This document shows, one piece after another, positions 1-51,902 of a stretch of 51,902 nt of DNA. Location: the IMG/VR virus record IMGVR_UViG_3300003886_000264, positions 1-51,902 of that record. One strand, 5' to 3'. This DNA comes from a virus. Position 1 is the first letter of the stretch; every line of letters starts with the position of its first letter. The translations under genes were made by a program, and so were the position numbers. The notes beneath the pieces were generated by a model that worked only from the letters and a program-made list of their open reading frames with translations, was not told the origin of the DNA and made no database searches.

Positions 1-91
1 CTTTCGGATGCCAGAGGACTTCTCCAGACTCCAAAAGATTACCAGGTCTATATGGTCTGCTCGGTTCTTCTGGAGCAACTTTCCCCATTTT
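1..91. repeat. 91-bp terminal direct repeat (contig overlap), left copy
   Basis: The first 91 bases are identical to the last 91 (51812-51902). The reading frame of the giant minus-strand gene passes through the repeat without a break when the two ends are joined. This fits a circular assembly graph closed with a k-mer-length overlap better than real phage termini, since it lies inside one gene. The unique genome length is then 51811 bp. The physical packaging ends cannot be read from this. Confidence 0.95.
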
Positions 92-3000
92 AACTTCAGT
101 CTTAGGGTCATAATACTTTGATAATACTGTTACGGCATTTTCATACTCGTCTTTATTCTTATATAAAGACCTCTCTGCATATTTCCGTAATTCTGGAGGG
201 ATATTCTCTTTTTCTCTTGCTATCCTTTGTTCATTAAACTCCTTACCAGAGTTCATTCCTAACATACCAAGTGTATTAGGGTCGAAAAGAGCTTTCTCAC
301 CTGTTAATATAGCTTTAGTCCCTTGCCATATTCCATTAAGAAACTTCTTCATACCTTGCCCAAACCTGGAAAGCATTTCCTTAGACCACATTCCAAGAGT
401 ATTAAATCCTTTTTGAAAAAGATAAGCACCAGCTTTAGCATAGTTATAAACAAGTACAGGGTCAAGACCTATCGGGTTAATATCACCTTTCTTAGCTATA
501 ATCTCTAATGCCTCTTTAAAGCTCTTTAAATCTACTACCATAGTTGACTTAAAGTTTCCATCCTTATCTACAACCCCTATGTCAGCTATTGTCTTACGCT
601 GTTCAGGAGTTAACTTCATAGATAGATGACTTTTAACTTCAGGTTGAGTTATAATCGTACCATCTTCTAATAAGACAGACTTAGCACCTTTAGCATTTGC
701 AAGTTGTAATTTTTTATGTTTTTCTAAGTCAAGAGCAAAAGCTTTATCATATAGTTCTTTTAACTTACCTTCTTTATTAAAACGTAATTCATTTATTTGG
801 TCTTCAGTTTTACCCTCAGCTTTTAATTGTTCTTCAATAACTTTAACTTCGGTCATAACCTTATCAACTTGTGCTTTAACATCTTCTACTATCTCTGTCC
901 CAACCTTATTCTCTTTTAACTTATCACCAAATTGCTTTATTTTCTTTTCAGCTTCTGCTTTAATCCTTTCAGGTGTAACCTTGCCATCTTTAAAAAGTAA
1001 AGTTATAGTTGATTGCTTTAACTTATCAGTTATTTTACTTGGTACTTCAATATCAAAAGTAACAGCTTGAGGGACTTTACCAGCACCTCTAATAATACCT
1101 TTATAATCTCCTTTAATACCAGACTCTTCAAAAGCTTTCTTTAACTCTTCATCAGACTGTGCATTAGCTTTCTTTAACTTTCTAATTTTACGTCTTCGCT
1201 CATTAGCTTTTTGCGTTTTTGTTTTCTTCTGCTCCCCCTCTATCTTGGTGGTAGCTTCTTTTTTATTCTCAATAGGTTTCTCAGTAAAGCGTCTTTTTAG
1301 TTCTTGTATTATAGCGACAGGACTATCAGCTTCTTTAAGTGCTTCGTTAAGGTCTGGAATGGTCTTAATCTTATCAACCTCTTCTTTAATCTTAGCAGTA
1401 GATTTGACCTGCTCTCTTTCTCTACCATAAGTCTGTCTCTCTGCTTCTGTAAGTCCAGCTCCTTTTGTACTTTCAAGTGGTTTACCTTTGGCATCAACAA
1501 GCCCTTCCACAACAGGTGTTTGTTCCAGTTTACCCAAAGTCGTAGCTCGTTCAAGTCTTGCTTGCTCATCAACGGTAAGACTTTCTTTTTTAACTTTTTT
1601 AGGTTCTTCCCTGTTCTGTATCTCCTTACTTTTAGCATCTTGCTCGATAATCGCTCTCTGCTTTTCATTTTGAATCTCCGTATGCTTTTCAAGCTGAGTA
1701 TCTTTTTCAAGTTGTTGCTTCGCTAAGATTCTATTTACCTCTTCGTTGATAGCCTTGCTTTCATAAATATCAAGAGTTTCCTGAATTCCTTTTTTAATTT
1801 GAGTTTTGTATTGTTCAGGAGTAAATTTATAAGCACCTTCCTCAAAGAATTTCGTAGGATTGTTTATATATTTAAGCATATCATCTTTTATACGAGTACG
1901 AAAGACTTTCTCAGGCAATTCAAAGAAAGCAGCAGTTTCATTTATAAACTTATCTAATTTTATATCTTCAGGTAACTGATTCTTTCTAAGAGCTTTGGTA
2001 AGTTTATCAGCATATATCAAATGTGCAACTACTGAAGCAGACATCTGTTTGTTAAGTTCAAAGGACTCATAAGAGTCTTTTTCTTTAACTTTATCAAATG
2101 GATTCTTAATATCTTTGAACTTTGTTTCATAAACTGCTTTTAAAGTTTTGGTACGACCGGCATCTTCAAAAGACTGTTTAAAGGTTTTCCTAACAAAAGG
2201 AACAACTTCAGAAATAAAAGAATAATCAACAGCATTTGACTTTGAAAGTGTAATTGGCTCTTGCTCTATACGTTCAACCGTTCCCTTAGTAACAAATTTA
2301 TTCTGGTCAATTAAATAAAGATTATTCTTTTCTCTTTCATAATAACGTGGAATCTCAACACCAGTCTCTTTAATACCTTCTTCAAGAGTCCTACCATTCT
2401 TTGCAGCTATTCTAAGTAAATCAAAACTATCTTTTTCTACCATTACATTCTTCTGGTCTTTAAGAACATAACTTTTCCAAGCTCTTGGGTCAGAGAAGTG
2501 CAATGACATAAAGGTTAATGCAGTAGCTAATTTATCCTCTGTAGTTCCATCAGAAGAGAAATACCCTAAACCACCAGAAGTTGCTGTTCCACTTATCATC
2601 TGGACTACCTTAGGATTCCTACGTAAAAAAGTAGTAGCTTCTCTCATAGATAAATTTCTTGATTGTCTTAATAAAGCCGATATACCTGTTCCTGCATACT
2701 CACCTGCAACTCCAAAAACAGAAGCTAAGATTGAGAATTTGCCAAGTTGTTGTATATCACCTAAGAAAGCATCAACCCCTTCTTCAAGTGAATGATTTAT
2801 CATACTTGGGGTTTGTGCTAAAGCTAAGGTCATATTATTTTGTATAAGAGCATTAGCAAATTTACCTGGCAGAGATGAAGCTTTTGTAATCTCAGGAAGC
2901 ATTCTACCTATTACTTCGCTACTAATACCTCCAGCTAACATAAATAATGGAGCATCTATTGCAAAAGTTGCAAAGGTATTAGCAAAGGTATCAAGGAAAC

Positions 3001-3703
3001 CATCAGTCTCGTAGGTTACCTTCTTCTCAAAATACTTATTAAATAAATCAATTTCATCTTTATCTTTTGTTAAGAGTACATCATTATAATATACTCCATC
3101 AGATTTGAATTTAAGATTATCAAAGAGTGTCTGTCCTAATCCATACTTACCAATCCATTTACCTGCAAATGCCGAAGCTCCAAGTCGCCCTAATTGATAA
3201 GTCAAAGAGTTACCAAGAGCATTCTCCCAAAAACCCTTTCCTATACCTTGCTTAAATTCTCCAGTAGCAGGGTCAACAGCATCTCGCATTATCTCAAAGA
3301 TTCTATTCTTCTGAGTTTGTGCAGTATAAATTTTCCCTATTTCATCTGCTGAACTGCCTATCGTAACACCATCAACAGCTTCAATAAGAGATTTGCTAAT
3401 CTCCTTACCGTTCTTGTCTTTCTTAATACGATAATATCTATATTTCCCATCTTCATCAAGTTTTATTTCTTCAACAGTATCTACATCTGCTTCGGGATTA
3501 GGAAGAAAGTTATCAATTATATCACGGTCGCTTTTATACCTGAATACTTGCATAAAATCATTAAAGTTTTTATCAGGTATAAGTCCAGGCACCGTATCAG
3601 GTACACCTATTCCTGGCATAGACAACGCTGTAAATTGTTGTCCTGTTGTGCCTGAAAAGTCAAGTAAGGTCTGTATATCTTTTGCTGAACGTTTACCTCC
3701 CAC
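1..3703 (-). CDS. Giant internal virion / DNA-ejection protein, 5' part (continues at 51811)
   Basis: This is the N-terminal ~1234 residues of a predicted 2214-aa protein. The frame runs off base 1 and resumes at the right end of the window, ending at 48870. I chose GTG at 3703 because GGAGGAGG lies 5 nt upstream. An ATG at 3721 is in frame but has no such site. The start overlaps the upstream gene by 11 nt. Visible parts are a Gly/Ala-rich, partly hydrophobic region around residues 150-330 (e.g. FATFAIDAPLFMLAGG) and a long Lys/Glu-rich, coiled-coil-like stretch around residues 600-1000. Size and position after two other internal-virion-type genes resemble T7 gp16 or the giant ejected proteins of other podoviruses. 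I see no clear lytic transglycosylase motif. The role in DNA ejection is inferred from size and order. Confidence 0.8.
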   Translation of the reverse strand, partial: MGGKRSAKDIQTLLDFSGTTGQQFTALSMPGIGVPDTVPGLIPDKNFNDFMQVFRYKSDRDIIDNFLPNPEADVDTVEEIKLDEDGKYRYYRIKKDKNGKEISKSLIEAVDGVTIGSSADEIGKIYTAQTQKNRIFEIMRDAVDPATGEFKQGIGKGFWENALGNSLTYQLGRLGASAFAGKWIGKYGLGQTLFDNLKFKSDGVYYNDVLLTKDKDEIDLFNKYFEKKVTYETDGFLDTFANTFATFAIDAPLFMLAGGISSEVIGRMLPEITKASSLPGKFANALIQNNMTLALAQTPSMINHSLEEGVDAFLGDIQQLGKFSILASVFGVAGEYAGTGISALLRQSRNLSMREATTFLRRNPKVVQMISGTATSGGLGYFSSDGTTEDKLATALTFMSLHFSDPRAWKSYVLKDQKNVMVEKDSFDLLRIAAKNGRTLEEGIKETGVEIPRYYEREKNNLYLIDQNKFVTKGTVERIEQEPITLSKSNAVDYSFISEVVPFVRKTFKQSFEDAGRTKTLKAVYETKFKDIKNPFDKVKEKDSYESFELNKQMSASVVAHLIYADKLTKALRKNQLPEDIKLDKFINETAAFFELPEKVFRTRIKDDMLKYINNPTKFFEEGAYKFTPEQYKTQIKKGIQETLDIYESKAINEEVNRILAKQQLEKDTQLEKHTEIQNEKQRAIIEQDAKSKEIQNREEPKKVKKESLTVDEQARLERATTLGKLEQTPVVEGLVDAKGKPLESTKGAGLTEAERQTYGREREQVKSTAKIKEEVDKIKTIPDLNEALKEADSPVAIIQELKRRFTEKPIENKKEATTKIEGEQKKTKTQKANERRRKIRKLKKANAQSDEELKKAFEESGIKGDYKGIIRGAGKVPQAVTFDIEVPSKITDKLKQSTITLLFKDGKVTPERIKAEAEKKIKQFGDKLKENKVGTEIVEDVKAQVDKVMTEVKVIEEQLKAEGKTEDQINELRFNKEGKLKELYDKAFALDLEKHKKLQLANAKGAKSVLLEDGTIITQPEVKSHLSMKLTPEQRKTIADIGVVDKDGNFKSTMVVDLKSFKEALEIIAKKGDINPIGLDPVLVYNYAKAGAYLFQKGFNTLGMWSKEMLSRFGQGMKKFLNGIWQGTKAILTGEKALFDPNTLGMLGMNSGKEFNEQRIAREKENIPPELRKYAERSLYKNKDEYENAVTVLSKYYDPKTEVKMGKVAPEEPSRPYRPGNLLESGEVLWHPK

Positions 3704-5129
3704 CAGTACCTCCTCCAACATTACCTAAGTTACCCAAACGACCTGAGAAAACACTATTATCTCTCCCACTAAGTCTATCTTCTTCAGCTTGTTTCTTTAA
3801 AAATAGGTCTCTGGCTTCTGCCACACGACTTTCATAATCTACATAAGTTTCAGGGTCGCCAGGGTCATAGTATCCTCCACCACCATTAGGGAAGAGAGAA
3901 GCATCTACTGGAACAATAATCTTAGTTGGGTCTAAGAAAGAACCATCTATAAGAGGATAAGAACGAGGATTATCAAGTGTTCCTTTCCTAAAGAATGGAC
4001 TTACTGGAGTGTATTCTCCATATTGTGAAGTAAGCAAATTACCTAAATCTTTATAGTTCTTATTATAGTATTGGTCTGAAGTCTTATCATACATAACATC
4101 ATAAACTTCCTTCGCTAAATCTTCACCTGTCTCCATTGCCTTAATTACTTGAAGACTTGAACCAAATTCATTTATTTCTTTTTGACGCTTCTTTACATCA
4201 TTAGCGAATAAAGCAAGAGCAGTTCTTTTATATTCATCTCTTACCCATTGAAAATCTTCAGTTTCATTTGGAAATCGTAATAAATCCATCCTTTTAGTTG
4301 CCTCAACAAGTTCATTATATTTCCTTTTAGTAAAAGTAATATTCTCCATAAGGGTTGTGCCCATATTACCAGTTTTACTAAACTGACTTCTCCAATTTAA
4401 TGTATTCTTTCTTATAAGTGCATCTACACCTGCCCACGCTTTAGCAAACTCAGGGTCACTTCCATATTGCAAGAACATATTATTTCTAAAGTTCTCTAAA
4501 TTAAATCCTTTTTTACCACTTGCTTGATTAAAGATAAGATTTAGTTTAGAGAATTCATCACCACTGATTATCTTAGCCATAAGTGAAGTAACTTTTCTAT
4601 CCTCTTTAAGGTCATCAAGCTTTATGTTATCTAACAGTAAATCTGTTTTTATAGACTCTACTTGAAACATAGATTGCTTAAATGCTTGTGTCTCAAAAGG
4701 TAACTTACGTTGTCTCTCTAAGTTTGAAATTTTTTGCTTCTGTTGACCAGAGAGTACATCTACTAATCTACCTGCATCTTCTCCTCCGACCATACCAAGA
4801 TTCTGTATCGTACCACCATAAAGTTTATTTAATTCTTCTTGTCTCCGCAAGACGTTAACACTAAAAGATGCAAAAGTACTTAACTGTTTTTCAAGGTCAA
4901 CTTGATTTTCCTTAACAGTAGGGTCTTCATTTATTGCACTTAATTGTTCTTCAGTTGATAATGGTTCCTGCTCAAGTTCTTGCAGTCTTGCATTAAAGTC
5001 AGTTATGACATTACGAGTACCCTTCGTTTGAGCTTCTAATAACTTTGCTTGTCCCTTAATAACTTCACCACTCATTAAGTTAGAAGTCTGTAACTTTGCT
5101 AAAGCTGTTGTAAAATCTATTTTAGCCAT
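3693..5129 (-). CDS. Internal virion protein (gp15-position), 478 aa
   Basis: A largely helical, charged protein lacking signal peptide or membrane segments. The start at 5129 (MAKIDFTTAL) is chosen because GGAGGAGGG ends 4 nt upstream; the frame is open for 14 more codons upstream. The stop at 3693 overlaps the giant gene start. The C-terminus is Gly-rich (GRLGNLGNVGGGTGGR). It sits between the 241-aa hydrophobic protein and the 2214-aa protein, the order gp14-gp15-gp16 in T7-type internal core and ejectosome genes. A role as a virion internal or ejected protein is an inference from order, size and composition. I recognise no family by motif. Confidence 0.6.
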   Translation of the reverse strand: MAKIDFTTALAKLQTSNLMSGEVIKGQAKLLEAQTKGTRNVITDFNARLQELEQEPLSTEEQLSAINEDPTVKENQVDLEKQLSTFASFSVNVLRRQEELNKLYGGTIQNLGMVGGEDAGRLVDVLSGQQKQKISNLERQRKLPFETQAFKQSMFQVESIKTDLLLDNIKLDDLKEDRKVTSLMAKIISGDEFSKLNLIFNQASGKKGFNLENFRNNMFLQYGSDPEFAKAWAGVDALIRKNTLNWRSQFSKTGNMGTTLMENITFTKRKYNELVEATKRMDLLRFPNETEDFQWVRDEYKRTALALFANDVKKRQKEINEFGSSLQVIKAMETGEDLAKEVYDVMYDKTSDQYYNKNYKDLGNLLTSQYGEYTPVSPFFRKGTLDNPRSYPLIDGSFLDPTKIIVPVDASLFPNGGGGYYDPGDPETYVDYESRVAEARDLFLKKQAEEDRLSGRDNSVFSGRLGNLGNVGGGTGGR

Positions 5130-5130
5130 C

Positions 5131-5856
5131 TTACCCTCCTCCAACTGCTGGAGTTGGTTTTCGTGGTGCAATAAAGTTATTTATAGTCTCTGTAACATTA
5201 TTGCCACCCTTCTTAAACATATCACCAAGCAAACTTGTAATATCTTGAGCTTTGTTACTATAAACTTGTCCCAAATCAACATTACCTTGAATCGTAGAAC
5301 TTATATCTGCGCCTTGTAATCCGGTAGAAACAAACTTTTGTCCTGGAGTCTGCCCTGGTAAGCCAGAAGCTAAGTTACCTCCAACCTGTATAGCTTGTAA
5401 GAATCTCTGTTTCGCTGTTGTGTCCATATCACTCCACAACTTAACAAAGTCAATATTAGCTTGACCTGCTAACTGTTCTCCTTGAGCTATCTGTGGAGCA
5501 AGAGCAGTTACAAAGAAATCCATAAAAGCTTGACCTTGTGGTACTCCACTAACACTTTCGGGGATAGTAGAACCTATCTTAGCTGCAGCAACATCTGCAC
5601 CTCTTCTAAATGTATTCTGTACTACAGGTAAAATAGTATTAAAAAGCTCTTCTTTAGTAAAAGGAGTTTCTTTAAGAAAGTCCATATTAGCATAGAGCTC
5701 ATCAAACATTTTCTTAAATGCTTCTTCACTTGGACTATCTTGCATACCAAGTAATCCAGAGAGTATAGCTGAACCAAGTGTTATCAACCCGCCTGGTATC
5801 CCACCTGTTAAAAGTCCAACACCAGTAGAAGCTGCAGCTTGCGCTATATCTGACAT
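5131..5856 (-). CDS. Small internal virion protein (gp14-position), 241 aa
   Basis: The N-terminus (residues ~5-37) is a Gly/Ala/Leu-rich hydrophobic segment, GVGLLTGGIPGGLITLGSAI, that could insert in a membrane. The rest is mostly helical, and the C-terminus is polar with a Pro/Gly tail. In T7-like phages the first ejected core protein (gp14) is small, hydrophobic at one end and acts in the outer membrane during DNA entry. This gene has the same place, one gene before the gp15- and gp16-like genes. It ends 1 nt before the next start. No sequence family is recognised, so the role is positional. Confidence 0.55.
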   Translation of the reverse strand: MSDIAQAAASTGVGLLTGGIPGGLITLGSAILSGLLGMQDSPSEEAFKKMFDELYANMDFLKETPFTKEELFNTILPVVQNTFRRGADVAAAKIGSTIPESVSGVPQGQAFMDFFVTALAPQIAQGEQLAGQANIDFVKLWSDMDTTAKQRFLQAIQVGGNLASGLPGQTPGQKFVSTGLQGADISSTIQGNVDLGQVYSNKAQDITSLLGDMFKKGGNNVTETINNFIAPRKPTPAVGGG

Positions 5857-5857
5857 C

Positions 5858-6076
5858 TTATACCTCCGTTAAAGTAGTATTTTCTTTAAAAAGTTTTCCA
5901 TTTAATTTCGAGTATCTTGTGATAACTCCATCCTTATCTTCAAGAATACTTTCACCTTCTCCTAAACTTGAAAGTATTTCTTCCCCTACCTCATCAGTAA
6001 CTATATCTGCATTAGCAGGGCTAAACTTTATATCAGTTTCTTCACGTTCATCATAGTCGTGTTGAATAAGTCTCAT
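5858..6076 (-). CDS. Small acidic protein, 72 aa, unknown
   Basis: Starts MRLIQHDYDEREE at an ATG that overlaps the upstream stop codon (ATGA), the usual sign of translational coupling. An in-frame ATG at 6094 lies inside the upstream gene and is less likely. The protein is very acidic, with many Glu/Asp and few hydrophobic residues, and has no membrane segment. It sits between the GLUG-repeat adhesin and the internal virion proteins, so it is probably a minor virion or assembly protein. Function unknown. Confidence 0.6.
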   Translation of the reverse strand: MRLIQHDYDEREETDIKFSPANADIVTDEVGEEILSSLGEGESILEDKDGVITRYSKLNGKLFKENTTLTEV

Positions 6077-8829
6077 CTTATACCATTCTTCCATATCTTT
6101 GGATGAATACCTCTAAAGTAATCACGTCTTGATTCTGCACCACTAATCCATATATCTTGTGCTAAATTTAACTGATAGATAGGGTCGGGAAGTAAAGAGA
6201 TAGAATAAGTATTTCTTTCACCTGCACCATAATTACCAATCAACAAATAGCCCTTACCATAATCACCAAAACTTTGTAAACTATCTAAAAGTTTTTGATG
6301 TAGGGCATCATCATATTTACCTGTACCATTATAAATCACAGTCCAACCAACAGCTACCCCACCTAAGTTATACACGATAGTATCAGAAACAGAAGATAAA
6401 GTATTATAAGCTTTCGTATAAGCACCAAGTCTATGATTAGATATGTCTGATACTAACCTCATACTTCCATAATAGCCACCAGTGTTAATTATATTAGTAT
6501 AATCTATATAAACTTGTGTATAATTATTAAGCAAGTCTGTTACCTTAATATAATAGTTACTCCCGACTTTCTCTGTGTAATACTTCCTATTATTTACTAT
6601 AATTGGATTTCCTTCTTGTTCTTGGAAGGGGAAAACCAATTCTGTACTATCTGCACCAAAAGAATAGTAACCAAAACCAGTTGTATCTTTAACTATCCAC
6701 CTACTAAAGGCAGGAAAAATACACCCACCAACAGCGATAAGATTCCCCCACTGGTCACGCAAACACTGTCTTTGTGCAGCTTCACATATTACATAACTAT
6801 CTGTATAATATGGTAAGCCAGTAGTTCGATTTTCTCGTAATTGGACTTGATAAAAACGCCAACTTACATTGCTATTCCATCCGGCTGAAGGGTCATAGAT
6901 TGCTGTCAGTTTAAGTATACCATCTGAACCAGCCATTTGATATGGAGTATTAGTCTCGCAATCCGTAAGTGTAAGAAATTCTGTAATATAAAAAGCAACA
7001 CCTGCGACTGTTCTCGACCCTGCATAAATAAGTGTATCTGGAGCATAATAAAGAGTCGTATCTCTGAACTCTATGGCTTTAATCCACACTTTTCCAGATA
7101 TTAAAGGTGGAGATAGCCACTGGACAGAACTTGTATCTTCAAAAAAACCATTAACAGTATCTACATTAGTCTTTGTAATATAATACCAACTTAAACTATC
7201 AGTACTCCAGTATGTTCTAAAGCTATCTATATTCATAGTCTCTACCGATATTATCACAGTATCTAATGCACTTCTAAAATTAGAGGGAGTAACATCAAAT
7301 ATATCTAAAGCCGAGAAACTATTTGGAAGAGGTATAACTGTAAAGAAGTAATCAGAACTATCCGTATATACACTGTCAATACTGCTAAGCAATATTCTTG
7401 CTGTGGTACTATATGTTCCTGAAGGGACAGTCCAAGTTAAAGAGGTATCATTAGCAAATACAGTATCTATTAAAATAAAGCCATCATTCAAAGCATACCA
7501 AACGAAAGTAGTATCTGTACCTTGCTCAGTTAAATCTGGAACATCAGTTGTCCAAGTAATCTCTATCACACTATCTTGGATAAATACTATACCAGTTGCA
7601 GAAGGATAAGCCAAAGTATAACCTGTATAAAATATACCTTCTAAATTAGGATAACCAGTATTAAGTGCACCACTAACTGACCAAGTTGTATCAAAATCCC
7701 AACTACGCCAAGTAAATGTTGCCTTTGTCTTTAATGAGTCAGTAGTCTTTGGATAAACCCAAGTTGCACCTGTTGAATCAACATTACTATTAGTAGTCCC
7801 CGCTACAAGCTTATCAAAAAAGTTGTTAGTCCCTATGCTTCCCATATTACCAACAAATCCTGTCTTAATTGCAAGTTCTTGGTTATATATCGTTGTACCA
7901 GTAGCATAAGAATTTGAAATTGCCCCATTCTGATAACCTACGAAAGTGCCAGCAAGATAAAATCCAGAGCCAAGAGTAGCTGCATTATCAATTACTTCTG
8001 CATTATAGACATAAGAATTTCCAATACCACCTGCATTCTGTACTCCGATAAATCCACCAAGACCATTAGCTGTCCTATTCCCATAAATATAAGAATTCCT
8101 TGTCCAGCTTTCACTAACACTGAAAGCAGTGCTACCCATTACTCCTATTAAGCCACCAATTTTATGTTGAGAACTCCCACTGGTTACTTGTGTTAAAGAA
8201 TCATTTTCTACAGCAGACTTAAATACTCTCCCATATACGCCTGTAAGAACATTACCAATAAGTCCACCTATCTTATGTTCGTAATTGCCAGTTGTTTTAA
8301 TATCTATTGTATCAACTAAAGAACTATCTACAAACGTAGGGGTATCAGACGTTGTAGATGCTGCTACCTCTCCAATAAGTCCACCAAGATAAGCTAAATC
8401 TCCTGTACCATTAGCATAAGCTCCTGTAATATCTACATTTTGTAAGTGTATATTATTAAAGTAAACACTGTCTATTAAAGATGCCCCAAGACTTGTACCA
8501 CCAACTCGACCAAAAAGTCCTGCATGAAAACGATTACTTTTTTCGGGAACACTTGTGATAGTCAAATTCTTAATAATAAATCCGTTACCTTCATAAGCTC
8601 CTGTAAAAGTAGTATCGTTATTACCTAATGGAAGCCAATTAGTATAACCTGATAAATCAATATCAGCAATTTGTTTAAAGGCATACCCTTGAAGATAACC
8701 AAATCTTATAGAGTCAAGACTTGAAGCAGTCTTAATTAGATAAGGGTCAGTTAACGTACCACCTCCTCCATAAAATTGCCCAAAAGTTATAGAAGAGAAT
8801 ATAAATAAAAGCATTACTAAATACTTCAT
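6073..8829 (-). CDS. Exported GLUG-repeat adhesin / tail-fibre-like protein, 918 aa
   Basis: The ATG at 8829 has AAGGAG 6-7 nt upstream. Residues 1-18 form a clear Sec signal peptide: MKYL, a hydrophobic core, then SITFGQ. From about residue 25 the sequence reads GGTLTDPYLIKTA, the usual lead-in of GLUG/filamentous-haemagglutinin-type beta-solenoid proteins. Repeated GL(F/I)G-type turns follow between ~100 and 330 (AGLFGRVGG, LGGLIGEVA, IGGLIGNVL, IGGLIGVMG, LGGFIGVQN). The middle (~400-620) is Ser/Thr/Asp-rich, like Ig-type domains of secreted FCB-group proteins. GLUG proteins are mostly bacterial surface adhesins. Here the gene lies in the tail operon, so it may be a receptor-binding fibre of bacterial origin, or a protein exported by the infected cell. 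A signal peptide on a virion protein is unusual. Confidence 0.7.
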   Translation of the reverse strand: MKYLVMLLFIFSSITFGQFYGGGGTLTDPYLIKTASSLDSIRFGYLQGYAFKQIADIDLSGYTNWLPLGNNDTTFTGAYEGNGFIIKNLTITSVPEKSNRFHAGLFGRVGGTSLGASLIDSVYFNNIHLQNVDITGAYANGTGDLAYLGGLIGEVAASTTSDTPTFVDSSLVDTIDIKTTGNYEHKIGGLIGNVLTGVYGRVFKSAVENDSLTQVTSGSSQHKIGGLIGVMGSTAFSVSESWTRNSYIYGNRTANGLGGFIGVQNAGGIGNSYVYNAEVIDNAATLGSGFYLAGTFVGYQNGAISNSYATGTTIYNQELAIKTGFVGNMGSIGTNNFFDKLVAGTTNSNVDSTGATWVYPKTTDSLKTKATFTWRSWDFDTTWSVSGALNTGYPNLEGIFYTGYTLAYPSATGIVFIQDSVIEITWTTDVPDLTEQGTDTTFVWYALNDGFILIDTVFANDTSLTWTVPSGTYSTTARILLSSIDSVYTDSSDYFFTVIPLPNSFSALDIFDVTPSNFRSALDTVIISVETMNIDSFRTYWSTDSLSWYYITKTNVDTVNGFFEDTSSVQWLSPPLISGKVWIKAIEFRDTTLYYAPDTLIYAGSRTVAGVAFYITEFLTLTDCETNTPYQMAGSDGILKLTAIYDPSAGWNSNVSWRFYQVQLRENRTTGLPYYTDSYVICEAAQRQCLRDQWGNLIAVGGCIFPAFSRWIVKDTTGFGYYSFGADSTELVFPFQEQEGNPIIVNNRKYYTEKVGSNYYIKVTDLLNNYTQVYIDYTNIINTGGYYGSMRLVSDISNHRLGAYTKAYNTLSSVSDTIVYNLGGVAVGWTVIYNGTGKYDDALHQKLLDSLQSFGDYGKGYLLIGNYGAGERNTYSISLLPDPIYQLNLAQDIWISGAESRRDYFRGIHPKIWKNGIR

Positions 8830-9347
8830 TGGTATCTCCTTATCCAAACCCAATTATATTTTTGACCACTTATGCTTATATTACTTCTAATTACTATAAT
8901 TGTATCAGTTTTAGCTTGCACAGTAAATATAGCAACTGATGAATCCTCTCTTGCAGTGATAAGGAAAACATCTAAAGAGTCAGCGCCTGATAAAAGCACC
9001 GTATCTCTTGAAAGTGCTACTGTGAAAGTATCACTCCCTGCAAATTCATCAGCAAAGCGAAGAGTATCATCCTTTATATATAACTGAAGACTATCAGTAT
9101 ATACAATAAGTGCATTTAATAAACTATCAACTCCTCTCTGTGACCAGTTAATCCAACCTCCAGGATTAGAAAGTAATCTGTATATAGGAAGTTTATAATA
9201 TTGCGTAGAGTCAATAGGCAAATCCCACCCATTTGTACTGTATGGTGAGTCTGTATCTCCGATGGTCTGCCCATAAGTCTCAATAGTAAATATAACAGCG
9301 AAGGCAACAGTAAAAATAAGTATAAAAGCAATAATCTTGTCTCTCAT
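8826..9347 (-). CDS. Small exported protein with Sec signal, 173 aa
   Basis: ATG at 9347 with AGGAG 7-8 nt upstream; its stop overlaps the next start by 4 nt. Residues 1-27 form a signal peptide or N-terminal anchor: MRDK, a long hydrophobic run, then ETYGQ. The mature part is rich in Asp, Ser and Thr and beta-prone (DTFTVALSRDTVLLSGADSL), much like the Ser/Asp-rich linkers of the GLUG protein that follows. The two are translationally coupled and share the signal style, so they probably act together, for example as fibre and fibre attachment or as surface partners. No family is recognised. Confidence 0.6.
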   Translation of the reverse strand: MRDKIIAFILIFTVAFAVIFTIETYGQTIGDTDSPYSTNGWDLPIDSTQYYKLPIYRLLSNPGGWINWSQRGVDSLLNALIVYTDSLQLYIKDDTLRFADEFAGSDTFTVALSRDTVLLSGADSLDVFLITAREDSSVAIFTVQAKTDTIIVIRSNISISGQKYNWVWIRRYQ

Positions 9348-11875
9348 TGGTGTACTCCTAATTGTAATCCAGTATTCATACCTATTCCAGTTTTGTTTGG
9401 CTGTACTATTTGACCTGGAGCTCTATCAGGGACAGAGTAAGTATATCCAAGTTCACGTACCCAAGCACCAACGGCAGGTATCTTTAATTTAATTTTTATC
9501 TTTCCATATACTAATAACTGAGGAGCAAGTACTAAATCCGTAAAGTTATTCGGGAACATCTTTATTGGAAGATATGTATTCCCATCAGCAATTATCGTAT
9601 ATTCAAAAACTCCAGAAGAACGTTTATTCCAAGCAACATAAAGTTCTTGTAATACTTTTAACTCATGTTCTGGAGCAGGCATTGGGTAACGGTCAACTAC
9701 TAAAGTATTAGATGAATAATGAGTAACAATATACCCTGTAAGTGTACTACCCACACCACCACTAAAGTCAATTTTATACATCTTCTTATCATCTCCCAAG
9801 ACATATAAATCATTATCTACATTACCAATAAAGTTAATAATTGCAAAGTCGTATTTATACTTTTTCCACTTATTAAAATCAAGTTCGTATATCATAACTT
9901 CTCTATTCGGGAAAGCTATCCATATTTCCTTTTTAGCTTTATTAAAGAAAAGAACAGCTTTATCTTTATTAGCACGAGCAAGCCAATAATTTTTATGAGT
10001 TGCCTTTACAACGTCTCTTGGTTCTCGTCGTCCGCCTGGACTTAGATACAATCCTTCTTCATTAAACCAAGCTAAAACGGTGGCTTCCGGCTGTCCTTCT
10101 AAGTCCGACAACATTGCCTTTGAACCAATAACAGACTGTCCACCGTTTATAGCTTTTAATATTCGTAAGATAACTCCTCGCCCACCCTGTATAAAATATA
10201 CATAAGCTTTACGTCTTGTTCCAATAGCAAGTTCATCTTGAGATGTTACAGATACAGTATAGTTTTTCTCAGACTTAAAAGTCTCAAAAAAGCCATATTG
10301 ATTCTCTATACTAAATGGGAAGCTATCCGCTTGACCTCTCCCTGTGCCTGATATATGAGAATGGTAAACTCTCATATCGCCCTTGACATAATAAGAACGA
10401 GCTTTATGATATGCTTCTGAAAAAATAGTATCTCCAATTACATTCGTATCTTCATCAACAGTGAGTACTCGCACATCGCCTTTAAGTCCATAATTAAAAA
10501 TAAGTGAAGTTGTAGTTTCTTTTTTCGATATAGTCTTTGAAATTATGCCAGCATCTGCCGTCCAATCTTTCCCATCTACATCAACGCTTGCATGAAGTGT
10601 TTGTACACCTCCACCAGTAGGAACTTTATAAATTTCATAAGCAACTACACGCCAATCAATTTCTTTTATATCAATAGATAAAGTAAAAGAACTAAGATAA
10701 CCATTCTGTAAAGCTGCTCTCTGCCCATCAACATATTTTGCAACAACTGTAGTATCTAACTCTTCTGAAGTTTCAGCCCAAGATAAAGTATCAATATTAA
10801 CTCTATTAAAACTAAACTCATCTGGTAAACTGACAGGATTTCTAAAAGGGTCAACGTCCCAACCTGTAATACTATTAGGTCTTTGTCTTATGTCAAAACT
10901 TGTAGCTCCAACTATCCTTGCCTCAATAGAAAACTTTTGCCAAGTTCCCTCAGTGGCAATCTCAATCTCTTCTTGTAAAGCTGCTAAACCACTAACAATT
11001 ACCCACACTCCAACAAAAGCTGACTTACCAATATCTGTTCTTGCCCAAAAAGTGCATACCTTTGGGTTGGCAGGTATCATACTAAAAGAGTAATATGGTG
11101 AAGATTGAGTACCACCCGCAACAGCCCATAAAGTACCAGCCGAAGGAGCCCCTTGCACTGATTGAGCACCATCATTAAAGTATGTACCGTCATTAGTAAA
11201 CGGCTTTACTAAGGTTGACGCAGTGGGGAAGGTTACACTATAAAAATAAGTTCCATCTTCAAAATCTTCAACATCTCCTTCAGCCCATTGATAAGTTAAA
11301 TCTTCGTCATAAGTCCACCCTAACCATCTTGGAAATAAATACCAACCTTCTGCTCTATCAATTATAGTGTCAATATAACTTCTTTTCTTTAAGTAAATCA
11401 ATGTAAAGTTACCCATCACTAATTTGTTAAGTGAAGAATAGTTAAGTACAGTATTCAAATTAACTTTAAGCTGATTCTCTGCAAGAGAAAATACTATATT
11501 AGAAGGTTTATTCGTAAAAGTTATATTGCTATTTTGTTCGTCAGGATTAAGTTCATAAACAGAGGTATCATCCTTGACAATAAATTTAATCAGATGCCCT
11601 GAAGATTGCTTATACAGAACATAAAAGAAAACATCACCTCTCTTCTCGTGATTAAAATATTGCAAAGCTAAAATTTCATATCCCCCTGTAATATAAGTAT
11701 CCACCGAAGAAGGATGAGCTACAACCACTGGTTTAACAGCATTCTTCATAAAAGCATTCTCAAAGTCAATATTCTCACAGTCGCTAACAAAAGAATCCTT
11801 TACATTAACTCCATCAACATCGGTCTCCGGAATCCAACCTTGTATATCTTCGTATCTTTTTACAGGATAAACCAT
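9344..11875 (-). CDS. Large tail protein (nozzle / gp12-type position), 843 aa
   Basis: I start it at ATG 11875 (MVYPVKRYEDIQGW), 1 nt after the upstream stop; the frame extends 13 codons upstream into the previous gene. The protein is beta-rich throughout, with many Tyr and Trp residues and no signal peptide, and ends with a polar Gln/Gly tail. It follows two tail adaptor-type genes. In podoviruses the order after the gp11-type adaptor is the large tail nozzle protein (T7 gp12), about 800 aa. Size, order and composition support a tail nozzle or hub role. It could instead be a tail-needle or stabilisation protein. No catalytic motif seen. Confidence 0.6.
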   Translation of the reverse strand: MVYPVKRYEDIQGWIPETDVDGVNVKDSFVSDCENIDFENAFMKNAVKPVVVAHPSSVDTYITGGYEILALQYFNHEKRGDVFFYVLYKQSSGHLIKFIVKDDTSVYELNPDEQNSNITFTNKPSNIVFSLAENQLKVNLNTVLNYSSLNKLVMGNFTLIYLKKRSYIDTIIDRAEGWYLFPRWLGWTYDEDLTYQWAEGDVEDFEDGTYFYSVTFPTASTLVKPFTNDGTYFNDGAQSVQGAPSAGTLWAVAGGTQSSPYYSFSMIPANPKVCTFWARTDIGKSAFVGVWVIVSGLAALQEEIEIATEGTWQKFSIEARIVGATSFDIRQRPNSITGWDVDPFRNPVSLPDEFSFNRVNIDTLSWAETSEELDTTVVAKYVDGQRAALQNGYLSSFTLSIDIKEIDWRVVAYEIYKVPTGGGVQTLHASVDVDGKDWTADAGIISKTISKKETTTSLIFNYGLKGDVRVLTVDEDTNVIGDTIFSEAYHKARSYYVKGDMRVYHSHISGTGRGQADSFPFSIENQYGFFETFKSEKNYTVSVTSQDELAIGTRRKAYVYFIQGGRGVILRILKAINGGQSVIGSKAMLSDLEGQPEATVLAWFNEEGLYLSPGGRREPRDVVKATHKNYWLARANKDKAVLFFNKAKKEIWIAFPNREVMIYELDFNKWKKYKYDFAIINFIGNVDNDLYVLGDDKKMYKIDFSGGVGSTLTGYIVTHYSSNTLVVDRYPMPAPEHELKVLQELYVAWNKRSSGVFEYTIIADGNTYLPIKMFPNNFTDLVLAPQLLVYGKIKIKLKIPAVGAWVRELGYTYSVPDRAPGQIVQPNKTGIGMNTGLQLGVHQ

Positions 11876-11876
11876 A

Positions 11877-13019
11877 TTATACTCTAAGCATATCTGTATC
11901 GTTAAGAAAATCAAATGCCTCTATAATTACCGTAGTACTTCGTGATTTTGTAAACTCTACCCAATCCTGCATTCTTTTATTAAATTCAGACTTATAATCA
12001 CGAATAGACAAATTTAAAGCAGCTAATGTTACATCAGTTTGAGTTGTCTTCGACTCTAAAAGTTTTCTTCTAAGCCCTCTCCAAGTAGCTCCAGCAACAA
12101 GAATATCACTAAACGCCTCTAACGCTGCATTAAATGTTCCCTCATCAATATTAAGTACCGGTAATGAAGAGTATATAAGCGTTACCTTACCCTTTATAGC
12201 TGGCTTCCACCATAGGGTAACTTTATCAGGGTCAGGAAGAAAAAGATAACCAATTGCTCTATCATAAAGAAGATTTTCTCTTGTAACATACCGTTCTTTC
12301 GGGTCTGTAACCTGACTTGTTATACCTTGAGGGTCAGTAAAACGAAATGGTATCCAAGCTTCATATTCACTAAGCCGAATCTCTGAACTGGCTAACTCTC
12401 TATTACTTTGAGAAGTAAATATAATACGAAGAGGAATTATCGCATCTGAAGGTAATACTAAAGATTTTTTTGCAAAGGTAAAAGTCAGAGTCTGGAGATT
12501 TATTGAAGTATCGTTACTCTTGCTAATTGTAATAGTAACGATAAAGTTACATTGGTCTGTAAGACCAGGAGTAAAAGTATAGTCTCCATCAGAAACAATA
12601 TTCTGACTTTGAGTGAATAGGTTCTCTCCAAGTTGATTATCTATTGATATACTTATAGTCGGAGGTGGTGAAGCACTACTAATTCGTCTTAAAGCCACAA
12701 CGATTGTATCCATATCGTTTAAGCTATTAACATACAAAACTGTCCCATCAACATTAAAGACAAGTTCTCCACCAGTGATTTGTGTACTTGGAAGACTTGT
12801 AGTTAAACCTGTTATAAGAGTAGTATCAACAAAGTCCTCAATAATATCTTTTGTAGTATTAAATTCTTCACAATATGATTTCTGAGGAAATTTTGTCTTG
12901 CCATACATTATCTTTAAAGTGTTTTTAAAGTCAGTTCTGGCTTTTCGCATATCTGCAGCTTTATAATCATCAACCCCAAGATTATCAAGATATTCTTTAA
13001 GAAGTTCTTTGTATTCCAA
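11877..13019 (-). CDS. Tail adaptor / tubular protein with inserted beta domain, 380 aa
   Basis: Start is TTG at 13019 (MEYKELLKEYL), with GGAG 7 nt upstream, overlapping the previous gene by 23 nt. The N- and C-terminal thirds are helical. The C-terminal part (FNAALEAFSDILVAGATWRG) resembles the helical packing seen in head-tail adaptor proteins. The middle (~65-185) is a Ser/Thr/Ile-rich beta domain, like an Ig-type insertion (DGTVLYVNSLNDMDTIVVAL). Following the 230-aa gene it is probably part of the portal-proximal tail. The assignment rests on order and on the helix-beta-helix composition; no named family is recognised. Confidence 0.5.
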   Translation of the reverse strand: MEYKELLKEYLDNLGVDDYKAADMRKARTDFKNTLKIMYGKTKFPQKSYCEEFNTTKDIIEDFVDTTLITGLTTSLPSTQITGGELVFNVDGTVLYVNSLNDMDTIVVALRRISSASPPPTISISIDNQLGENLFTQSQNIVSDGDYTFTPGLTDQCNFIVTITISKSNDTSINLQTLTFTFAKKSLVLPSDAIIPLRIIFTSQSNRELASSEIRLSEYEAWIPFRFTDPQGITSQVTDPKERYVTRENLLYDRAIGYLFLPDPDKVTLWWKPAIKGKVTLIYSSLPVLNIDEGTFNAALEAFSDILVAGATWRGLRRKLLESKTTQTDVTLAALNLSIRDYKSEFNKRMQDWVEFTKSRSTTVIIEAFDFLNDTDMLRV

Positions 13020-13689
13020 CTTTTAACTCCGCTAACTTATTGTTAATAGTTTCCGTAAGTTCCTTTACCATTGCAGGACTATGCTCTCTTCTTCGAGCTT
13101 CTCTTTCTATATAGTCCCACAATAAGTCATCAACATCATAAAGCGGTAATTGTTCTATTGAGGTCAGCTCCATTATATCAGTATAAGGAAAACGATATAT
13201 TGCTTCACCTGTAATATCTTTCGTCTCAATTGGTAAGGTTAATATTAGCTTTTTCTTATTACTCTCATCCCATATAATAGAATAAAATCTTCCTTCTATT
13301 TCAGCACTACCACTAAAAGTTTGCGTGTCATAATAACGTGCATAGAACTTCTCTGGGTCTTGCCATTCATATATATGCTTAGGGTTTGACCCACGAAGTG
13401 CGATAATATTAGTAGTAGCAATGCTGTCAAAGTCAGCAATTAGCCCTGTATCTTTCTCAATGGTAATTGCTTTCCTACGATATACTGTAGCTTCATCAAC
13501 TAACTCCCGCAATTTCAATGCTCTAAAAGTGCGTAGCATCTCTAAGATTGCTCCCTTACAAATGCTAAGCATTTCTGAAGCAGGATATCTGATACCATCT
13601 TTTGTAGCATCAGTAATAAGAGAGCCGTCTCTGGCACGTATGTCCCAAAGACGACCTCTTGAACTAAGGACTAATTCTGGAAAAGTCAT
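12997..13689 (-). CDS. Head-tail adaptor-like protein, 230 aa
   Basis: ATG at 13689 overlaps the stop of the 108-aa gene (TAATG). The protein is mixed helical/beta with helices such as LSICKGAILEMLRTFRALKL and an Arg-rich C-terminal helix (DYIEREARRREHS). It is the first larger gene after the capsid and minor head genes, and of the size of T7 gp11-type gatekeeper/adaptor proteins (~200 aa). I infer a connector between portal and tail nozzle. No diagnostic motif, so the function is positional. Confidence 0.5.
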   Translation of the reverse strand: MTFPELVLSSRGRLWDIRARDGSLITDATKDGIRYPASEMLSICKGAILEMLRTFRALKLRELVDEATVYRRKAITIEKDTGLIADFDSIATTNIIALRGSNPKHIYEWQDPEKFYARYYDTQTFSGSAEIEGRFYSIIWDESNKKKLILTLPIETKDITGEAIYRFPYTDIMELTSIEQLPLYDVDDLLWDYIEREARRREHSPAMVKELTETINNKLAELKVGIQRTS

Positions 13690-14015
13690 TATGTATCGTA
13701 CACTATATATGCTTTAACATTAGTGGTAATAGCCGACAGAGTTAACTTTCTACCAGTAATAATCGAGCCGCCTATATCAGCTTCAACATAAGGTATTGTA
13801 ACACCAAGATGATTAGTAAAGTGTGCATACAATATTTTAGCCGAACCTTCAAAAGTGAAAGCCAGATCATTGCCAGAAGTAAAGTCAACGCCTTTGACTA
13901 ACTCTTCACAATAAACTCCGTGTCCTTTAACAAAGGGTGGAAATGGTGAAGGGAGGTTCATAAGAACCCCCGTATCATCATTTATAACACCACTTCTAAT
14001 TGTTTCTACTGCCAT
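13689..14015 (-). CDS. Minor head or tail protein, 108 aa
   Basis: Good ribosome site (AAGGAAGGAG) before ATG 14015. A compact beta-rich protein without signal peptide (SAKILYAHFTNHLGVTIPYV; GRKLTLSAITTNVKAYIVYD). It lies between the 117-aa gene and the adaptor gene. The composition fits a small virion protein such as a head decoration or tail-interface protein. Function not identified. Confidence 0.55.
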   Translation of the reverse strand: MAVETIRSGVINDDTGVLMNLPSPFPPFVKGHGVYCEELVKGVDFTSGNDLAFTFEGSAKILYAHFTNHLGVTIPYVEADIGGSIITGRKLTLSAITTNVKAYIVYDT

Positions 14016-14033
14016 TTGTTTATTTCTCCTTCC

Positions 14034-14387
14034 TTACGCATCAATAGGAAGCATTCTTCCTACCAACATAAAACTAATTGTAAGATTGTCAGTAGCAGTA
14101 GCATCTGACGAGTGCATAGTAATATCAACACTATTAGCAGTTGAACTTAATGCAGCCGAGAAAGCTAATATCTCGTTATTGCCAGCACCTTTAGTTCCAA
14201 GTGGTATGATACCCCACACTTCGCCCAAGCCCTTCCCTATTTTAGAGAGAATAGCAGTAACCTTAACTCCTGCAACCATTGAACCCATTGCAACATCTCG
14301 ATGAATCTCTTGTACAGCAGGAGCTTCACCTCGAATGTTAGGGTCATAGGAAGAGTCATTAAACGGAAAGATACCTTCAAGTACCAA
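14034..14387 (-). CDS. Minor head protein, 117 aa (decoration candidate)
   Basis: Starts at TTG 14387, with AGGAG 6 nt upstream. Gly/Ala/Thr-rich and beta-prone (SKIGKGLGEVWGIIPLGTKG; TANSVDITMHSSDATATDNL). It immediately follows the major capsid gene, where many podoviruses and siphoviruses encode a capsid decoration protein of about this size. That role is an inference from position. The short spacer between it and the capsid gene (14388-14428) shows no clear terminator. Confidence 0.5.
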   Translation of the reverse strand: MVLEGIFPFNDSSYDPNIRGEAPAVQEIHRDVAMGSMVAGVKVTAILSKIGKGLGEVWGIIPLGTKGAGNNEILAFSAALSSTANSVDITMHSSDATATDNLTISFMLVGRMLPIDA

Positions 14388-14428
14388 TTTAGACTCCTAA
14401 ATAATTTAATTTATATACAAGTTAATTA

Positions 14429-15820
14429 TTAGTTATTAGGTTTTGCAGCACCAACTACTCTAAAGTTAGTATCAAGTAACCTTCTAACCATACCCCAAGC
14501 ACCATATAACTCTCTCCATTTGCCTTTGAAACCTTCATTCGATTTGTAAGATTTCGCATCATCTGGCTGGTCATTGAAAGGTACTTTGTGAGCTATTTGC
14601 CAGTTACCAAACCTATTCTTCTGATTATAATTATATTCAGATAAGTTTAATGCCAGCACTTCATTCTGCATACCAAGTTCATTAAGAATAGGAGCAGTAA
14701 CGTGATGAACAACCATATCTCTTCCAACAGACTCTAAAGTCATAATCTTCATTCTGTAATTGACAGAAAGTTGAGCGTTGGTATAGTATGTTGACTTATT
14801 CTCATAAGCATTAGCTAATTGTTCAGAGAAATGTGTTCCCGAGAACCACCACATCTCTTTAACACCGGAGATGTCAGCTTGGCGTCTGACTAAGTTATTA
14901 ATCCTTTGTACTGTAGGTACTTTGCCAGCCAAGTCCTGGTAATGGTCTGTGTCAGGATAAATAGTTTCAAGTACACCCCCTGTCTCGTATTCCAAATCAC
15001 CTGAGACTTTTTTCTTAGATTTTCTTGCTGTGAGAATTGCTCTCTCCATTGCCTTCATTAGAAAGGTCTCGGCAAGCTGGTAAGAAATATTAAGATACTC
15101 AGTACCTTTCGCAAGATAAGTCTCAATACCCCCACCCTGAACCATGTGCTCGCCTAATCCATAAGACATTCTGGTAATCTGGATATAGTTCTCAAGAAAA
15201 TCAGAATTCTTATTTATAGGTGGCTTTGGAAAATCATTTGCTCTTGCAACAAGATTACTCACAGTAAGAGTCATTGCAGTTGTAATAGCAGGAGCAGTAT
15301 TAGCATAAGTGTCAGCAGGATGTGCCCTTCTAACAGTTATAATTCTAAAACCAGTACCGCCACTATCTTCATTACCAATTGTGATTACTCTAACCTCTTC
15401 CGGAAGAACAATCCCATTCGCAATATTCATAGCAGTTGCCATATCATTACTTGCATTTGATACAGTAAATTTGCACCAGATACCATCTACGTGCAAACGT
15501 GTAGAAGTATTAAGTAAAGTGCCAACATCATTAGTTACTTTAAACTTAGTATTCGTTGCGTCAGTTGAATTCGATGCTTCAGAAAGCACAAATTGATAAT
15601 CAAGTTCATCAAATTCTGGATAACGAAACTCCCAATCAGTAATATCAGATGCAGGGACAGAACCAAACTTCTCGGATATGACCTTTAACAACGTAATCGT
15701 GTTAATCTGTCTTAGTGCCCAAAAACGGAAGAATTCCTTGTTCTGTGCATATATACGCAGTCTATCTTGGACATTAGAAAGGTCATATAAACCTTTTATA
15801 GTTTGACCATCAGCGTTCAT
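14429..15820 (-). CDS. Major capsid protein, 463 aa
   Basis: ATG at 15820 with AAAGGA about 9 nt upstream. It directly follows the scaffold and portal genes, the standard capsid gene order. Length fits HK97-fold capsid proteins of podoviruses. The N-terminal arm carries GLYDLSNVQDRLRIYA (residues 10-25) and DWEFRYPEF (62-70). Long helices follow, such as AETFLMKAMERAILTARKSK, as in a spine helix. The same two N-arm motifs recur in the small gene at 23367-23621. The call rests on gene order, size and absence of another candidate. Confidence 0.8.
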   Translation of the reverse strand: MNADGQTIKGLYDLSNVQDRLRIYAQNKEFFRFWALRQINTITLLKVISEKFGSVPASDITDWEFRYPEFDELDYQFVLSEASNSTDATNTKFKVTNDVGTLLNTSTRLHVDGIWCKFTVSNASNDMATAMNIANGIVLPEEVRVITIGNEDSGGTGFRIITVRRAHPADTYANTAPAITTAMTLTVSNLVARANDFPKPPINKNSDFLENYIQITRMSYGLGEHMVQGGGIETYLAKGTEYLNISYQLAETFLMKAMERAILTARKSKKKVSGDLEYETGGVLETIYPDTDHYQDLAGKVPTVQRINNLVRRQADISGVKEMWWFSGTHFSEQLANAYENKSTYYTNAQLSVNYRMKIMTLESVGRDMVVHHVTAPILNELGMQNEVLALNLSEYNYNQKNRFGNWQIAHKVPFNDQPDDAKSYKSNEGFKGKWRELYGAWGMVRRLLDTNFRVVGAAKPNN

Positions 15821-15836
15821 TTAAGTTAAATTCCTT

Positions 15837-17111
15837 TCAGTTATTAAGCGTATCTTCAACGCTTGTGAGCATAGGAGAAAACTCAGATAATTGAATCTTT
15901 ATTGGTTTCTCATCTTTACTACGCTCTGCTTTTTTAATAGTAGTAATATCGGTAGGTAAGTCATTCCCTTTAGGGAAAGTTACGCCCATATCTTTTAATT
16001 GTGCTTTGAGGTCAGCAATTGCTTTGTCTGTATCTATCTTAGATAAAGCTTCGTAATTATAACCTCTCATAATATAGCGTAATGATAACGGATGGTCTTC
16101 GGGTTTCAACTCTCCCTTTGCTATCTTTTCTGGTATAGCGTTAAGGATTTGCATCATCTCTTCAACCTTCTCCATATTACCATCAAGATACTTCTCGGCA
16201 TACCACTTCTTATCTTCTTTTTGTCGAGCTTGTATCAAATCAACTGTCTCTTTCTCTTTTACTTTTAACGTAGCATCTGCATTGTCAAACTCATCTTCTT
16301 TTACCTCTAAACCTTTTCTAAAGGCATAAGAGGAAGACTCGGGGTCGTCCCACGCAGCTTCTTTATCAAACTTAAAAGTTCCTTCATCCAACCCGAAATC
16401 CTTCTCTATCTTAGGTCGTAATTCACTCTGTATGTATTGCTTTAAACGAGCATTACGAGAAGCAGTAGAACCACCACCCATTTGAGTAAGAAGTGTGTTG
16501 TTGTCAGGAAGACTATACTTTTCCCGATACTTTTCGATAGTACCAGCAAAGTCTTTTCTAATTCCTTTTAAGAATTCAGCAGCTTCGGGGTTGCCTCCAC
16601 CGTCTTTTTGAAGAGTTTGTAATTGAGACTGAGTTGTTGTTAAGTCAGCTGTTAACTTTTCAATTTCTTTAGTTTTTGATAGCAAAGAAATATTTAACTC
16701 CTCTGCTTTTGACCTTATATTCTTATCATCTAATTCATCAAACTTATTATCGGACTCCCCATTACTACCGTCCTCATTGCTTCCGGCTGTATCATTTTCT
16801 CCTCCTTTATCCCCTCCCTTGTCTCCAGTCCCTTTTTCGTCTCCAGTATTGTCAAGGAGCTTTTTAATATCTTCAGTTTTTTCGCTCTTGGTATCAGTGT
16901 CCGTAGATGTATCTGCATTACCACCTGCGTCTGCTTTAGTGCCTTTCTCTTTATCATCTTTATTATCTCCTTTATCATCTTCTAAAAAATCGGTTAAAGT
17001 TGAGTATAACCCACTGTCTTTATGAGCATCTGCAGGTTTTTCTTCATAAGACGGAACTGTTTCAAGTTCTTGCTCTGACCCATCTTTGTTTTCGATAATT
17101 ACTTTTGCCAT
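15837..17111 (-). CDS. Capsid scaffolding protein, 424 aa
   Basis: ATG at 17111 with AAGGAG upstream. Strongly charged: residues ~25-135 are Asp/Glu/Gly/Lys-rich low complexity (KGDNKDDKEKGTKADAGGNA), followed by coiled-coil-like helices (LLSKTKEIEKLTADLTTTQS). The C-terminal part is again helical and Lys-rich. Position between portal and capsid plus this composition is typical of phage scaffold proteins, which build the prohead and leave before DNA packaging. No protease motif is visible in it. Confidence 0.75.
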   Translation of the reverse strand: MAKVIIENKDGSEQELETVPSYEEKPADAHKDSGLYSTLTDFLEDDKGDNKDDKEKGTKADAGGNADTSTDTDTKSEKTEDIKKLLDNTGDEKGTGDKGGDKGGENDTAGSNEDGSNGESDNKFDELDDKNIRSKAEELNISLLSKTKEIEKLTADLTTTQSQLQTLQKDGGGNPEAAEFLKGIRKDFAGTIEKYREKYSLPDNNTLLTQMGGGSTASRNARLKQYIQSELRPKIEKDFGLDEGTFKFDKEAAWDDPESSSYAFRKGLEVKEDEFDNADATLKVKEKETVDLIQARQKEDKKWYAEKYLDGNMEKVEEMMQILNAIPEKIAKGELKPEDHPLSLRYIMRGYNYEALSKIDTDKAIADLKAQLKDMGVTFPKGNDLPTDITTIKKAERSKDEKPIKIQLSEFSPMLTSVEDTLNN

Positions 17112-17127
17112 TTTTTGGTCTCCTTGT

Positions 17128-19158
17128 TTATAATACTTCTTGTCCAGCTGATTGATTTACATAATCAGTAGGATTACTTTTAAACTTTTCTAACTCTACC
17201 TTTAAGTCTCCCCTAACTTGCGCAGCTGAAAGATTAACAGATAACTGCTCTATCTGTCTCATATTTACTTTACTTCGTCTATCAAGTTCCTCAACACGAG
17301 TATTCAATTGTTGATTCTCGGATTTTAATTGCTGGTTCTCATCCATCTCTTTAATTATATCGTCAGCATCTTTAAGATTTATTCGCTTAATAACTGCTTT
17401 CGCTAACTGCGGAATCCCTAACTGCGTAGCAAGTAATGTAAGCAATGAAGCTTCTGTAGCTGATTCATAACCAGAAGAACCACGAGAGACAAAACGAACA
17501 GACCTAAAACCTTTCCGTAAATCAGTTCCAGGTATAACGAAAGCATATGGTTTCTCTTCACCACCCACTTGACTTTTCCCTATCTCAAGTTGATTATAAG
17601 TAACTGTTTGGTCTTTGCCATCTTCAGGTTTGAATAAAGTTGTAAATCCATTTAAAGGCGCATATTCTTTATAATACTCAGCACCAACTTCTCCAAGTAC
17701 ACTCAAGGTCGCATCTGCTGCAGCCATACGTCTTTTAATCTTCATACCGCCAGCAGACTGTAATGATGCTAAGGTTGAGAATACATCAGGAGCATTCGAA
17801 GCATCTCCCATCATAGTACTGTAAATACCACTTATATACTCCATCATATAAACAAGCCATCTTGGAAATTGTAACCAAGCATCAGTCATTGGTTTTGCTT
17901 CTACGATTTGAGGTGGTACACTACTTCCTGGAGTCATTAACTCATACTCTAAAACAGCACCTGGCATACTTGCATTGCTAACCCACTGATTGTAATTGAT
18001 TAAAGAATCTTTCTCTGCTATAATCCTTGTTGAATTAAGTAAAGAATTATTAAGTATTGCAGACATTACAAAGCGATTAACAGCTCTTTGAAGTGGATAT
18101 ATATGCCACATCCTTGAATAAGGGTATGGAGTTCCTCTATGGTCATATATCATAGGTACTATATTATACTGAGTAACAGGATAAACTTGTCTGTAACCAA
18201 GATTACCAATAGAGGTATATTCGCTAAGGAAAAACCTTCTTTGTGTATCTATTCTTATGAGACCCTCAGCTTCCATCCTCTCCATAGCTTCTGTCTTATG
18301 CAAAAAAGTACGATAGTCAAGCTGAGGAGCTTCGTTAGTCTTATTTATATCACCAGATGAGTTAGGGCTTACAATATATACAGTTTCTTCCTCTAATGAA
18401 TACCGGACACAGAAGAAAGGCATATCTTTAAGTTTACCAGTTCTCCTATTATAGGTAGAGTCTTCTTGAACATTAGACTCATTCATACCACCTTTTAACC
18501 AGTAATCTTCAAACTGTCTTTCTGTTACATCTGGCTCAATAGATTTAAGAAAGCGATAAGCATATTTCTTGCTTACAGGCATAGCATAAATCATATTATC
18601 CATATCTCTATAAAGCGGGTCAGTTGAAGATGGGTCTCCATAAAAGTACCGCCAGGGAAGATGTGAAAACTCTACATTAAATTCTCCGAACTCTCTCTTA
18701 GGTCGTGCAAACAGAAGTCCGTGTCCTACATTAGTATAATCTTGTACTGCCTTATCAAACTGTAAATTACCCAAAGAATCATACCAAGCTTTTTCAAGCA
18801 AAGTAGTATAAATACTGGAAACTTGTCTGGAAATTTGCTCTCTTTCAGGGTCATAAGGGAAAGAAATAGGAGCAACATAAATAGAGGGTTTTGCACTTAA
18901 CATTAGTGCATCAGCCGTATCACAAATAGCAGTACTCGCTGATATAGGCAGAGGGGCTTGTCTAAAGCGTAATATCATTTCTTCTTCAGCTTGACTATAC
19001 TGGATGCCATATCTTGCATCCTCCATCTTCATAGCTGTTTTACGCCAAATGTAAGCGTGAGTGTTATAATCAGTATAAACTTTAAAATTTTCTGTGGCTA
19101 CTTCAGTTTTCCACACTTTTCTTCGTCCAGAGAAGAAGCCTTCTTCAGGTAATGGCAT
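17128..19158 (-). CDS. Portal protein, 676 aa
   Basis: ATG at 19158 overlaps the stop of the 56-aa gene. It lies between terminase and scaffold. The sequence has the features of large podovirus portals: an N-terminal part with capsid-proximal helices, a central beta-rich region with many Tyr/Arg (QYNIVPMIYDHRGTPYPYSR), a MWHIYPLQRAVNRF helix, and a Gln/Asn-rich coiled-coil C-terminus (~585-650, EMDENQQLKSENQQLNTRVE). It forms the dodecameric DNA channel and terminase dock at one capsid vertex. No family-defining catalytic residues exist; order, length and composition support the call. Confidence 0.8.
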   Translation of the reverse strand: MPLPEEGFFSGRRKVWKTEVATENFKVYTDYNTHAYIWRKTAMKMEDARYGIQYSQAEEEMILRFRQAPLPISASTAICDTADALMLSAKPSIYVAPISFPYDPEREQISRQVSSIYTTLLEKAWYDSLGNLQFDKAVQDYTNVGHGLLFARPKREFGEFNVEFSHLPWRYFYGDPSSTDPLYRDMDNMIYAMPVSKKYAYRFLKSIEPDVTERQFEDYWLKGGMNESNVQEDSTYNRRTGKLKDMPFFCVRYSLEEETVYIVSPNSSGDINKTNEAPQLDYRTFLHKTEAMERMEAEGLIRIDTQRRFFLSEYTSIGNLGYRQVYPVTQYNIVPMIYDHRGTPYPYSRMWHIYPLQRAVNRFVMSAILNNSLLNSTRIIAEKDSLINYNQWVSNASMPGAVLEYELMTPGSSVPPQIVEAKPMTDAWLQFPRWLVYMMEYISGIYSTMMGDASNAPDVFSTLASLQSAGGMKIKRRMAAADATLSVLGEVGAEYYKEYAPLNGFTTLFKPEDGKDQTVTYNQLEIGKSQVGGEEKPYAFVIPGTDLRKGFRSVRFVSRGSSGYESATEASLLTLLATQLGIPQLAKAVIKRINLKDADDIIKEMDENQQLKSENQQLNTRVEELDRRSKVNMRQIEQLSVNLSAAQVRGDLKVELEKFKSNPTDYVNQSAGQEVL

Positions 19159-19328
19159 TAACTATCCTTCTTCCCACCACTAAACACTGATTTCGAAGGT
19201 GCTGTACCTCCACCATAAAGAGCGGATTTTACTCCACCAGTAGGAACTTTCATTGAGTTTTTCCCACCAGAAGGAACAGATACTGGTTTTGTACCAGAAG
19301 GTATCTTAATTGACTTTGTGCCTCTCAT
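19158..19328 (-). CDS. Small Gly/Ser/Pro-repeat protein, 56 aa
   Basis: Begins MRGTKSIKIPSGTKPVSVPS and ends GGKKDS, with its stop overlapping the portal start (TAATG). It contains three loose copies of a (K/V)(I/V)P(S/T)G(T/G) unit and is basic, with 10 Lys and no acidic residue except one Asp near the end. It is the first gene after the 19.4-kb late promoter. The Shine-Dalgarno site is weak. Likely disordered; possible roles are a portal-assembly or leader peptide coupling portal translation. The tight overlap and preserved frame make it a plausible real gene; function unknown. Confidence 0.6.
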   Translation of the reverse strand: MRGTKSIKIPSGTKPVSVPSGGKNSMKVPTGGVKSALYGGGTAPSKSVFSGGKKDS

Positions 19329-19368
19329 TGTCTTGCCTATTTACTTAATTAAAAAAAATTCGGAAGCT

Positions 19369-19397
19369 AATATAATGATAAAAAAACAAAAAGTCAA
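19369..19397 (-). promoter_or_regulatory. Late promoter upstream of portal operon
   Basis: Reading the minus strand, TTGACT (19397-19392) is followed by exactly 17 nt and TATATT (19374-19369). The spacer is T-rich. It lies between the terminase stop and the 56-aa gene, about 41 nt before that start. Two other sites in the window have the same arrangement (24074-24102 and 29983-30011), which strengthens the call. Probably read by host polymerase, as no phage polymerase is seen. Confidence 0.75.
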
Positions 19398-19430
19398 GTA
19401 AAGATGCCTCTGACTTAAACTTTATTTTTT

Positions 19431-21203
19431 TTATGGTAAGACTGCATAAGCTTCAATATCTTTGTTTTTATCAATTTCTTCAAGAATTAAAGAGACTTTT
19501 TTCTTATTAGGACGAATATCTCCATATATATCAAGACCTATCTTGTCAGGACATTTCCCTAATATTTCTGCATTATGTAAAGCGTCTAATATATCAAGTG
19601 TACTATCAGGGAAAGTCTCTATCTGTTCCCTTACCTTTTTAATATACTTCATAGTACGTAGGAGTTCATAACGAGCAGCACTAAACCAATTAAGTAGTCC
19701 AACCTGTAACTTATACTCCTTATCATCTGTTGGGTGGTAAGGTAACATCCTAATCTTAACTCGTAATTTCGTAAGTAAATCCTTGATGTCATTATACCAA
19801 GCAAGTTGTTGCCCTGCATTCTCAATCACCACACCATCTGCATGATATTTAAGTATATGCCGAACTGCTTCCTCTACACCACCCTTCCGTCTCACTAATT
19901 GCAAGTCGTCAGCACTAATTGCCAATTTTGTACTTGCCTTTATCCGCAACTCCTCATCTTCATCATAATATCTATCCCTAATATCGAACTTCGCTAATGA
20001 GCAATCTATTACTCTACGCTGTCCATCACAACAAAAAGCTGTTGTAGTAATACAACCATCCGAAGACTTGCGTTTACTCGAGATAGCAGGGTCTAAACTG
20101 ACTATAATCATTGCATTATACTGCTGCTCAATTATATCTTCATTCTCATCTAATGTCTTTTTAATTATCCAGCTTATTCCATTCCTATGCTTATAAGCTC
20201 CATCAAACTCAACAATACGGAAATCTTTATCAGAAATAAGTTTATTATAGTACTCCATCATAAACCTTCGCAAACCACCAAGTTTAGGATGTCCTTCAAA
20301 CCATTTCTTAAGTTTCCCTACATATTCAATATCAAACCTTTTAGCCCAATCAGCAGTCTCTATTCCAGTAATAGGGTCAATCTTAGTAATCTGATAAAAC
20401 TGTTTCTTCCATCCTGTATTCTTTTCAGACAAGAGATGTTTTATTAGGCAGTTAGCGTGGACGTAGTTCCCTATATAGATAGTCATACCTTCTTTATCTA
20501 ATCCAGAGAACTGTTCTCCAAGTATCTCATCAGCATTATACTGACGCATAGTGGCAGTCTTTGTATTCTCTTTATTCTCAACATCATCATCAATATCTAA
20601 CTTAGGACGTCTATCCTTAATGTTAGCACCCCTTGTCGGTTGATTTAGCCCTACAGATTGGAAGATATAGCCATTTTTAAGAATCATAAACTTAGTAGTG
20701 TTCTTAAGCTTTTCATCTCTGACTTCTTTTATGGTTGGTTCAAGTCTGCCAAATAACTTGAGTACGTTAGGATTGATAAACTCAGCAGTTACATTAAGGA
20801 GTTTTTTCTCAGCATCTGGAGAATTCTTGGCTCTAAGTCGAATATAATCAATCTCAGGTAATAATTCGTCTTGATAGTATACTCCATATTGTCCTATTAA
20901 AAGGAAATAAAGTGGAAGGATTTTCCCAAACCAAGTAGACTTTGAACCCTCACGATAAGTACAGATAACGTGGCATCTGTCAACTTTAGTATCTCCCTTT
21001 TTATATTTTAATACTTCGTGGAGTGCTGGTCTAACCCAATTAGCTGTACCGAATTCACGCTTAAGGGCATTTGGGAAGAGTTCAAAGCCAAATCGTACAA
21101 TACCTAAGTCAGATGGTGAAGTATTAGATTGCCATCTTGGTAAGTATTTATACAGAAGTTTATTCTTAGGGTATTTCCTAAGCGGTTTGAGTTCATAAGT
21201 CAT
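19431..21203 (-). CDS. terL: Terminase large subunit, 590 aa
   Basis: ATPase and nuclease motifs are in the right order. A Walker-A-like YREGSKST sits at ~83-90 (variant, with Arg-Glu-Gly-Ser before Lys), and a Walker-B-like LDIDDDVE at ~202-209. A C-terminal RNase-H-type nuclease has SLDPAIS (Asp ~371), VVIENAG (Glu ~461) and LDILDALHNAE (Asp ~537/540). This is the DNA-packaging motor that pumps DNA through the portal and cuts it. It overlaps the 400-aa gene by 11 nt. Length is normal for podovirus TerL. Sequence after the stop leads into the late promoter rather than an obvious terminator. Confidence 0.92.
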   Translation of the reverse strand: MTYELKPLRKYPKNKLLYKYLPRWQSNTSPSDLGIVRFGFELFPNALKREFGTANWVRPALHEVLKYKKGDTKVDRCHVICTYREGSKSTWFGKILPLYFLLIGQYGVYYQDELLPEIDYIRLRAKNSPDAEKKLLNVTAEFINPNVLKLFGRLEPTIKEVRDEKLKNTTKFMILKNGYIFQSVGLNQPTRGANIKDRRPKLDIDDDVENKENTKTATMRQYNADEILGEQFSGLDKEGMTIYIGNYVHANCLIKHLLSEKNTGWKKQFYQITKIDPITGIETADWAKRFDIEYVGKLKKWFEGHPKLGGLRRFMMEYYNKLISDKDFRIVEFDGAYKHRNGISWIIKKTLDENEDIIEQQYNAMIIVSLDPAISSKRKSSDGCITTTAFCCDGQRRVIDCSLAKFDIRDRYYDEDEELRIKASTKLAISADDLQLVRRKGGVEEAVRHILKYHADGVVIENAGQQLAWYNDIKDLLTKLRVKIRMLPYHPTDDKEYKLQVGLLNWFSAARYELLRTMKYIKKVREQIETFPDSTLDILDALHNAEILGKCPDKIGLDIYGDIRPNKKKVSLILEEIDKNKDIEAYAVLP

Positions 21204-22395
21204 CTATTGCAGAAAGTTTAGACATCCCATCAAAATCAACAGCATCAACATCTTCTCGCAATACATCAAGTTGTCTTACTTTTTCTTTCTTCTCTTCTTT
21301 TGATAAATCATAAGGTGGCTTAAGAATAGTAAATTCATTAGTCTCTACTACCTTTTCTGGAGGCGCAGGAACATCATCAAGAAGTTCTATATCAATACTA
21401 TCTTCAGTTTCCTCTTTCTTGATAGCGAATCCTTTCTTATCGTTTTTCTCTATAAGCTTAGGACTTTTAGCCCCATCTATAAGTTTACTCTCTCCAACTG
21501 ATACAGTCTCATCTGATTCTCTAATATTAAGTATAGCATCATATACTTTAAGAGAATCATCAGTAGTCCCATCCGTAAGAGATTTGTCAAAGATAAGTTT
21601 TGCCATTTCTACCATCTCTTTGTCAGGTATCTCTGTCTTAAATGCTTTTTGTAAATCACCCATTAGATATGCAAGCTCCTTTCTAAATAGCTCTCTAAAT
21701 CTTTTTGTTTGTACTATCTTCTCTCTATCATCTTTTCGTATAGTCAGACCATAAATTTTCTTGACGGCATCGTCCAACTTGAGATAGGTGTCTGAGAGAG
21801 GATTAAATAATAAGTGGAAAAGGCGAACATCACGGACAGTTGCTCTTTTCCTTTCCAGTAACGCTTTAAGTCGTTCGTCATAAGTGCTTCTTTCTCTAAC
21901 GCCTTCAACAACACTTGAGGGGTTTTTGAATTGGTCTTTAACAGCTGCTGTAAGGTTCCAGCGAGATATGGAAAGCATTTCAATTCCGTTAGAGAAAAAA
22001 CAAAGATAGTGATTTCTTGCGGAGAGGATAAGGTGGAGCTGGATAAAGCAGTTGTCTGTTGGAATTGCTCTTCCTTCTTCGTCAAGCTCCCAATGGATAA
22101 TCCCTTTTTCAACTCCTGCTGAAGCCAGACTTTTAGGGACAAACTTTTCTCCTGTAGCCACGAAGACATTGACATCACTAACTTGGCAAAATTTATTCCT
22201 GCCCTGCAAGCCATACTTCTTAGTAAACCCAAGAAAGTCTTCAACCCCTCTGATAATATGGAATGTTGTAAGTTCATTCTTAGTTATATGCTCCTTTAAC
22301 TCTTTTTTTGAATGGAAGATATACATTGGCTGTGATACATTCAAGTATTTAGGGCTAACTCCTCCATCTTTTTTTCTTAAATCTACTTTTCTCAT
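21193..22395 (-). CDS. Terminase-adjacent protein, 400 aa, unknown
   Basis: Sits between the 175-aa gene (ATGA overlap at its start) and terL (11-nt overlap), so it is coupled to both. The N-terminal half is mixed alpha/beta with several Cys and Trp residues. The C-terminal third (~270-400) is acidic and low complexity, rich in Glu/Asp/Ser/Lys, with a DDL tail (MSKLSAIDDL). No motif is recognised. Tight coupling with TerL suggests a packaging role such as a large-form small terminase or a DNA-recognition factor, but a DNA-metabolism role is equally possible. Confidence 0.5.
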   Translation of the reverse strand: MRKVDLRKKDGGVSPKYLNVSQPMYIFHSKKELKEHITKNELTTFHIIRGVEDFLGFTKKYGLQGRNKFCQVSDVNVFVATGEKFVPKSLASAGVEKGIIHWELDEEGRAIPTDNCFIQLHLILSARNHYLCFFSNGIEMLSISRWNLTAAVKDQFKNPSSVVEGVRERSTYDERLKALLERKRATVRDVRLFHLLFNPLSDTYLKLDDAVKKIYGLTIRKDDREKIVQTKRFRELFRKELAYLMGDLQKAFKTEIPDKEMVEMAKLIFDKSLTDGTTDDSLKVYDAILNIRESDETVSVGESKLIDGAKSPKLIEKNDKKGFAIKKEETEDSIDIELLDDVPAPPEKVVETNEFTILKPPYDLSKEEKKEKVRQLDVLREDVDAVDFDGMSKLSAIDDL

Positions 22396-22919
22396 CCTCT
22401 TATTAAGCTATCAAGCTCCTCCTCAGTGTACTGCATCGCTATATCAACTGGCGGATCTTTCTTCTCTTCACCTAAATGAGCATCTCCATAAGACTCTAAC
22501 CTTTTTTGCAGAGTCTTATCATCCTCTAAATCTGTTCCTATCACTGGTTTAAGAAGACTAACCAACTTCTTTACCCCCAAGTCGATAGACTGTAATATAC
22601 TAATAGTGCTCTTAGTATGTTCAATCCGTAATCGAGTAAGCTGAAAATCAAGAAAACCCATACCTTCAATATCTGACCAAAAGCCAGCATCTTTGTCGGC
22701 AATAGGTTTAATAAGCTTATAATCAAACCCAACAAGTATAGCAAATTCCATAAGCAAATTACCCAAGTCTTCTCCCTCTTCCATTTCCATAACTTCCCAA
22801 AACTTGTAGAGGGTCGTTGCTCGCTGAATATCTGTTTCTGGGGCATTAGCTTCTTTAAGTTTTTGTAAACTTTCATAAGCTTCTTCTTTTTTTACTAAGA
22901 ATTTAGAAACTGTCTCCAT
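22392..22919 (-). CDS. Small terminase candidate, 175 aa
   Basis: Starts at ATG 22919 (METVSKFLVKKEEAYESLQK) with AAGGAGAAG upstream; its stop overlaps the next start by 4 nt. All-helical and acidic, with an N-terminal coiled-coil-like stretch, a hydrophobic centre (LGNLLMEFAILVGFDYKLIK) and a long C-terminal helix. Size and position two genes before terL fit a small terminase subunit, but no helix-turn-helix is clear. A GC-richer foldable island lies directly upstream (22920-23100), which would suit a packaging site next to its recognition gene. Speculative. Confidence 0.4.
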   Translation of the reverse strand: METVSKFLVKKEEAYESLQKLKEANAPETDIQRATTLYKFWEVMEMEEGEDLGNLLMEFAILVGFDYKLIKPIADKDAGFWSDIEGMGFLDFQLTRLRIEHTKSTISILQSIDLGVKKLVSLLKPVIGTDLEDDKTLQKRLESYGDAHLGEEKKDPPVDIAMQYTEEELDSLIRG

Positions 22920-23100
22920 TATTTTTCTTCTCCTTTATATATTAAGTGATGGTTTATTAAACTTGGCATATTCGTTTATTCGTAGCTACTGAGGAGTCGA
23001 GCCACTGCAGTTAGCTGTTTCTCCCTTCGCCCAAAATCTACGTGCTTGAAGGACACTCGAGTCTCTCCGACAAGACAGGCAGATTTCCTTGCAAATATAT
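22920..23100 (-). other. GC-richer foldable intergenic island (structured RNA or packaging site candidate)
   Basis: About 120 bases (22981-23075) are clearly GC-richer than the surroundings and hold nested inverted repeats on the minus strand. GTCTTG pairs with CAAG(C)AC around a GGA/TCC helix. CGTAG pairs with CTACG, enclosing GGGAG/CTCCT and AGC/GCT. The region also contains the palindromes ACTCGAGT and ACTGCAGT. No open reading frame of credible size exists here and it does not fit a tRNA cloverleaf. It lies between the 94-aa gene and the small-terminase candidate. It could be an mRNA structure, a small RNA or a pac/cos-type site. Confidence 0.4.
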
Positions 23101-23385
23101 TCAAGATAACTCACCATCACTATCTTTAGTATTATTTATTGCTCTTTTTAAAGCATCATCTATTAGTGCTCTATTTATTCGCTGTATAGAGGCACTCAAT
23201 TCATTCATAAGCAATATCTCTACATTAGGAGAAAGATTAAAGATTTCTACACTAAAGCCAATTTCTAATCTTTCTGTAAACTTAGGTTTTTCTGTCATAA
23301 CCACAGTCTCTTCTCCTTTTTCAGTAGGTTCTCCTACTTCATCTATGATTTCTCCAACACTTACATCTATCCATACTGCGTGCAT
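23101..23385 (-). CDS. Unknown small protein, 94 aa
   Basis: ATG at 23385 has a strong GGAGGT site 5 nt upstream that lies inside the preceding small gene; the two overlap by 19 nt. The N-terminal half is acidic (GEIIDEVGEPTEKGEETVVM). The C-terminal half contains a helix ending in RALIDDALKRAINN. No membrane segment or metal motif. It belongs to the RyR-headed group at the start of the minus unit. Function unknown. Confidence 0.55.
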   Translation of the reverse strand: MHAVWIDVSVGEIIDEVGEPTEKGEETVVMTEKPKFTERLEIGFSVEIFNLSPNVEILLMNELSASIQRINRALIDDALKRAINNTKDSDGELS

Positions 23386-23621
23386 TTAACCTCCTGAAAT
23401 TCAGGGTATCTAAATTTCCAATCTTCAACTATCCCCTTATTCCCTTTTGATAACATTTCTAAAAGAGGCATTTTTGCATACTCCCTAAGTCTATCTTGAA
23501 TAAGTACAGAGTCATATAAACCAGTCGGCTCAGACAAAGGTGTTCTGAACCAACTGACTGGTTTAACGGACAAGGCAGCGATAGCGAGTCCCAAACTCCT
23601 TAAAAACGTTCTTCTATGCAA
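23367..23621 (-). CDS. Tat-signal-like protein with major-capsid N-arm motifs, 84 aa
   Basis: I start it at TTG 23621, 6 nt after GAGG and overlapping the RyR stop. A GTG at 23624 is the alternative; the frame is open further up inside the RyR gene. The N-terminus reads HRRTFLRSLGLAIAALSV, close to the twin-arginine consensus (S/T)RRxFLK plus a hydrophobic core. After a short linker come GLYDSVLIQDRLREYA (residues ~34-49) and EDWKFRYPEF, matching the capsid protein motifs GLYDLSNVQDRLRIYA and TDWEFRYPEF. Between the motifs the sequence differs and is shorter. It looks like an exported or membrane-targeted fragment of a capsid arm, or a remnant of a capsid gene duplication. Function unknown. 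Confidence 0.6.
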   Translation of the reverse strand: MHRRTFLRSLGLAIAALSVKPVSWFRTPLSEPTGLYDSVLIQDRLREYAKMPLLEMLSKGNKGIVEDWKFRYPEFQEVKCTQYG

Positions 23622-24036
23622 CACTTCCCTCAATCCTACCTGTAAAAGCTCCTTCTTCTTCAACAGGGACAACTATAAATGGTCTTAAAGAACCAATTAT
23701 CCCTTTAAAAAGATGGTCTTTAGCTTGCTGCTGAGAAGATAATTCATTAAAAGGAAGCAAACAAGGATGAGTTTTCAATTCTGCATCTTTCGTATGTCCC
23801 CAGACCCATCCAGTTCTGATTTTATCTCTCGTCCAGTTATCATGAGCAGCAGACTCACTCGCATCAGGATTACTCAGATGAAATTTAACTCCATCAACAG
23901 CACTAACTTTCTGCCATACTGGAGCATTTTCCCAACTATCCTGTGAATGGTCTTTATCCAGCGCACAGAAAACCTTATTCGCTTCGTGACATATTTGTGC
24001 CACATCTACTACTGATAAAAAAGTCCCTTCTTTCAT
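23614..24036 (-). CDS. RyR-domain protein, 140 aa
   Basis: ATG at 24036 with AAGGAGA 5 nt upstream. The sequence matches the prokaryotic/phage RyR (ryanodine-receptor repeat) domain: CHEANKVFCALDKDHSQDSW, then W..VSAVDGVKFHL, then HDNWTRDKIRTGWVWG, K..HPCLLPFNEL and the ending AKDHLFKGIIGSL. Conserved features are the paired Trp residues, the Lys-Thr-His-Pro-Cys stretch and the KDHLF helix. RyR domains are ~90 aa and occur alone in many phages; a ligand-sensing role (nucleotide-type small molecules) has been proposed but is not settled. It is the first gene after the 24.1-kb minus promoter. Confidence 0.82.
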   Translation of the reverse strand: MKEGTFLSVVDVAQICHEANKVFCALDKDHSQDSWENAPVWQKVSAVDGVKFHLSNPDASESAAHDNWTRDKIRTGWVWGHTKDAELKTHPCLLPFNELSSQQQAKDHLFKGIIGSLRPFIVVPVEEEGAFTGRIEGSVA

Positions 24037-24073
24037 AGCGTCTCCTTTTCATAAAGTTAAAAAATATTTGACC

Positions 24074-24102
24074 AATATAAAGAATTATAAACATTTTGTC
24101 AA
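24074..24102 (-). promoter_or_regulatory. Promoter of the minus-strand unit
   Basis: On the minus strand TTGACA (24102-24097) is followed by 17 nt and TATATT (24079-24074), ending 37 nt before the RyR start codon. This is a near-perfect primary-sigma promoter and the same pattern as at 19369-19397 and 29983-30011. It should drive the RyR-to-terminase group and possibly everything downstream on this strand. Confidence 0.8.
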
Positions 24103-24601
24103 GTCCTTACGGCTATCCTTATAAAAAAAATTTTTTTACTATCAAGTCTCCTTAAGTTACAAATCTAAAAAAAGCAGTTTTTGCATTATATAAGCTTATA
24201 AGCTCTTATATATAAAGAAAACAAACAAAAAAAAACTTCTTCAAGAGTGAGACGACTTCTTAGAGAACTACTCACCCCCGAAATAACTAACTATATATAA
24301 GAGAAGAAGTATAATGCGTAGTAAAGTGCGTATAATATAAGTATATAAACTATACAAATAAAATATAGGGAAGTAAAACTATATATAATGCGTATATATA
24401 AGAGATAAGCGTATAAGTTATTATATAGTGCTTAATATAATATATATAAGTAATATAATACCTGAAAACTAAAATGTATGCGTGTGTAAGTAGTGCATTT
24501 ATTGGTTTATAAAATCCCTTTCCCCCCCTATGCCTTTTTTTGTGGACTATCTTTTGGAGTAGTGTTATACTATATACTATTGCTTACTATTAACTATATA
24601 T

Positions 24602-24644
24602 ATGCATCATAACAAGGCACTGATACAATACAAATGCATCATAA
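24602..24644. repeat. Pair of ATGCATCATAA direct repeats
   Basis: Two exact 11-bp copies at 24602-24612 and 24634-24644, with a period of 32 bp (about three helix turns). They sit in the middle of the control region, so a regulator or origin-binding protein could bind both on one face of the helix. Short AT-rich motifs recur by chance here, so the weight is modest. Confidence 0.4.
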
Positions 24645-24843
24645 TAGAGCATTATATATATAAGATAGTATTATATTATTAAGTATTGTGCATATATATA
24701 ATTGTACTTACGCAATACTCCTCTATTATAAACAATTGCTTTAACTATACCTTTCATAATGCACCTAATATATAAACAAACGTACACTTATATTATAGTG
24801 CTTATCCATTCCTTTATATATATATATGATGTATCAATATGAT

Positions 24844-24928
24844 AATATGCTTCATTTTGGCAACTCGTTGTATTATAATAGTTTAGGGTAAGTTTCGGTA
24901 AAATATACCGGAAATATGCTTCATTTTG
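24844..24928 (+). repeat. 16-bp direct repeat AATATGCTTCATTTTG, two copies
   Basis: Exact copies at 24844-24859 and 24913-24928, 69 bp apart. Both end in TTTG placed 19 nt before a -7-like box (see the two promoter entries). A 16-bp exact repeat is long enough to be meaningful even in AT-rich DNA. The part upstream of TTTG may bind an activator. Confidence 0.7.
24856..24886 (+). promoter_or_regulatory. Early promoter candidate P1 (FCB-type -33/-7)
   Basis: TTTG at 24856-24859, a 19-nt spacer, then TAGTTTAG at 24879-24886. This matches the Bacteroidota-type pattern TTTG-N19-TAnnTTTG at all but one base. It is built on the first copy of the 16-bp repeat and points at the first plus-strand gene. 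Confidence 0.5.
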
Positions 24929-24955
24929 ATATTTATATAGTCTTCAATATCTTTG
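24925..24955 (+). promoter_or_regulatory. Early promoter candidate P2 (FCB-type -33/-7)
   Basis: TTTG at 24925-24928, a 19-nt spacer, then TATCTTTG at 24948-24955: a full match to TTTG-N19-TAnnTTTG. It is built on the second copy of the 16-bp repeat and would give a leader of about 160 nt before the gene at 25120. Confidence 0.6.
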
Positions 24956-25119
24956 CTTTACGCATTAAAAATGCATTATATTGACTTGGCACATACATTG
25001 CAATGCATACCGAAAATACGGACGGTTAAGATAGTTCATTTAGTCTTTAGTGTAGTTATATAAGTTTATAACGGCATATAAAATGCCACTACTTAATAAC
25101 TAAATGAAAGAGGTATATT

Positions 25120-25596
25120 ATGAATACCATTAGAATCTTAACGTCAGAACCTTTAGAAGTAAACTATACTTCTATGTTGGACATACAGCTTGCAATTGGT
25201 AAAGCTGGGCTGGGCAATATGGGCAATGCTGAAGCAATGAAAGCTAATAGCGAAGTTTATATTGAAGTACCGGCAGGCACACCTAAGAATAGGTTGTCAG
25301 AGCTTGATACAATTGTTAAAACCTTTAACTTCGCTGGAGTAGTGGAAGGCGAGGAGGGTTGGGAAAAAGGCGGTTTTGGTTCAAAAGTGGACTGGAACAC
25401 TGACGAGCCACTGATACACAGAGGTGTTGATGTAAGCAATCCTGAAAAAACTGCAAAGGTTCGGAAGGTTATAGCGATGTTCCAAGCTGCCACTGAAGAG
25501 TGGAAAGAGTTGAAGTCTGAAGGGACTGTTGGAGTGGACGGAAATTTCCACATTAAAACACTGGCGAAGTACCGTAAAACAAGAGGCAACAAATAA
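25120..25596 (+). CDS. First early gene, 158 aa, unknown
   Basis: ATG at 25120 with AAAGAGG 7 nt upstream, inside the TAAATGAAAG leader motif. Soluble, slightly acidic, Gly/Ala-rich in the first half (IQLAIGKAGLGNMGNAEAMK) and Lys/Arg-rich at the very end (KTLAKYRKTRGNK), so nucleic-acid contact is possible. It is the promoter-proximal gene and is followed by a strong terminator, so it should be made early and in excess over what follows. That fits a host-takeover or abundant DNA-binding protein, but no family is recognised. Confidence 0.75.
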   Translation: MNTIRILTSEPLEVNYTSMLDIQLAIGKAGLGNMGNAEAMKANSEVYIEVPAGTPKNRLSELDTIVKTFNFAGVVEGEEGWEKGGFGSKVDWNTDEPLIHRGVDVSNPEKTAKVRKVIAMFQAATEEWKELKSEGTVGVDGNFHIKTLAKYRKTRGNK

Positions 25597-25611
25597 GACC
25601 TCAGAGCTAAG

Positions 25612-25636
25612 AGCCCTCGAAAGAGGGCTTTTTTTT
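25612..25636 (+). terminator. Rho-independent terminator after first early gene
   Basis: Perfect 7-bp stem AGCCCTC / GAGGGCT with a GAAA tetraloop, followed directly by a run of eight T (25629-25636). It starts 16 nt after the stop at 25596. A strong hairpin; the genes beyond need read-through, antitermination or another promoter. Confidence 0.9.
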
Positions 25637-25756
25637 ATCCATTCTTTTTGATTGATACTAAGCAATTATTATATAAAGCATTTGTACTATATAAGCAATA
25701 TTTTGGCATAATATTTGCTGTATTATTTGATTAAAACATTTCAGAAAGCACACTTA

Positions 25757-25993
25757 ATGAATAGGATAGTAAAGACTGAAGTTAAAGCTTGGGATAGCTT
25801 CAAATATTTAGAAGTATTTGATATTATCTCTTTTTATTCCACAGGCGAAATCAAAGAAGTAAAATCCTCTGGGTATTTTATAAGCAAATATGATAGAGAC
25901 AAATTAACTCAAGAGCAAACTGCTACCTCGTTAAGTGCATCTTTATATTATAATAAAGAAATTATATACCTTAATATAAAACAATTTGATTAA
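25757..25993 (+). CDS. Small early protein, 78 aa, unknown
   Basis: I start at ATG 25757 (MNRIVKTEVKAWDSF); the frame is open upstream to a TTG at 25715. No strong ribosome site is visible at either start. The protein is polar with Tyr/Lys/Ser and a C-terminal beta-like stretch (ASLYYNKEIIYLNIKQFD). It lies just beyond the first terminator. Unknown function and only moderate support that it is translated. Confidence 0.4.
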   Translation: MNRIVKTEVKAWDSFKYLEVFDIISFYSTGEIKEVKSSGYFISKYDRDKLTQEQTATSLSASLYYNKEIIYLNIKQFD

Positions 25994-26123
25994 GCTTATT
26001 ATGGAACACTTATTATATTATTATTCTTATAATCATATATGCAAAACAATTGGAAAGCCAATAAAGTATATCTTTATAATACACAGATATACTTATATTT
26101 ATAACTAAATGAAAGGAGAAAAA

Positions 26124-26345
26124 ATGACTACTTCAGAAAAGCTTGAACAGCTTTGTAAACTCGAGGGACTGTCTGAAAATATGCTACTTAAAAGAGCTGT
26201 AATGGAAGACGTTTGTTCCGGCATCTGTATGAATGATGACTGTGATTATGTCACAGAGTGTGAACCAGATGCAAGCAAAAACTATTGCGAAGAGTGTAAC
26301 ACTCATACAGTAACATCCTGCTTAATATTAGCAGGCATTGGATAA
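26124..26345 (+). CDS. Small Cys-rich putative zinc-binding protein, 73 aa
   Basis: The ATG at 26124 lies behind AAAGGAG; the frame opens earlier at 26109, but that ATG is part of the leader motif. The C-terminal half carries CSGICMNDDCDYVTECEPD, then NYCEECNTHTVTSC, giving two or more Cys pairs of a zinc-ribbon kind. Small proteins with this GIC.N..CDY.TE.EPD...(W/Y)CE.C pattern are common in phages and bacteria and remain uncharacterised. It probably binds zinc and a nucleic acid or protein partner; that is inference. Confidence 0.7.
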   Translation: MTTSEKLEQLCKLEGLSENMLLKRAVMEDVCSGICMNDDCDYVTECEPDASKNYCEECNTHTVTSCLILAGIG

Positions 26346-26366
26346 ACTAAATGAAAGGGTCGAAAT

Positions 26367-26648
26367 ATGAACGACTTAATAAACTTTACTAAGAATATGG
26401 AGAGAGAGCTTGCTAAAAAGCGAAAGCTAAGGAAGCTCTACCAACAGCATCTTGCTACTATAAAGTTAGAGCCAGAAGCTGAAGAGCTCCAACGTATCTT
26501 TCTTGAAATCCACAAGTTATATTCAAAAGTTTTTGCATATTCTTTTGAAGATAAACAAGAGGTTAAAGAAACTGTTAAATACCTTAATGATTTAGTTAAG
26601 GTTGCTAACAAAATTGCAAAGGAGGTAAATTTTGAAACTTCAATCTAA
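26367..26648 (+). CDS. Small helical early protein, 93 aa, unknown
   Basis: ATG at 26367, preceded by the leader TAAATGAAAGGG. All-helical and Lys/Glu/Leu-rich (MERELAKKRKLRKLYQQHLA), with coiled-coil character over most of its length and a short hydrophobic segment near the middle (KLYSKVFAYSF). Its end overlaps the next gene by 17 nt and contains that gene's ribosome site. No recognised family. Confidence 0.55.
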   Translation: MNDLINFTKNMERELAKKRKLRKLYQQHLATIKLEPEAEELQRIFLEIHKLYSKVFAYSFEDKQEVKETVKYLNDLVKVANKIAKEVNFETSI

Positions 26649-26943
26649 GTTCTTTGCAATGCTTGATGAGACAACAACCATTACTTCAGACGTTCCACTC
26701 TTCCAATATCATAATTGCTTATATGCTCACGTAAGAAAAGGACAAGAGCATCAGATTCGTGAATATAGCAGTAATGGACTATTCTTAAGAGAATCAAATT
26801 TAAAGCCTTTTAATAAACTTACCACATTAACTCGTGAAGACAAGTATATTATGGCTGCAACAGAGTATTTTAAAGATAATAATTTTCCAGTTAATACTCC
26901 CTTTGTTACAGAACGCTTTCAAAATTGGGAAGGGAATTTATAA
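26632..26943 (+). CDS. Small early protein, 103 aa, unknown
   Basis: Starts at TTG 26632, supported by a strong AAAGGAGG about 5 nt upstream; no ATG is available near it. Mixed alpha/beta with His and Tyr residues (FQYHNCLYAHVRKGQEHQIR). The stop overlaps the next ATG (TAATG), so translation is coupled. No family recognised. Confidence 0.55.
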   Translation: MKLQSKFFAMLDETTTITSDVPLFQYHNCLYAHVRKGQEHQIREYSSNGLFLRESNLKPFNKLTTLTREDKYIMAATEYFKDNNFPVNTPFVTERFQNWEGNL

Positions 26944-27434
26944 TGGAAGATGAAATCAAAAAACTAAAGAGTGAAATCAAAGTTCTCTCTGAAGACCTAA
27001 CTATCGCATTAAATTGTTTACGCTTTTATGGTAATCATAAGAATTGGGTAGTTACTCAAAGGAGAGATGAAATAGATAGAACTACTTCTTACTCATCTGA
27101 TATAGCAGAGGATGATGGACAGAAAGCCAGGATTACTATTGACGCTATTCTCAAAGTTCGTAAACATAAGAAGTTTTTAGAACAATCTAAATATACTTAC
27201 ACTGATGAACAGTTGATGCTTATGGGATATAGAATAGTAATGCTTTTTGATGAGAGCTTTGTTATTGCCTTATCTCCAAAACGAAAAGGTGAATTGTTTA
27301 CCTTTGCTGGAGATTCCTTTAATTTTGGTACAGACTTATCAGTAATCATTCCCTTTGAAACTCAACAATTAGCTCGTGTCGCTGTAAGTAATTACATCAA
27401 CCGAAGAGCTTTAATTATTAAAAACAAGAAATGA
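26943..27434 (+). CDS. Early protein, 163 aa, unknown
   Basis: ATG at 26943 (MEDEIKKLKSEIKVLSEDL), with GAAGGGAA about 5 nt upstream; the frame extends 6 codons earlier into the preceding gene. The first ~45 residues form a coiled coil. The rest is mixed alpha/beta with a basic end (ISNYINRRALIIKNKK-like composition). One of a run of coupled small genes. Function unknown. Confidence 0.6.
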   Translation: MEDEIKKLKSEIKVLSEDLTIALNCLRFYGNHKNWVVTQRRDEIDRTTSYSSDIAEDDGQKARITIDAILKVRKHKKFLEQSKYTYTDEQLMLMGYRIVMLFDESFVIALSPKRKGELFTFAGDSFNFGTDLSVIIPFETQQLARVAVSNYINRRALIIKNKK

Positions 27435-27446
27435 AAGGATAATAAA

Positions 27447-27854
27447 ATGAAAATTATCAATAATGAAGCTGTATTCCCATTGCAACTTGAAGCAAATGAA
27501 TATGTAGCTTCCAGATCTTTTGATGAGAATTGGGAAGAATATATAGTCTTCCGAATTAGTGGCATAATCTCTCGAGACAACGATAATTTAACTTGTGAAA
27601 TATTAGCAAGAGATAAATTACATAAGGTTGACCATAAAAAAGAAATTAAAGAAATGGTACTTAATTATGAAATTACAGGCATCTGGACTACTTATACAAT
27701 GGATAATCTTTTGAATAGGAAAGTTGTCTTTCAATTAGATATAAAAGATCTTTTTTCAGGGGAACTATCACAACTTACTGTTCTAAATCAACTGCCAATG
27801 AGTTCATATAAGTGTTTTAATAGAGCAGTTCTCTATTGTAAGGATAGGAGATAG
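27447..27854 (+). CDS. Early protein, 135 aa, unknown
   Basis: ATG at 27447 with GAAAGGAT upstream, again in an ATGAAAGG leader context. A beta-rich protein (VFPLQLEANEYVASRSFDEN; EEYIVFRISGIISRDNDNLT) with no signal peptide, ending in CKDRR. It is 4 nt from the next gene. Function unknown. Confidence 0.6.
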   Translation: MKIINNEAVFPLQLEANEYVASRSFDENWEEYIVFRISGIISRDNDNLTCEILARDKLHKVDHKKEIKEMVLNYEITGIWTTYTMDNLLNRKVVFQLDIKDLFSGELSQLTVLNQLPMSSYKCFNRAVLYCKDRR

Positions 27855-27858
27855 TATT

Positions 27859-28302
27859 ATGAAAGAACAAGTTAATGACCTTTTTGTATTTGAAGGCGAA
27901 GATAGTATGCTTGTAATCCCTGTCGTTATTGCCTTTAAACATAACGGTAATTTAATGATGAGTAAAGGGTATTCAAAGAAAGCTTCTCAGTGGTATCCGG
28001 CACTGCCGAAAGAATTAGGTTGGTGGCACAGAAAATACTCATCAGAACCACTAATCTCTTATAAACATAATGTTATTAGTTTCCCTATTAAGCTAACTAA
28101 TAAAGAGATGGTAACTGAGAAGTTCTTGGAAAGCTCTTTTATGAAGCTTAGAAGTGTTATACAAGCTGTCTTGTATGGATTCCCTAATATTTATGTACCT
28201 CTTCACGACCCTTTATATGAGTCTGTAGATGCGTTAAAGATAGGGAGGGAAATACTTCACGATTTAACTAACGTTATAATAGTAAGGGAGATACAATTAT
28301 GA
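27859..28302 (+). CDS. Early protein, 147 aa, unknown
   Basis: ATG at 27859, with AGGAG about 9 nt upstream. Mixed alpha/beta; the first third is acidic (FVFEGEDSML) and the middle carries WYPALPKELGWWHRKY, an aromatic-rich stretch. The stop overlaps the start of the 28-aa membrane peptide (ATGA). Function unknown. Confidence 0.6.
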   Translation: MKEQVNDLFVFEGEDSMLVIPVVIAFKHNGNLMMSKGYSKKASQWYPALPKELGWWHRKYSSEPLISYKHNVISFPIKLTNKEMVTEKFLESSFMKLRSVIQAVLYGFPNIYVPLHDPLYESVDALKIGREILHDLTNVIIVREIQL

Positions 28303-28385
28303 AACGTATAGTTGGCTTAATAGTAATAGTAGTTTATGTCCTTGCTTGGATTATATTCTTACTTATACAAAAAATAAATACATAG
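28299..28385 (+). CDS. Single-pass membrane microprotein, 28 aa
   Basis: ATG at 28299 overlaps the previous stop (ATGA) and has AGGGAG 8 nt upstream. The peptide is almost one transmembrane helix: MKRIVGLI, a hydrophobic run through VVYVLAWIIFLL, then IQKINT. The positive N-terminus suggests Lys/Arg on the cytoplasmic side. Coupled start, ribosome site and clean TM pattern argue that it is real. Possible roles are superinfection exclusion or modulation of a membrane protein of the host; not testable from sequence. Confidence 0.6.
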   Translation: MKRIVGLIVIVVYVLAWIIFLLIQKINT

Positions 28386-28398
28386 AAAAGGAAAAATT

Positions 28399-28716
28399 AT
28401 GCCTGAGATAGATAACAGCAGAAACGGCAAAGTTTATCTTGTTAAGTTAGTAATGACAACTAAAAATGGCAGGATAAATGATTACACTTTTATGAAGGTT
28501 GAAAGTTTCGTAAATTTTGAACCAGATGAATATGAAAGTGCACAACAATTAAAGAGACAAGTACAACGCAAGATACATTTTTATGAAGAGTTATATCATA
28601 TAAGAGTAGAATCTTATAGATATAATATTCTTCATTCACAGCGAGTACAGTTTCTGCGTAAACCATATTTTAAAAGTTATACACCTGGAAGGAGAAGAGA
28701 TGAACAAGAAATGTAA
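28399..28716 (+). CDS. Early protein, 105 aa, unknown
   Basis: ATG at 28399 after GAAAAGGAAAA. A polar, mixed alpha/beta protein with many Tyr and Arg residues and a basic C-terminus (SYTPGRRRDEQEM). Its end overlaps the zinc-ribbon gene by 17 nt and supplies that gene's ribosome site (GGAAGGAG). Function unknown. Confidence 0.55.
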   Translation: MPEIDNSRNGKVYLVKLVMTTKNGRINDYTFMKVESFVNFEPDEYESAQQLKRQVQRKIHFYEELYHIRVESYRYNILHSQRVQFLRKPYFKSYTPGRRRDEQEM

Positions 28717-29023
28717 GTGCGGAGGAACACTGCAAAAAGATAAAGCGAGTGAAGATTCTTTCTGTTGGATATGTCCAGACTGTGGACATTCAGTACATCA
28801 GCGCAGACGCAGACCATATAAGCTTAATGCTGAAAGAGATATAATCAAGGTAAAGGAATATCTTTTACTATTATTAAAGCGTAATCCTATTTCTTCTGAT
28901 AATCAAGAAGAATGGAGAAAATTTACAAGTTTATTACTTCAAGAAGGTCTTATAATAGACAAAATGGCAAACAAGGTAATAATAGAAGTAGTAAAAACTA
29001 AACGTAAAAAGAAAGGAGAATAA
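28700..29023 (+). CDS. Zinc-ribbon protein, 107 aa
   Basis: ATG at 28700 behind GGAAGGAGAAG. The N-terminus has CKCGG at ~5-9 and CWICPDCGHSVHQRRRR at ~22-38, a four-Cys zinc ribbon followed by an Arg-rich patch, so DNA or RNA binding is likely. The rest is helical and ends in a Lys-rich tail (VVKTKRKKKGE). The stop overlaps the next start (TAATG). A small transcription or DNA-binding factor is inferred; no specific family. Confidence 0.65.
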   Translation: MNKKCKCGGTLQKDKASEDSFCWICPDCGHSVHQRRRRPYKLNAERDIIKVKEYLLLLLKRNPISSDNQEEWRKFTSLLLQEGLIIDKMANKVIIEVVKTKRKKKGE

Positions 29024-29949
29024 TGATAATCTTAGTGACTAATAGAAGAGGTCACAAATTTAAGTCTCTTGAATTTACCTCAAGAGACTTAGCTATCTCT
29101 TCTATTTGCTTAAATGAAACAGTGGTAACATTAAAAGCATTTATTAAAAAATGCTTAATAATAAATCAAGCTGAATTGAATAGACTTTTAATTAAACCTA
29201 CAGCAAAAATTGAACGAGAGTATATAGTTTGGGAAGATGACAATATTGTATTCTTTGCTAAATATACTAATTGGGAGATACTTAATATATTATATACCTT
29301 TTATTCAGTTCCTAAAGTTTCAAGGGAAACTCTTCAAGGTGTAATTTCTTTTAATGAGTCTCGGAGTATGGAGATTGCTCTTTATTCCACTACATTAAGA
29401 AACTTTAAGCATAAACTTGTTGAACACGTTCTTAATTTCTATTCAGAACAGCATCATTACTTTAATGCTAATAAACTTATCCGGTTAGCGAAAGCAATGG
29501 GTATAGATGCTTCCCTTGTAGATGATAAGGTTTTACTTAAATATAAGAATATAGAATATACATCTGCAATTGGGAGTATCTTTTATAATGAAATCTTTAT
29601 ATTTATTAAGAACTTCCAGATAAATGGATTTATGCTTCGCTTTAAAGACTTTGACTTTTCAAGTTACTGGAACATACCAGTAGTATTACATCCATATCTC
29701 TTAGTTCCTTATGGCTTTAATAATCACCTAAGTTTTTTGCCACCTCAAGATTATAAAGCATTTATCTATGGAGTTAATGATATGATAAAAGGCGGTTCAG
29801 AAGCTGGACTTACAACTTTACAGTTGATTATACAGGATTTTCAAGACCTTCGTCGTATTTGGGGAAGTAATAAAATGCGAGCAAAGGAGCGTGTCGAGTT
29901 ATCTAAGCTTATTTTGGAGAAAAAGGTAAAATATGATAAGAACGGCTAA
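29023..29949 (+). CDS. Early protein, 308 aa, unknown
   Basis: ATG at 29023 with AAAGGAG upstream, coupled to the zinc-ribbon gene. The largest gene of the first early block. Rich in Phe, Tyr, Ile and Lys, with mixed secondary structure and a basic C-terminus (KERVELSKLILEKKVKYDKN). Segments such as HPYLLVPYGFNNHLSFLPPQ look like a folded globular domain. No catalytic motif recognised. It is followed by the promoter of the 155-aa gene. Confidence 0.6.
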   Translation: MIILVTNRRGHKFKSLEFTSRDLAISSICLNETVVTLKAFIKKCLIINQAELNRLLIKPTAKIEREYIVWEDDNIVFFAKYTNWEILNILYTFYSVPKVSRETLQGVISFNESRSMEIALYSTTLRNFKHKLVEHVLNFYSEQHHYFNANKLIRLAKAMGIDASLVDDKVLLKYKNIEYTSAIGSIFYNEIFIFIKNFQINGFMLRFKDFDFSSYWNIPVVLHPYLLVPYGFNNHLSFLPPQDYKAFIYGVNDMIKGGSEAGLTTLQLIIQDFQDLRRIWGSNKMRAKERVELSKLILEKKVKYDKNG

Positions 29950-29982
29950 AAAAAATATTTTTGAAGTTCCTCTGGAAAGGAC

Positions 29983-30011
29983 TTGACAAACAATATTTTT
30001 TTGTTTATATT
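29983..30011 (+). promoter_or_regulatory. Strong promoter for the 155-aa gene
   Basis: TTGACA (29983-29988), a 17-nt T-rich spacer, then TATATT (30006-30011), ~80 nt before ATG 30092. The downstream bases make the box TATATTTG, so it also fits the FCB-type TAnnTTTG element. Same core as the two minus-strand promoters, which points to one host sigma factor for all three. Confidence 0.82.
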
Positions 30012-30091
30012 TGCACCTATCTTTTTTGTGTGTATTGCACAATCAACTTAAATAATTTCACTTATCAATCAATCCTAAAAGGAGACTGATT

Positions 30092-30559
30092 ATGGCAGAT
30101 GTAGTAAACCTCTCTGTTGACCTTAATAAGAAACGTCCACCAAAAGCACAGGCGCTTTCTTTCATTACCAACCAATTTGCAGCCCTACAAGCCCAGATTC
30201 CAGGCAGTACAAAAGAAAATATCAAGGCACAGTTTGCACTTGGTAACCATTATCTGTACGAATCGGAAGTTAAAGATGTTGTTAATGAAAATAAAGACAA
30301 AGCCGGTTTTGATGCCAAAGCATTCGTTGAACTGTTAAGGTTTACTGGTGCTATAAAGGCGGGTTCAACACCAAGAATTGGTGAAGGAATGACTCTTGTT
30401 GACTCTATCGAAAGAGCCACTGAAGTTGCTAAAAACCCTGAAGATGCAGTTAAAATTCAGGCAATAATGTCTAAGATGACTGCATTGAGAGATGAGATTA
30501 AACCTCTTATCGTTGGAACGTGTTCTATTGCTCTTAAAAATCCAAAAGCTAAGAGCTAA
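30092..30559 (+). CDS. Singly transcribed, likely abundant protein, 155 aa
   Basis: Has its own consensus promoter, a strong ribosome site (AAAGGAG) and its own terminator, so it is probably highly expressed. Soluble, helical and Ala/Lys-rich (PPKAQALSFITNQFAALQAQ; DAVKIQAIMSKMTALRDEIK), with a short basic C-terminus (LKNPKAKS). Codon use looks less AT-extreme than its neighbours. It directly precedes the recombination and replication block. A single-stranded or double-stranded DNA-binding protein needed in quantity is one possibility. No family recognised. Confidence 0.75.
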   Translation: MADVVNLSVDLNKKRPPKAQALSFITNQFAALQAQIPGSTKENIKAQFALGNHYLYESEVKDVVNENKDKAGFDAKAFVELLRFTGAIKAGSTPRIGEGMTLVDSIERATEVAKNPEDAVKIQAIMSKMTALRDEIKPLIVGTCSIALKNPKAKS

Positions 30560-30563
30560 ATTT

Positions 30564-30581
30564 ATCAAGCAATAGCTTGAT
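30564..30581 (+). other. Hairpin after the 155-aa gene
   Basis: Perfect 7-bp inverted repeat ATCAAGC / GCTTGAT around AATA, 5 nt after the stop codon. It has only two T after it, so it is more likely an mRNA 3'-end protecting or processing hairpin than a terminator. A true terminator follows 18 nt later. Confidence 0.6.
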
Positions 30582-30598
30582 TTCTCCCACAGAAGGAT

Positions 30599-30629
30599 AA
30601 GGGCGGTCTTGAAAAATACTGCCCTTTTT
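30599..30629 (+). terminator. Rho-independent terminator after the 155-aa gene
   Basis: Stem AAGGGCGGT / ACTGCCCTT (9 bp with one G-T pair), a ten-base loop, followed by five T (30625-30629). Ends the short single-gene transcript. The replication genes start 36 nt later with no clear promoter between, so they may depend on read-through. Confidence 0.85.
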
Positions 30630-30664
30630 CTATCTTCCATTGCATTATTTTGGAGCAAAAAAAT

Positions 30665-31426
30665 ATGAAGCACGTTACACTTAAAGAGCTTAAAGCTGAA
30701 GTCTTTAATAAACATCTTATTAAAGACACTTATATTAGGCATAATAACTCTGAATTCGGAGCAGGAAAAGCTGTCTTTGATGTAAACAGAGGTTTTGTTA
30801 TTAGGCAAGTATCAGATGATTATAAACTTATTACTAATGAAGACTTAGTGAAATGGATTAAATCAGATTACTCTGTTAAGTTTTTAAGTATCTACAAAAC
30901 TAAATCACAAGATACAGTTTATATAAAGGGGTATATCCCTGAGTTTTCTTTTGAGGACTCTAAACGCAGACAATTTTATATTTCTTTTGAAATAGTTAAC
31001 AGTTATTCATCTCGTTTTTTGCCTGCTGTATATCTTGGAGTATTCTACCCTAACTTTCCCTCACTTAATATTAGAACAGACGTAAGGGTAACGCCTCATT
31101 CAAGAGATGGATTACTGGCAGAACCATTTAATCCTGACCTTATAAATAGCGTTCTTGATTTTATTCAAAGTAGTAAAAGCTATGACATAATCCATATTCT
31201 TATAGAAGAGCTGCCTTCCTATTTACCAAAAAAGTTACGTATGCCTGCTATTGTATTCCAAATTACTCAAAATTATAAAACTTCACCAATTGGATTTCTT
31301 GAGCTTTGCGCAAAGATAACTAATATTTGGGAAGAGACTGCTTACGAATCATCAAGAGCTTTCCAAATGCAAGAATATTCATATTTAATTGAAAGGATTT
31401 CAGATGATAATAACAAACAAGAATGA
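30665..31426 (+). CDS. DUF932-like protein, 253 aa (tentative)
   Basis: ATG at 30665 (MKHVTLKELKAEVFNKHLIK), with GGAG 9 nt upstream; the frame opens 5 codons earlier at a TTG that is less suitable. The segment GKAVFDVNRGFVIRQVSDDY followed by KLITNEDLVKWI recalls the DUF932 (phage/plasmid-like) pattern in which a strand leads to a YK(L/V)(I/V)xN motif. The match is weak. DUF932 proteins often sit beside phage recombination genes, as here. Its end overlaps the nuclease gene by 23 nt. Confidence 0.45.
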   Translation: MKHVTLKELKAEVFNKHLIKDTYIRHNNSEFGAGKAVFDVNRGFVIRQVSDDYKLITNEDLVKWIKSDYSVKFLSIYKTKSQDTVYIKGYIPEFSFEDSKRRQFYISFEIVNSYSSRFLPAVYLGVFYPNFPSLNIRTDVRVTPHSRDGLLAEPFNPDLINSVLDFIQSSKSYDIIHILIEELPSYLPKKLRMPAIVFQITQNYKTSPIGFLELCAKITNIWEETAYESSRAFQMQEYSYLIERISDDNNKQE

Positions 31427-32765
31427 CCTCCCCGAAGGTATCGTTGAAGCTGTTAAAAAAGACTATTATACAAAAGGCGATGCTAAGTTTAGTGCCACAG
31501 GTCTTTTACAGCCCCCGCAGATAAGGAGACTAACATCTCTTTACTTTGATAAGATAACAATAGATGTCTCTAATGAAATATTTAAGCTTTTTGGTAGTGC
31601 TGTACATCATATAATAGAGCGAGCACAGGGACAAGTGGCAACCTCAGGCGCCGAAGTAAAGTTAGCAAATATTGCTGCTCTTGTATATGAAATGGAGCAA
31701 GCACCAACTACTTACCAATTTCCCTTAGCGCATATCCACGATGCTCTTAATGAGAAAGAGGTTGACCCCGCAAATCATATCATAACTGAGAAACGTTTAT
31801 ACCTTACTGTCGGAGATATAAAGATTTCAGGAGCTCCAGATTGGTATAACAAGATAAAGAAAAAGGTTGAAGATTATAAAGTAACTACGGTTTATAAGGT
31901 AACAAAAGGTAATTACGATGATTGGGAAGCACAATTAAATATCTATGCTTTATTGCTTATCAATGCTGGCTTTCCCGTAGATGAACTTCAAATCAATGCT
32001 ATTCTTAAGGATTTTAGCAGAAAAGATATGATACAGTGGCGTAAAAATGCTTCGAATGACTCTTATTATCCTGATTGTCCAGTCGCAAGGGTTAATATAC
32101 CCTTGTGGAAACCGCTTGATACTTTAAAGTTTCTTATTACTAAAATAGAAGACCAGATGCAAGTTGAGGAATTGCAAGACGCTGAGGAAATTTTTGCTAT
32201 TCGCCCTTGTACATTAGAAGAAAAATGGCAGAAGCCAACAAGATATGCTTTAATGAAAAAAGGTGGGAAAAGAGCATCATCTGTATTTGACACAGAGGCA
32301 GAAGCAGAAGGGGCTTCAATAGCTAAGGGTAGAGAGTATTTTGTTGAGATAAGACCTGGATATGCTATAAGGTGTGAGGAGTACTGTTCCGTTAGAGACT
32401 TCTGTGCACAATATAAAGCAGAGAATGAAAATGAAGTTTCTTATGAAGAGATGAAAACTAATGCTTTAAAACAATTAGAAGAGATAGTACCAAACGAAAA
32501 GATTGATGTTGCTGATAATACATTATCAGATATAACTGGTGGCATAGCAAAAGATATTCCTTCTGTAAAAGAAATAGTTATCGAAAGAACAGATGATAAA
32601 CCGCTTGATATAGCCAAGATTTCTACTGATATAATAACAGATGCGCTTAATAAAGAAACTGAAGTTGAGCCGGATATTCCCTCTGTACCAGAGATAATCA
32701 AGCCAAAAGAACAAGACAAAAATGTTGACTTTGATAGTTTAACAGATTTGATGAATGACTTATGA
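31404..32765 (+). CDS. RecB/Cas4-type PD-(D/E)XK exonuclease, 453 aa
   Basis: ATG at 31404 with AAAGGA upstream. Nuclease core: GSAVHHIIERA (~64-74), then SGAPDWYN with Asp ~146, then EDYK with Asp ~157 and Lys ~159, then the QLNIYALLL helix with Gln ~177. A Cys cluster, RCEEYCSVRDFC (C-x3-C-x5-C), with another Cys upstream, resembles the Fe-S cluster of Cas4/AddB-type nucleases. The C-terminal ~100 residues are acidic and linker-like, ending in DFDSLTDLMNDL. Paired with the Rad52-like gene immediately after (4-nt overlap), it most likely makes the single strand for annealing recombination. Confidence 0.8.
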   Translation: MIITNKNDLPEGIVEAVKKDYYTKGDAKFSATGLLQPPQIRRLTSLYFDKITIDVSNEIFKLFGSAVHHIIERAQGQVATSGAEVKLANIAALVYEMEQAPTTYQFPLAHIHDALNEKEVDPANHIITEKRLYLTVGDIKISGAPDWYNKIKKKVEDYKVTTVYKVTKGNYDDWEAQLNIYALLLINAGFPVDELQINAILKDFSRKDMIQWRKNASNDSYYPDCPVARVNIPLWKPLDTLKFLITKIEDQMQVEELQDAEEIFAIRPCTLEEKWQKPTRYALMKKGGKRASSVFDTEAEAEGASIAKGREYFVEIRPGYAIRCEEYCSVRDFCAQYKAENENEVSYEEMKTNALKQLEEIVPNEKIDVADNTLSDITGGIAKDIPSVKEIVIERTDDKPLDIAKISTDIITDALNKETEVEPDIPSVPEIIKPKEQDKNVDFDSLTDLMNDL

Positions 32766-33661
32766 GTGAACCATTTAACTTAGTACCATTTAACTTATCT
32801 GTTCCAAAAGAGATTTCTAAGATAGATGATGAGGAACTTGGGAAACTTGGTTTTACTGATAAAGCAAAGCAGGAGTTTAAGAATTTTGCTTATGAATCTA
32901 ACTTTTGGACTGGCATAGCTAACGGCATTACACCACCAGAAATAGTAGAAGTAAGAGATGGGGCTTATGATAGAGATACTGATAGTTTTATTCAACTTGA
33001 ATATTTCCCCGAAGAATATACACTTTCAGAGCTAAATAGACTCTTCCCAGGATGGTGGACTGAGAATATGTTAAGAAGTTCTGCAGATGAAGTCGTAAAA
33101 CTTGAGACTATATTAGTTGAAGGTAATCTAATGATTCCTTATATTACTCCACAAGGGATAAAGGTCAGAAGACTATGGGCAATTGCTGGCAGTGCTGTAA
33201 TATTTAAGAAGGGAACTAAAACTCCAGTAGATATAGCTAATGGTTTTAAGGGGGCAAGAACTGAATGGATAAGGATACAGGGGAAATGGTTAGGGATTGG
33301 CTTGGATATTTACCATCAGCATATTTTACCTGGCTTACGTAGTTTATTTGAAGATAGAATACGAGCTTGGTCTCCTTATGCTGGACATTGGAAAAATGTT
33401 GCCTCTAAGTGTAAAGCTGGTAAAGAGTTTAGGGTTATGCTTAAAACTATGCCTTCAACGATACAGGTCAAAAGAGTGCTTGATACCATCCCATATATTC
33501 CTGAGACAAAGCATACGGAAGTTTTTACTTCACTTGGGAAATTAAGTAATGCCACTGAGGAAAGTAAAAATCAATTTGAAAAATGGCTTGTAACATTAGA
33601 GCAAATAGCAGAAAAGAACAAAGCTAAGAAAGAAGGTAATAATGGAAACAGCGAAATATAA
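32762..33661 (+). CDS. Rad52-like single-strand annealing protein, 299 aa
   Basis: ATG overlaps the nuclease stop (ATGA). A beta-rich N-terminal half (EVVKLETILVEGNLMIPYIT; KVRRLWAIAGSAVIFKKGTK) leads to GFKGARTEWIRIQGKWLGIG LDIY at ~162-185. There Rad52-superfamily proteins have a K(G/S)AxTDxxKRxxxxLGIGxxLY helix. The C-terminus is Lys-rich. Rad52/Sak-type recombinases form rings on ssDNA and anneal complementary strands; phages pair them with an exonuclease, as here. The typical TD is replaced by TE. Family assignment is from this one motif plus context. Confidence 0.6.
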   Translation: MSEPFNLVPFNLSVPKEISKIDDEELGKLGFTDKAKQEFKNFAYESNFWTGIANGITPPEIVEVRDGAYDRDTDSFIQLEYFPEEYTLSELNRLFPGWWTENMLRSSADEVVKLETILVEGNLMIPYITPQGIKVRRLWAIAGSAVIFKKGTKTPVDIANGFKGARTEWIRIQGKWLGIGLDIYHQHILPGLRSLFEDRIRAWSPYAGHWKNVASKCKAGKEFRVMLKTMPSTIQVKRVLDTIPYIPETKHTEVFTSLGKLSNATEESKNQFEKWLVTLEQIAEKNKAKKEGNNGNSEI

Positions 33662-33803
33662 AATACTTCCTCCAGCATTCAGCAAGAGGATGATAAGAGA
33701 ACAACTTAAAAAGGCAGGTTTTACTAATATACGGTATTCAGGGAAGACAAAAACATTTTATTTTCTTGATGAGAAAGGAGAAGAATGCAAACGAAAGCTC
33801 TAA
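33642..33803 (+). CDS. Small basic protein, 53 aa
   Basis: Reads METAKYKILPPAFSKRMIRE and ends CKRKL. ATG at 33642 has AGAAGG upstream and overlaps the end of the annealing-protein gene by 20 nt. Very basic (11 Lys, 5 Arg) with an LKKAGFTNIRYSGKTKTFYF stretch that looks like a helix then strands, suggesting nucleic-acid binding. No family recognised; below the usual length cut-off but well placed. Confidence 0.55.
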   Translation: METAKYKILPPAFSKRMIREQLKKAGFTNIRYSGKTKTFYFLDEKGEECKRKL

Positions 33804-33839
33804 TTAACCTATTATCAACTAACTATAAAGGAACAGACA

Positions 33840-34637
33840 ATGCAAGACGGAACTAATCCAAACTTAGAAATCATTGACCCAAATGCAAATCTTGATGATG
33901 TTGCCAAGTCTATGGGTATTGACTTGCCAGCAGATATATTACAAGACGAAGGAATAGTAAACACTGGATTTACTTTCTTTCAGCATAAGCCAGGTAATTA
34001 TGTTGGCTTAATTGGTATGCTTGGAGACCCTATATGGGTTAAAGAAGTAGAAGGTAAAAAGAAAAAATTTACTGAGCCGGAAGCAGGAGCTATTAAAAGT
34101 TACTGTATGCTTCCAATAATGTTGATTGAAGACCCAGAGGGTAAACTTGTAGATGATACCTTTACTCCTTTGCCTGATATACCCTATGGAAGAATTGTAT
34201 GGCAGCAATATATTAGTCTCTTGGGTGAAAAACAGTTTGGCAATAAAAGACTGTTTAGTCAATTGAGGTATCAGAATCTTCCACAGTTAGATATTGTACA
34301 AGGTAATGACTCGGATTACAGTATCAAATTAGAATTACTTAAACATTTTTACTTTGGTGCACCAGTAACATTCACTCTTGACAAAGCTGCTGCCTCTAAA
34401 GGTGTCTGGATAGTAGAGGATACACTACAACTTCGTAAACCAGAACTAACTAAAGAAGCCATAGAAAAACGTAAAGTTGTTGGTAGTAGTCTCTGGACAA
34501 AAATTCAAGGACTTAAAGAAGCTGAGGATGCAGAACGTAAGGCAAAGAAAGCTGAATCTTCTGCAGAAGGTATGGCTCCTGTGGCAGATACAACCTCCGC
34601 AGATTCTTTATTAAATGATAGTGGCTTTGAGATTTAG
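33840..34637 (+). CDS. ssDNA-binding protein candidate, 265 aa
   Basis: ATG at 33840, with AAAGGAACAG upstream. A beta-rich middle (GFTFFQHKPGNYVGLIGMLG; KSYCMLPIMLIEDPEGKLVD) is followed by a Lys/Glu/Ala-rich linker (~215-250) and a short acidic-hydrophobic end (SADSLLNDSGFEI). That layout, a core then flexible linker and acidic tip, is typical of phage SSBs. It sits between annealing protein and helicase, where an SSB is expected and otherwise missing. No OB-fold motif can be proved by eye. Confidence 0.4.
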   Translation: MQDGTNPNLEIIDPNANLDDVAKSMGIDLPADILQDEGIVNTGFTFFQHKPGNYVGLIGMLGDPIWVKEVEGKKKKFTEPEAGAIKSYCMLPIMLIEDPEGKLVDDTFTPLPDIPYGRIVWQQYISLLGEKQFGNKRLFSQLRYQNLPQLDIVQGNDSDYSIKLELLKHFYFGAPVTFTLDKAAASKGVWIVEDTLQLRKPELTKEAIEKRKVVGSSLWTKIQGLKEAEDAERKAKKAESSAEGMAPVADTTSADSLLNDSGFEI

Positions 34638-34906
34638 TGGTAAAGACAAAGAATATAGAAGGGGTAGGAGAATGTCTTGTTCTCCCTACCTCTTTTATTG
34701 AGAAAATAATGGAAGTTATTACTAAAAGCTTAAATGATGATAACTTCTATTATCTTACTAAGCTCAAACCCTATCAGGAGATAGTTATTAACAGAGGTAT
34801 TACGTTAGAAGGAGACATATTCTATTGCTATATTACAAAGAAAGAATTGAGAAGATTAAACGAGAAATTTAAAGAAGCTCAAGATAAAGCACAAATGGTT
34901 TTCTAA
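34637..34906 (+). CDS. Small protein, 89 aa, unknown
   Basis: Starts at GTG 34637, overlapping the previous stop (TAGTG). Mixed alpha/beta with a Lys-rich C-terminal helix (LRRLNEKFKEAQDKAQMVF). The start codon has only a weak ribosome site, so expression is probably by coupling. Part of the replication block. Function unknown. Confidence 0.5.
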   Translation: MVKTKNIEGVGECLVLPTSFIEKIMEVITKSLNDDNFYYLTKLKPYQEIVINRGITLEGDIFYCYITKKELRRLNEKFKEAQDKAQMVF

Positions 34907-34924
34907 TATAGAAGGGAGAAAGCA

Positions 34925-35323
34925 TTGCTTGATAACAAAGGTTTATCAGAATTTGTTAAAGGAGCGTTACAAGATTTAAGCTATAATCAAAGAGTTAATA
35001 TTTACGATGAGAACTGTCCACAATGTCCTTTCAATCTATTACGAGTGATTAAAGGCAAAAAGGTACTATGGGAAGGTCATAACTTATATGATGCTATTGA
35101 AGCGTGTTTAGATTTTGAGAACTCACGTCTTCTTAGGTTATGTGCTTTTGGTGATGAAGAGCATACTACTCAAGAGATAGCATCTAATACTTGTAGGTTA
35201 TGGAATAAAAGTGAACATAATGAAGGTATATTTATTGAGATAGATGATGTTAAAGACTTAAAAATAGGTATAACTTCTGATTTAATGGTAGCTCTTGCAG
35301 TGGAAGAATTTGCAAACTTATGA
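34925..35323 (+). CDS. Unknown protein, 132 aa
   Basis: Starts at TTG 34925, with AGGGAG 6 nt upstream. Acidic, with an NCPQCPF motif at ~32-38 and further Cys residues later, but no convincing zinc site. Its stop overlaps the DnaB-like helicase start (ATGA), so it is translationally coupled to the helicase and may be a helicase loader or accessory factor. That is inference from position. Confidence 0.5.
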   Translation: MLDNKGLSEFVKGALQDLSYNQRVNIYDENCPQCPFNLLRVIKGKKVLWEGHNLYDAIEACLDFENSRLLRLCAFGDEEHTTQEIASNTCRLWNKSEHNEGIFIEIDDVKDLKIGITSDLMVALAVEEFANL

Positions 35324-36729
35324 ATTCAAAAACAGAGATTTATGAGAAAGCAGTTATTTTAAAGTTGTTACATAACAAAGATTTACAAGAAAAATATCTT
35401 CCTGATGTACTACCATATCTATGGAGCAGACCAGAAGATAGGGTCTTCGTTTATGCAATGAAGTACTTGGAAAGTCATGATATTCCTATTACTATGCAAA
35501 ACTTACAAGTATCTTTAACTATAAAAGAGATAAAGTTATTCACAGCAAGGATGAAGGCAGTTATAGATGGGATGGACTTAGCCAGCTATTGGCACGATGA
35601 TAGTATTAAGCCAGATAATGACCTTTTCGATGAAGCTTATGAAGAATTACACGATATAGCTTTTGGTAGATATGTCGAAGTAGCACGAGAAGATTTCACT
35701 TATGAAGCAGGTTATATGAATAGGCATCATATATTAGCAAGAGCTAAGTCTATCCTTAAATTATATCAAGTCATTTACAAGCATAAATTTAAGAAGCCGA
35801 TAAATGATATAGATGCTGCTGTCGCTTATATAAATGACCGTGATGAGTTAATCCCAACCTTTAGCCCTAAACTTAACGGTTTAATGGGTGGCTGGACAAG
35901 AGGATTTGCTAATACTATACTTGCAAGGTCAGGACATACAAAGTCAACCATAATGACTTATGACTCTGTTTATAAAGCTGTACATCAACAAGTTGACTGT
36001 GTTAATGTTATTCTTATAGAAGAACCTCCGCCAATCTTTTGGAGAAGGGTATTCGCAATGTTGCTTAAAATACCTATAAGGGAAATGAGAGATAAGACTG
36101 TTAGAATATCAGAAGCACAAAAGAAGGCAGTTAAAAAGAAATTAGATGGAAGGATAAAGGTTCATGCTGTAACAACCTTTAAAGATGTAGTTGACTTGTT
36201 ATCGACTATTAAAGATGAATATGTATGGCTTGACCATATTAACGCTATACAGTTTCCAGGAAGAGGAAATGCTCTTCAGAATATGATGGGAGGAATTCCT
36301 GGCTTAATTAGTGCACAGGTACAGTTTTTAAGAGATAGACCTTATCAGTCTTATATTAACTTATCTCAAGTGAATGAAAAAGAATTGATGAAACTTCCAG
36401 GAATATGGAAACATCCTTCGTATCATCATGCTTATGGTTCTCAAATACTCCATCAACACTCACGAGAATACATAACGCTTTATTATCCACGAAGAGATGT
36501 TCTTAATAATCCGCACAGATGGGCTGGTAAAAAAGAGTTAAGAGATGCTAACCCTGAAGATGTTTATTTAAAGGTAGAGAAAAGTTCTTTTGGAGATTTA
36601 GGCAGAATGAAATTTAAGTATACAGCTGACTTTGCAAAATTTGAAGATGTAGATGAAAGAGTTTCAAATATAACTGTTAAACCATCAAGTAAAAATGATT
36701 CACTTTTCGAGGACTTAGGAATTTTATGA
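35320..36729 (+). CDS. DnaB-like replicative helicase, 469 aa
   Basis: The N-terminal ~150 residues are helical, like the DnaB N-domain. The RecA-type core begins at LNGLMGGWTRGFANTILARS. Walker A is a variant, RSGHTKST (~203-210), where GxxGxGKS/T is usual. The arginine-rich and EEPPPIFWRRVFAMLL stretch follows (DnaB H2 region). Walker B is YVWLDHINAI (~301-310). The H3-like motif NLSQVNE is at ~347-353, and GSQILHQHS with YITLYYPRR at ~390 corresponds to H4. It unwinds the replication fork. No primase fused. Coupled to the next gene (ATGA). Confidence 0.8.
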   Translation: MNSKTEIYEKAVILKLLHNKDLQEKYLPDVLPYLWSRPEDRVFVYAMKYLESHDIPITMQNLQVSLTIKEIKLFTARMKAVIDGMDLASYWHDDSIKPDNDLFDEAYEELHDIAFGRYVEVAREDFTYEAGYMNRHHILARAKSILKLYQVIYKHKFKKPINDIDAAVAYINDRDELIPTFSPKLNGLMGGWTRGFANTILARSGHTKSTIMTYDSVYKAVHQQVDCVNVILIEEPPPIFWRRVFAMLLKIPIREMRDKTVRISEAQKKAVKKKLDGRIKVHAVTTFKDVVDLLSTIKDEYVWLDHINAIQFPGRGNALQNMMGGIPGLISAQVQFLRDRPYQSYINLSQVNEKELMKLPGIWKHPSYHHAYGSQILHQHSREYITLYYPRRDVLNNPHRWAGKKELRDANPEDVYLKVEKSSFGDLGRMKFKYTADFAKFEDVDERVSNITVKPSSKNDSLFEDLGIL

Positions 36730-36983
36730 GAATAGTATTTAATAAAAAGGACAAAAATATAGCAGTATTACTTGCTGAGACAGCAGAAGATGCTACTGTA
36801 TTAAGAGCATTTTATGATAACCATATTATCTTTGGATTATACCAAGTTTGGTTCAAAAATGCTGACGGTAAAGGGGAGAATAGACTTGAAATAAGACCTT
36901 TTCTGGCTAAGTTACCAAACCTTTGGGGAATAGGGTGGCTTAATTTAGTAAGAGGATTTGTACCAACGAAGATAATAGAATAG
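36726..36983 (+). CDS. Small protein between helicases, 85 aa
   Basis: ATG overlaps the DnaB-like stop. Begins with a beta-alpha-like pattern (MRIVFNKKDKNIAVLLAETA; EDATVLRAFYD) and has an aromatic C-terminal half (LPNLWGIGWLNLVRGF). Not membrane spanning. The next gene starts 12 nt later. Function unknown; coupling suggests a replication accessory role. Confidence 0.55.
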   Translation: MRIVFNKKDKNIAVLLAETAEDATVLRAFYDNHIIFGLYQVWFKNADGKGENRLEIRPFLAKLPNLWGIGWLNLVRGFVPTKIIE

Positions 36984-36995
36984 GAAGGAACCAGA

Positions 36996-38630
36996 ATGGT
37001 TGATTTTAGAAAAGCATTAGCCCAAAAGGGAGTATCGCAAGAGTCATCTGATGAGACACTCCCCATACCCTTAAAGTCATCTAAAGTAATAGCAGAAGCT
37101 ACCTCTACTTTAAATGGAGACCAACTTAAAGCTTTTGATAAAATTATGGAGACCTTGCAAGACCCTGAAAAAGAATATTTTTCTTTAGAAGGATATGCTG
37201 GTACAGGGAAAACCTACCTTGTAGGTAAGATAGTTCAGTGTATTGATGGAGCAGTAGCTTTAAGTGCTCCTACCAACAAGGCAGTTAAGGTGCTATATGA
37301 TAATAAACTAATTCTTACAGAGGTACCAGAAGAATCTGAAATACCTAAGAAAGATAGACCTAATGGGAATGTTGCTTATGCTACGATACATAAGTTATTA
37401 GCATTAAGAGTTCAGTGGACAAGACCTTTCAAAGGTTCTGGTAAAGAACCAGAGCAGATTCTTGTCAGGAATTACAGGAGTAAACCAACTGTTAATGAAT
37501 ATTTGCTTTTAGTAATAGATGAAGCTTCGATGTTAGATGATGCTTTATTCAAAATGATTAGTACTGAGAAAAACAAGGAATTAAAAGTGCTTTTTATGGG
37601 AGACCCTGCACAAATACCTCCTATAAATAGGGAAGATTCTATTCCGCTGATTGCAGAAGAAAGAAAAAAGTGGGCTATGGAGCACGCAATATTAGAAAAG
37701 ATTATGAGACAAAAGAGTGACAATAAAATCTTAGAGGTAGCATATCAGATTAGAAATGGTCGCTTTAATAGTAGAGACCCTTTATTATCACGTATAAGCA
37801 ATAAGGATGTCTCTTTCTATACTTCAATGAAATTAGAAGATAAGCAAGTCTTTATAAAGATTATGATTTCTTATTTTCTTAGTGAGAAGTTTAATACAGA
37901 CCCTAACTATTGCAAAGTAATAGCTTGGACTAATAAGATGGTTAATACTTGTAATGAGATAATAAGGCACTCTATTTATAAAAGCTCTCCTAAGCTTAGC
38001 AAAATAATGCTTGGAGAGAAACTAATAGCAGATAAACCTATCTTTAATGAAGACCACGAGATTATTTTTAATACAAGTGATGAGTTTACCGTAGAGCAAT
38101 TTGAAGTAAAAAATCAGACTTATTATTTACCTGAGAAAGGTAATGAATTACTTGAACAGATAGAAATGGATATGAAAGGAACAGAAATTTCAGGAGCAAC
38201 AAAAACAGGATTTAACTTCAAGTATTACCAGTGTGATGTTAGGTACAGAACAAATGAGAACCCAGAGGGATGGTTAGCTATGATAGAAGTGTTGCACGAA
38301 GACTCAGAAAAAGCTTTTTGGTTTATGATGAAGAAATTAAAAGCAAGAAAAAATTGGGAGGAATATACAAAAAATATTGAAAGGTTCGCAAATGTTAAGT
38401 ATAATTATGCTATTACTTGCCATAAAGCTCAAGGCAGTACTTATAGTACTGTATTCCTAATGGAGGACGATATAGACCTTAATCACAGAACAATTGAACG
38501 TAACAGAATTAAGTATACAGCTTGTACACGACCTAAAAAAGAACTGTATATTCTTTCAAAATACAATCCAAGTAAGGAACAACAAAATGGATATATTGAA
38601 AAGGCACAGAGCTCTCTTAGACATAGTTGA
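36996..38630 (+). CDS. Dda/RecD2-type SF1B helicase, 544 aa
   Basis: ATG at 36996 with AGGAAGG upstream. Motif I is GYAGTGKT (~66-73), motif Ia SAPTNKAVK (~90-98), motif II VIDEASML (~173-180) and motif III MGDPAQIPPI (~201-210). Near the C-terminus ITCHKAQGSTYSTV (motif V) and YTACTRPKKELYIL (motif VI) complete the set. This is the T4 Dda/RecD family of 5'-3' helicases, used in recombination and origin or fork remodelling. Length fits Dda plus a short N-terminal extension. The next gene begins inside its 3' end. Confidence 0.88.
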   Translation: MVDFRKALAQKGVSQESSDETLPIPLKSSKVIAEATSTLNGDQLKAFDKIMETLQDPEKEYFSLEGYAGTGKTYLVGKIVQCIDGAVALSAPTNKAVKVLYDNKLILTEVPEESEIPKKDRPNGNVAYATIHKLLALRVQWTRPFKGSGKEPEQILVRNYRSKPTVNEYLLLVIDEASMLDDALFKMISTEKNKELKVLFMGDPAQIPPINREDSIPLIAEERKKWAMEHAILEKIMRQKSDNKILEVAYQIRNGRFNSRDPLLSRISNKDVSFYTSMKLEDKQVFIKIMISYFLSEKFNTDPNYCKVIAWTNKMVNTCNEIIRHSIYKSSPKLSKIMLGEKLIADKPIFNEDHEIIFNTSDEFTVEQFEVKNQTYYLPEKGNELLEQIEMDMKGTEISGATKTGFNFKYYQCDVRYRTNENPEGWLAMIEVLHEDSEKAFWFMMKKLKARKNWEEYTKNIERFANVKYNYAITCHKAQGSTYSTVFLMEDDIDLNHRTIERNRIKYTACTRPKKELYILSKYNPSKEQQNGYIEKAQSSLRHS

Positions 38631-38934
38631 GGACATTAACGAAACTGACATAGAAGATAAAGAAAAGTTTCAAGCATTTGCAGATGAACTATGCGAAGCA
38701 ATTACAAATAAGGTAACACTTAAAAAAAGACTTGCTGACCCAAGAGAAACGTCTGAGGGGATTAGAAATATACTTAACTTAATTGCCGTAGTACCCGACA
38801 GTATTAAGCAAATGATTTGGCTTAAAAAATTAGCTTTTGAATATGAACTAAACGAAGGGCTATTACTCAAAGAGTTTAATATTATTAAAGAAAGGAAACG
38901 CAAATGGGCAGAAAGGAAAGCAAGGCACAAATGA
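38587..38934 (+). CDS. DnaG-fragment-like protein, 115 aa
   Basis: ATG at 38587 with AAGGAA 8 nt upstream, overlapping the helicase end by 44 nt. The frame is open further up but only inside the helicase gene. The segment RNILNLIAVVPDSIKQMIWL followed by KKLAFEYELNEGLLLKEFN resembles the region after the TOPRIM domain of DnaG primases (ipdpieRdlylkelaerlgvsee.L..el). No TOPRIM or zinc domain accompanies it. It could bind the DnaB-like helicase and recruit host primase, or replace primase modulation. The resemblance is by eye only. Confidence 0.5.
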   Translation: MDILKRHRALLDIVEDINETDIEDKEKFQAFADELCEAITNKVTLKKRLADPRETSEGIRNILNLIAVVPDSIKQMIWLKKLAFEYELNEGLLLKEFNIIKERKRKWAERKARHK

Positions 38935-39215
38935 CCTTAACAGTAGGAGATAAAGTTAAGGTTAATATAGTAGAGATACCTGAAGAGCATAGGCAATGTG
39001 AAGTAGGGGAGATTACAAAAATGTATATGAAGTTTAGAGCCACTCCAGAACTTAGGGATATAAGTATTACTGTTATGTTCGATGAGAACTATGTAAGAAA
39101 GCAATTCCGGTATGGTGGCGGCTTTTCGTCTTTAAGTTTTAATAGCAAAGATATAAATAATCCAGACGTTAAATATCCAGTATATATTGAGAGAATAAAT
39201 GATAGAAAGAAATAA
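38904..39215 (+). CDS. Small basic beta protein, 103 aa, unknown
   Basis: ATG at 38904 with AAAGGAAA upstream; overlaps the previous gene by 31 nt and the methyltransferase by 17 nt. After a basic N-terminus it reads MTLTVGDKVKVNIVEIPEEH, a beta-barrel-like pattern (KOW/SH3-like look) that recurs in small nucleic-acid-binding proteins. Function unknown. Confidence 0.5.
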   Translation: MGRKESKAQMTLTVGDKVKVNIVEIPEEHRQCEVGEITKMYMKFRATPELRDISITVMFDENYVRKQFRYGGGFSSLSFNSKDINNPDVKYPVYIERINDRKK

Positions 39216-40362
39216 GTTATATAATAGCGATTGTTTTCTTATAATGGAAGACTTTCCTAACACATCTGTTAATATTTATTATACTGATACGCCCTATAAC
39301 TTAGGGTCGGAGTATATTATAGACAGTCAGGGTCATTATGTCTTTACTAAAGCATCTGACTTTATGAATAGTTGGGAAGCAATGGATGGTCGCTGGTGGA
39401 ATAAATACTTTAATGAAATATATAGAACTCTTAAGTATGGTGGTTACTTTATTACTCATAATATCGACAGACAAAGCGATATGTGGAGTTATTATGCAAG
39501 ACGTAATGGTCTTGTTCCTACACAAAAGTTATATTGGCTATTCGTTGACCATTTTCCGAAAGGCGTTGATGTTACTAAGCAATTAGACAGACTTCAAGGA
39601 CAAGAAAGGATTGTAGTTGGTAAACAGAAAGGAGCGCAAAAGAAAAGTACTGGAAAGTATGGCGATTGGGGACAGAACGCTAATGCAGACGGAACTTTTA
39701 ATCTTACCATACCTACATCAAAGATAGCACGAAAGTATGAAGGTTATATTTACGGACTTGCCTCACTTAAACAAATGGTAGAGGAAATACTTGTCTTTTA
39801 TAAACCACCAAAGGATACTGTTCCCAAAGACATTCTTGCAATGGAGGAGATAAGAAAATTTACTAACGAAGAGCTTATGTTAGCACATCCTTCAGTATTA
39901 AATTTGAAGAAAACTTCAATCCCCTCTTCTGACGGACTAAGGTGGACTCCACAGTTACTCGTGGCTGAGGAGATAATGCCTCGCCTTTTAGAGAACCCAT
40001 ATATCAATCACCCAGAAGCTGCTAAATTGAAGTCATCAGTTAAAGTAATAGAAGATAGCACTCCTAAAAACGATACTGGTAATATTTCACCTTATTATTT
40101 AGAGCCAAAGGTACAGGGAAACAAAAAGCATGTATCACCAAAGCCACTACCCTTAGTTCGTTGGATTATTGATTTGTTTAAGCCCCCCGAGCAAATCTTG
40201 ATAGTTGATACATTTATGGGGACTGGAGCCATACCTTATGTTTGTAAAGAGCAGGGTATAGATTATGTTGGAATAGAACTTGATAAAGATACCTTCGATG
40301 ATGCAAAAGAGTATATTGAAGGATTAGACAGCAACTTAACACTATTTGGAAGGAATACTTAA
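39199..40362 (+). CDS. DNA methyltransferase (N6-adenine or N4-cytosine, beta type), 387 aa
   Basis: The catalytic motif IV comes early, as DTPYN at ~30-34 (a variant of DPPY with Thr in the second place). The SAM-binding motif I comes late, as DTFMGTGAI at ~337-345, followed by YVGIELDKD. That order is the beta class. Between lie a long target-recognition region (~130-310) and KPLPLVRWIIDLFKPP just before motif I, as in this family. It has no nuclease partner nearby, so it is likely an orphan enzyme that protects phage DNA from host restriction or marks it. Overlaps its neighbour (TAATG). Confidence 0.82.
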   Translation: MIERNKLYNSDCFLIMEDFPNTSVNIYYTDTPYNLGSEYIIDSQGHYVFTKASDFMNSWEAMDGRWWNKYFNEIYRTLKYGGYFITHNIDRQSDMWSYYARRNGLVPTQKLYWLFVDHFPKGVDVTKQLDRLQGQERIVVGKQKGAQKKSTGKYGDWGQNANADGTFNLTIPTSKIARKYEGYIYGLASLKQMVEEILVFYKPPKDTVPKDILAMEEIRKFTNEELMLAHPSVLNLKKTSIPSSDGLRWTPQLLVAEEIMPRLLENPYINHPEAAKLKSSVKVIEDSTPKNDTGNISPYYLEPKVQGNKKHVSPKPLPLVRWIIDLFKPPEQILIVDTFMGTGAIPYVCKEQGIDYVGIELDKDTFDDAKEYIEGLDSNLTLFGRNT

Positions 40363-40871
40363 TGGCAAAATTTGAAGATTATAAAGATGAAGTAAAAGAC
40401 TTCTCTTTATTGGTCAATAATCAGTTTATTATAGCTTTGATTATGAACGATGTACCAATCTTAAGCTATAAATTAGAAGTCTTCACTGACGTATTATTAG
40501 CGAAAGGACTTGCATCTCTTACTACGATTAACATAAGAGTAAACGATGATAGACTTTTTGCTTTAGACATAAAGATTGTCGAAAGTGATTCTGAGGATTT
40601 TAAGTTAATTCTTATACTTACATATCCTAAAGAGGTTATCGTTCCCAAAGGGACACTATCGGATGAAGATATGAAGCAGTTTGGTTTATCAATGAGTAAA
40701 CCTGCTATATTTGAAATCACTCCTTCTGACCCTGCCCCTGAGATAGAGTTCGCTAAGGAGGTTAAAACTTTCTATTTCAGACCAACTATATCACAAGGGG
40801 AAGCGATAGTTAATGAAAGTTTTATTTGGCTTAAAGAGCAAATTATGCTTAAAGTTAGTGGAGTAAACTAA
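40362..40871 (+). CDS. Unknown protein, 169 aa
   Basis: ATG at 40362 overlaps the methyltransferase stop. Acidic, mixed alpha/beta (FALDIKIVESDSEDFKLILI), without Cys clusters or membrane segments. Coupled to the next gene by TAATG. Function unknown. Confidence 0.55.
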   Translation: MAKFEDYKDEVKDFSLLVNNQFIIALIMNDVPILSYKLEVFTDVLLAKGLASLTTINIRVNDDRLFALDIKIVESDSEDFKLILILTYPKEVIVPKGTLSDEDMKQFGLSMSKPAIFEITPSDPAPEIEFAKEVKTFYFRPTISQGEAIVNESFIWLKEQIMLKVSGVN

Positions 40872-41125
40872 TGTCTTCTAAACCAAACTTAAAAAGGGAA
40901 AATTATCTTAATCAGTTTCAAAGGATTTCAAGATTACCTTATGATGCAGAACCTTATGACCCTGACCCTTTATGGGAAATTGGTAGACAGTTAGGTGGAA
41001 TACAAAGTAAGTTAGACCAGATAACTACTTTAATTCAAGCCCCCAGTGAAGGAGGGTATCTTTTAATAAATAGAGTATGGAGGAAAGGTGAAACTCGGGA
41101 AGAAAACAATCCAGATAAGCTTTGA
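40871..41125 (+). CDS. Small protein, 84 aa, unknown
   Basis: ATG at 40871 overlaps the previous stop. Polar, Pro/Asp-rich N-terminal half (PYDAEPYDPDPLWEIGRQLG), then a helix (QSKLDQITTLIQAP). Its last 38 nt overlap the next gene in another frame and provide its GGAGG site. Function unknown. Confidence 0.5.
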   Translation: MSSKPNLKRENYLNQFQRISRLPYDAEPYDPDPLWEIGRQLGGIQSKLDQITTLIQAPSEGGYLLINRVWRKGETREENNPDKL

Positions 41126-41855
41126 TATTGAGGACGATAAACCTCACAAAGCACTTCGTATATATGACACTAATGGAAATGCTCTTGGATATGGAGAGAT
41201 GGTAGTAAAGAAAACTGACCCAGAGAATACTCTGTTTGAGAGCAAACCTGGATATATCATATATGCAGCTTCAATAGACCTTGACAAGATGATTCAGAAA
41301 GAGAAGGAAGCGGATAATCGAAAGGTTAAAACTGTTACTAAAACAGAAGAACCTGATGTTGAAGACTCAGGTAATGAGGAAGAAGACAATTGGGTAAGAG
41401 GTTCATTACGGCAATTGAAAGATGCTAAAGTAATGATTACTCTTACTACTGTAGAGGAGCTTCGAGAACAGTACCATAGAATTCCACGTGTTAAACTTGG
41501 TAATAGCCCAAGAGGTGTACCTAATGGTATAAAATCAAAGCTTACTGTTGGTGATGACTTTTACTCTTACCCAAAGGAAGATTTTAAGCAAGCTGAACTT
41601 CCAGAATCACTCAAAGAAGCAGTGGATAAAGCGGGAGATTTTATTTTAGCTGAACAAAAAGTAAGAGCTAATGCTACTTGTTATGGTGATATGCCTCCAG
41701 ATTATATAGGAGACAAAGTGAAAGAAGCTGAGTGGGAAAAACAGAAAGCAGCAGAACGTCAAGAACTTATTGATGCAAATACAGCAAAATTTCAAGAACA
41801 AATGGAAAAGAACCGTGAGCAAAAAGAAACTAATATATCACTGGATGATTTATGA
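41088..41855 (+). CDS. Unknown protein, 255 aa
   Basis: Starts at GTG 41088, 4 nt after GGAGG. The N-terminus is beta-like (KKTIQISFDIEDDKPHKALR), the middle acidic (~80-105, EEPDVEDSGNEEEDN), then a folded part with GNSPRGVPNGIKSKLTVGDD. The C-terminus is a charged helix ending in ISLDDL. Such short acidic-hydrophobic ends recur in this phage (also DLMNDL and DLGIL ends), possibly a shared docking tail. Couples to the RusA-like gene by ATGA. Confidence 0.55.
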   Translation: MKLGKKTIQISFDIEDDKPHKALRIYDTNGNALGYGEMVVKKTDPENTLFESKPGYIIYAASIDLDKMIQKEKEADNRKVKTVTKTEEPDVEDSGNEEEDNWVRGSLRQLKDAKVMITLTTVEELREQYHRIPRVKLGNSPRGVPNGIKSKLTVGDDFYSYPKEDFKQAELPESLKEAVDKAGDFILAEQKVRANATCYGDMPPDYIGDKVKEAEWEKQKAAERQELIDANTAKFQEQMEKNREQKETNISLDDL

Positions 41856-42457
41856 AAACCTTTAAGATAGTTCTTGAGGATGAAGCACCTGTTAAGAAAA
41901 ATCAAAGGAAGGAGGCGTGGACTCGTAAAGATAAAAAAACTGGTGTGATAACTCCACTTAACTTTAAAGCAAGTTGGTACACTAAAGCTTGGAATAAGTA
42001 TGCTGCACTTGCTATACAAAGACTCTATAAATGGAGGCAGATTGTAGAAAAGATTGAGAAAATAAAGTTTCCATTGAAAGGAGAGTACGTGGTTAGCATG
42101 GTATTCTTCCGCAGTACAGTACTAACAAGCAAACTTGATTTAGATAATTTAGAAGGAGGAATATTAGATATACTTGCTGGCAATTCAGGAATAGACTTAT
42201 CTGCTGCAAAATGGAAGATAGACCATAATGATTACAAGATACTAAATGACGACAGTGTTACTCACGTTAAGAATCACGGATGTTCGATTTGCTTCTATGC
42301 ACCTTCTAATCCTCATACAGAGATATTTATATCAGAATTTGATTTAGCTAAGTATGGAGAAATCTTTAAGCTATGGCATCCTGGAGCTCAACTTGGCTGG
42401 ATACCTCCGCAGCAGACACATTTATTCCAAGAAAACGACCTATTAGATAATTTATAA
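41852..42457 (+). CDS. rusA: RusA-like Holliday junction resolvase, 201 aa
   Basis: ATG overlaps the previous stop. RusA-type acidic residues are in place: KLDLDNLEGGILDIL (~94-108, Asp 96, Asp 98, Asp 106) and ILNDDSVTHVKNH (~130-142, Asp 133/134). The N-terminus is basic (VKKNQRKEAWTRKDKKTG). RusA resolvases cut four-way junctions formed in phage recombination and packaging. It is longer than RusA (120 aa) because of a C-terminal extension (~150-201) of unknown role. Fits with the exonuclease and annealing protein upstream. Confidence 0.78.
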   Translation: MKTFKIVLEDEAPVKKNQRKEAWTRKDKKTGVITPLNFKASWYTKAWNKYAALAIQRLYKWRQIVEKIEKIKFPLKGEYVVSMVFFRSTVLTSKLDLDNLEGGILDILAGNSGIDLSAAKWKIDHNDYKILNDDSVTHVKNHGCSICFYAPSNPHTEIFISEFDLAKYGEIFKLWHPGAQLGWIPPQQTHLFQENDLLDNL

Positions 42458-42471
42458 AGAAAGGATAAAAA

Positions 42472-42822
42472 ATGGAAGAGATACTTGTTTCCCCACAATT
42501 ACTTGAACATGCACCTTTAAAGATTAAATTCTTTACAGCTGCGTATAGTCCAGAGGTAGATAATTACCTTAACGAAGTATTAGAAAAGTTTGTTTATGAG
42601 GATTTAACTAAAGTTAGGGAGATTACAGGCGTTCCCTCTCTTTTCTTAAGTTCAAGCAAAGATATTCTCTTTGCTATTCCATATAAAGAAATTATACTCA
42701 CAGATGAATTTGTTCTAAAGAGAATAAATCATATGGAAGAGAGTATTTTACAATCTTTCTCTAATTGGGAAAAGGTTATAGAGGGTCTGCGAGAAAAAGG
42801 TTACAAGATAGGCATTGGATAA
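42472..42822 (+). CDS. Unknown protein, 116 aa
   Basis: ATG at 42472 after AAAGGATAAAAA. Acidic, mainly helical at both ends with a hydrophobic centre (TGVPSLFLSSSKDILFAIPY). Last gene before a 148-nt gap. Function unknown. Confidence 0.55.
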   Translation: MEEILVSPQLLEHAPLKIKFFTAAYSPEVDNYLNEVLEKFVYEDLTKVREITGVPSLFLSSSKDILFAIPYKEIILTDEFVLKRINHMEESILQSFSNWEKVIEGLREKGYKIGIG

Positions 42823-42970
42823 GACATTCTCTATTTTTGGAGCAAAAAAAACGCTATAAATTGCCTGTACGAGTGCCAATATTGAGGGTATATAGTAAAC
42901 CAAACCGCTAATATTAAGGAAACGTTGGCATATTTCCGGTTGTTTGTGGTTAAATTATAAACAATACATA
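42823..42970 (+). other. Intergenic gap with inverted repeats
   Basis: 148 nt without a gene. It contains TGCCAA (42877-) and TTGGCA (42926-) in inverted orientation about 45 nt apart, each next to an AATATT, plus GGAAA / TTTCC around a 10-nt loop (42919-42938). TTTTTGGAGCAAAAA at its start also occurs before the gene at 30665. There is no T-tract, so not a terminator. It may hold a promoter or an RNA leader for the last block of plus-strand genes; no box is convincing. Confidence 0.35.
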
Positions 42971-43936
42971 ATGAGAACCGAAATGCAAAAAAAGACTGTA
43001 CAACTGCTTTCTGATTTATGGACAGCAGTTGCTAAAGAAAAACTAAAGTTTGAAAGTGGTGACTTACCACCAGCACCGAAAGAGGAGACTTATCTCCCTG
43101 ATGGTCTAAACGAAGAAGATTTTGGGTTCATCGTTGCATCTATTAAAGAGATTAAAAAACCTAAGAACTATCTTTGTATAATAAATAAAGGTAAGGTTAT
43201 AGCTAAAGATGAGATGCCTATCTTTTTTAATAAACAGTTAAAAGATTACTGCCGTAACGTTGCTTATGAAATGGAAGGGAGCTATCCTTTCAAGTTTACA
43301 TTCATACGCAGAGCAGATAAAGTTTTGAAGGGTCTGTCCCACTTGGGCTTTACACCTGAACATAAAGTCGCAATCTTTACTTTAAAAGAAAAAGGTAAAG
43401 ATAATATTAACCATATAGAAAAGGAGCAAAGTATGAACAAGATTAGAAGCATTGAGATTATCTATGCGGATGGTCGAAGAGTAACAAAACTAAAGCCCGA
43501 TACAGAGGCTTTAGATGAAATTTCAGAAAGTATAAAGAGTGAGATTATGCTTTCACAGGAACCACAGATAGACACTCACATAGTTTATAAAAGAGATTAC
43601 TTCAAAGCAGCACCGACCAATATCCACTCTGCTCTCTTAACCATTGATGACTTTTATAAGAATATGCGTATAAGACTCAAGAAACCACTTGAAGTGTCTT
43701 ATATGGTTGTCAATGCTGACGAACCTTATGCTGATAGAATTTTGCGTGAGATACTTATAGGAGAATCAATAAAATTAAATATTAGAAAGGGAACTGATGA
43801 AGATAAGGATAGTCCAGACACGGACACCCAAGCAGGGGGAAGACCTGAATCAAACATTAACAATGACAGTACCGAGCAAGATGAGCAACGTAATGGAGAA
43901 CCGGACTCTTCCACCCCCCCTCTTAATCTTGAATGA
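42971..43936 (+). CDS. Two-part unknown protein with internal start site, 321 aa
   Basis: I start at ATG 42971 (MRTEMQKKTVQLL). The site is weak; ATG 42983 is also possible. The first ~155 residues form an alpha/beta domain (DFGFIVASIKEIKKPKNYLC). At 43433 an in-frame ATG (MNKIRSIEIIYADGRRVTKL) has AAGGAG 7 nt upstream, so a shorter 167-aa product may be made from the same gene. The C-terminal ~45 residues are disordered, rich in Asp, Glu, Asn, Pro (DEDKDSPDTDTQAGGRPESN). No family is recognised. Confidence 0.55.
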   Translation: MRTEMQKKTVQLLSDLWTAVAKEKLKFESGDLPPAPKEETYLPDGLNEEDFGFIVASIKEIKKPKNYLCIINKGKVIAKDEMPIFFNKQLKDYCRNVAYEMEGSYPFKFTFIRRADKVLKGLSHLGFTPEHKVAIFTLKEKGKDNINHIEKEQSMNKIRSIEIIYADGRRVTKLKPDTEALDEISESIKSEIMLSQEPQIDTHIVYKRDYFKAAPTNIHSALLTIDDFYKNMRIRLKKPLEVSYMVVNADEPYADRILREILIGESIKLNIRKGTDEDKDSPDTDTQAGGRPESNINNDSTEQDEQRNGEPDSSTPPLNLE

Positions 43937-44036
43937 AAAAGGGGAAAGAATAGGGCGAGTTATAGAGCATAAAGGGCTTGTTTTGTCTTATGGTAAATTT
44001 TATCTTAAATTAGAAATAGATGAGGAAAAACTATGA
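43881..44036 (+). CDS. Small protein overlapping the previous gene, 51 aa
   Basis: Possible starts are ATG 43881 or ATG 43893, both inside the end of the preceding gene in another frame. The solid part is after that overlap: LLILNEKGERIGRVIEHKGL then VLSYGKFYLKLEIDEEKL, a beta-rich pattern that looks like a real protein. Its stop overlaps the next ATG. A start near the TTG at 43935 is also possible. Function unknown. Confidence 0.4.
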   Translation: MSNVMENRTLPPPLLILNEKGERIGRVIEHKGLVLSYGKFYLKLEIDEEKL

Positions 44037-44233
44037 GACTGCAGAATATGAGCAAAGAAGAACTCTTAGTAACTGCACAATATTTTATAGAGAATATTGA
44101 AAAATGTCAGAAAATTCTGGCAGACTATCTTTCACCTGAAGGAGTATCGGTATTACTTACAATGGATAAATTATTGGAAATACTTGATAGTGAGACACTT
44201 ATTAAATTTATAAAGGAAGTAAAAGAATCATGA
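44033..44233 (+). CDS. Small helical protein, 66 aa
   Basis: ATG at 44033 with GAGGAAA upstream. All-helical and acidic (MSKEELLVTAQYFIENIEKC; MDKLLEILDSETLIKFIKEV). Couples to the next gene by ATGA. Function unknown. Confidence 0.5.
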   Translation: MRLQNMSKEELLVTAQYFIENIEKCQKILADYLSPEGVSVLLTMDKLLEILDSETLIKFIKEVKES

Positions 44234-44628
44234 GTGATAAAGAAAGACTAAAAAAGATTTTTACTAAAGCAAAGTGGAGTCTTTCAGCGATATGGTTTAC
44301 GGAAGAAATAGCCAACCCCACCTTAATAAGAGGAATATTTCTTACACCTGAATTTGCTAAAGCGTTTTTTGGTGAAGAGTTAATCACGATGCGAAGAATG
44401 GCTCTTGATATGGGGCAAGGAACTCTTGAATGGAGCAAACTCTTAATAGCCGGTGTACCTTTTATCCATTCAAAAGATTATAAGCTCTCCGAGAATGCCC
44501 ACAGGGCTTTTTACTGTGACCAAATAGTAAACTTACGTGGTATAACGATAATGTATATGTGGCAGTACCACCTACAACAAATGGTACTTGAAGAAAATTT
44601 ACTTAAATATTTAGAAAGGTTTATATAA
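44230..44628 (+). CDS. Unknown protein, 132 aa
   Basis: ATG overlaps the previous stop. Mixed, with Trp residues and a Met-rich middle (ITMRRMALDMGQGTLEWSKL), probably globular and helical. The last gene but one of the plus unit; its stop overlaps the next ATG. Function unknown. Confidence 0.55.
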   Translation: MSDKERLKKIFTKAKWSLSAIWFTEEIANPTLIRGIFLTPEFAKAFFGEELITMRRMALDMGQGTLEWSKLLIAGVPFIHSKDYKLSENAHRAFYCDQIVNLRGITIMYMWQYHLQQMVLEENLLKYLERFI

Positions 44629-45293
44629 TGGGAAAAATAACTGAGATAAAAGTCAATCCAGGTGGTCAAGTAAGAGGCATAAGACTTAGTAATAATGAAA
44701 GACCAAGTCATATACTGGTAAATTTTACTAAGAAGAATATAGAAGCTATATTTGATGACCCTGATGGTACGGGGAACTTTTTCCGGTGGTTAATCCAGGA
44801 AGTTATTCCAAGTTTAACTTCACAAGAAAGTGGTTCTAATGATATTCCCTCAGCATCGAATATAATGAAAAATATACTTAATGGGGAAGAAGTAATAGTT
44901 TACTCTCCATTAGAACCTATTGAAGAAGGATTATTATCTACTGGACAAAGACCTGATTTTATTCTTGTCAAATTTACTAAAAAGGATATTAAGGAAGCAG
45001 TTTCTGACGGAGGTTATAGACTCTTTAGTTGGTTAGTTCGGAGGGTCTCAATGACTTTGCCATCAGAGTCTAAACCAAGAGTGCTACTGGAAAAGCCACC
45101 TTTAGGTATAATACCAAAAGAATTATGGTATGCGCAGAGACTAAATAACTTAAAAGAAGCGATACAAAGGAGACAAGAAAGAAAAGAAGGAGTTAGTTGT
45201 GCTGCTGAATATCTTGTATATTTACTTGCTGATACAGAACTTCTAAAGTTAGTAAAGGAGTATCAAGAAATGCTAAAGAGAATTGAAGAATAA
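44628..45293 (+). CDS. Protein with an internally duplicated ~45-aa domain, 221 aa
   Basis: Two copies align within the protein: RPSHILVNFTKKNIEAIFDD leading to FFRWLIQEVIPSLTSQES (~24-68), and RPDFILVKFTKKDIKEAVSD leading to LFSWLVRRVSMTLPSES (~108-150). The unit is RPxxILVxFTKKxI(x)n(F)xWLxxxV. The C-terminal ~70 residues are helical and basic (LNNLKEAIQRRQERKEGVSC). Last gene before the convergent terminator. Function unknown; the repeat suggests a pseudo-dimeric binding domain. Confidence 0.6.
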   Translation: MGKITEIKVNPGGQVRGIRLSNNERPSHILVNFTKKNIEAIFDDPDGTGNFFRWLIQEVIPSLTSQESGSNDIPSASNIMKNILNGEEVIVYSPLEPIEEGLLSTGQRPDFILVKFTKKDIKEAVSDGGYRLFSWLVRRVSMTLPSESKPRVLLEKPPLGIIPKELWYAQRLNNLKEAIQRRQERKEGVSCAAEYLVYLLADTELLKLVKEYQEMLKRIEE

Positions 45294-45305
45294 AGTAAAA
45301 AGGAA

Positions 45306-45335
45306 AGCGGGTAAGGGAGACGAAACTTACCCGCT
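45306..45335. terminator. Bidirectional terminator between convergent units
   Basis: Perfect 10-bp stem AGCGGGTAAG / CTTACCCGCT with a 10-nt loop, placed 13 nt after the last plus-strand stop and 14 nt beyond the end of the endolysin gene on the other strand. On the minus strand it is followed by TTCCTTTTTACTTT; on the plus strand by CCTTTAG, a weaker tail. It stops both units, certainly for the minus one. Confidence 0.85.
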
Positions 45336-45348
45336 CCTTTAGAAAGAA

Positions 45349-46002
45349 TTAAAAAGCTCTTGTTTTCACGTAAGCCCATTTAACCTTTCCATTGACCTTG
45401 CTCTCATTATAGACCTTACGCAATCTATAAAACCATCCTTTACCAAACTTCCAAAAAGTTCTACGAGTCTCATAAAATTCTTTAAGTTCAAATATATAAA
45501 GTTCATATAAATAACTTTCATTTAGTATCCTTTTTGAACGTTGTCCTTGTAATCCTACCCTGTAAGCTGCGCTTATTGTTCTATGCCCTAAGATTCCATC
45601 AACTTTAAGAAAAAATCCAAAGCTTATATTTATAACAACTTGCAATGCTTTAACTGCTCGTTTAGGGTCTGCGTTAATACCAAAGTCAAATACTTTAAAA
45701 GCTAAACTCTCATCAGTAAATTGGTCGTAATAAAGACTATAAAAGTTCTTGTGATAAAACTGAATCGTGTATTCAATAGCTTCTAAATATTTACCAGCTT
45801 TCCAATAACTCATAACAACTTCAAAGTCTTCTTCCCAATACTTGGAAGCTATCCCGAATATTGTCTTACCACCTATATCATCAGGGTCATTTGCTAAGAC
45901 ACCTTCATTTATAAGAGATGCTTGAATAAATCTTATAAATCGAGCAGAGTAATAAGAAGGGAAGCGATATGCTCCCTCCTTAAATAATTGTGCGACTATC
46001 AA
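45349..46002 (-). CDS. GH108-type endolysin (muramidase), 217 aa
   Basis: Starts at TTG 46002, overlapping the upstream stop (TTGA), with GAGGA 9 nt upstream. The N-terminal motif NEGVLANDPDDIGGKTIFGI (~32-51) is the GH108 N-acetylmuramidase signature EGG..DP.D.GG.T.(Y/F)GI, with Glu ~33 catalytic. The C-terminal half has the peptidoglycan-binding-3 pattern: ALQVVINISFGFFLKVDGIL then GHRTISAA. It degrades the cell wall for lysis. No signal peptide, so it needs a holin. The tail is basic. Confidence 0.88.
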   Translation of the reverse strand: MIVAQLFKEGAYRFPSYYSARFIRFIQASLINEGVLANDPDDIGGKTIFGIASKYWEEDFEVVMSYWKAGKYLEAIEYTIQFYHKNFYSLYYDQFTDESLAFKVFDFGINADPKRAVKALQVVINISFGFFLKVDGILGHRTISAAYRVGLQGQRSKRILNESYLYELYIFELKEFYETRRTFWKFGKGWFYRLRKVYNESKVNGKVKWAYVKTRAF

Positions 46003-46610
46003 TGTAGCAAGTCCTCAATTTCTTCTTTACTAATAGCCTTCCCTGCAATATTATCTTTATTTTCTTCTTCAATCTTTTCATCTGGAGACTGAATGTGAGG
46101 TGCTTTTGGTTTTACTAACGAGTTAAGTTCCATACCTAACCAATTGGTACAATCATAAAGACCAATAACAACTTGGTTAAGGAAAAGATTTCCATCTGAG
46201 TTAAGAGAAAAATGCCCACGAAGAGACTCTGCTCCTTTAACTACTACAGAAAGATCTTTGCGCTGTTGTTTAATATAGATTACTTCTTGTCCAATATGTA
46301 CAGTAGGTAACTCACCTGGATAAGTATCAGCTGGTGGTCTCACTTCACTGTTCTCCGGATTATAACCTTCAGGATAAGGGCTGTGAGTACCATAGATACC
46401 CAATAGCTTCCCCATATACATACGGGCTTTTTCAAGAGCTGTAATTGCCAGAGAAACATACCGTTGTGAAGCTGCATTATCAGCTTTATATTTTTCAAAG
46501 AATCGTATCCTTGCATCGAGAGCTACACGTGCAGTTGTTAACCACAAGCAAGATTTTTGCCCAGTAGTTAACTCCCCTTTTCCAGTAGCTAACTTTTCTT
46601 CCATTTCCAT
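45999..46610 (-). CDS. Acb2/Tad1-hairpin protein, 203 aa: predicted cyclic-nucleotide sponge
   Basis: ATG at 46610 with AAAGGAG upstream. Residues ~20-95 match the Acb2/Tad1 helical-hairpin pattern: TTARVALDARIRFFEKYKAD, then SLAITALEKARMYMGKLL (~53-70; compare S(L/A)A(I/L)TKLEEAxMWLGKAL), then PYPEGYNPENSEVRPPAD (~78-95). Acb2 of phages binds cyclic di/trinucleotides and blocks CBASS immunity; Tad1 binds Thoeris signals. This protein adds a beta-rich middle (~100-165) and a charged C-terminus (~165-203), making it about twice Acb2 length. It lies between a membrane protein and endolysin, in the late operon. Recognition is from memory of the family pattern. Confidence 0.72.
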   Translation of the reverse strand: MEMEEKLATGKGELTTGQKSCLWLTTARVALDARIRFFEKYKADNAASQRYVSLAITALEKARMYMGKLLGIYGTHSPYPEGYNPENSEVRPPADTYPGELPTVHIGQEVIYIKQQRKDLSVVVKGAESLRGHFSLNSDGNLFLNQVVIGLYDCTNWLGMELNSLVKPKAPHIQSPDEKIEEENKDNIAGKAISKEEIEDLLH

Positions 46611-46620
46611 AATATCTCCT

Positions 46621-46845
46621 TTACTTTTTCTTTAAATTAAATAATTTCTTGTATTCTTTACCATTATCTTTAGCATCAAGCGAGCCAAATAATATGGTAA
46701 GTACAGTACCTGCAATTGTTAAGGGGACAAGCCCTGTCATTGCACCAATTGAGGTAAGTCCTCCCCCAATAACAGCTATCCTCCGCCTGTTACCTTTTAC
46801 AAGGTTATTAGCAGAGGATAGTGCTTGTTTAATTATTTTCCACAT
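46621..46845 (-). CDS. Holin-like membrane protein, 74 aa
   Basis: Starts at 46845, overlapping the upstream stop (TAATG-type). N-terminal amphipathic basic stretch (KIIKQALSSANNLVKGNRRR), then a hydrophobic segment RIAVIGGGLTSIGAMTGLVP LTIAGTVLTILFG (~23-55) that can form one or two TM helices, then a Lys-rich tail. Small size, one hydrophobic segment and position near the endolysin fit a holin. Two other small membrane proteins lie nearby, so which is the holin is open. Confidence 0.55.
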   Translation of the reverse strand: MWKIIKQALSSANNLVKGNRRRIAVIGGGLTSIGAMTGLVPLTIAGTVLTILFGSLDAKDNGKEYKKLFNLKKK

Positions 46846-47288
46846 TATGTGGAGTCTTGTCCTATCGTTTCTTCTTGAGCTTCAACTATTGCTTTTCTAA
46901 ACTCATTCAACGCATACAAGGCATCGACACCCTTATCTACGACATTTTCTGCACCTACAGATATCTGTAGTTTCTCTGCAATGTTTGCCTTTAAGACCTC
47001 CTTCTCGATTGGGTCAACATCATTAGCTTGAGGAATAATATTTTCTTTACCCTCCCAAGCAGCATACATTAACGGCAAGTTATCAAGATAACCTGCTAAA
47101 CTGACCTTGTTAGAAATATCATTAGTGAACTCTGCAGCAAGCATTAGCGCATCATTCAAGTCATCAATTGGCAAGTGTGACATACCTACCTCCTTCGTTT
47201 GTTCGTTTTTAGCTTTGTTACTTAATTGTTCGGAGTTTCTAACTCCCTCTCTTCCCCTCACAAGTTCATCTGGCACGAGTTTTGCCAT
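46845..47288 (-). CDS. Unknown protein in lysis region, 147 aa
   Basis: ATG at 47288 (MAKLVPDELVRGREGVRNSE) with AAAGGAG upstream. Acidic, helical, without membrane segments (DLNDALMLAAEFTNDISNKV; KANIAEKLQISVGAENVVDK). An internal ATG at ~47183 preceded by AGGAGGTAGG (MSHLPIDDLNDALML) could also be used and would give a ~112-aa product. Located between holin-like genes. Function unknown. Confidence 0.55.
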   Translation of the reverse strand: MAKLVPDELVRGREGVRNSEQLSNKAKNEQTKEVGMSHLPIDDLNDALMLAAEFTNDISNKVSLAGYLDNLPLMYAAWEGKENIIPQANDVDPIEKEVLKANIAEKLQISVGAENVVDKGVDALYALNEFRKAIVEAQEETIGQDST

Positions 47289-47308
47289 ATCATCTCCTTT
47301 CTTTATTA

Positions 47309-47569
47309 TTAGTTATTTATCCTTCTGTCCATAGATTCTATCAGAGTCTTAACACCTTCTATGGCAGAAGTATTCTTTGAAAGTGTCTCATTAAATTTAA
47401 TACCTGAATGAATAAGTTCTCTATGTTGAGCTCCAGCTTGAGCTTTCCAATCATCTCTTTCTTTCCTATGTTGTCTTATCTCATACATAACGAAAGAAGC
47501 TAACCCAATTATTACTATCCCCGCTAAGCCATAGTATTCAATCAAGAAACTTGTAGGTTCTCCCATCAT
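47309..47569 (-). CDS. Small membrane protein with coiled coil, 86 aa (holin or spanin candidate)
   Basis: Two adjacent ATGs at 47569 and 47566 overlap the upstream stop; GGAAGAG is just upstream. One TM segment at ~8-28 (IEYYGLAGIVIIGLASFVMY) is followed by a charged coiled-coil region (EIRQHRKERDDWKAQAGAQH). This N-in single-TM plus coiled coil layout is common in BhlA-type holins and i-spanins. Position supports a lysis role. Confidence 0.55.
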   Translation of the reverse strand: MMGEPTSFLIEYYGLAGIVIIGLASFVMYEIRQHRKERDDWKAQAGAQHRELIHSGIKFNETLSKNTSAIEGVKTLIESMDRRINN

Positions 47570-47784
47570 TCTCTTCCTTTATTTGTAGCTGTTGGTAATT
47601 CACTAAAAGATTTTATAACTAACAAGCTATCTCGAACAGGTTGTACATATCCTTGTGGTGCTGTAGATGGAGCAACAGGTGCTGGTGTACTATTTAAGTA
47701 AGGATTTAAAGCATTAAGCAATAACGCCACAGCTGTTATTAGCCCACCTAACCCTGTAAGAATAGCTGTAATCTTTTTAGCCAT
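47566..47784 (-). CDS. Small membrane protein, 72 aa (lysis candidate)
   Basis: Begins MAKKITAILTGLGGLITAVA, a basic start and a TM helix (~5-25), then a Pro/Ala-rich linker (NSTPAPVAPSTAPQG) and a polar tail. One TM helix with a Pro-rich exterior part resembles i-spanin- or antiholin-type proteins, but no cysteine lipobox exists. It overlaps the next gene by 4 nt. Role inferred from the neighbours. Confidence 0.5.
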   Translation of the reverse strand: MAKKITAILTGLGGLITAVALLLNALNPYLNSTPAPVAPSTAPQGYVQPVRDSLLVIKSFSELPTATNKGRE

Positions 47785-47785
47785 T

Positions 47786-48523
47786 TTAAGTTATTGCCCA
47801 CTTAGTTTTTAAGAACGCTATAACTCTTTCAATTGTAATATCAGTATGCAACGCTTTAAAGAAAATCATCTCTGCGAAAGCTCCTCTCCACGCTTCTGCA
47901 CCACCATCATTATTCCAGATTGTGTTACCACTCCAGAATGCATCAATAAGAGTAGCAGTCCAACTTGCATTTATAACACTATTCTTAACAAGATTAAGCC
48001 AAACATCTAAAGCACCATCTCCAGTTACATTCTTTATACGTAAGACCCATACTTGAAAAGTACTGTTGTCAATTGCTCCAGATGGGTTAATGATAAGGTT
48101 TTGAGCTCCTCCATCTCGAGCTTGAGTATAGAATTGCCCAACACTGTCTATTTTAACTCTCCAAAGTCTATTCCCATTATTACCTGTTAAGTAAAAAACA
48201 GTTCTGTTACGTAAACCACTATCAGGTCTAACTACTAAGTATAAGGTAATGCCTGTATCAGTAACAGCAAAAGTTAATGACTTAGGTGTAGTATTACTTA
48301 TTATATTAGCAGAACCAACAGATTGATAATATGTAAGACCATTCTGTGTGCCAGGAGTTGGAGAAGTTCCAGCATCAAAATTCCATTTCTGCACACCAGC
48401 ACTTGACCAAGTAATGCCAGCCGACCATCCATCTTCTTTATAATGTTCATCGGGACTTAAGGTAGCGGGGTCAAGTGGTCCGAGACTTCCCGCTACCTTG
48501 TCCAGCAATGTTAATAAACTCAT
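47786..48523 (-). CDS. LamG/concanavalin-like virion protein, 245 aa
   Basis: ATG at 48523 overlaps the upstream stop. A long beta-rich sequence with typical LamG/Con-A jelly-roll features: TDTGITLYLVVRPDSGLRNR, RLWRVKIDSVGQFYTQARDG, then FQVWVLRIKNV, and near the end WRGAFAEMIFFKALHTD with a last ERVIAFLKTKW helix. This pattern (search for WRG.xAE(M/I)(I/L)xx...) is common in phage fibre and head-fibre proteins. Probably glycan binding on the virion. Confidence 0.68.
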   Translation of the reverse strand: MSLLTLLDKVAGSLGPLDPATLSPDEHYKEDGWSAGITWSSAGVQKWNFDAGTSPTPGTQNGLTYYQSVGSANIISNTTPKSLTFAVTDTGITLYLVVRPDSGLRNRTVFYLTGNNGNRLWRVKIDSVGQFYTQARDGGAQNLIINPSGAIDNSTFQVWVLRIKNVTGDGALDVWLNLVKNSVINASWTATLIDAFWSGNTIWNNDGGAEAWRGAFAEMIFFKALHTDITIERVIAFLKTKWAIT

Positions 48524-48870
48524 TATACTCCTCGTACTGCGAGTTTTATTACTTTAGCTCCTGATTGATTATCGGCAACTGCAAGCTGTATCCACTTTGT
48601 TCCTACCCATTCTGATGGGACAAGTGGTTCATAAGCTGCGATTGTGTTATCAATAGTAACTGACTTCGCTGAACCACCACTGTTAACTGGTACTAATGTT
48701 CCAGTTTTGCTATCTCTTGTATTAAAGACAATAGCTGTCGAAGCAGTAATTGCAGGATGGAAGAACCCGACAGGATAAACTCCATCCTCTAATTCTAATA
48801 CTTCTGAGACCTTAGTTCCATTAGGTATTGTAAGGTCAATATACGAAATTGCGCCTTCCGCTAAATTCAT
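48523..48870 (-). CDS. Small beta-rich virion protein, 115 aa
   Basis: ATG at 48870 overlaps the giant gene stop (TAATG); its own stop overlaps the LamG-like gene. Entirely beta-type, Thr/Val/Ala-rich, with YPVGFFHPAITASTAIVFNT and AAYEPLVPSEWVGTKWIQLA. Such proteins are frequent as minor virion or decoration proteins in podoviruses and siphoviruses. I cannot place it more exactly. Confidence 0.6.
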   Translation of the reverse strand: MNLAEGAISYIDLTIPNGTKVSEVLELEDGVYPVGFFHPAITASTAIVFNTRDSKTGTLVPVNSGGSAKSVTIDNTIAAYEPLVPSEWVGTKWIQLAVADNQSGAKVIKLAVRGV

Positions 48871-51800
48871 TATTTATTCCTCTCTTCTTTCTTTAATTGG
48901 TTAAGTAATCTCCTATAATCTCTCCTATACTCTAAATAAGATGCATAATTTTCTGGAGTTGGGTCTTTCTTATATCTCCGTCTCCAAGAATCAGCAAGTC
49001 GTTTATATCTTTTCATATCAGACTGTGTTTGTTTAAGTACAGCTTCTGAATAACCGATATATCTTCTAACATCCTCTCCCTCAATAACTCCTTTAGTAAT
49101 ACGTTTACCTGTACCATAAGGAATACCGACAAGCTTACTTGTACCACTGGCTATCTTATCGGCAAAGGATAAAACATTATCTATTGCAAAATCATCTTCT
49201 TCAATCATTTTACCAGCTTTTTCAAGTGCCTGTACAAGGTCTTCTGCTGTTTGTAAAACAGGAGTACCCTGAACTCCAAAGTGAAAATCTTTTTGAGCTG
49301 CAGCAAAGCCCGTTTGTAATAAATCTCCTATGACAAGAAGTCCATTTAGTGAACCAAGTACTGCAGCACGAAGTTGACGTTTATCATTAAAGTTAAAACC
49401 ATCAGCAACAAACTGAAAAAGCATAGGTAATACAAAATGTGCTATTGCAAGTTTCCTAATATTCTCAGACTTTATACCTTTACCTGATGCTAAGTCTCTA
49501 ACAGCTTCAGAAGTCAGACGATAATAAGCATTTGGAGCACTCTGGAACATAGTGAATAACTTACCAATAGAACCACTTTGCTGGATATAAGATAAATCTT
49601 CTACTCTTGCAGATTGCTGTGTTCTCTCAACTACTACTTCAAATTCTCTTAAAGCACGTTTGTGAGCTTGTTCTTCAGGTAATCCTTGTTTTAAGAACTT
49701 CGCTTTATTATACTTATAAACACTCCAACCTCCTACAAGAATTGCAGCTTTATCACCAAGTTTTGTTGATAACATAAGAAAATCACTTATAGAGCGAGCA
49801 CCAGCAAGTTGTGTACTAACCTTTTTACTAAGAGCATCTTGGACATCTCTATCCATAGCGCCAGCACTATATCTCGTCCTCATCATTTCACTATCCATAA
49901 GTATCTTAATAGCTTTTCTTGGGTTAGCTGCAAAATCACCTATACCAGCCAAAAATTGACTTGTAGGAATATTAACTCCCATAGCTGGTATAGAAGTTAA
50001 CTGCTTAACTGTGATTATAGGATTGCCACCGATAACAGCTCTTGTAAAATTACGTCTAAGTTTATCTAACAATTCATAGGACTTTGATTTTTCACTTCCA
50101 CCTCGAGCTAAGTTATCAACATAGAAATCTATTAAATCAAGCATTTTTTTACCATACTGTTGCTCTATTGTCATTCTAAAAGTTTTATCTCCGAAGACTG
50201 AACGCATTTCTCTTATAGGTTCTACCCAAGCTTTAAAATGTTCCATCTCGCCGATATGCTTTATTAAAGTTTTATCTCCATCAAGATATTTAAGTTCTGC
50301 TTTGCTATTAACACGCATAGATAAGTGTTTATTAACTACTGTAGCATACTGACTTCCACGTTGTAATAATGGATTATCAATAACTTCTTTAGTCGCTGAC
50401 CTCTCAATAGGTGAGTAGAACTTATTAAAAGGTAAATCAACTCCAAAGCGTTCTCTAAAAGCTTCATTAACTCCCTTGTAATATGTAGGATAAAACTCTT
50501 CTATCTGCCATTTAGCCCACTCTAATACTTTAGGTTTAAGAAATGTTTCTAACTGCTTTATTGTCTCTGGGTTATATCCCATCTCTTTGAATGTTGGGTC
50601 AAGTGTTGGATCTTTTAACTCTAACCATTTTTTATATCCTTCATTTTGACTTATCCGAAGTTCAACAAGCTCAGTAACTTCTTTGCCTTTTTCTCCTGTA
50701 GTCTCTTTAACAAACACACCAGTTTTGTCTTGACGTTTTCTATTCTCTTCTAATTCTTTAGCTAAAGGTCTTTTGTCTTTACCATATATCTCAGAAAGTT
50801 TATTCTCAATAGCTTCCTGAGTTACTCGTATTCCTCTATCTTGACTTTGGTTAGCAGTTTTAATTTGTTTCTTATAGAAGTACTCAGATAAGAAACTACT
50901 CTTCCCACTAACTTTATTAAGTAGATGTTCAAACCCAAGCATATTATTATCAAACTCACTTAGTCTCCTTAGAAAACCTGACTTTTCTACGTCATACCCT
51001 AACTCACGAGCTTTTGCTGTACTAACTGGAGCACCAATTTCCTTTATTGCTTTCTCTAATATAGCATTACGTCTTTTTAATCTTGCCTCTTCTTTAGCTT
51101 TACGCTTAGTCCTACCTGTTTCAATTATCTCTTTCAAACCTTCGTTAGCAAATTTAAGTTGCTCGCCCCTCATATCTTTAATAGCACCGAAGCGTCCAAG
51201 ATTCTCAAAGAGTGATTGCATCTCTAATTCATACTGACGGTCTGTCGCAGTTTTCTCAGGTTTAAGTTCCATCTCTCCAAGATTTTCTACAACCTTTTTC
51301 ATTAGTGCTTCTTTTTCTTTAGCATCTACACCAACAACTTTTCTAATATTATAAAGTTTAGTATGCTCATCAGCAGTCAATGTAGTACCAGTAAGTCTTC
51401 CTTTAATTTTCTTAGGTTTATACCTTTGTAATTTAGATACTATTGACTTAAACGTCTTACGTTCCCCTGCAGACATTTTGTTTTTTGGAGCAAAAATTTC
51501 ATCGGAAATCGTTTTTAATGAGGGCTCAATTTTACCCACTACATCAACACCCTCCACATTATCCGGTTTAGTGGTGGTACGTTTCTGGTTGTTTGGGGTT
51601 ATTTTTTCGGGGTTGTTAGGTTCGGTTTTACCGGATTCTCTCTTCCGTACATTGCTTACTATTTCTTTACTTACATCACCAATAAATCTTTGGTCATAGT
51701 ATACTCCTGAAGGAGCTATACTCCCTGAAGACTCAATTAAATCAAAGTTAAAATTCTTTGGAAGTTTGCCTTCATCCTGCAACCTTATAATCACGTCTGC

Positions 51801-51902
51801 GTGGGTTACAGCTTTCGGATGCCAGAGGACTTCTCCAGACTCCAAAAGATTACCAGGTCTATATGGTCTGCTCGGTTCTTCTGGAGCAACTTTCCCCATT
51901 TT
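48870..51902 (-). CDS. Giant internal virion / DNA-ejection protein, 3' part
   Basis: C-terminal part of the 2214-aa protein that starts at 3703; bases 51812-51902 repeat bases 1-91. The frame continues cleanly through the joint (SKYYDPKTEVKMGKVAPEEP). Segments: a linker rich in Lys/Pro/Asn/Thr just inside (KTEPNNPEKITPNNQKRTTT); long charged helices; then a more hydrophobic, Gly/Ala-rich part near residues ~1800-2100. That part contains IGKLFTMFQSAPNAYYRL and FVLPMLFQFVADGFNFNDKR, a pattern I associate with giant phage polyvalent proteins and gp16-type ejected proteins. The end is very basic (YRRDYRRLLNQLKKEERNK). Role inferred: forms part of the DNA ejection conduit. Confidence 0.8.
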   Translation of the reverse strand, partial: KMGKVAPEEPSRPYRPGNLLESGEVLWHPKAVTHADVIIRLQDEGKLPKNFNFDLIESSGSIAPSGVYYDQRFIGDVSKEIVSNVRKRESGKTEPNNPEKITPNNQKRTTTKPDNVEGVDVVGKIEPSLKTISDEIFAPKNKMSAGERKTFKSIVSKLQRYKPKKIKGRLTGTTLTADEHTKLYNIRKVVGVDAKEKEALMKKVVENLGEMELKPEKTATDRQYELEMQSLFENLGRFGAIKDMRGEQLKFANEGLKEIIETGRTKRKAKEEARLKRRNAILEKAIKEIGAPVSTAKARELGYDVEKSGFLRRLSEFDNNMLGFEHLLNKVSGKSSFLSEYFYKKQIKTANQSQDRGIRVTQEAIENKLSEIYGKDKRPLAKELEENRKRQDKTGVFVKETTGEKGKEVTELVELRISQNEGYKKWLELKDPTLDPTFKEMGYNPETIKQLETFLKPKVLEWAKWQIEEFYPTYYKGVNEAFRERFGVDLPFNKFYSPIERSATKEVIDNPLLQRGSQYATVVNKHLSMRVNSKAELKYLDGDKTLIKHIGEMEHFKAWVEPIREMRSVFGDKTFRMTIEQQYGKKMLDLIDFYVDNLARGGSEKSKSYELLDKLRRNFTRAVIGGNPIITVKQLTSIPAMGVNIPTSQFLAGIGDFAANPRKAIKILMDSEMMRTRYSAGAMDRDVQDALSKKVSTQLAGARSISDFLMLSTKLGDKAAILVGGWSVYKYNKAKFLKQGLPEEQAHKRALREFEVVVERTQQSARVEDLSYIQQSGSIGKLFTMFQSAPNAYYRLTSEAVRDLASGKGIKSENIRKLAIAHFVLPMLFQFVADGFNFNDKRQLRAAVLGSLNGLLVIGDLLQTGFAAAQKDFHFGVQGTPVLQTAEDLVQALEKAGKMIEEDDFAIDNVLSFADKIASGTSKLVGIPYGTGKRITKGVIEGEDVRRYIGYSEAVLKQTQSDMKRYKRLADSWRRRYKKDPTPENYASYLEYRRDYRRLLNQLKKEERNK
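51812..51902. repeat. 91-bp terminal direct repeat (contig overlap), right copy
   Basis: Exact copy of bases 1-91, so one copy is redundant. It lies inside the giant internal-virion gene, in the stretch encoding the residues around GEVLWHPKAV. Confidence 0.95.

Follow-up and report, generated by a model that had tools for sequence, protein, structure and literature searches.

Introduction

Acb2 and Tad1 trap their ligands in pockets between the protomers of a hexamer (PMC12043709, PMC10419184). How, then, should we read an Acb2/Tad1-like protein of 203 aa (hereafter, the sponge) that is encoded next to an endolysin gene in the lysis cassette of a phage? The gene lies in IMG/VR record IMGVR_UViG_3300003886_000264, and the window analyzed here is the whole stretch of 51,902 nucleotides. 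An initial annotation of this DNA assigned the N-terminal part of the protein to the Acb2/Tad1 hairpins and treated the rest as an extension that might target the protein, provide a second ligand site or serve a virion-carried function. Here we consider what each half of the protein is likely to be, whether the two halves belong together, and what the surrounding genome suggests about their role.

The Gene and Its Genomic Setting

The sponge gene is real. It occupies a single uninterrupted frame of 203 codons on the minus strand, running from 46610 to 45999, is preceded by a Shine-Dalgarno sequence (AAGGAGA, 46615..46621, minus) placed 4 nt 5' of its ATG, and is matched by the family profile at 56 bits in two domains; the plus strand of the same interval carries stops throughout. 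The initial annotation had the coordinates right and gave no strand, and both peptides that it quoted are found in this frame. It was also right that the gene adjoins an endolysin: the sponge stop overlaps by 4 nt the TTG start of a gene (45349..46002, minus) encoding a GH108 and PG_binding_3 protein (Pfam Glyco_hydro_108, E 1.1e-8; PHROG endolysin, 5.9e-21). The upstream neighbor (46621..46845, minus) encodes a small membrane protein of 74 aa with a hydrophobic segment at residue 35 and a weak match to a holin family (phrog_2877, E 0.033).

A direct terminal repeat of 91 bp (window positions 1-91 and 51812-51902) indicates that the genome is probably represented in full. Its minus-strand block begins at 24.0 kb, contains genes presumed to encode terminase, portal and capsid proteins (so called from size, order and reading rather than from family searches), and crosses the joined ends of the genome through a giant late protein of more than 2,000 aa, with the sponge and endolysin genes as its last members. 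As gene order, and in that sense only, the proposed placement in a late operon is therefore sound. Loci of related phages, reached by way of the large late protein, contain no counterpart of the sponge. As a separate observation on this block, the C-terminal part of a 101-aa ORF at 23367-23672 (minus), QDRLREYA...GIVEDWKFRYPEFQEV, is similar to the beginning of what is presumed to be the major capsid protein (14429-15820), which reads QDRLRIYAQ...DWEFRYPEFDEL, and the ORF is possibly a capsid-gene fragment.

The N-Terminal Half Belongs to the Acb2/Tad1 Hairpin Family by Profile and Predicted Fold

The direct match of the sponge to the Pfam family Acb2_Tad1_hairpin (PF24729) falls below the cut-off (15.7 vs. 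27 bits), and the relationship emerges through intermediates. A tblastn search supplied a bridging relative, the 95-aa protein gp107 of Tenacibaculum phage Gundel_1, which is 43% identical to the sponge over residues 50-95, passes the PF24729 cut-off and belongs to a large viral family. Each of the 31 relatives tested gives a match to PF24729 (best E 1.7e-9), and their profile matches the solved Tad1 structure 8kbb (E 4e-7) and, weakly, the solved Acb2 homolog 9ptq (E 0.34). This family profile, built from stand-alone phage members that match PF24729, in turn detects the N-terminal half of the sponge with high significance (hhalign E 4.3e-17 to family A4; HMMER 43.7 bits). AlphaFold2 (AF2) predicts a helical hairpin over residues 16-72, with two long antiparallel helices at 16-44 and 46-72 (pLDDT 93-98). 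The domain as a whole (residues 16-95; 46326..46565, minus) also includes a PYP...PPAD tail, PYPEGYNPENSEVRPPAD; in a branch of the family found mostly in Bacteroidota phages this C-terminal tail is conserved, and the relatives end with it. The initial assignment, which was to be abandoned if there was no profile hit or if the predicted fold lacked the hairpin, is upheld, since a profile match well above chance (E 4e-17) and a predicted hairpin were both found. On these grounds we place the N-terminal half in the Acb2/Tad1 hairpin family, as a divergent member.

Its resemblance to the two characterized sponges is uneven. With Tad1 it shares the helical hairpin and the family helix-2 motif RE..AITKLQE..MWLG, in whose WLG the N-terminal half replaces W/L by Y/M; however, Tad1 carries one hairpin after an N-terminal beta-sheet, whereas the sponge probably has two hairpins and begins with a short helix in the AF2 model rather than a sheet. 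With Acb2 it shares that short N-terminal helix, the long antiparallel helices and the common Pfam domain PF24729. Acb2, in contrast, is a 94-aa protein with one hairpin that assembles as six identical protomers, and the sponge, at 203 aa with two domains in tandem, departs from the single hairpin of about 90-100 aa that defines Acb2 in the strict sense. The signature SLAIT...PYP..Y.PEN...P.AD is common to the sponge and to stand-alone hairpin proteins of Bacteroidota phages (Gundel_1 gp107, crAss-like cr111_1 and Bacteroides phage BK735P4); several of this group carry N-terminal RyR or other fusions, and none has a second hairpin at the C-terminus.

A Probable Second, Degenerate Hairpin

The roughly 110 C-terminal residues had been described as lacking any counterpart in stand-alone Acb2. 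This was not borne out, as residues 105-176 (46083..46298, minus) match the hairpin family again; the second match of the family profile covers residues 107-176. Aligned to the family by hhalign, the C-terminal half scores 36.9 with a probability of 89.8, against maxima of 19.2 and 5.8, respectively, among 700 nulls (350 fragments of unrelated ORFs and as many shuffles). The family profile run on this half alone gives 16.7 bits, compared with 11.2 for the best of 20,000 shuffles and 9.0 for the best of about 2,200 reversed fragments. The parts corresponding to helix 1 and helix 2 each separately beat nearly all of 5,000 shuffles, occur in the correct order and are spaced within the family range, and BLAST against a single relative (L130) finds 30% identity over 91 aa covering both helices. 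Structure prediction is ambiguous here: the full-length AF2 model, whose alignment is empty of homologs over this half, places strands at 103-149 with pLDDT of about 45-71, and a model of the half built from an alignment that includes family rows is a confident helical hairpin, a result that those rows bias toward that fold. We conclude that the C-terminal half most likely represents a second hairpin of the Acb2/Tad1 type that has degenerated. Direct alignment of the N-terminal to the C-terminal half detects no similarity, which suggests that the duplication or fusion is old.

The two halves retain different parts of the family pattern. Of 37 conserved family positions, 17 are kept in the N-terminal half, 11 in the C-terminal half, 22 in either and six in both. 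The N-terminal half keeps R50, S53-L54 and I56-T57 (the R..SL.IT motif of the family) as well as the PYP/AD tail, and the C-terminal half keeps K114 and R117 (helix-1 K..R) together with W157-L158-G159-M160, L162 and L165 (helix-2 WLGM..L) and has no R-E, T or PYP tail. The copies may thus have divided structural and ligand-related roles between them. Of the 105 distinct family ORFs that the fetched loci contain, the sponge is the only tandem (none of its 104 relatives is), and the other ORFs end at most 12 residues past the end of the profile. No full-length homolog of the 203-aa protein was found: direct searches with the full protein against PHROGs, PADLOC, PDB, plasmids, viral contigs and genome contigs returned no match, and an NCBIfam search returned only a meaningless weak one. 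Foldseek gave no significant match for either model, an uninformative outcome because a hairpin of two helices is too generic a shape and the full-length model too uncertain.

Alternative Readings of the C-Terminal Half and of the Gene

The strands in the full-length model raise the alternative that a single Acb2/Tad1-like hairpin precedes a small beta domain of unrelated origin (an adaptor, ligand lid or targeting module) and that the WLGM and KQxRKD matches of the C-terminal half are coincidental. A beta-turn-like stretch (SLNSDGNLFLN), Chou-Fasman propensities that slightly favor strand, and the beta-sheet that lies beside the hairpin of Tad1 (PMC12043709) agree with such a domain. However, the strands are predicted at low confidence from one sequence, and in four tests the C-terminal half matches the hairpin family beyond essentially all controls, so that we regard this reading as unlikely. 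The suggestion of an unrelated extension for targeting or a virion role is without support when set beside a second degenerate hairpin, which the evidence favors, and we dropped such a role as a candidate, having found no membrane segment and no matching family. Among the three functions suggested earlier, a second ligand site is nearest the mark, although an independent site is doubtful given that the C-terminal half has lost R-E...T, where the family motif is most strongly conserved.

That loss, with the missing PYP tail, would also fit a functionless, decayed remnant of a duplicated hairpin attached to an N-terminal half that works alone as an ordinary sponge. Yet the frame of the C-terminal half is intact over 108 residues and preserves the helix motifs K..R and WLGM..L that the N-terminal half has lost, which makes simple decay a distinctly improbable account. 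We consider it more improbable still, and by a good measure, that lysis has recruited the gene as a timing regulator or antiholin with no anti-defense role. Its location, flanked by the genes for the endolysin and for a small, holin-like membrane protein, invites this idea, but the protein has no PHROG match and no membrane segment (maximum 19-residue hydropathy 0.93), its annotated relatives lie near dUTPase, NinG, DNA polymerase or reductase genes rather than lysis genes, and the same genome encodes an RyR protein resembling an anti-Thoeris enzyme.

A Possible Tandem Sponge Mechanism

With fair though far from full confidence, we favor a reading in which the sponge is a single-chain pseudo-dimer of two Acb2/Tad1-type hairpins, the second strongly diverged, that acts in phage counter-defense. 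The sequence establishes the homology of the N-terminal half, strongly indicates that of the C-terminal half, and establishes the tandem architecture and the location; pairing, oligomeric state, ligand and anti-defense role are what we infer. The two hairpins would pair within one chain as two protomers do in Acb2 or Tad1, and the pseudo-dimers might assemble further, for example as three chains instead of six. Such an assembly could sequester a signal, either a cyclic nucleotide or cyclic ADP-ribose, through one working half or through pockets built from both, and thereby keep CBASS or Thoeris effectors off. Placement in the late region would mean late expression, and we speculate that this might keep capsid-triggered signals in check or prevent death from coming too early, ahead of programmed lysis. 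A more specific version, which we think possible and would not bet on, is a duplicated hairpin with split function: one asymmetric pocket per chain, built by two halves that keep different conserved elements, a lower-order assembly such as a trimer, and a changed choice of ligand, in a protein made late from the lysis cassette that suppresses signals triggered by late structural proteins. If a tandem, sub-divided sponge proves true, it would illustrate a route by which homo-oligomeric sponges of phages become asymmetric and perhaps gain new ligands, and a sponge gene in a lysis cassette would call into question whether counter-defense has to be early.

An RyR Gene and RyR-Hairpin Fusions

A separate gene in the same genome (23614..24036, minus), with which the minus-strand late block opens, codes for a stand-alone RyR-domain protein (Pfam RyR, E 5e-11) that resembles RyDEP, an anti-Thoeris enzyme whose residues H75, W78, H100 and D117 were mutated in the study describing it (PMC13232231). 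The corresponding H65, W68, H90 and D107 do not vary within the family of the phage protein and reproduce exactly the active-site spacing of RyDEP. The RyDEP study makes no mention of Acb2 or Tad1 (PMC13232231). In at least six distinct relatives of the sponge (L097, L107, L114, L115, L132 and L159), and also in L175, an N-terminal RyR domain is fused to the hairpin in a single chain of about 200-226 aa that keeps the catalytic-register residues, and in another (L164) RyR and hairpin are neighboring genes. The fusions are possibly two-in-one anti-Thoeris/anti-CBASS proteins. Together with the RyR gene in this genome, they support an ADP-ribose or cyclic-nucleotide counter-defense role for this sponge branch, would link the branch to ADP-ribose signals and offer a ready panel for binding tests. 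Acb2/Tad1 hairpins also occur behind other N-terminal domains of no named family, as in L177 (2119-2649), L123, L135 and L168.
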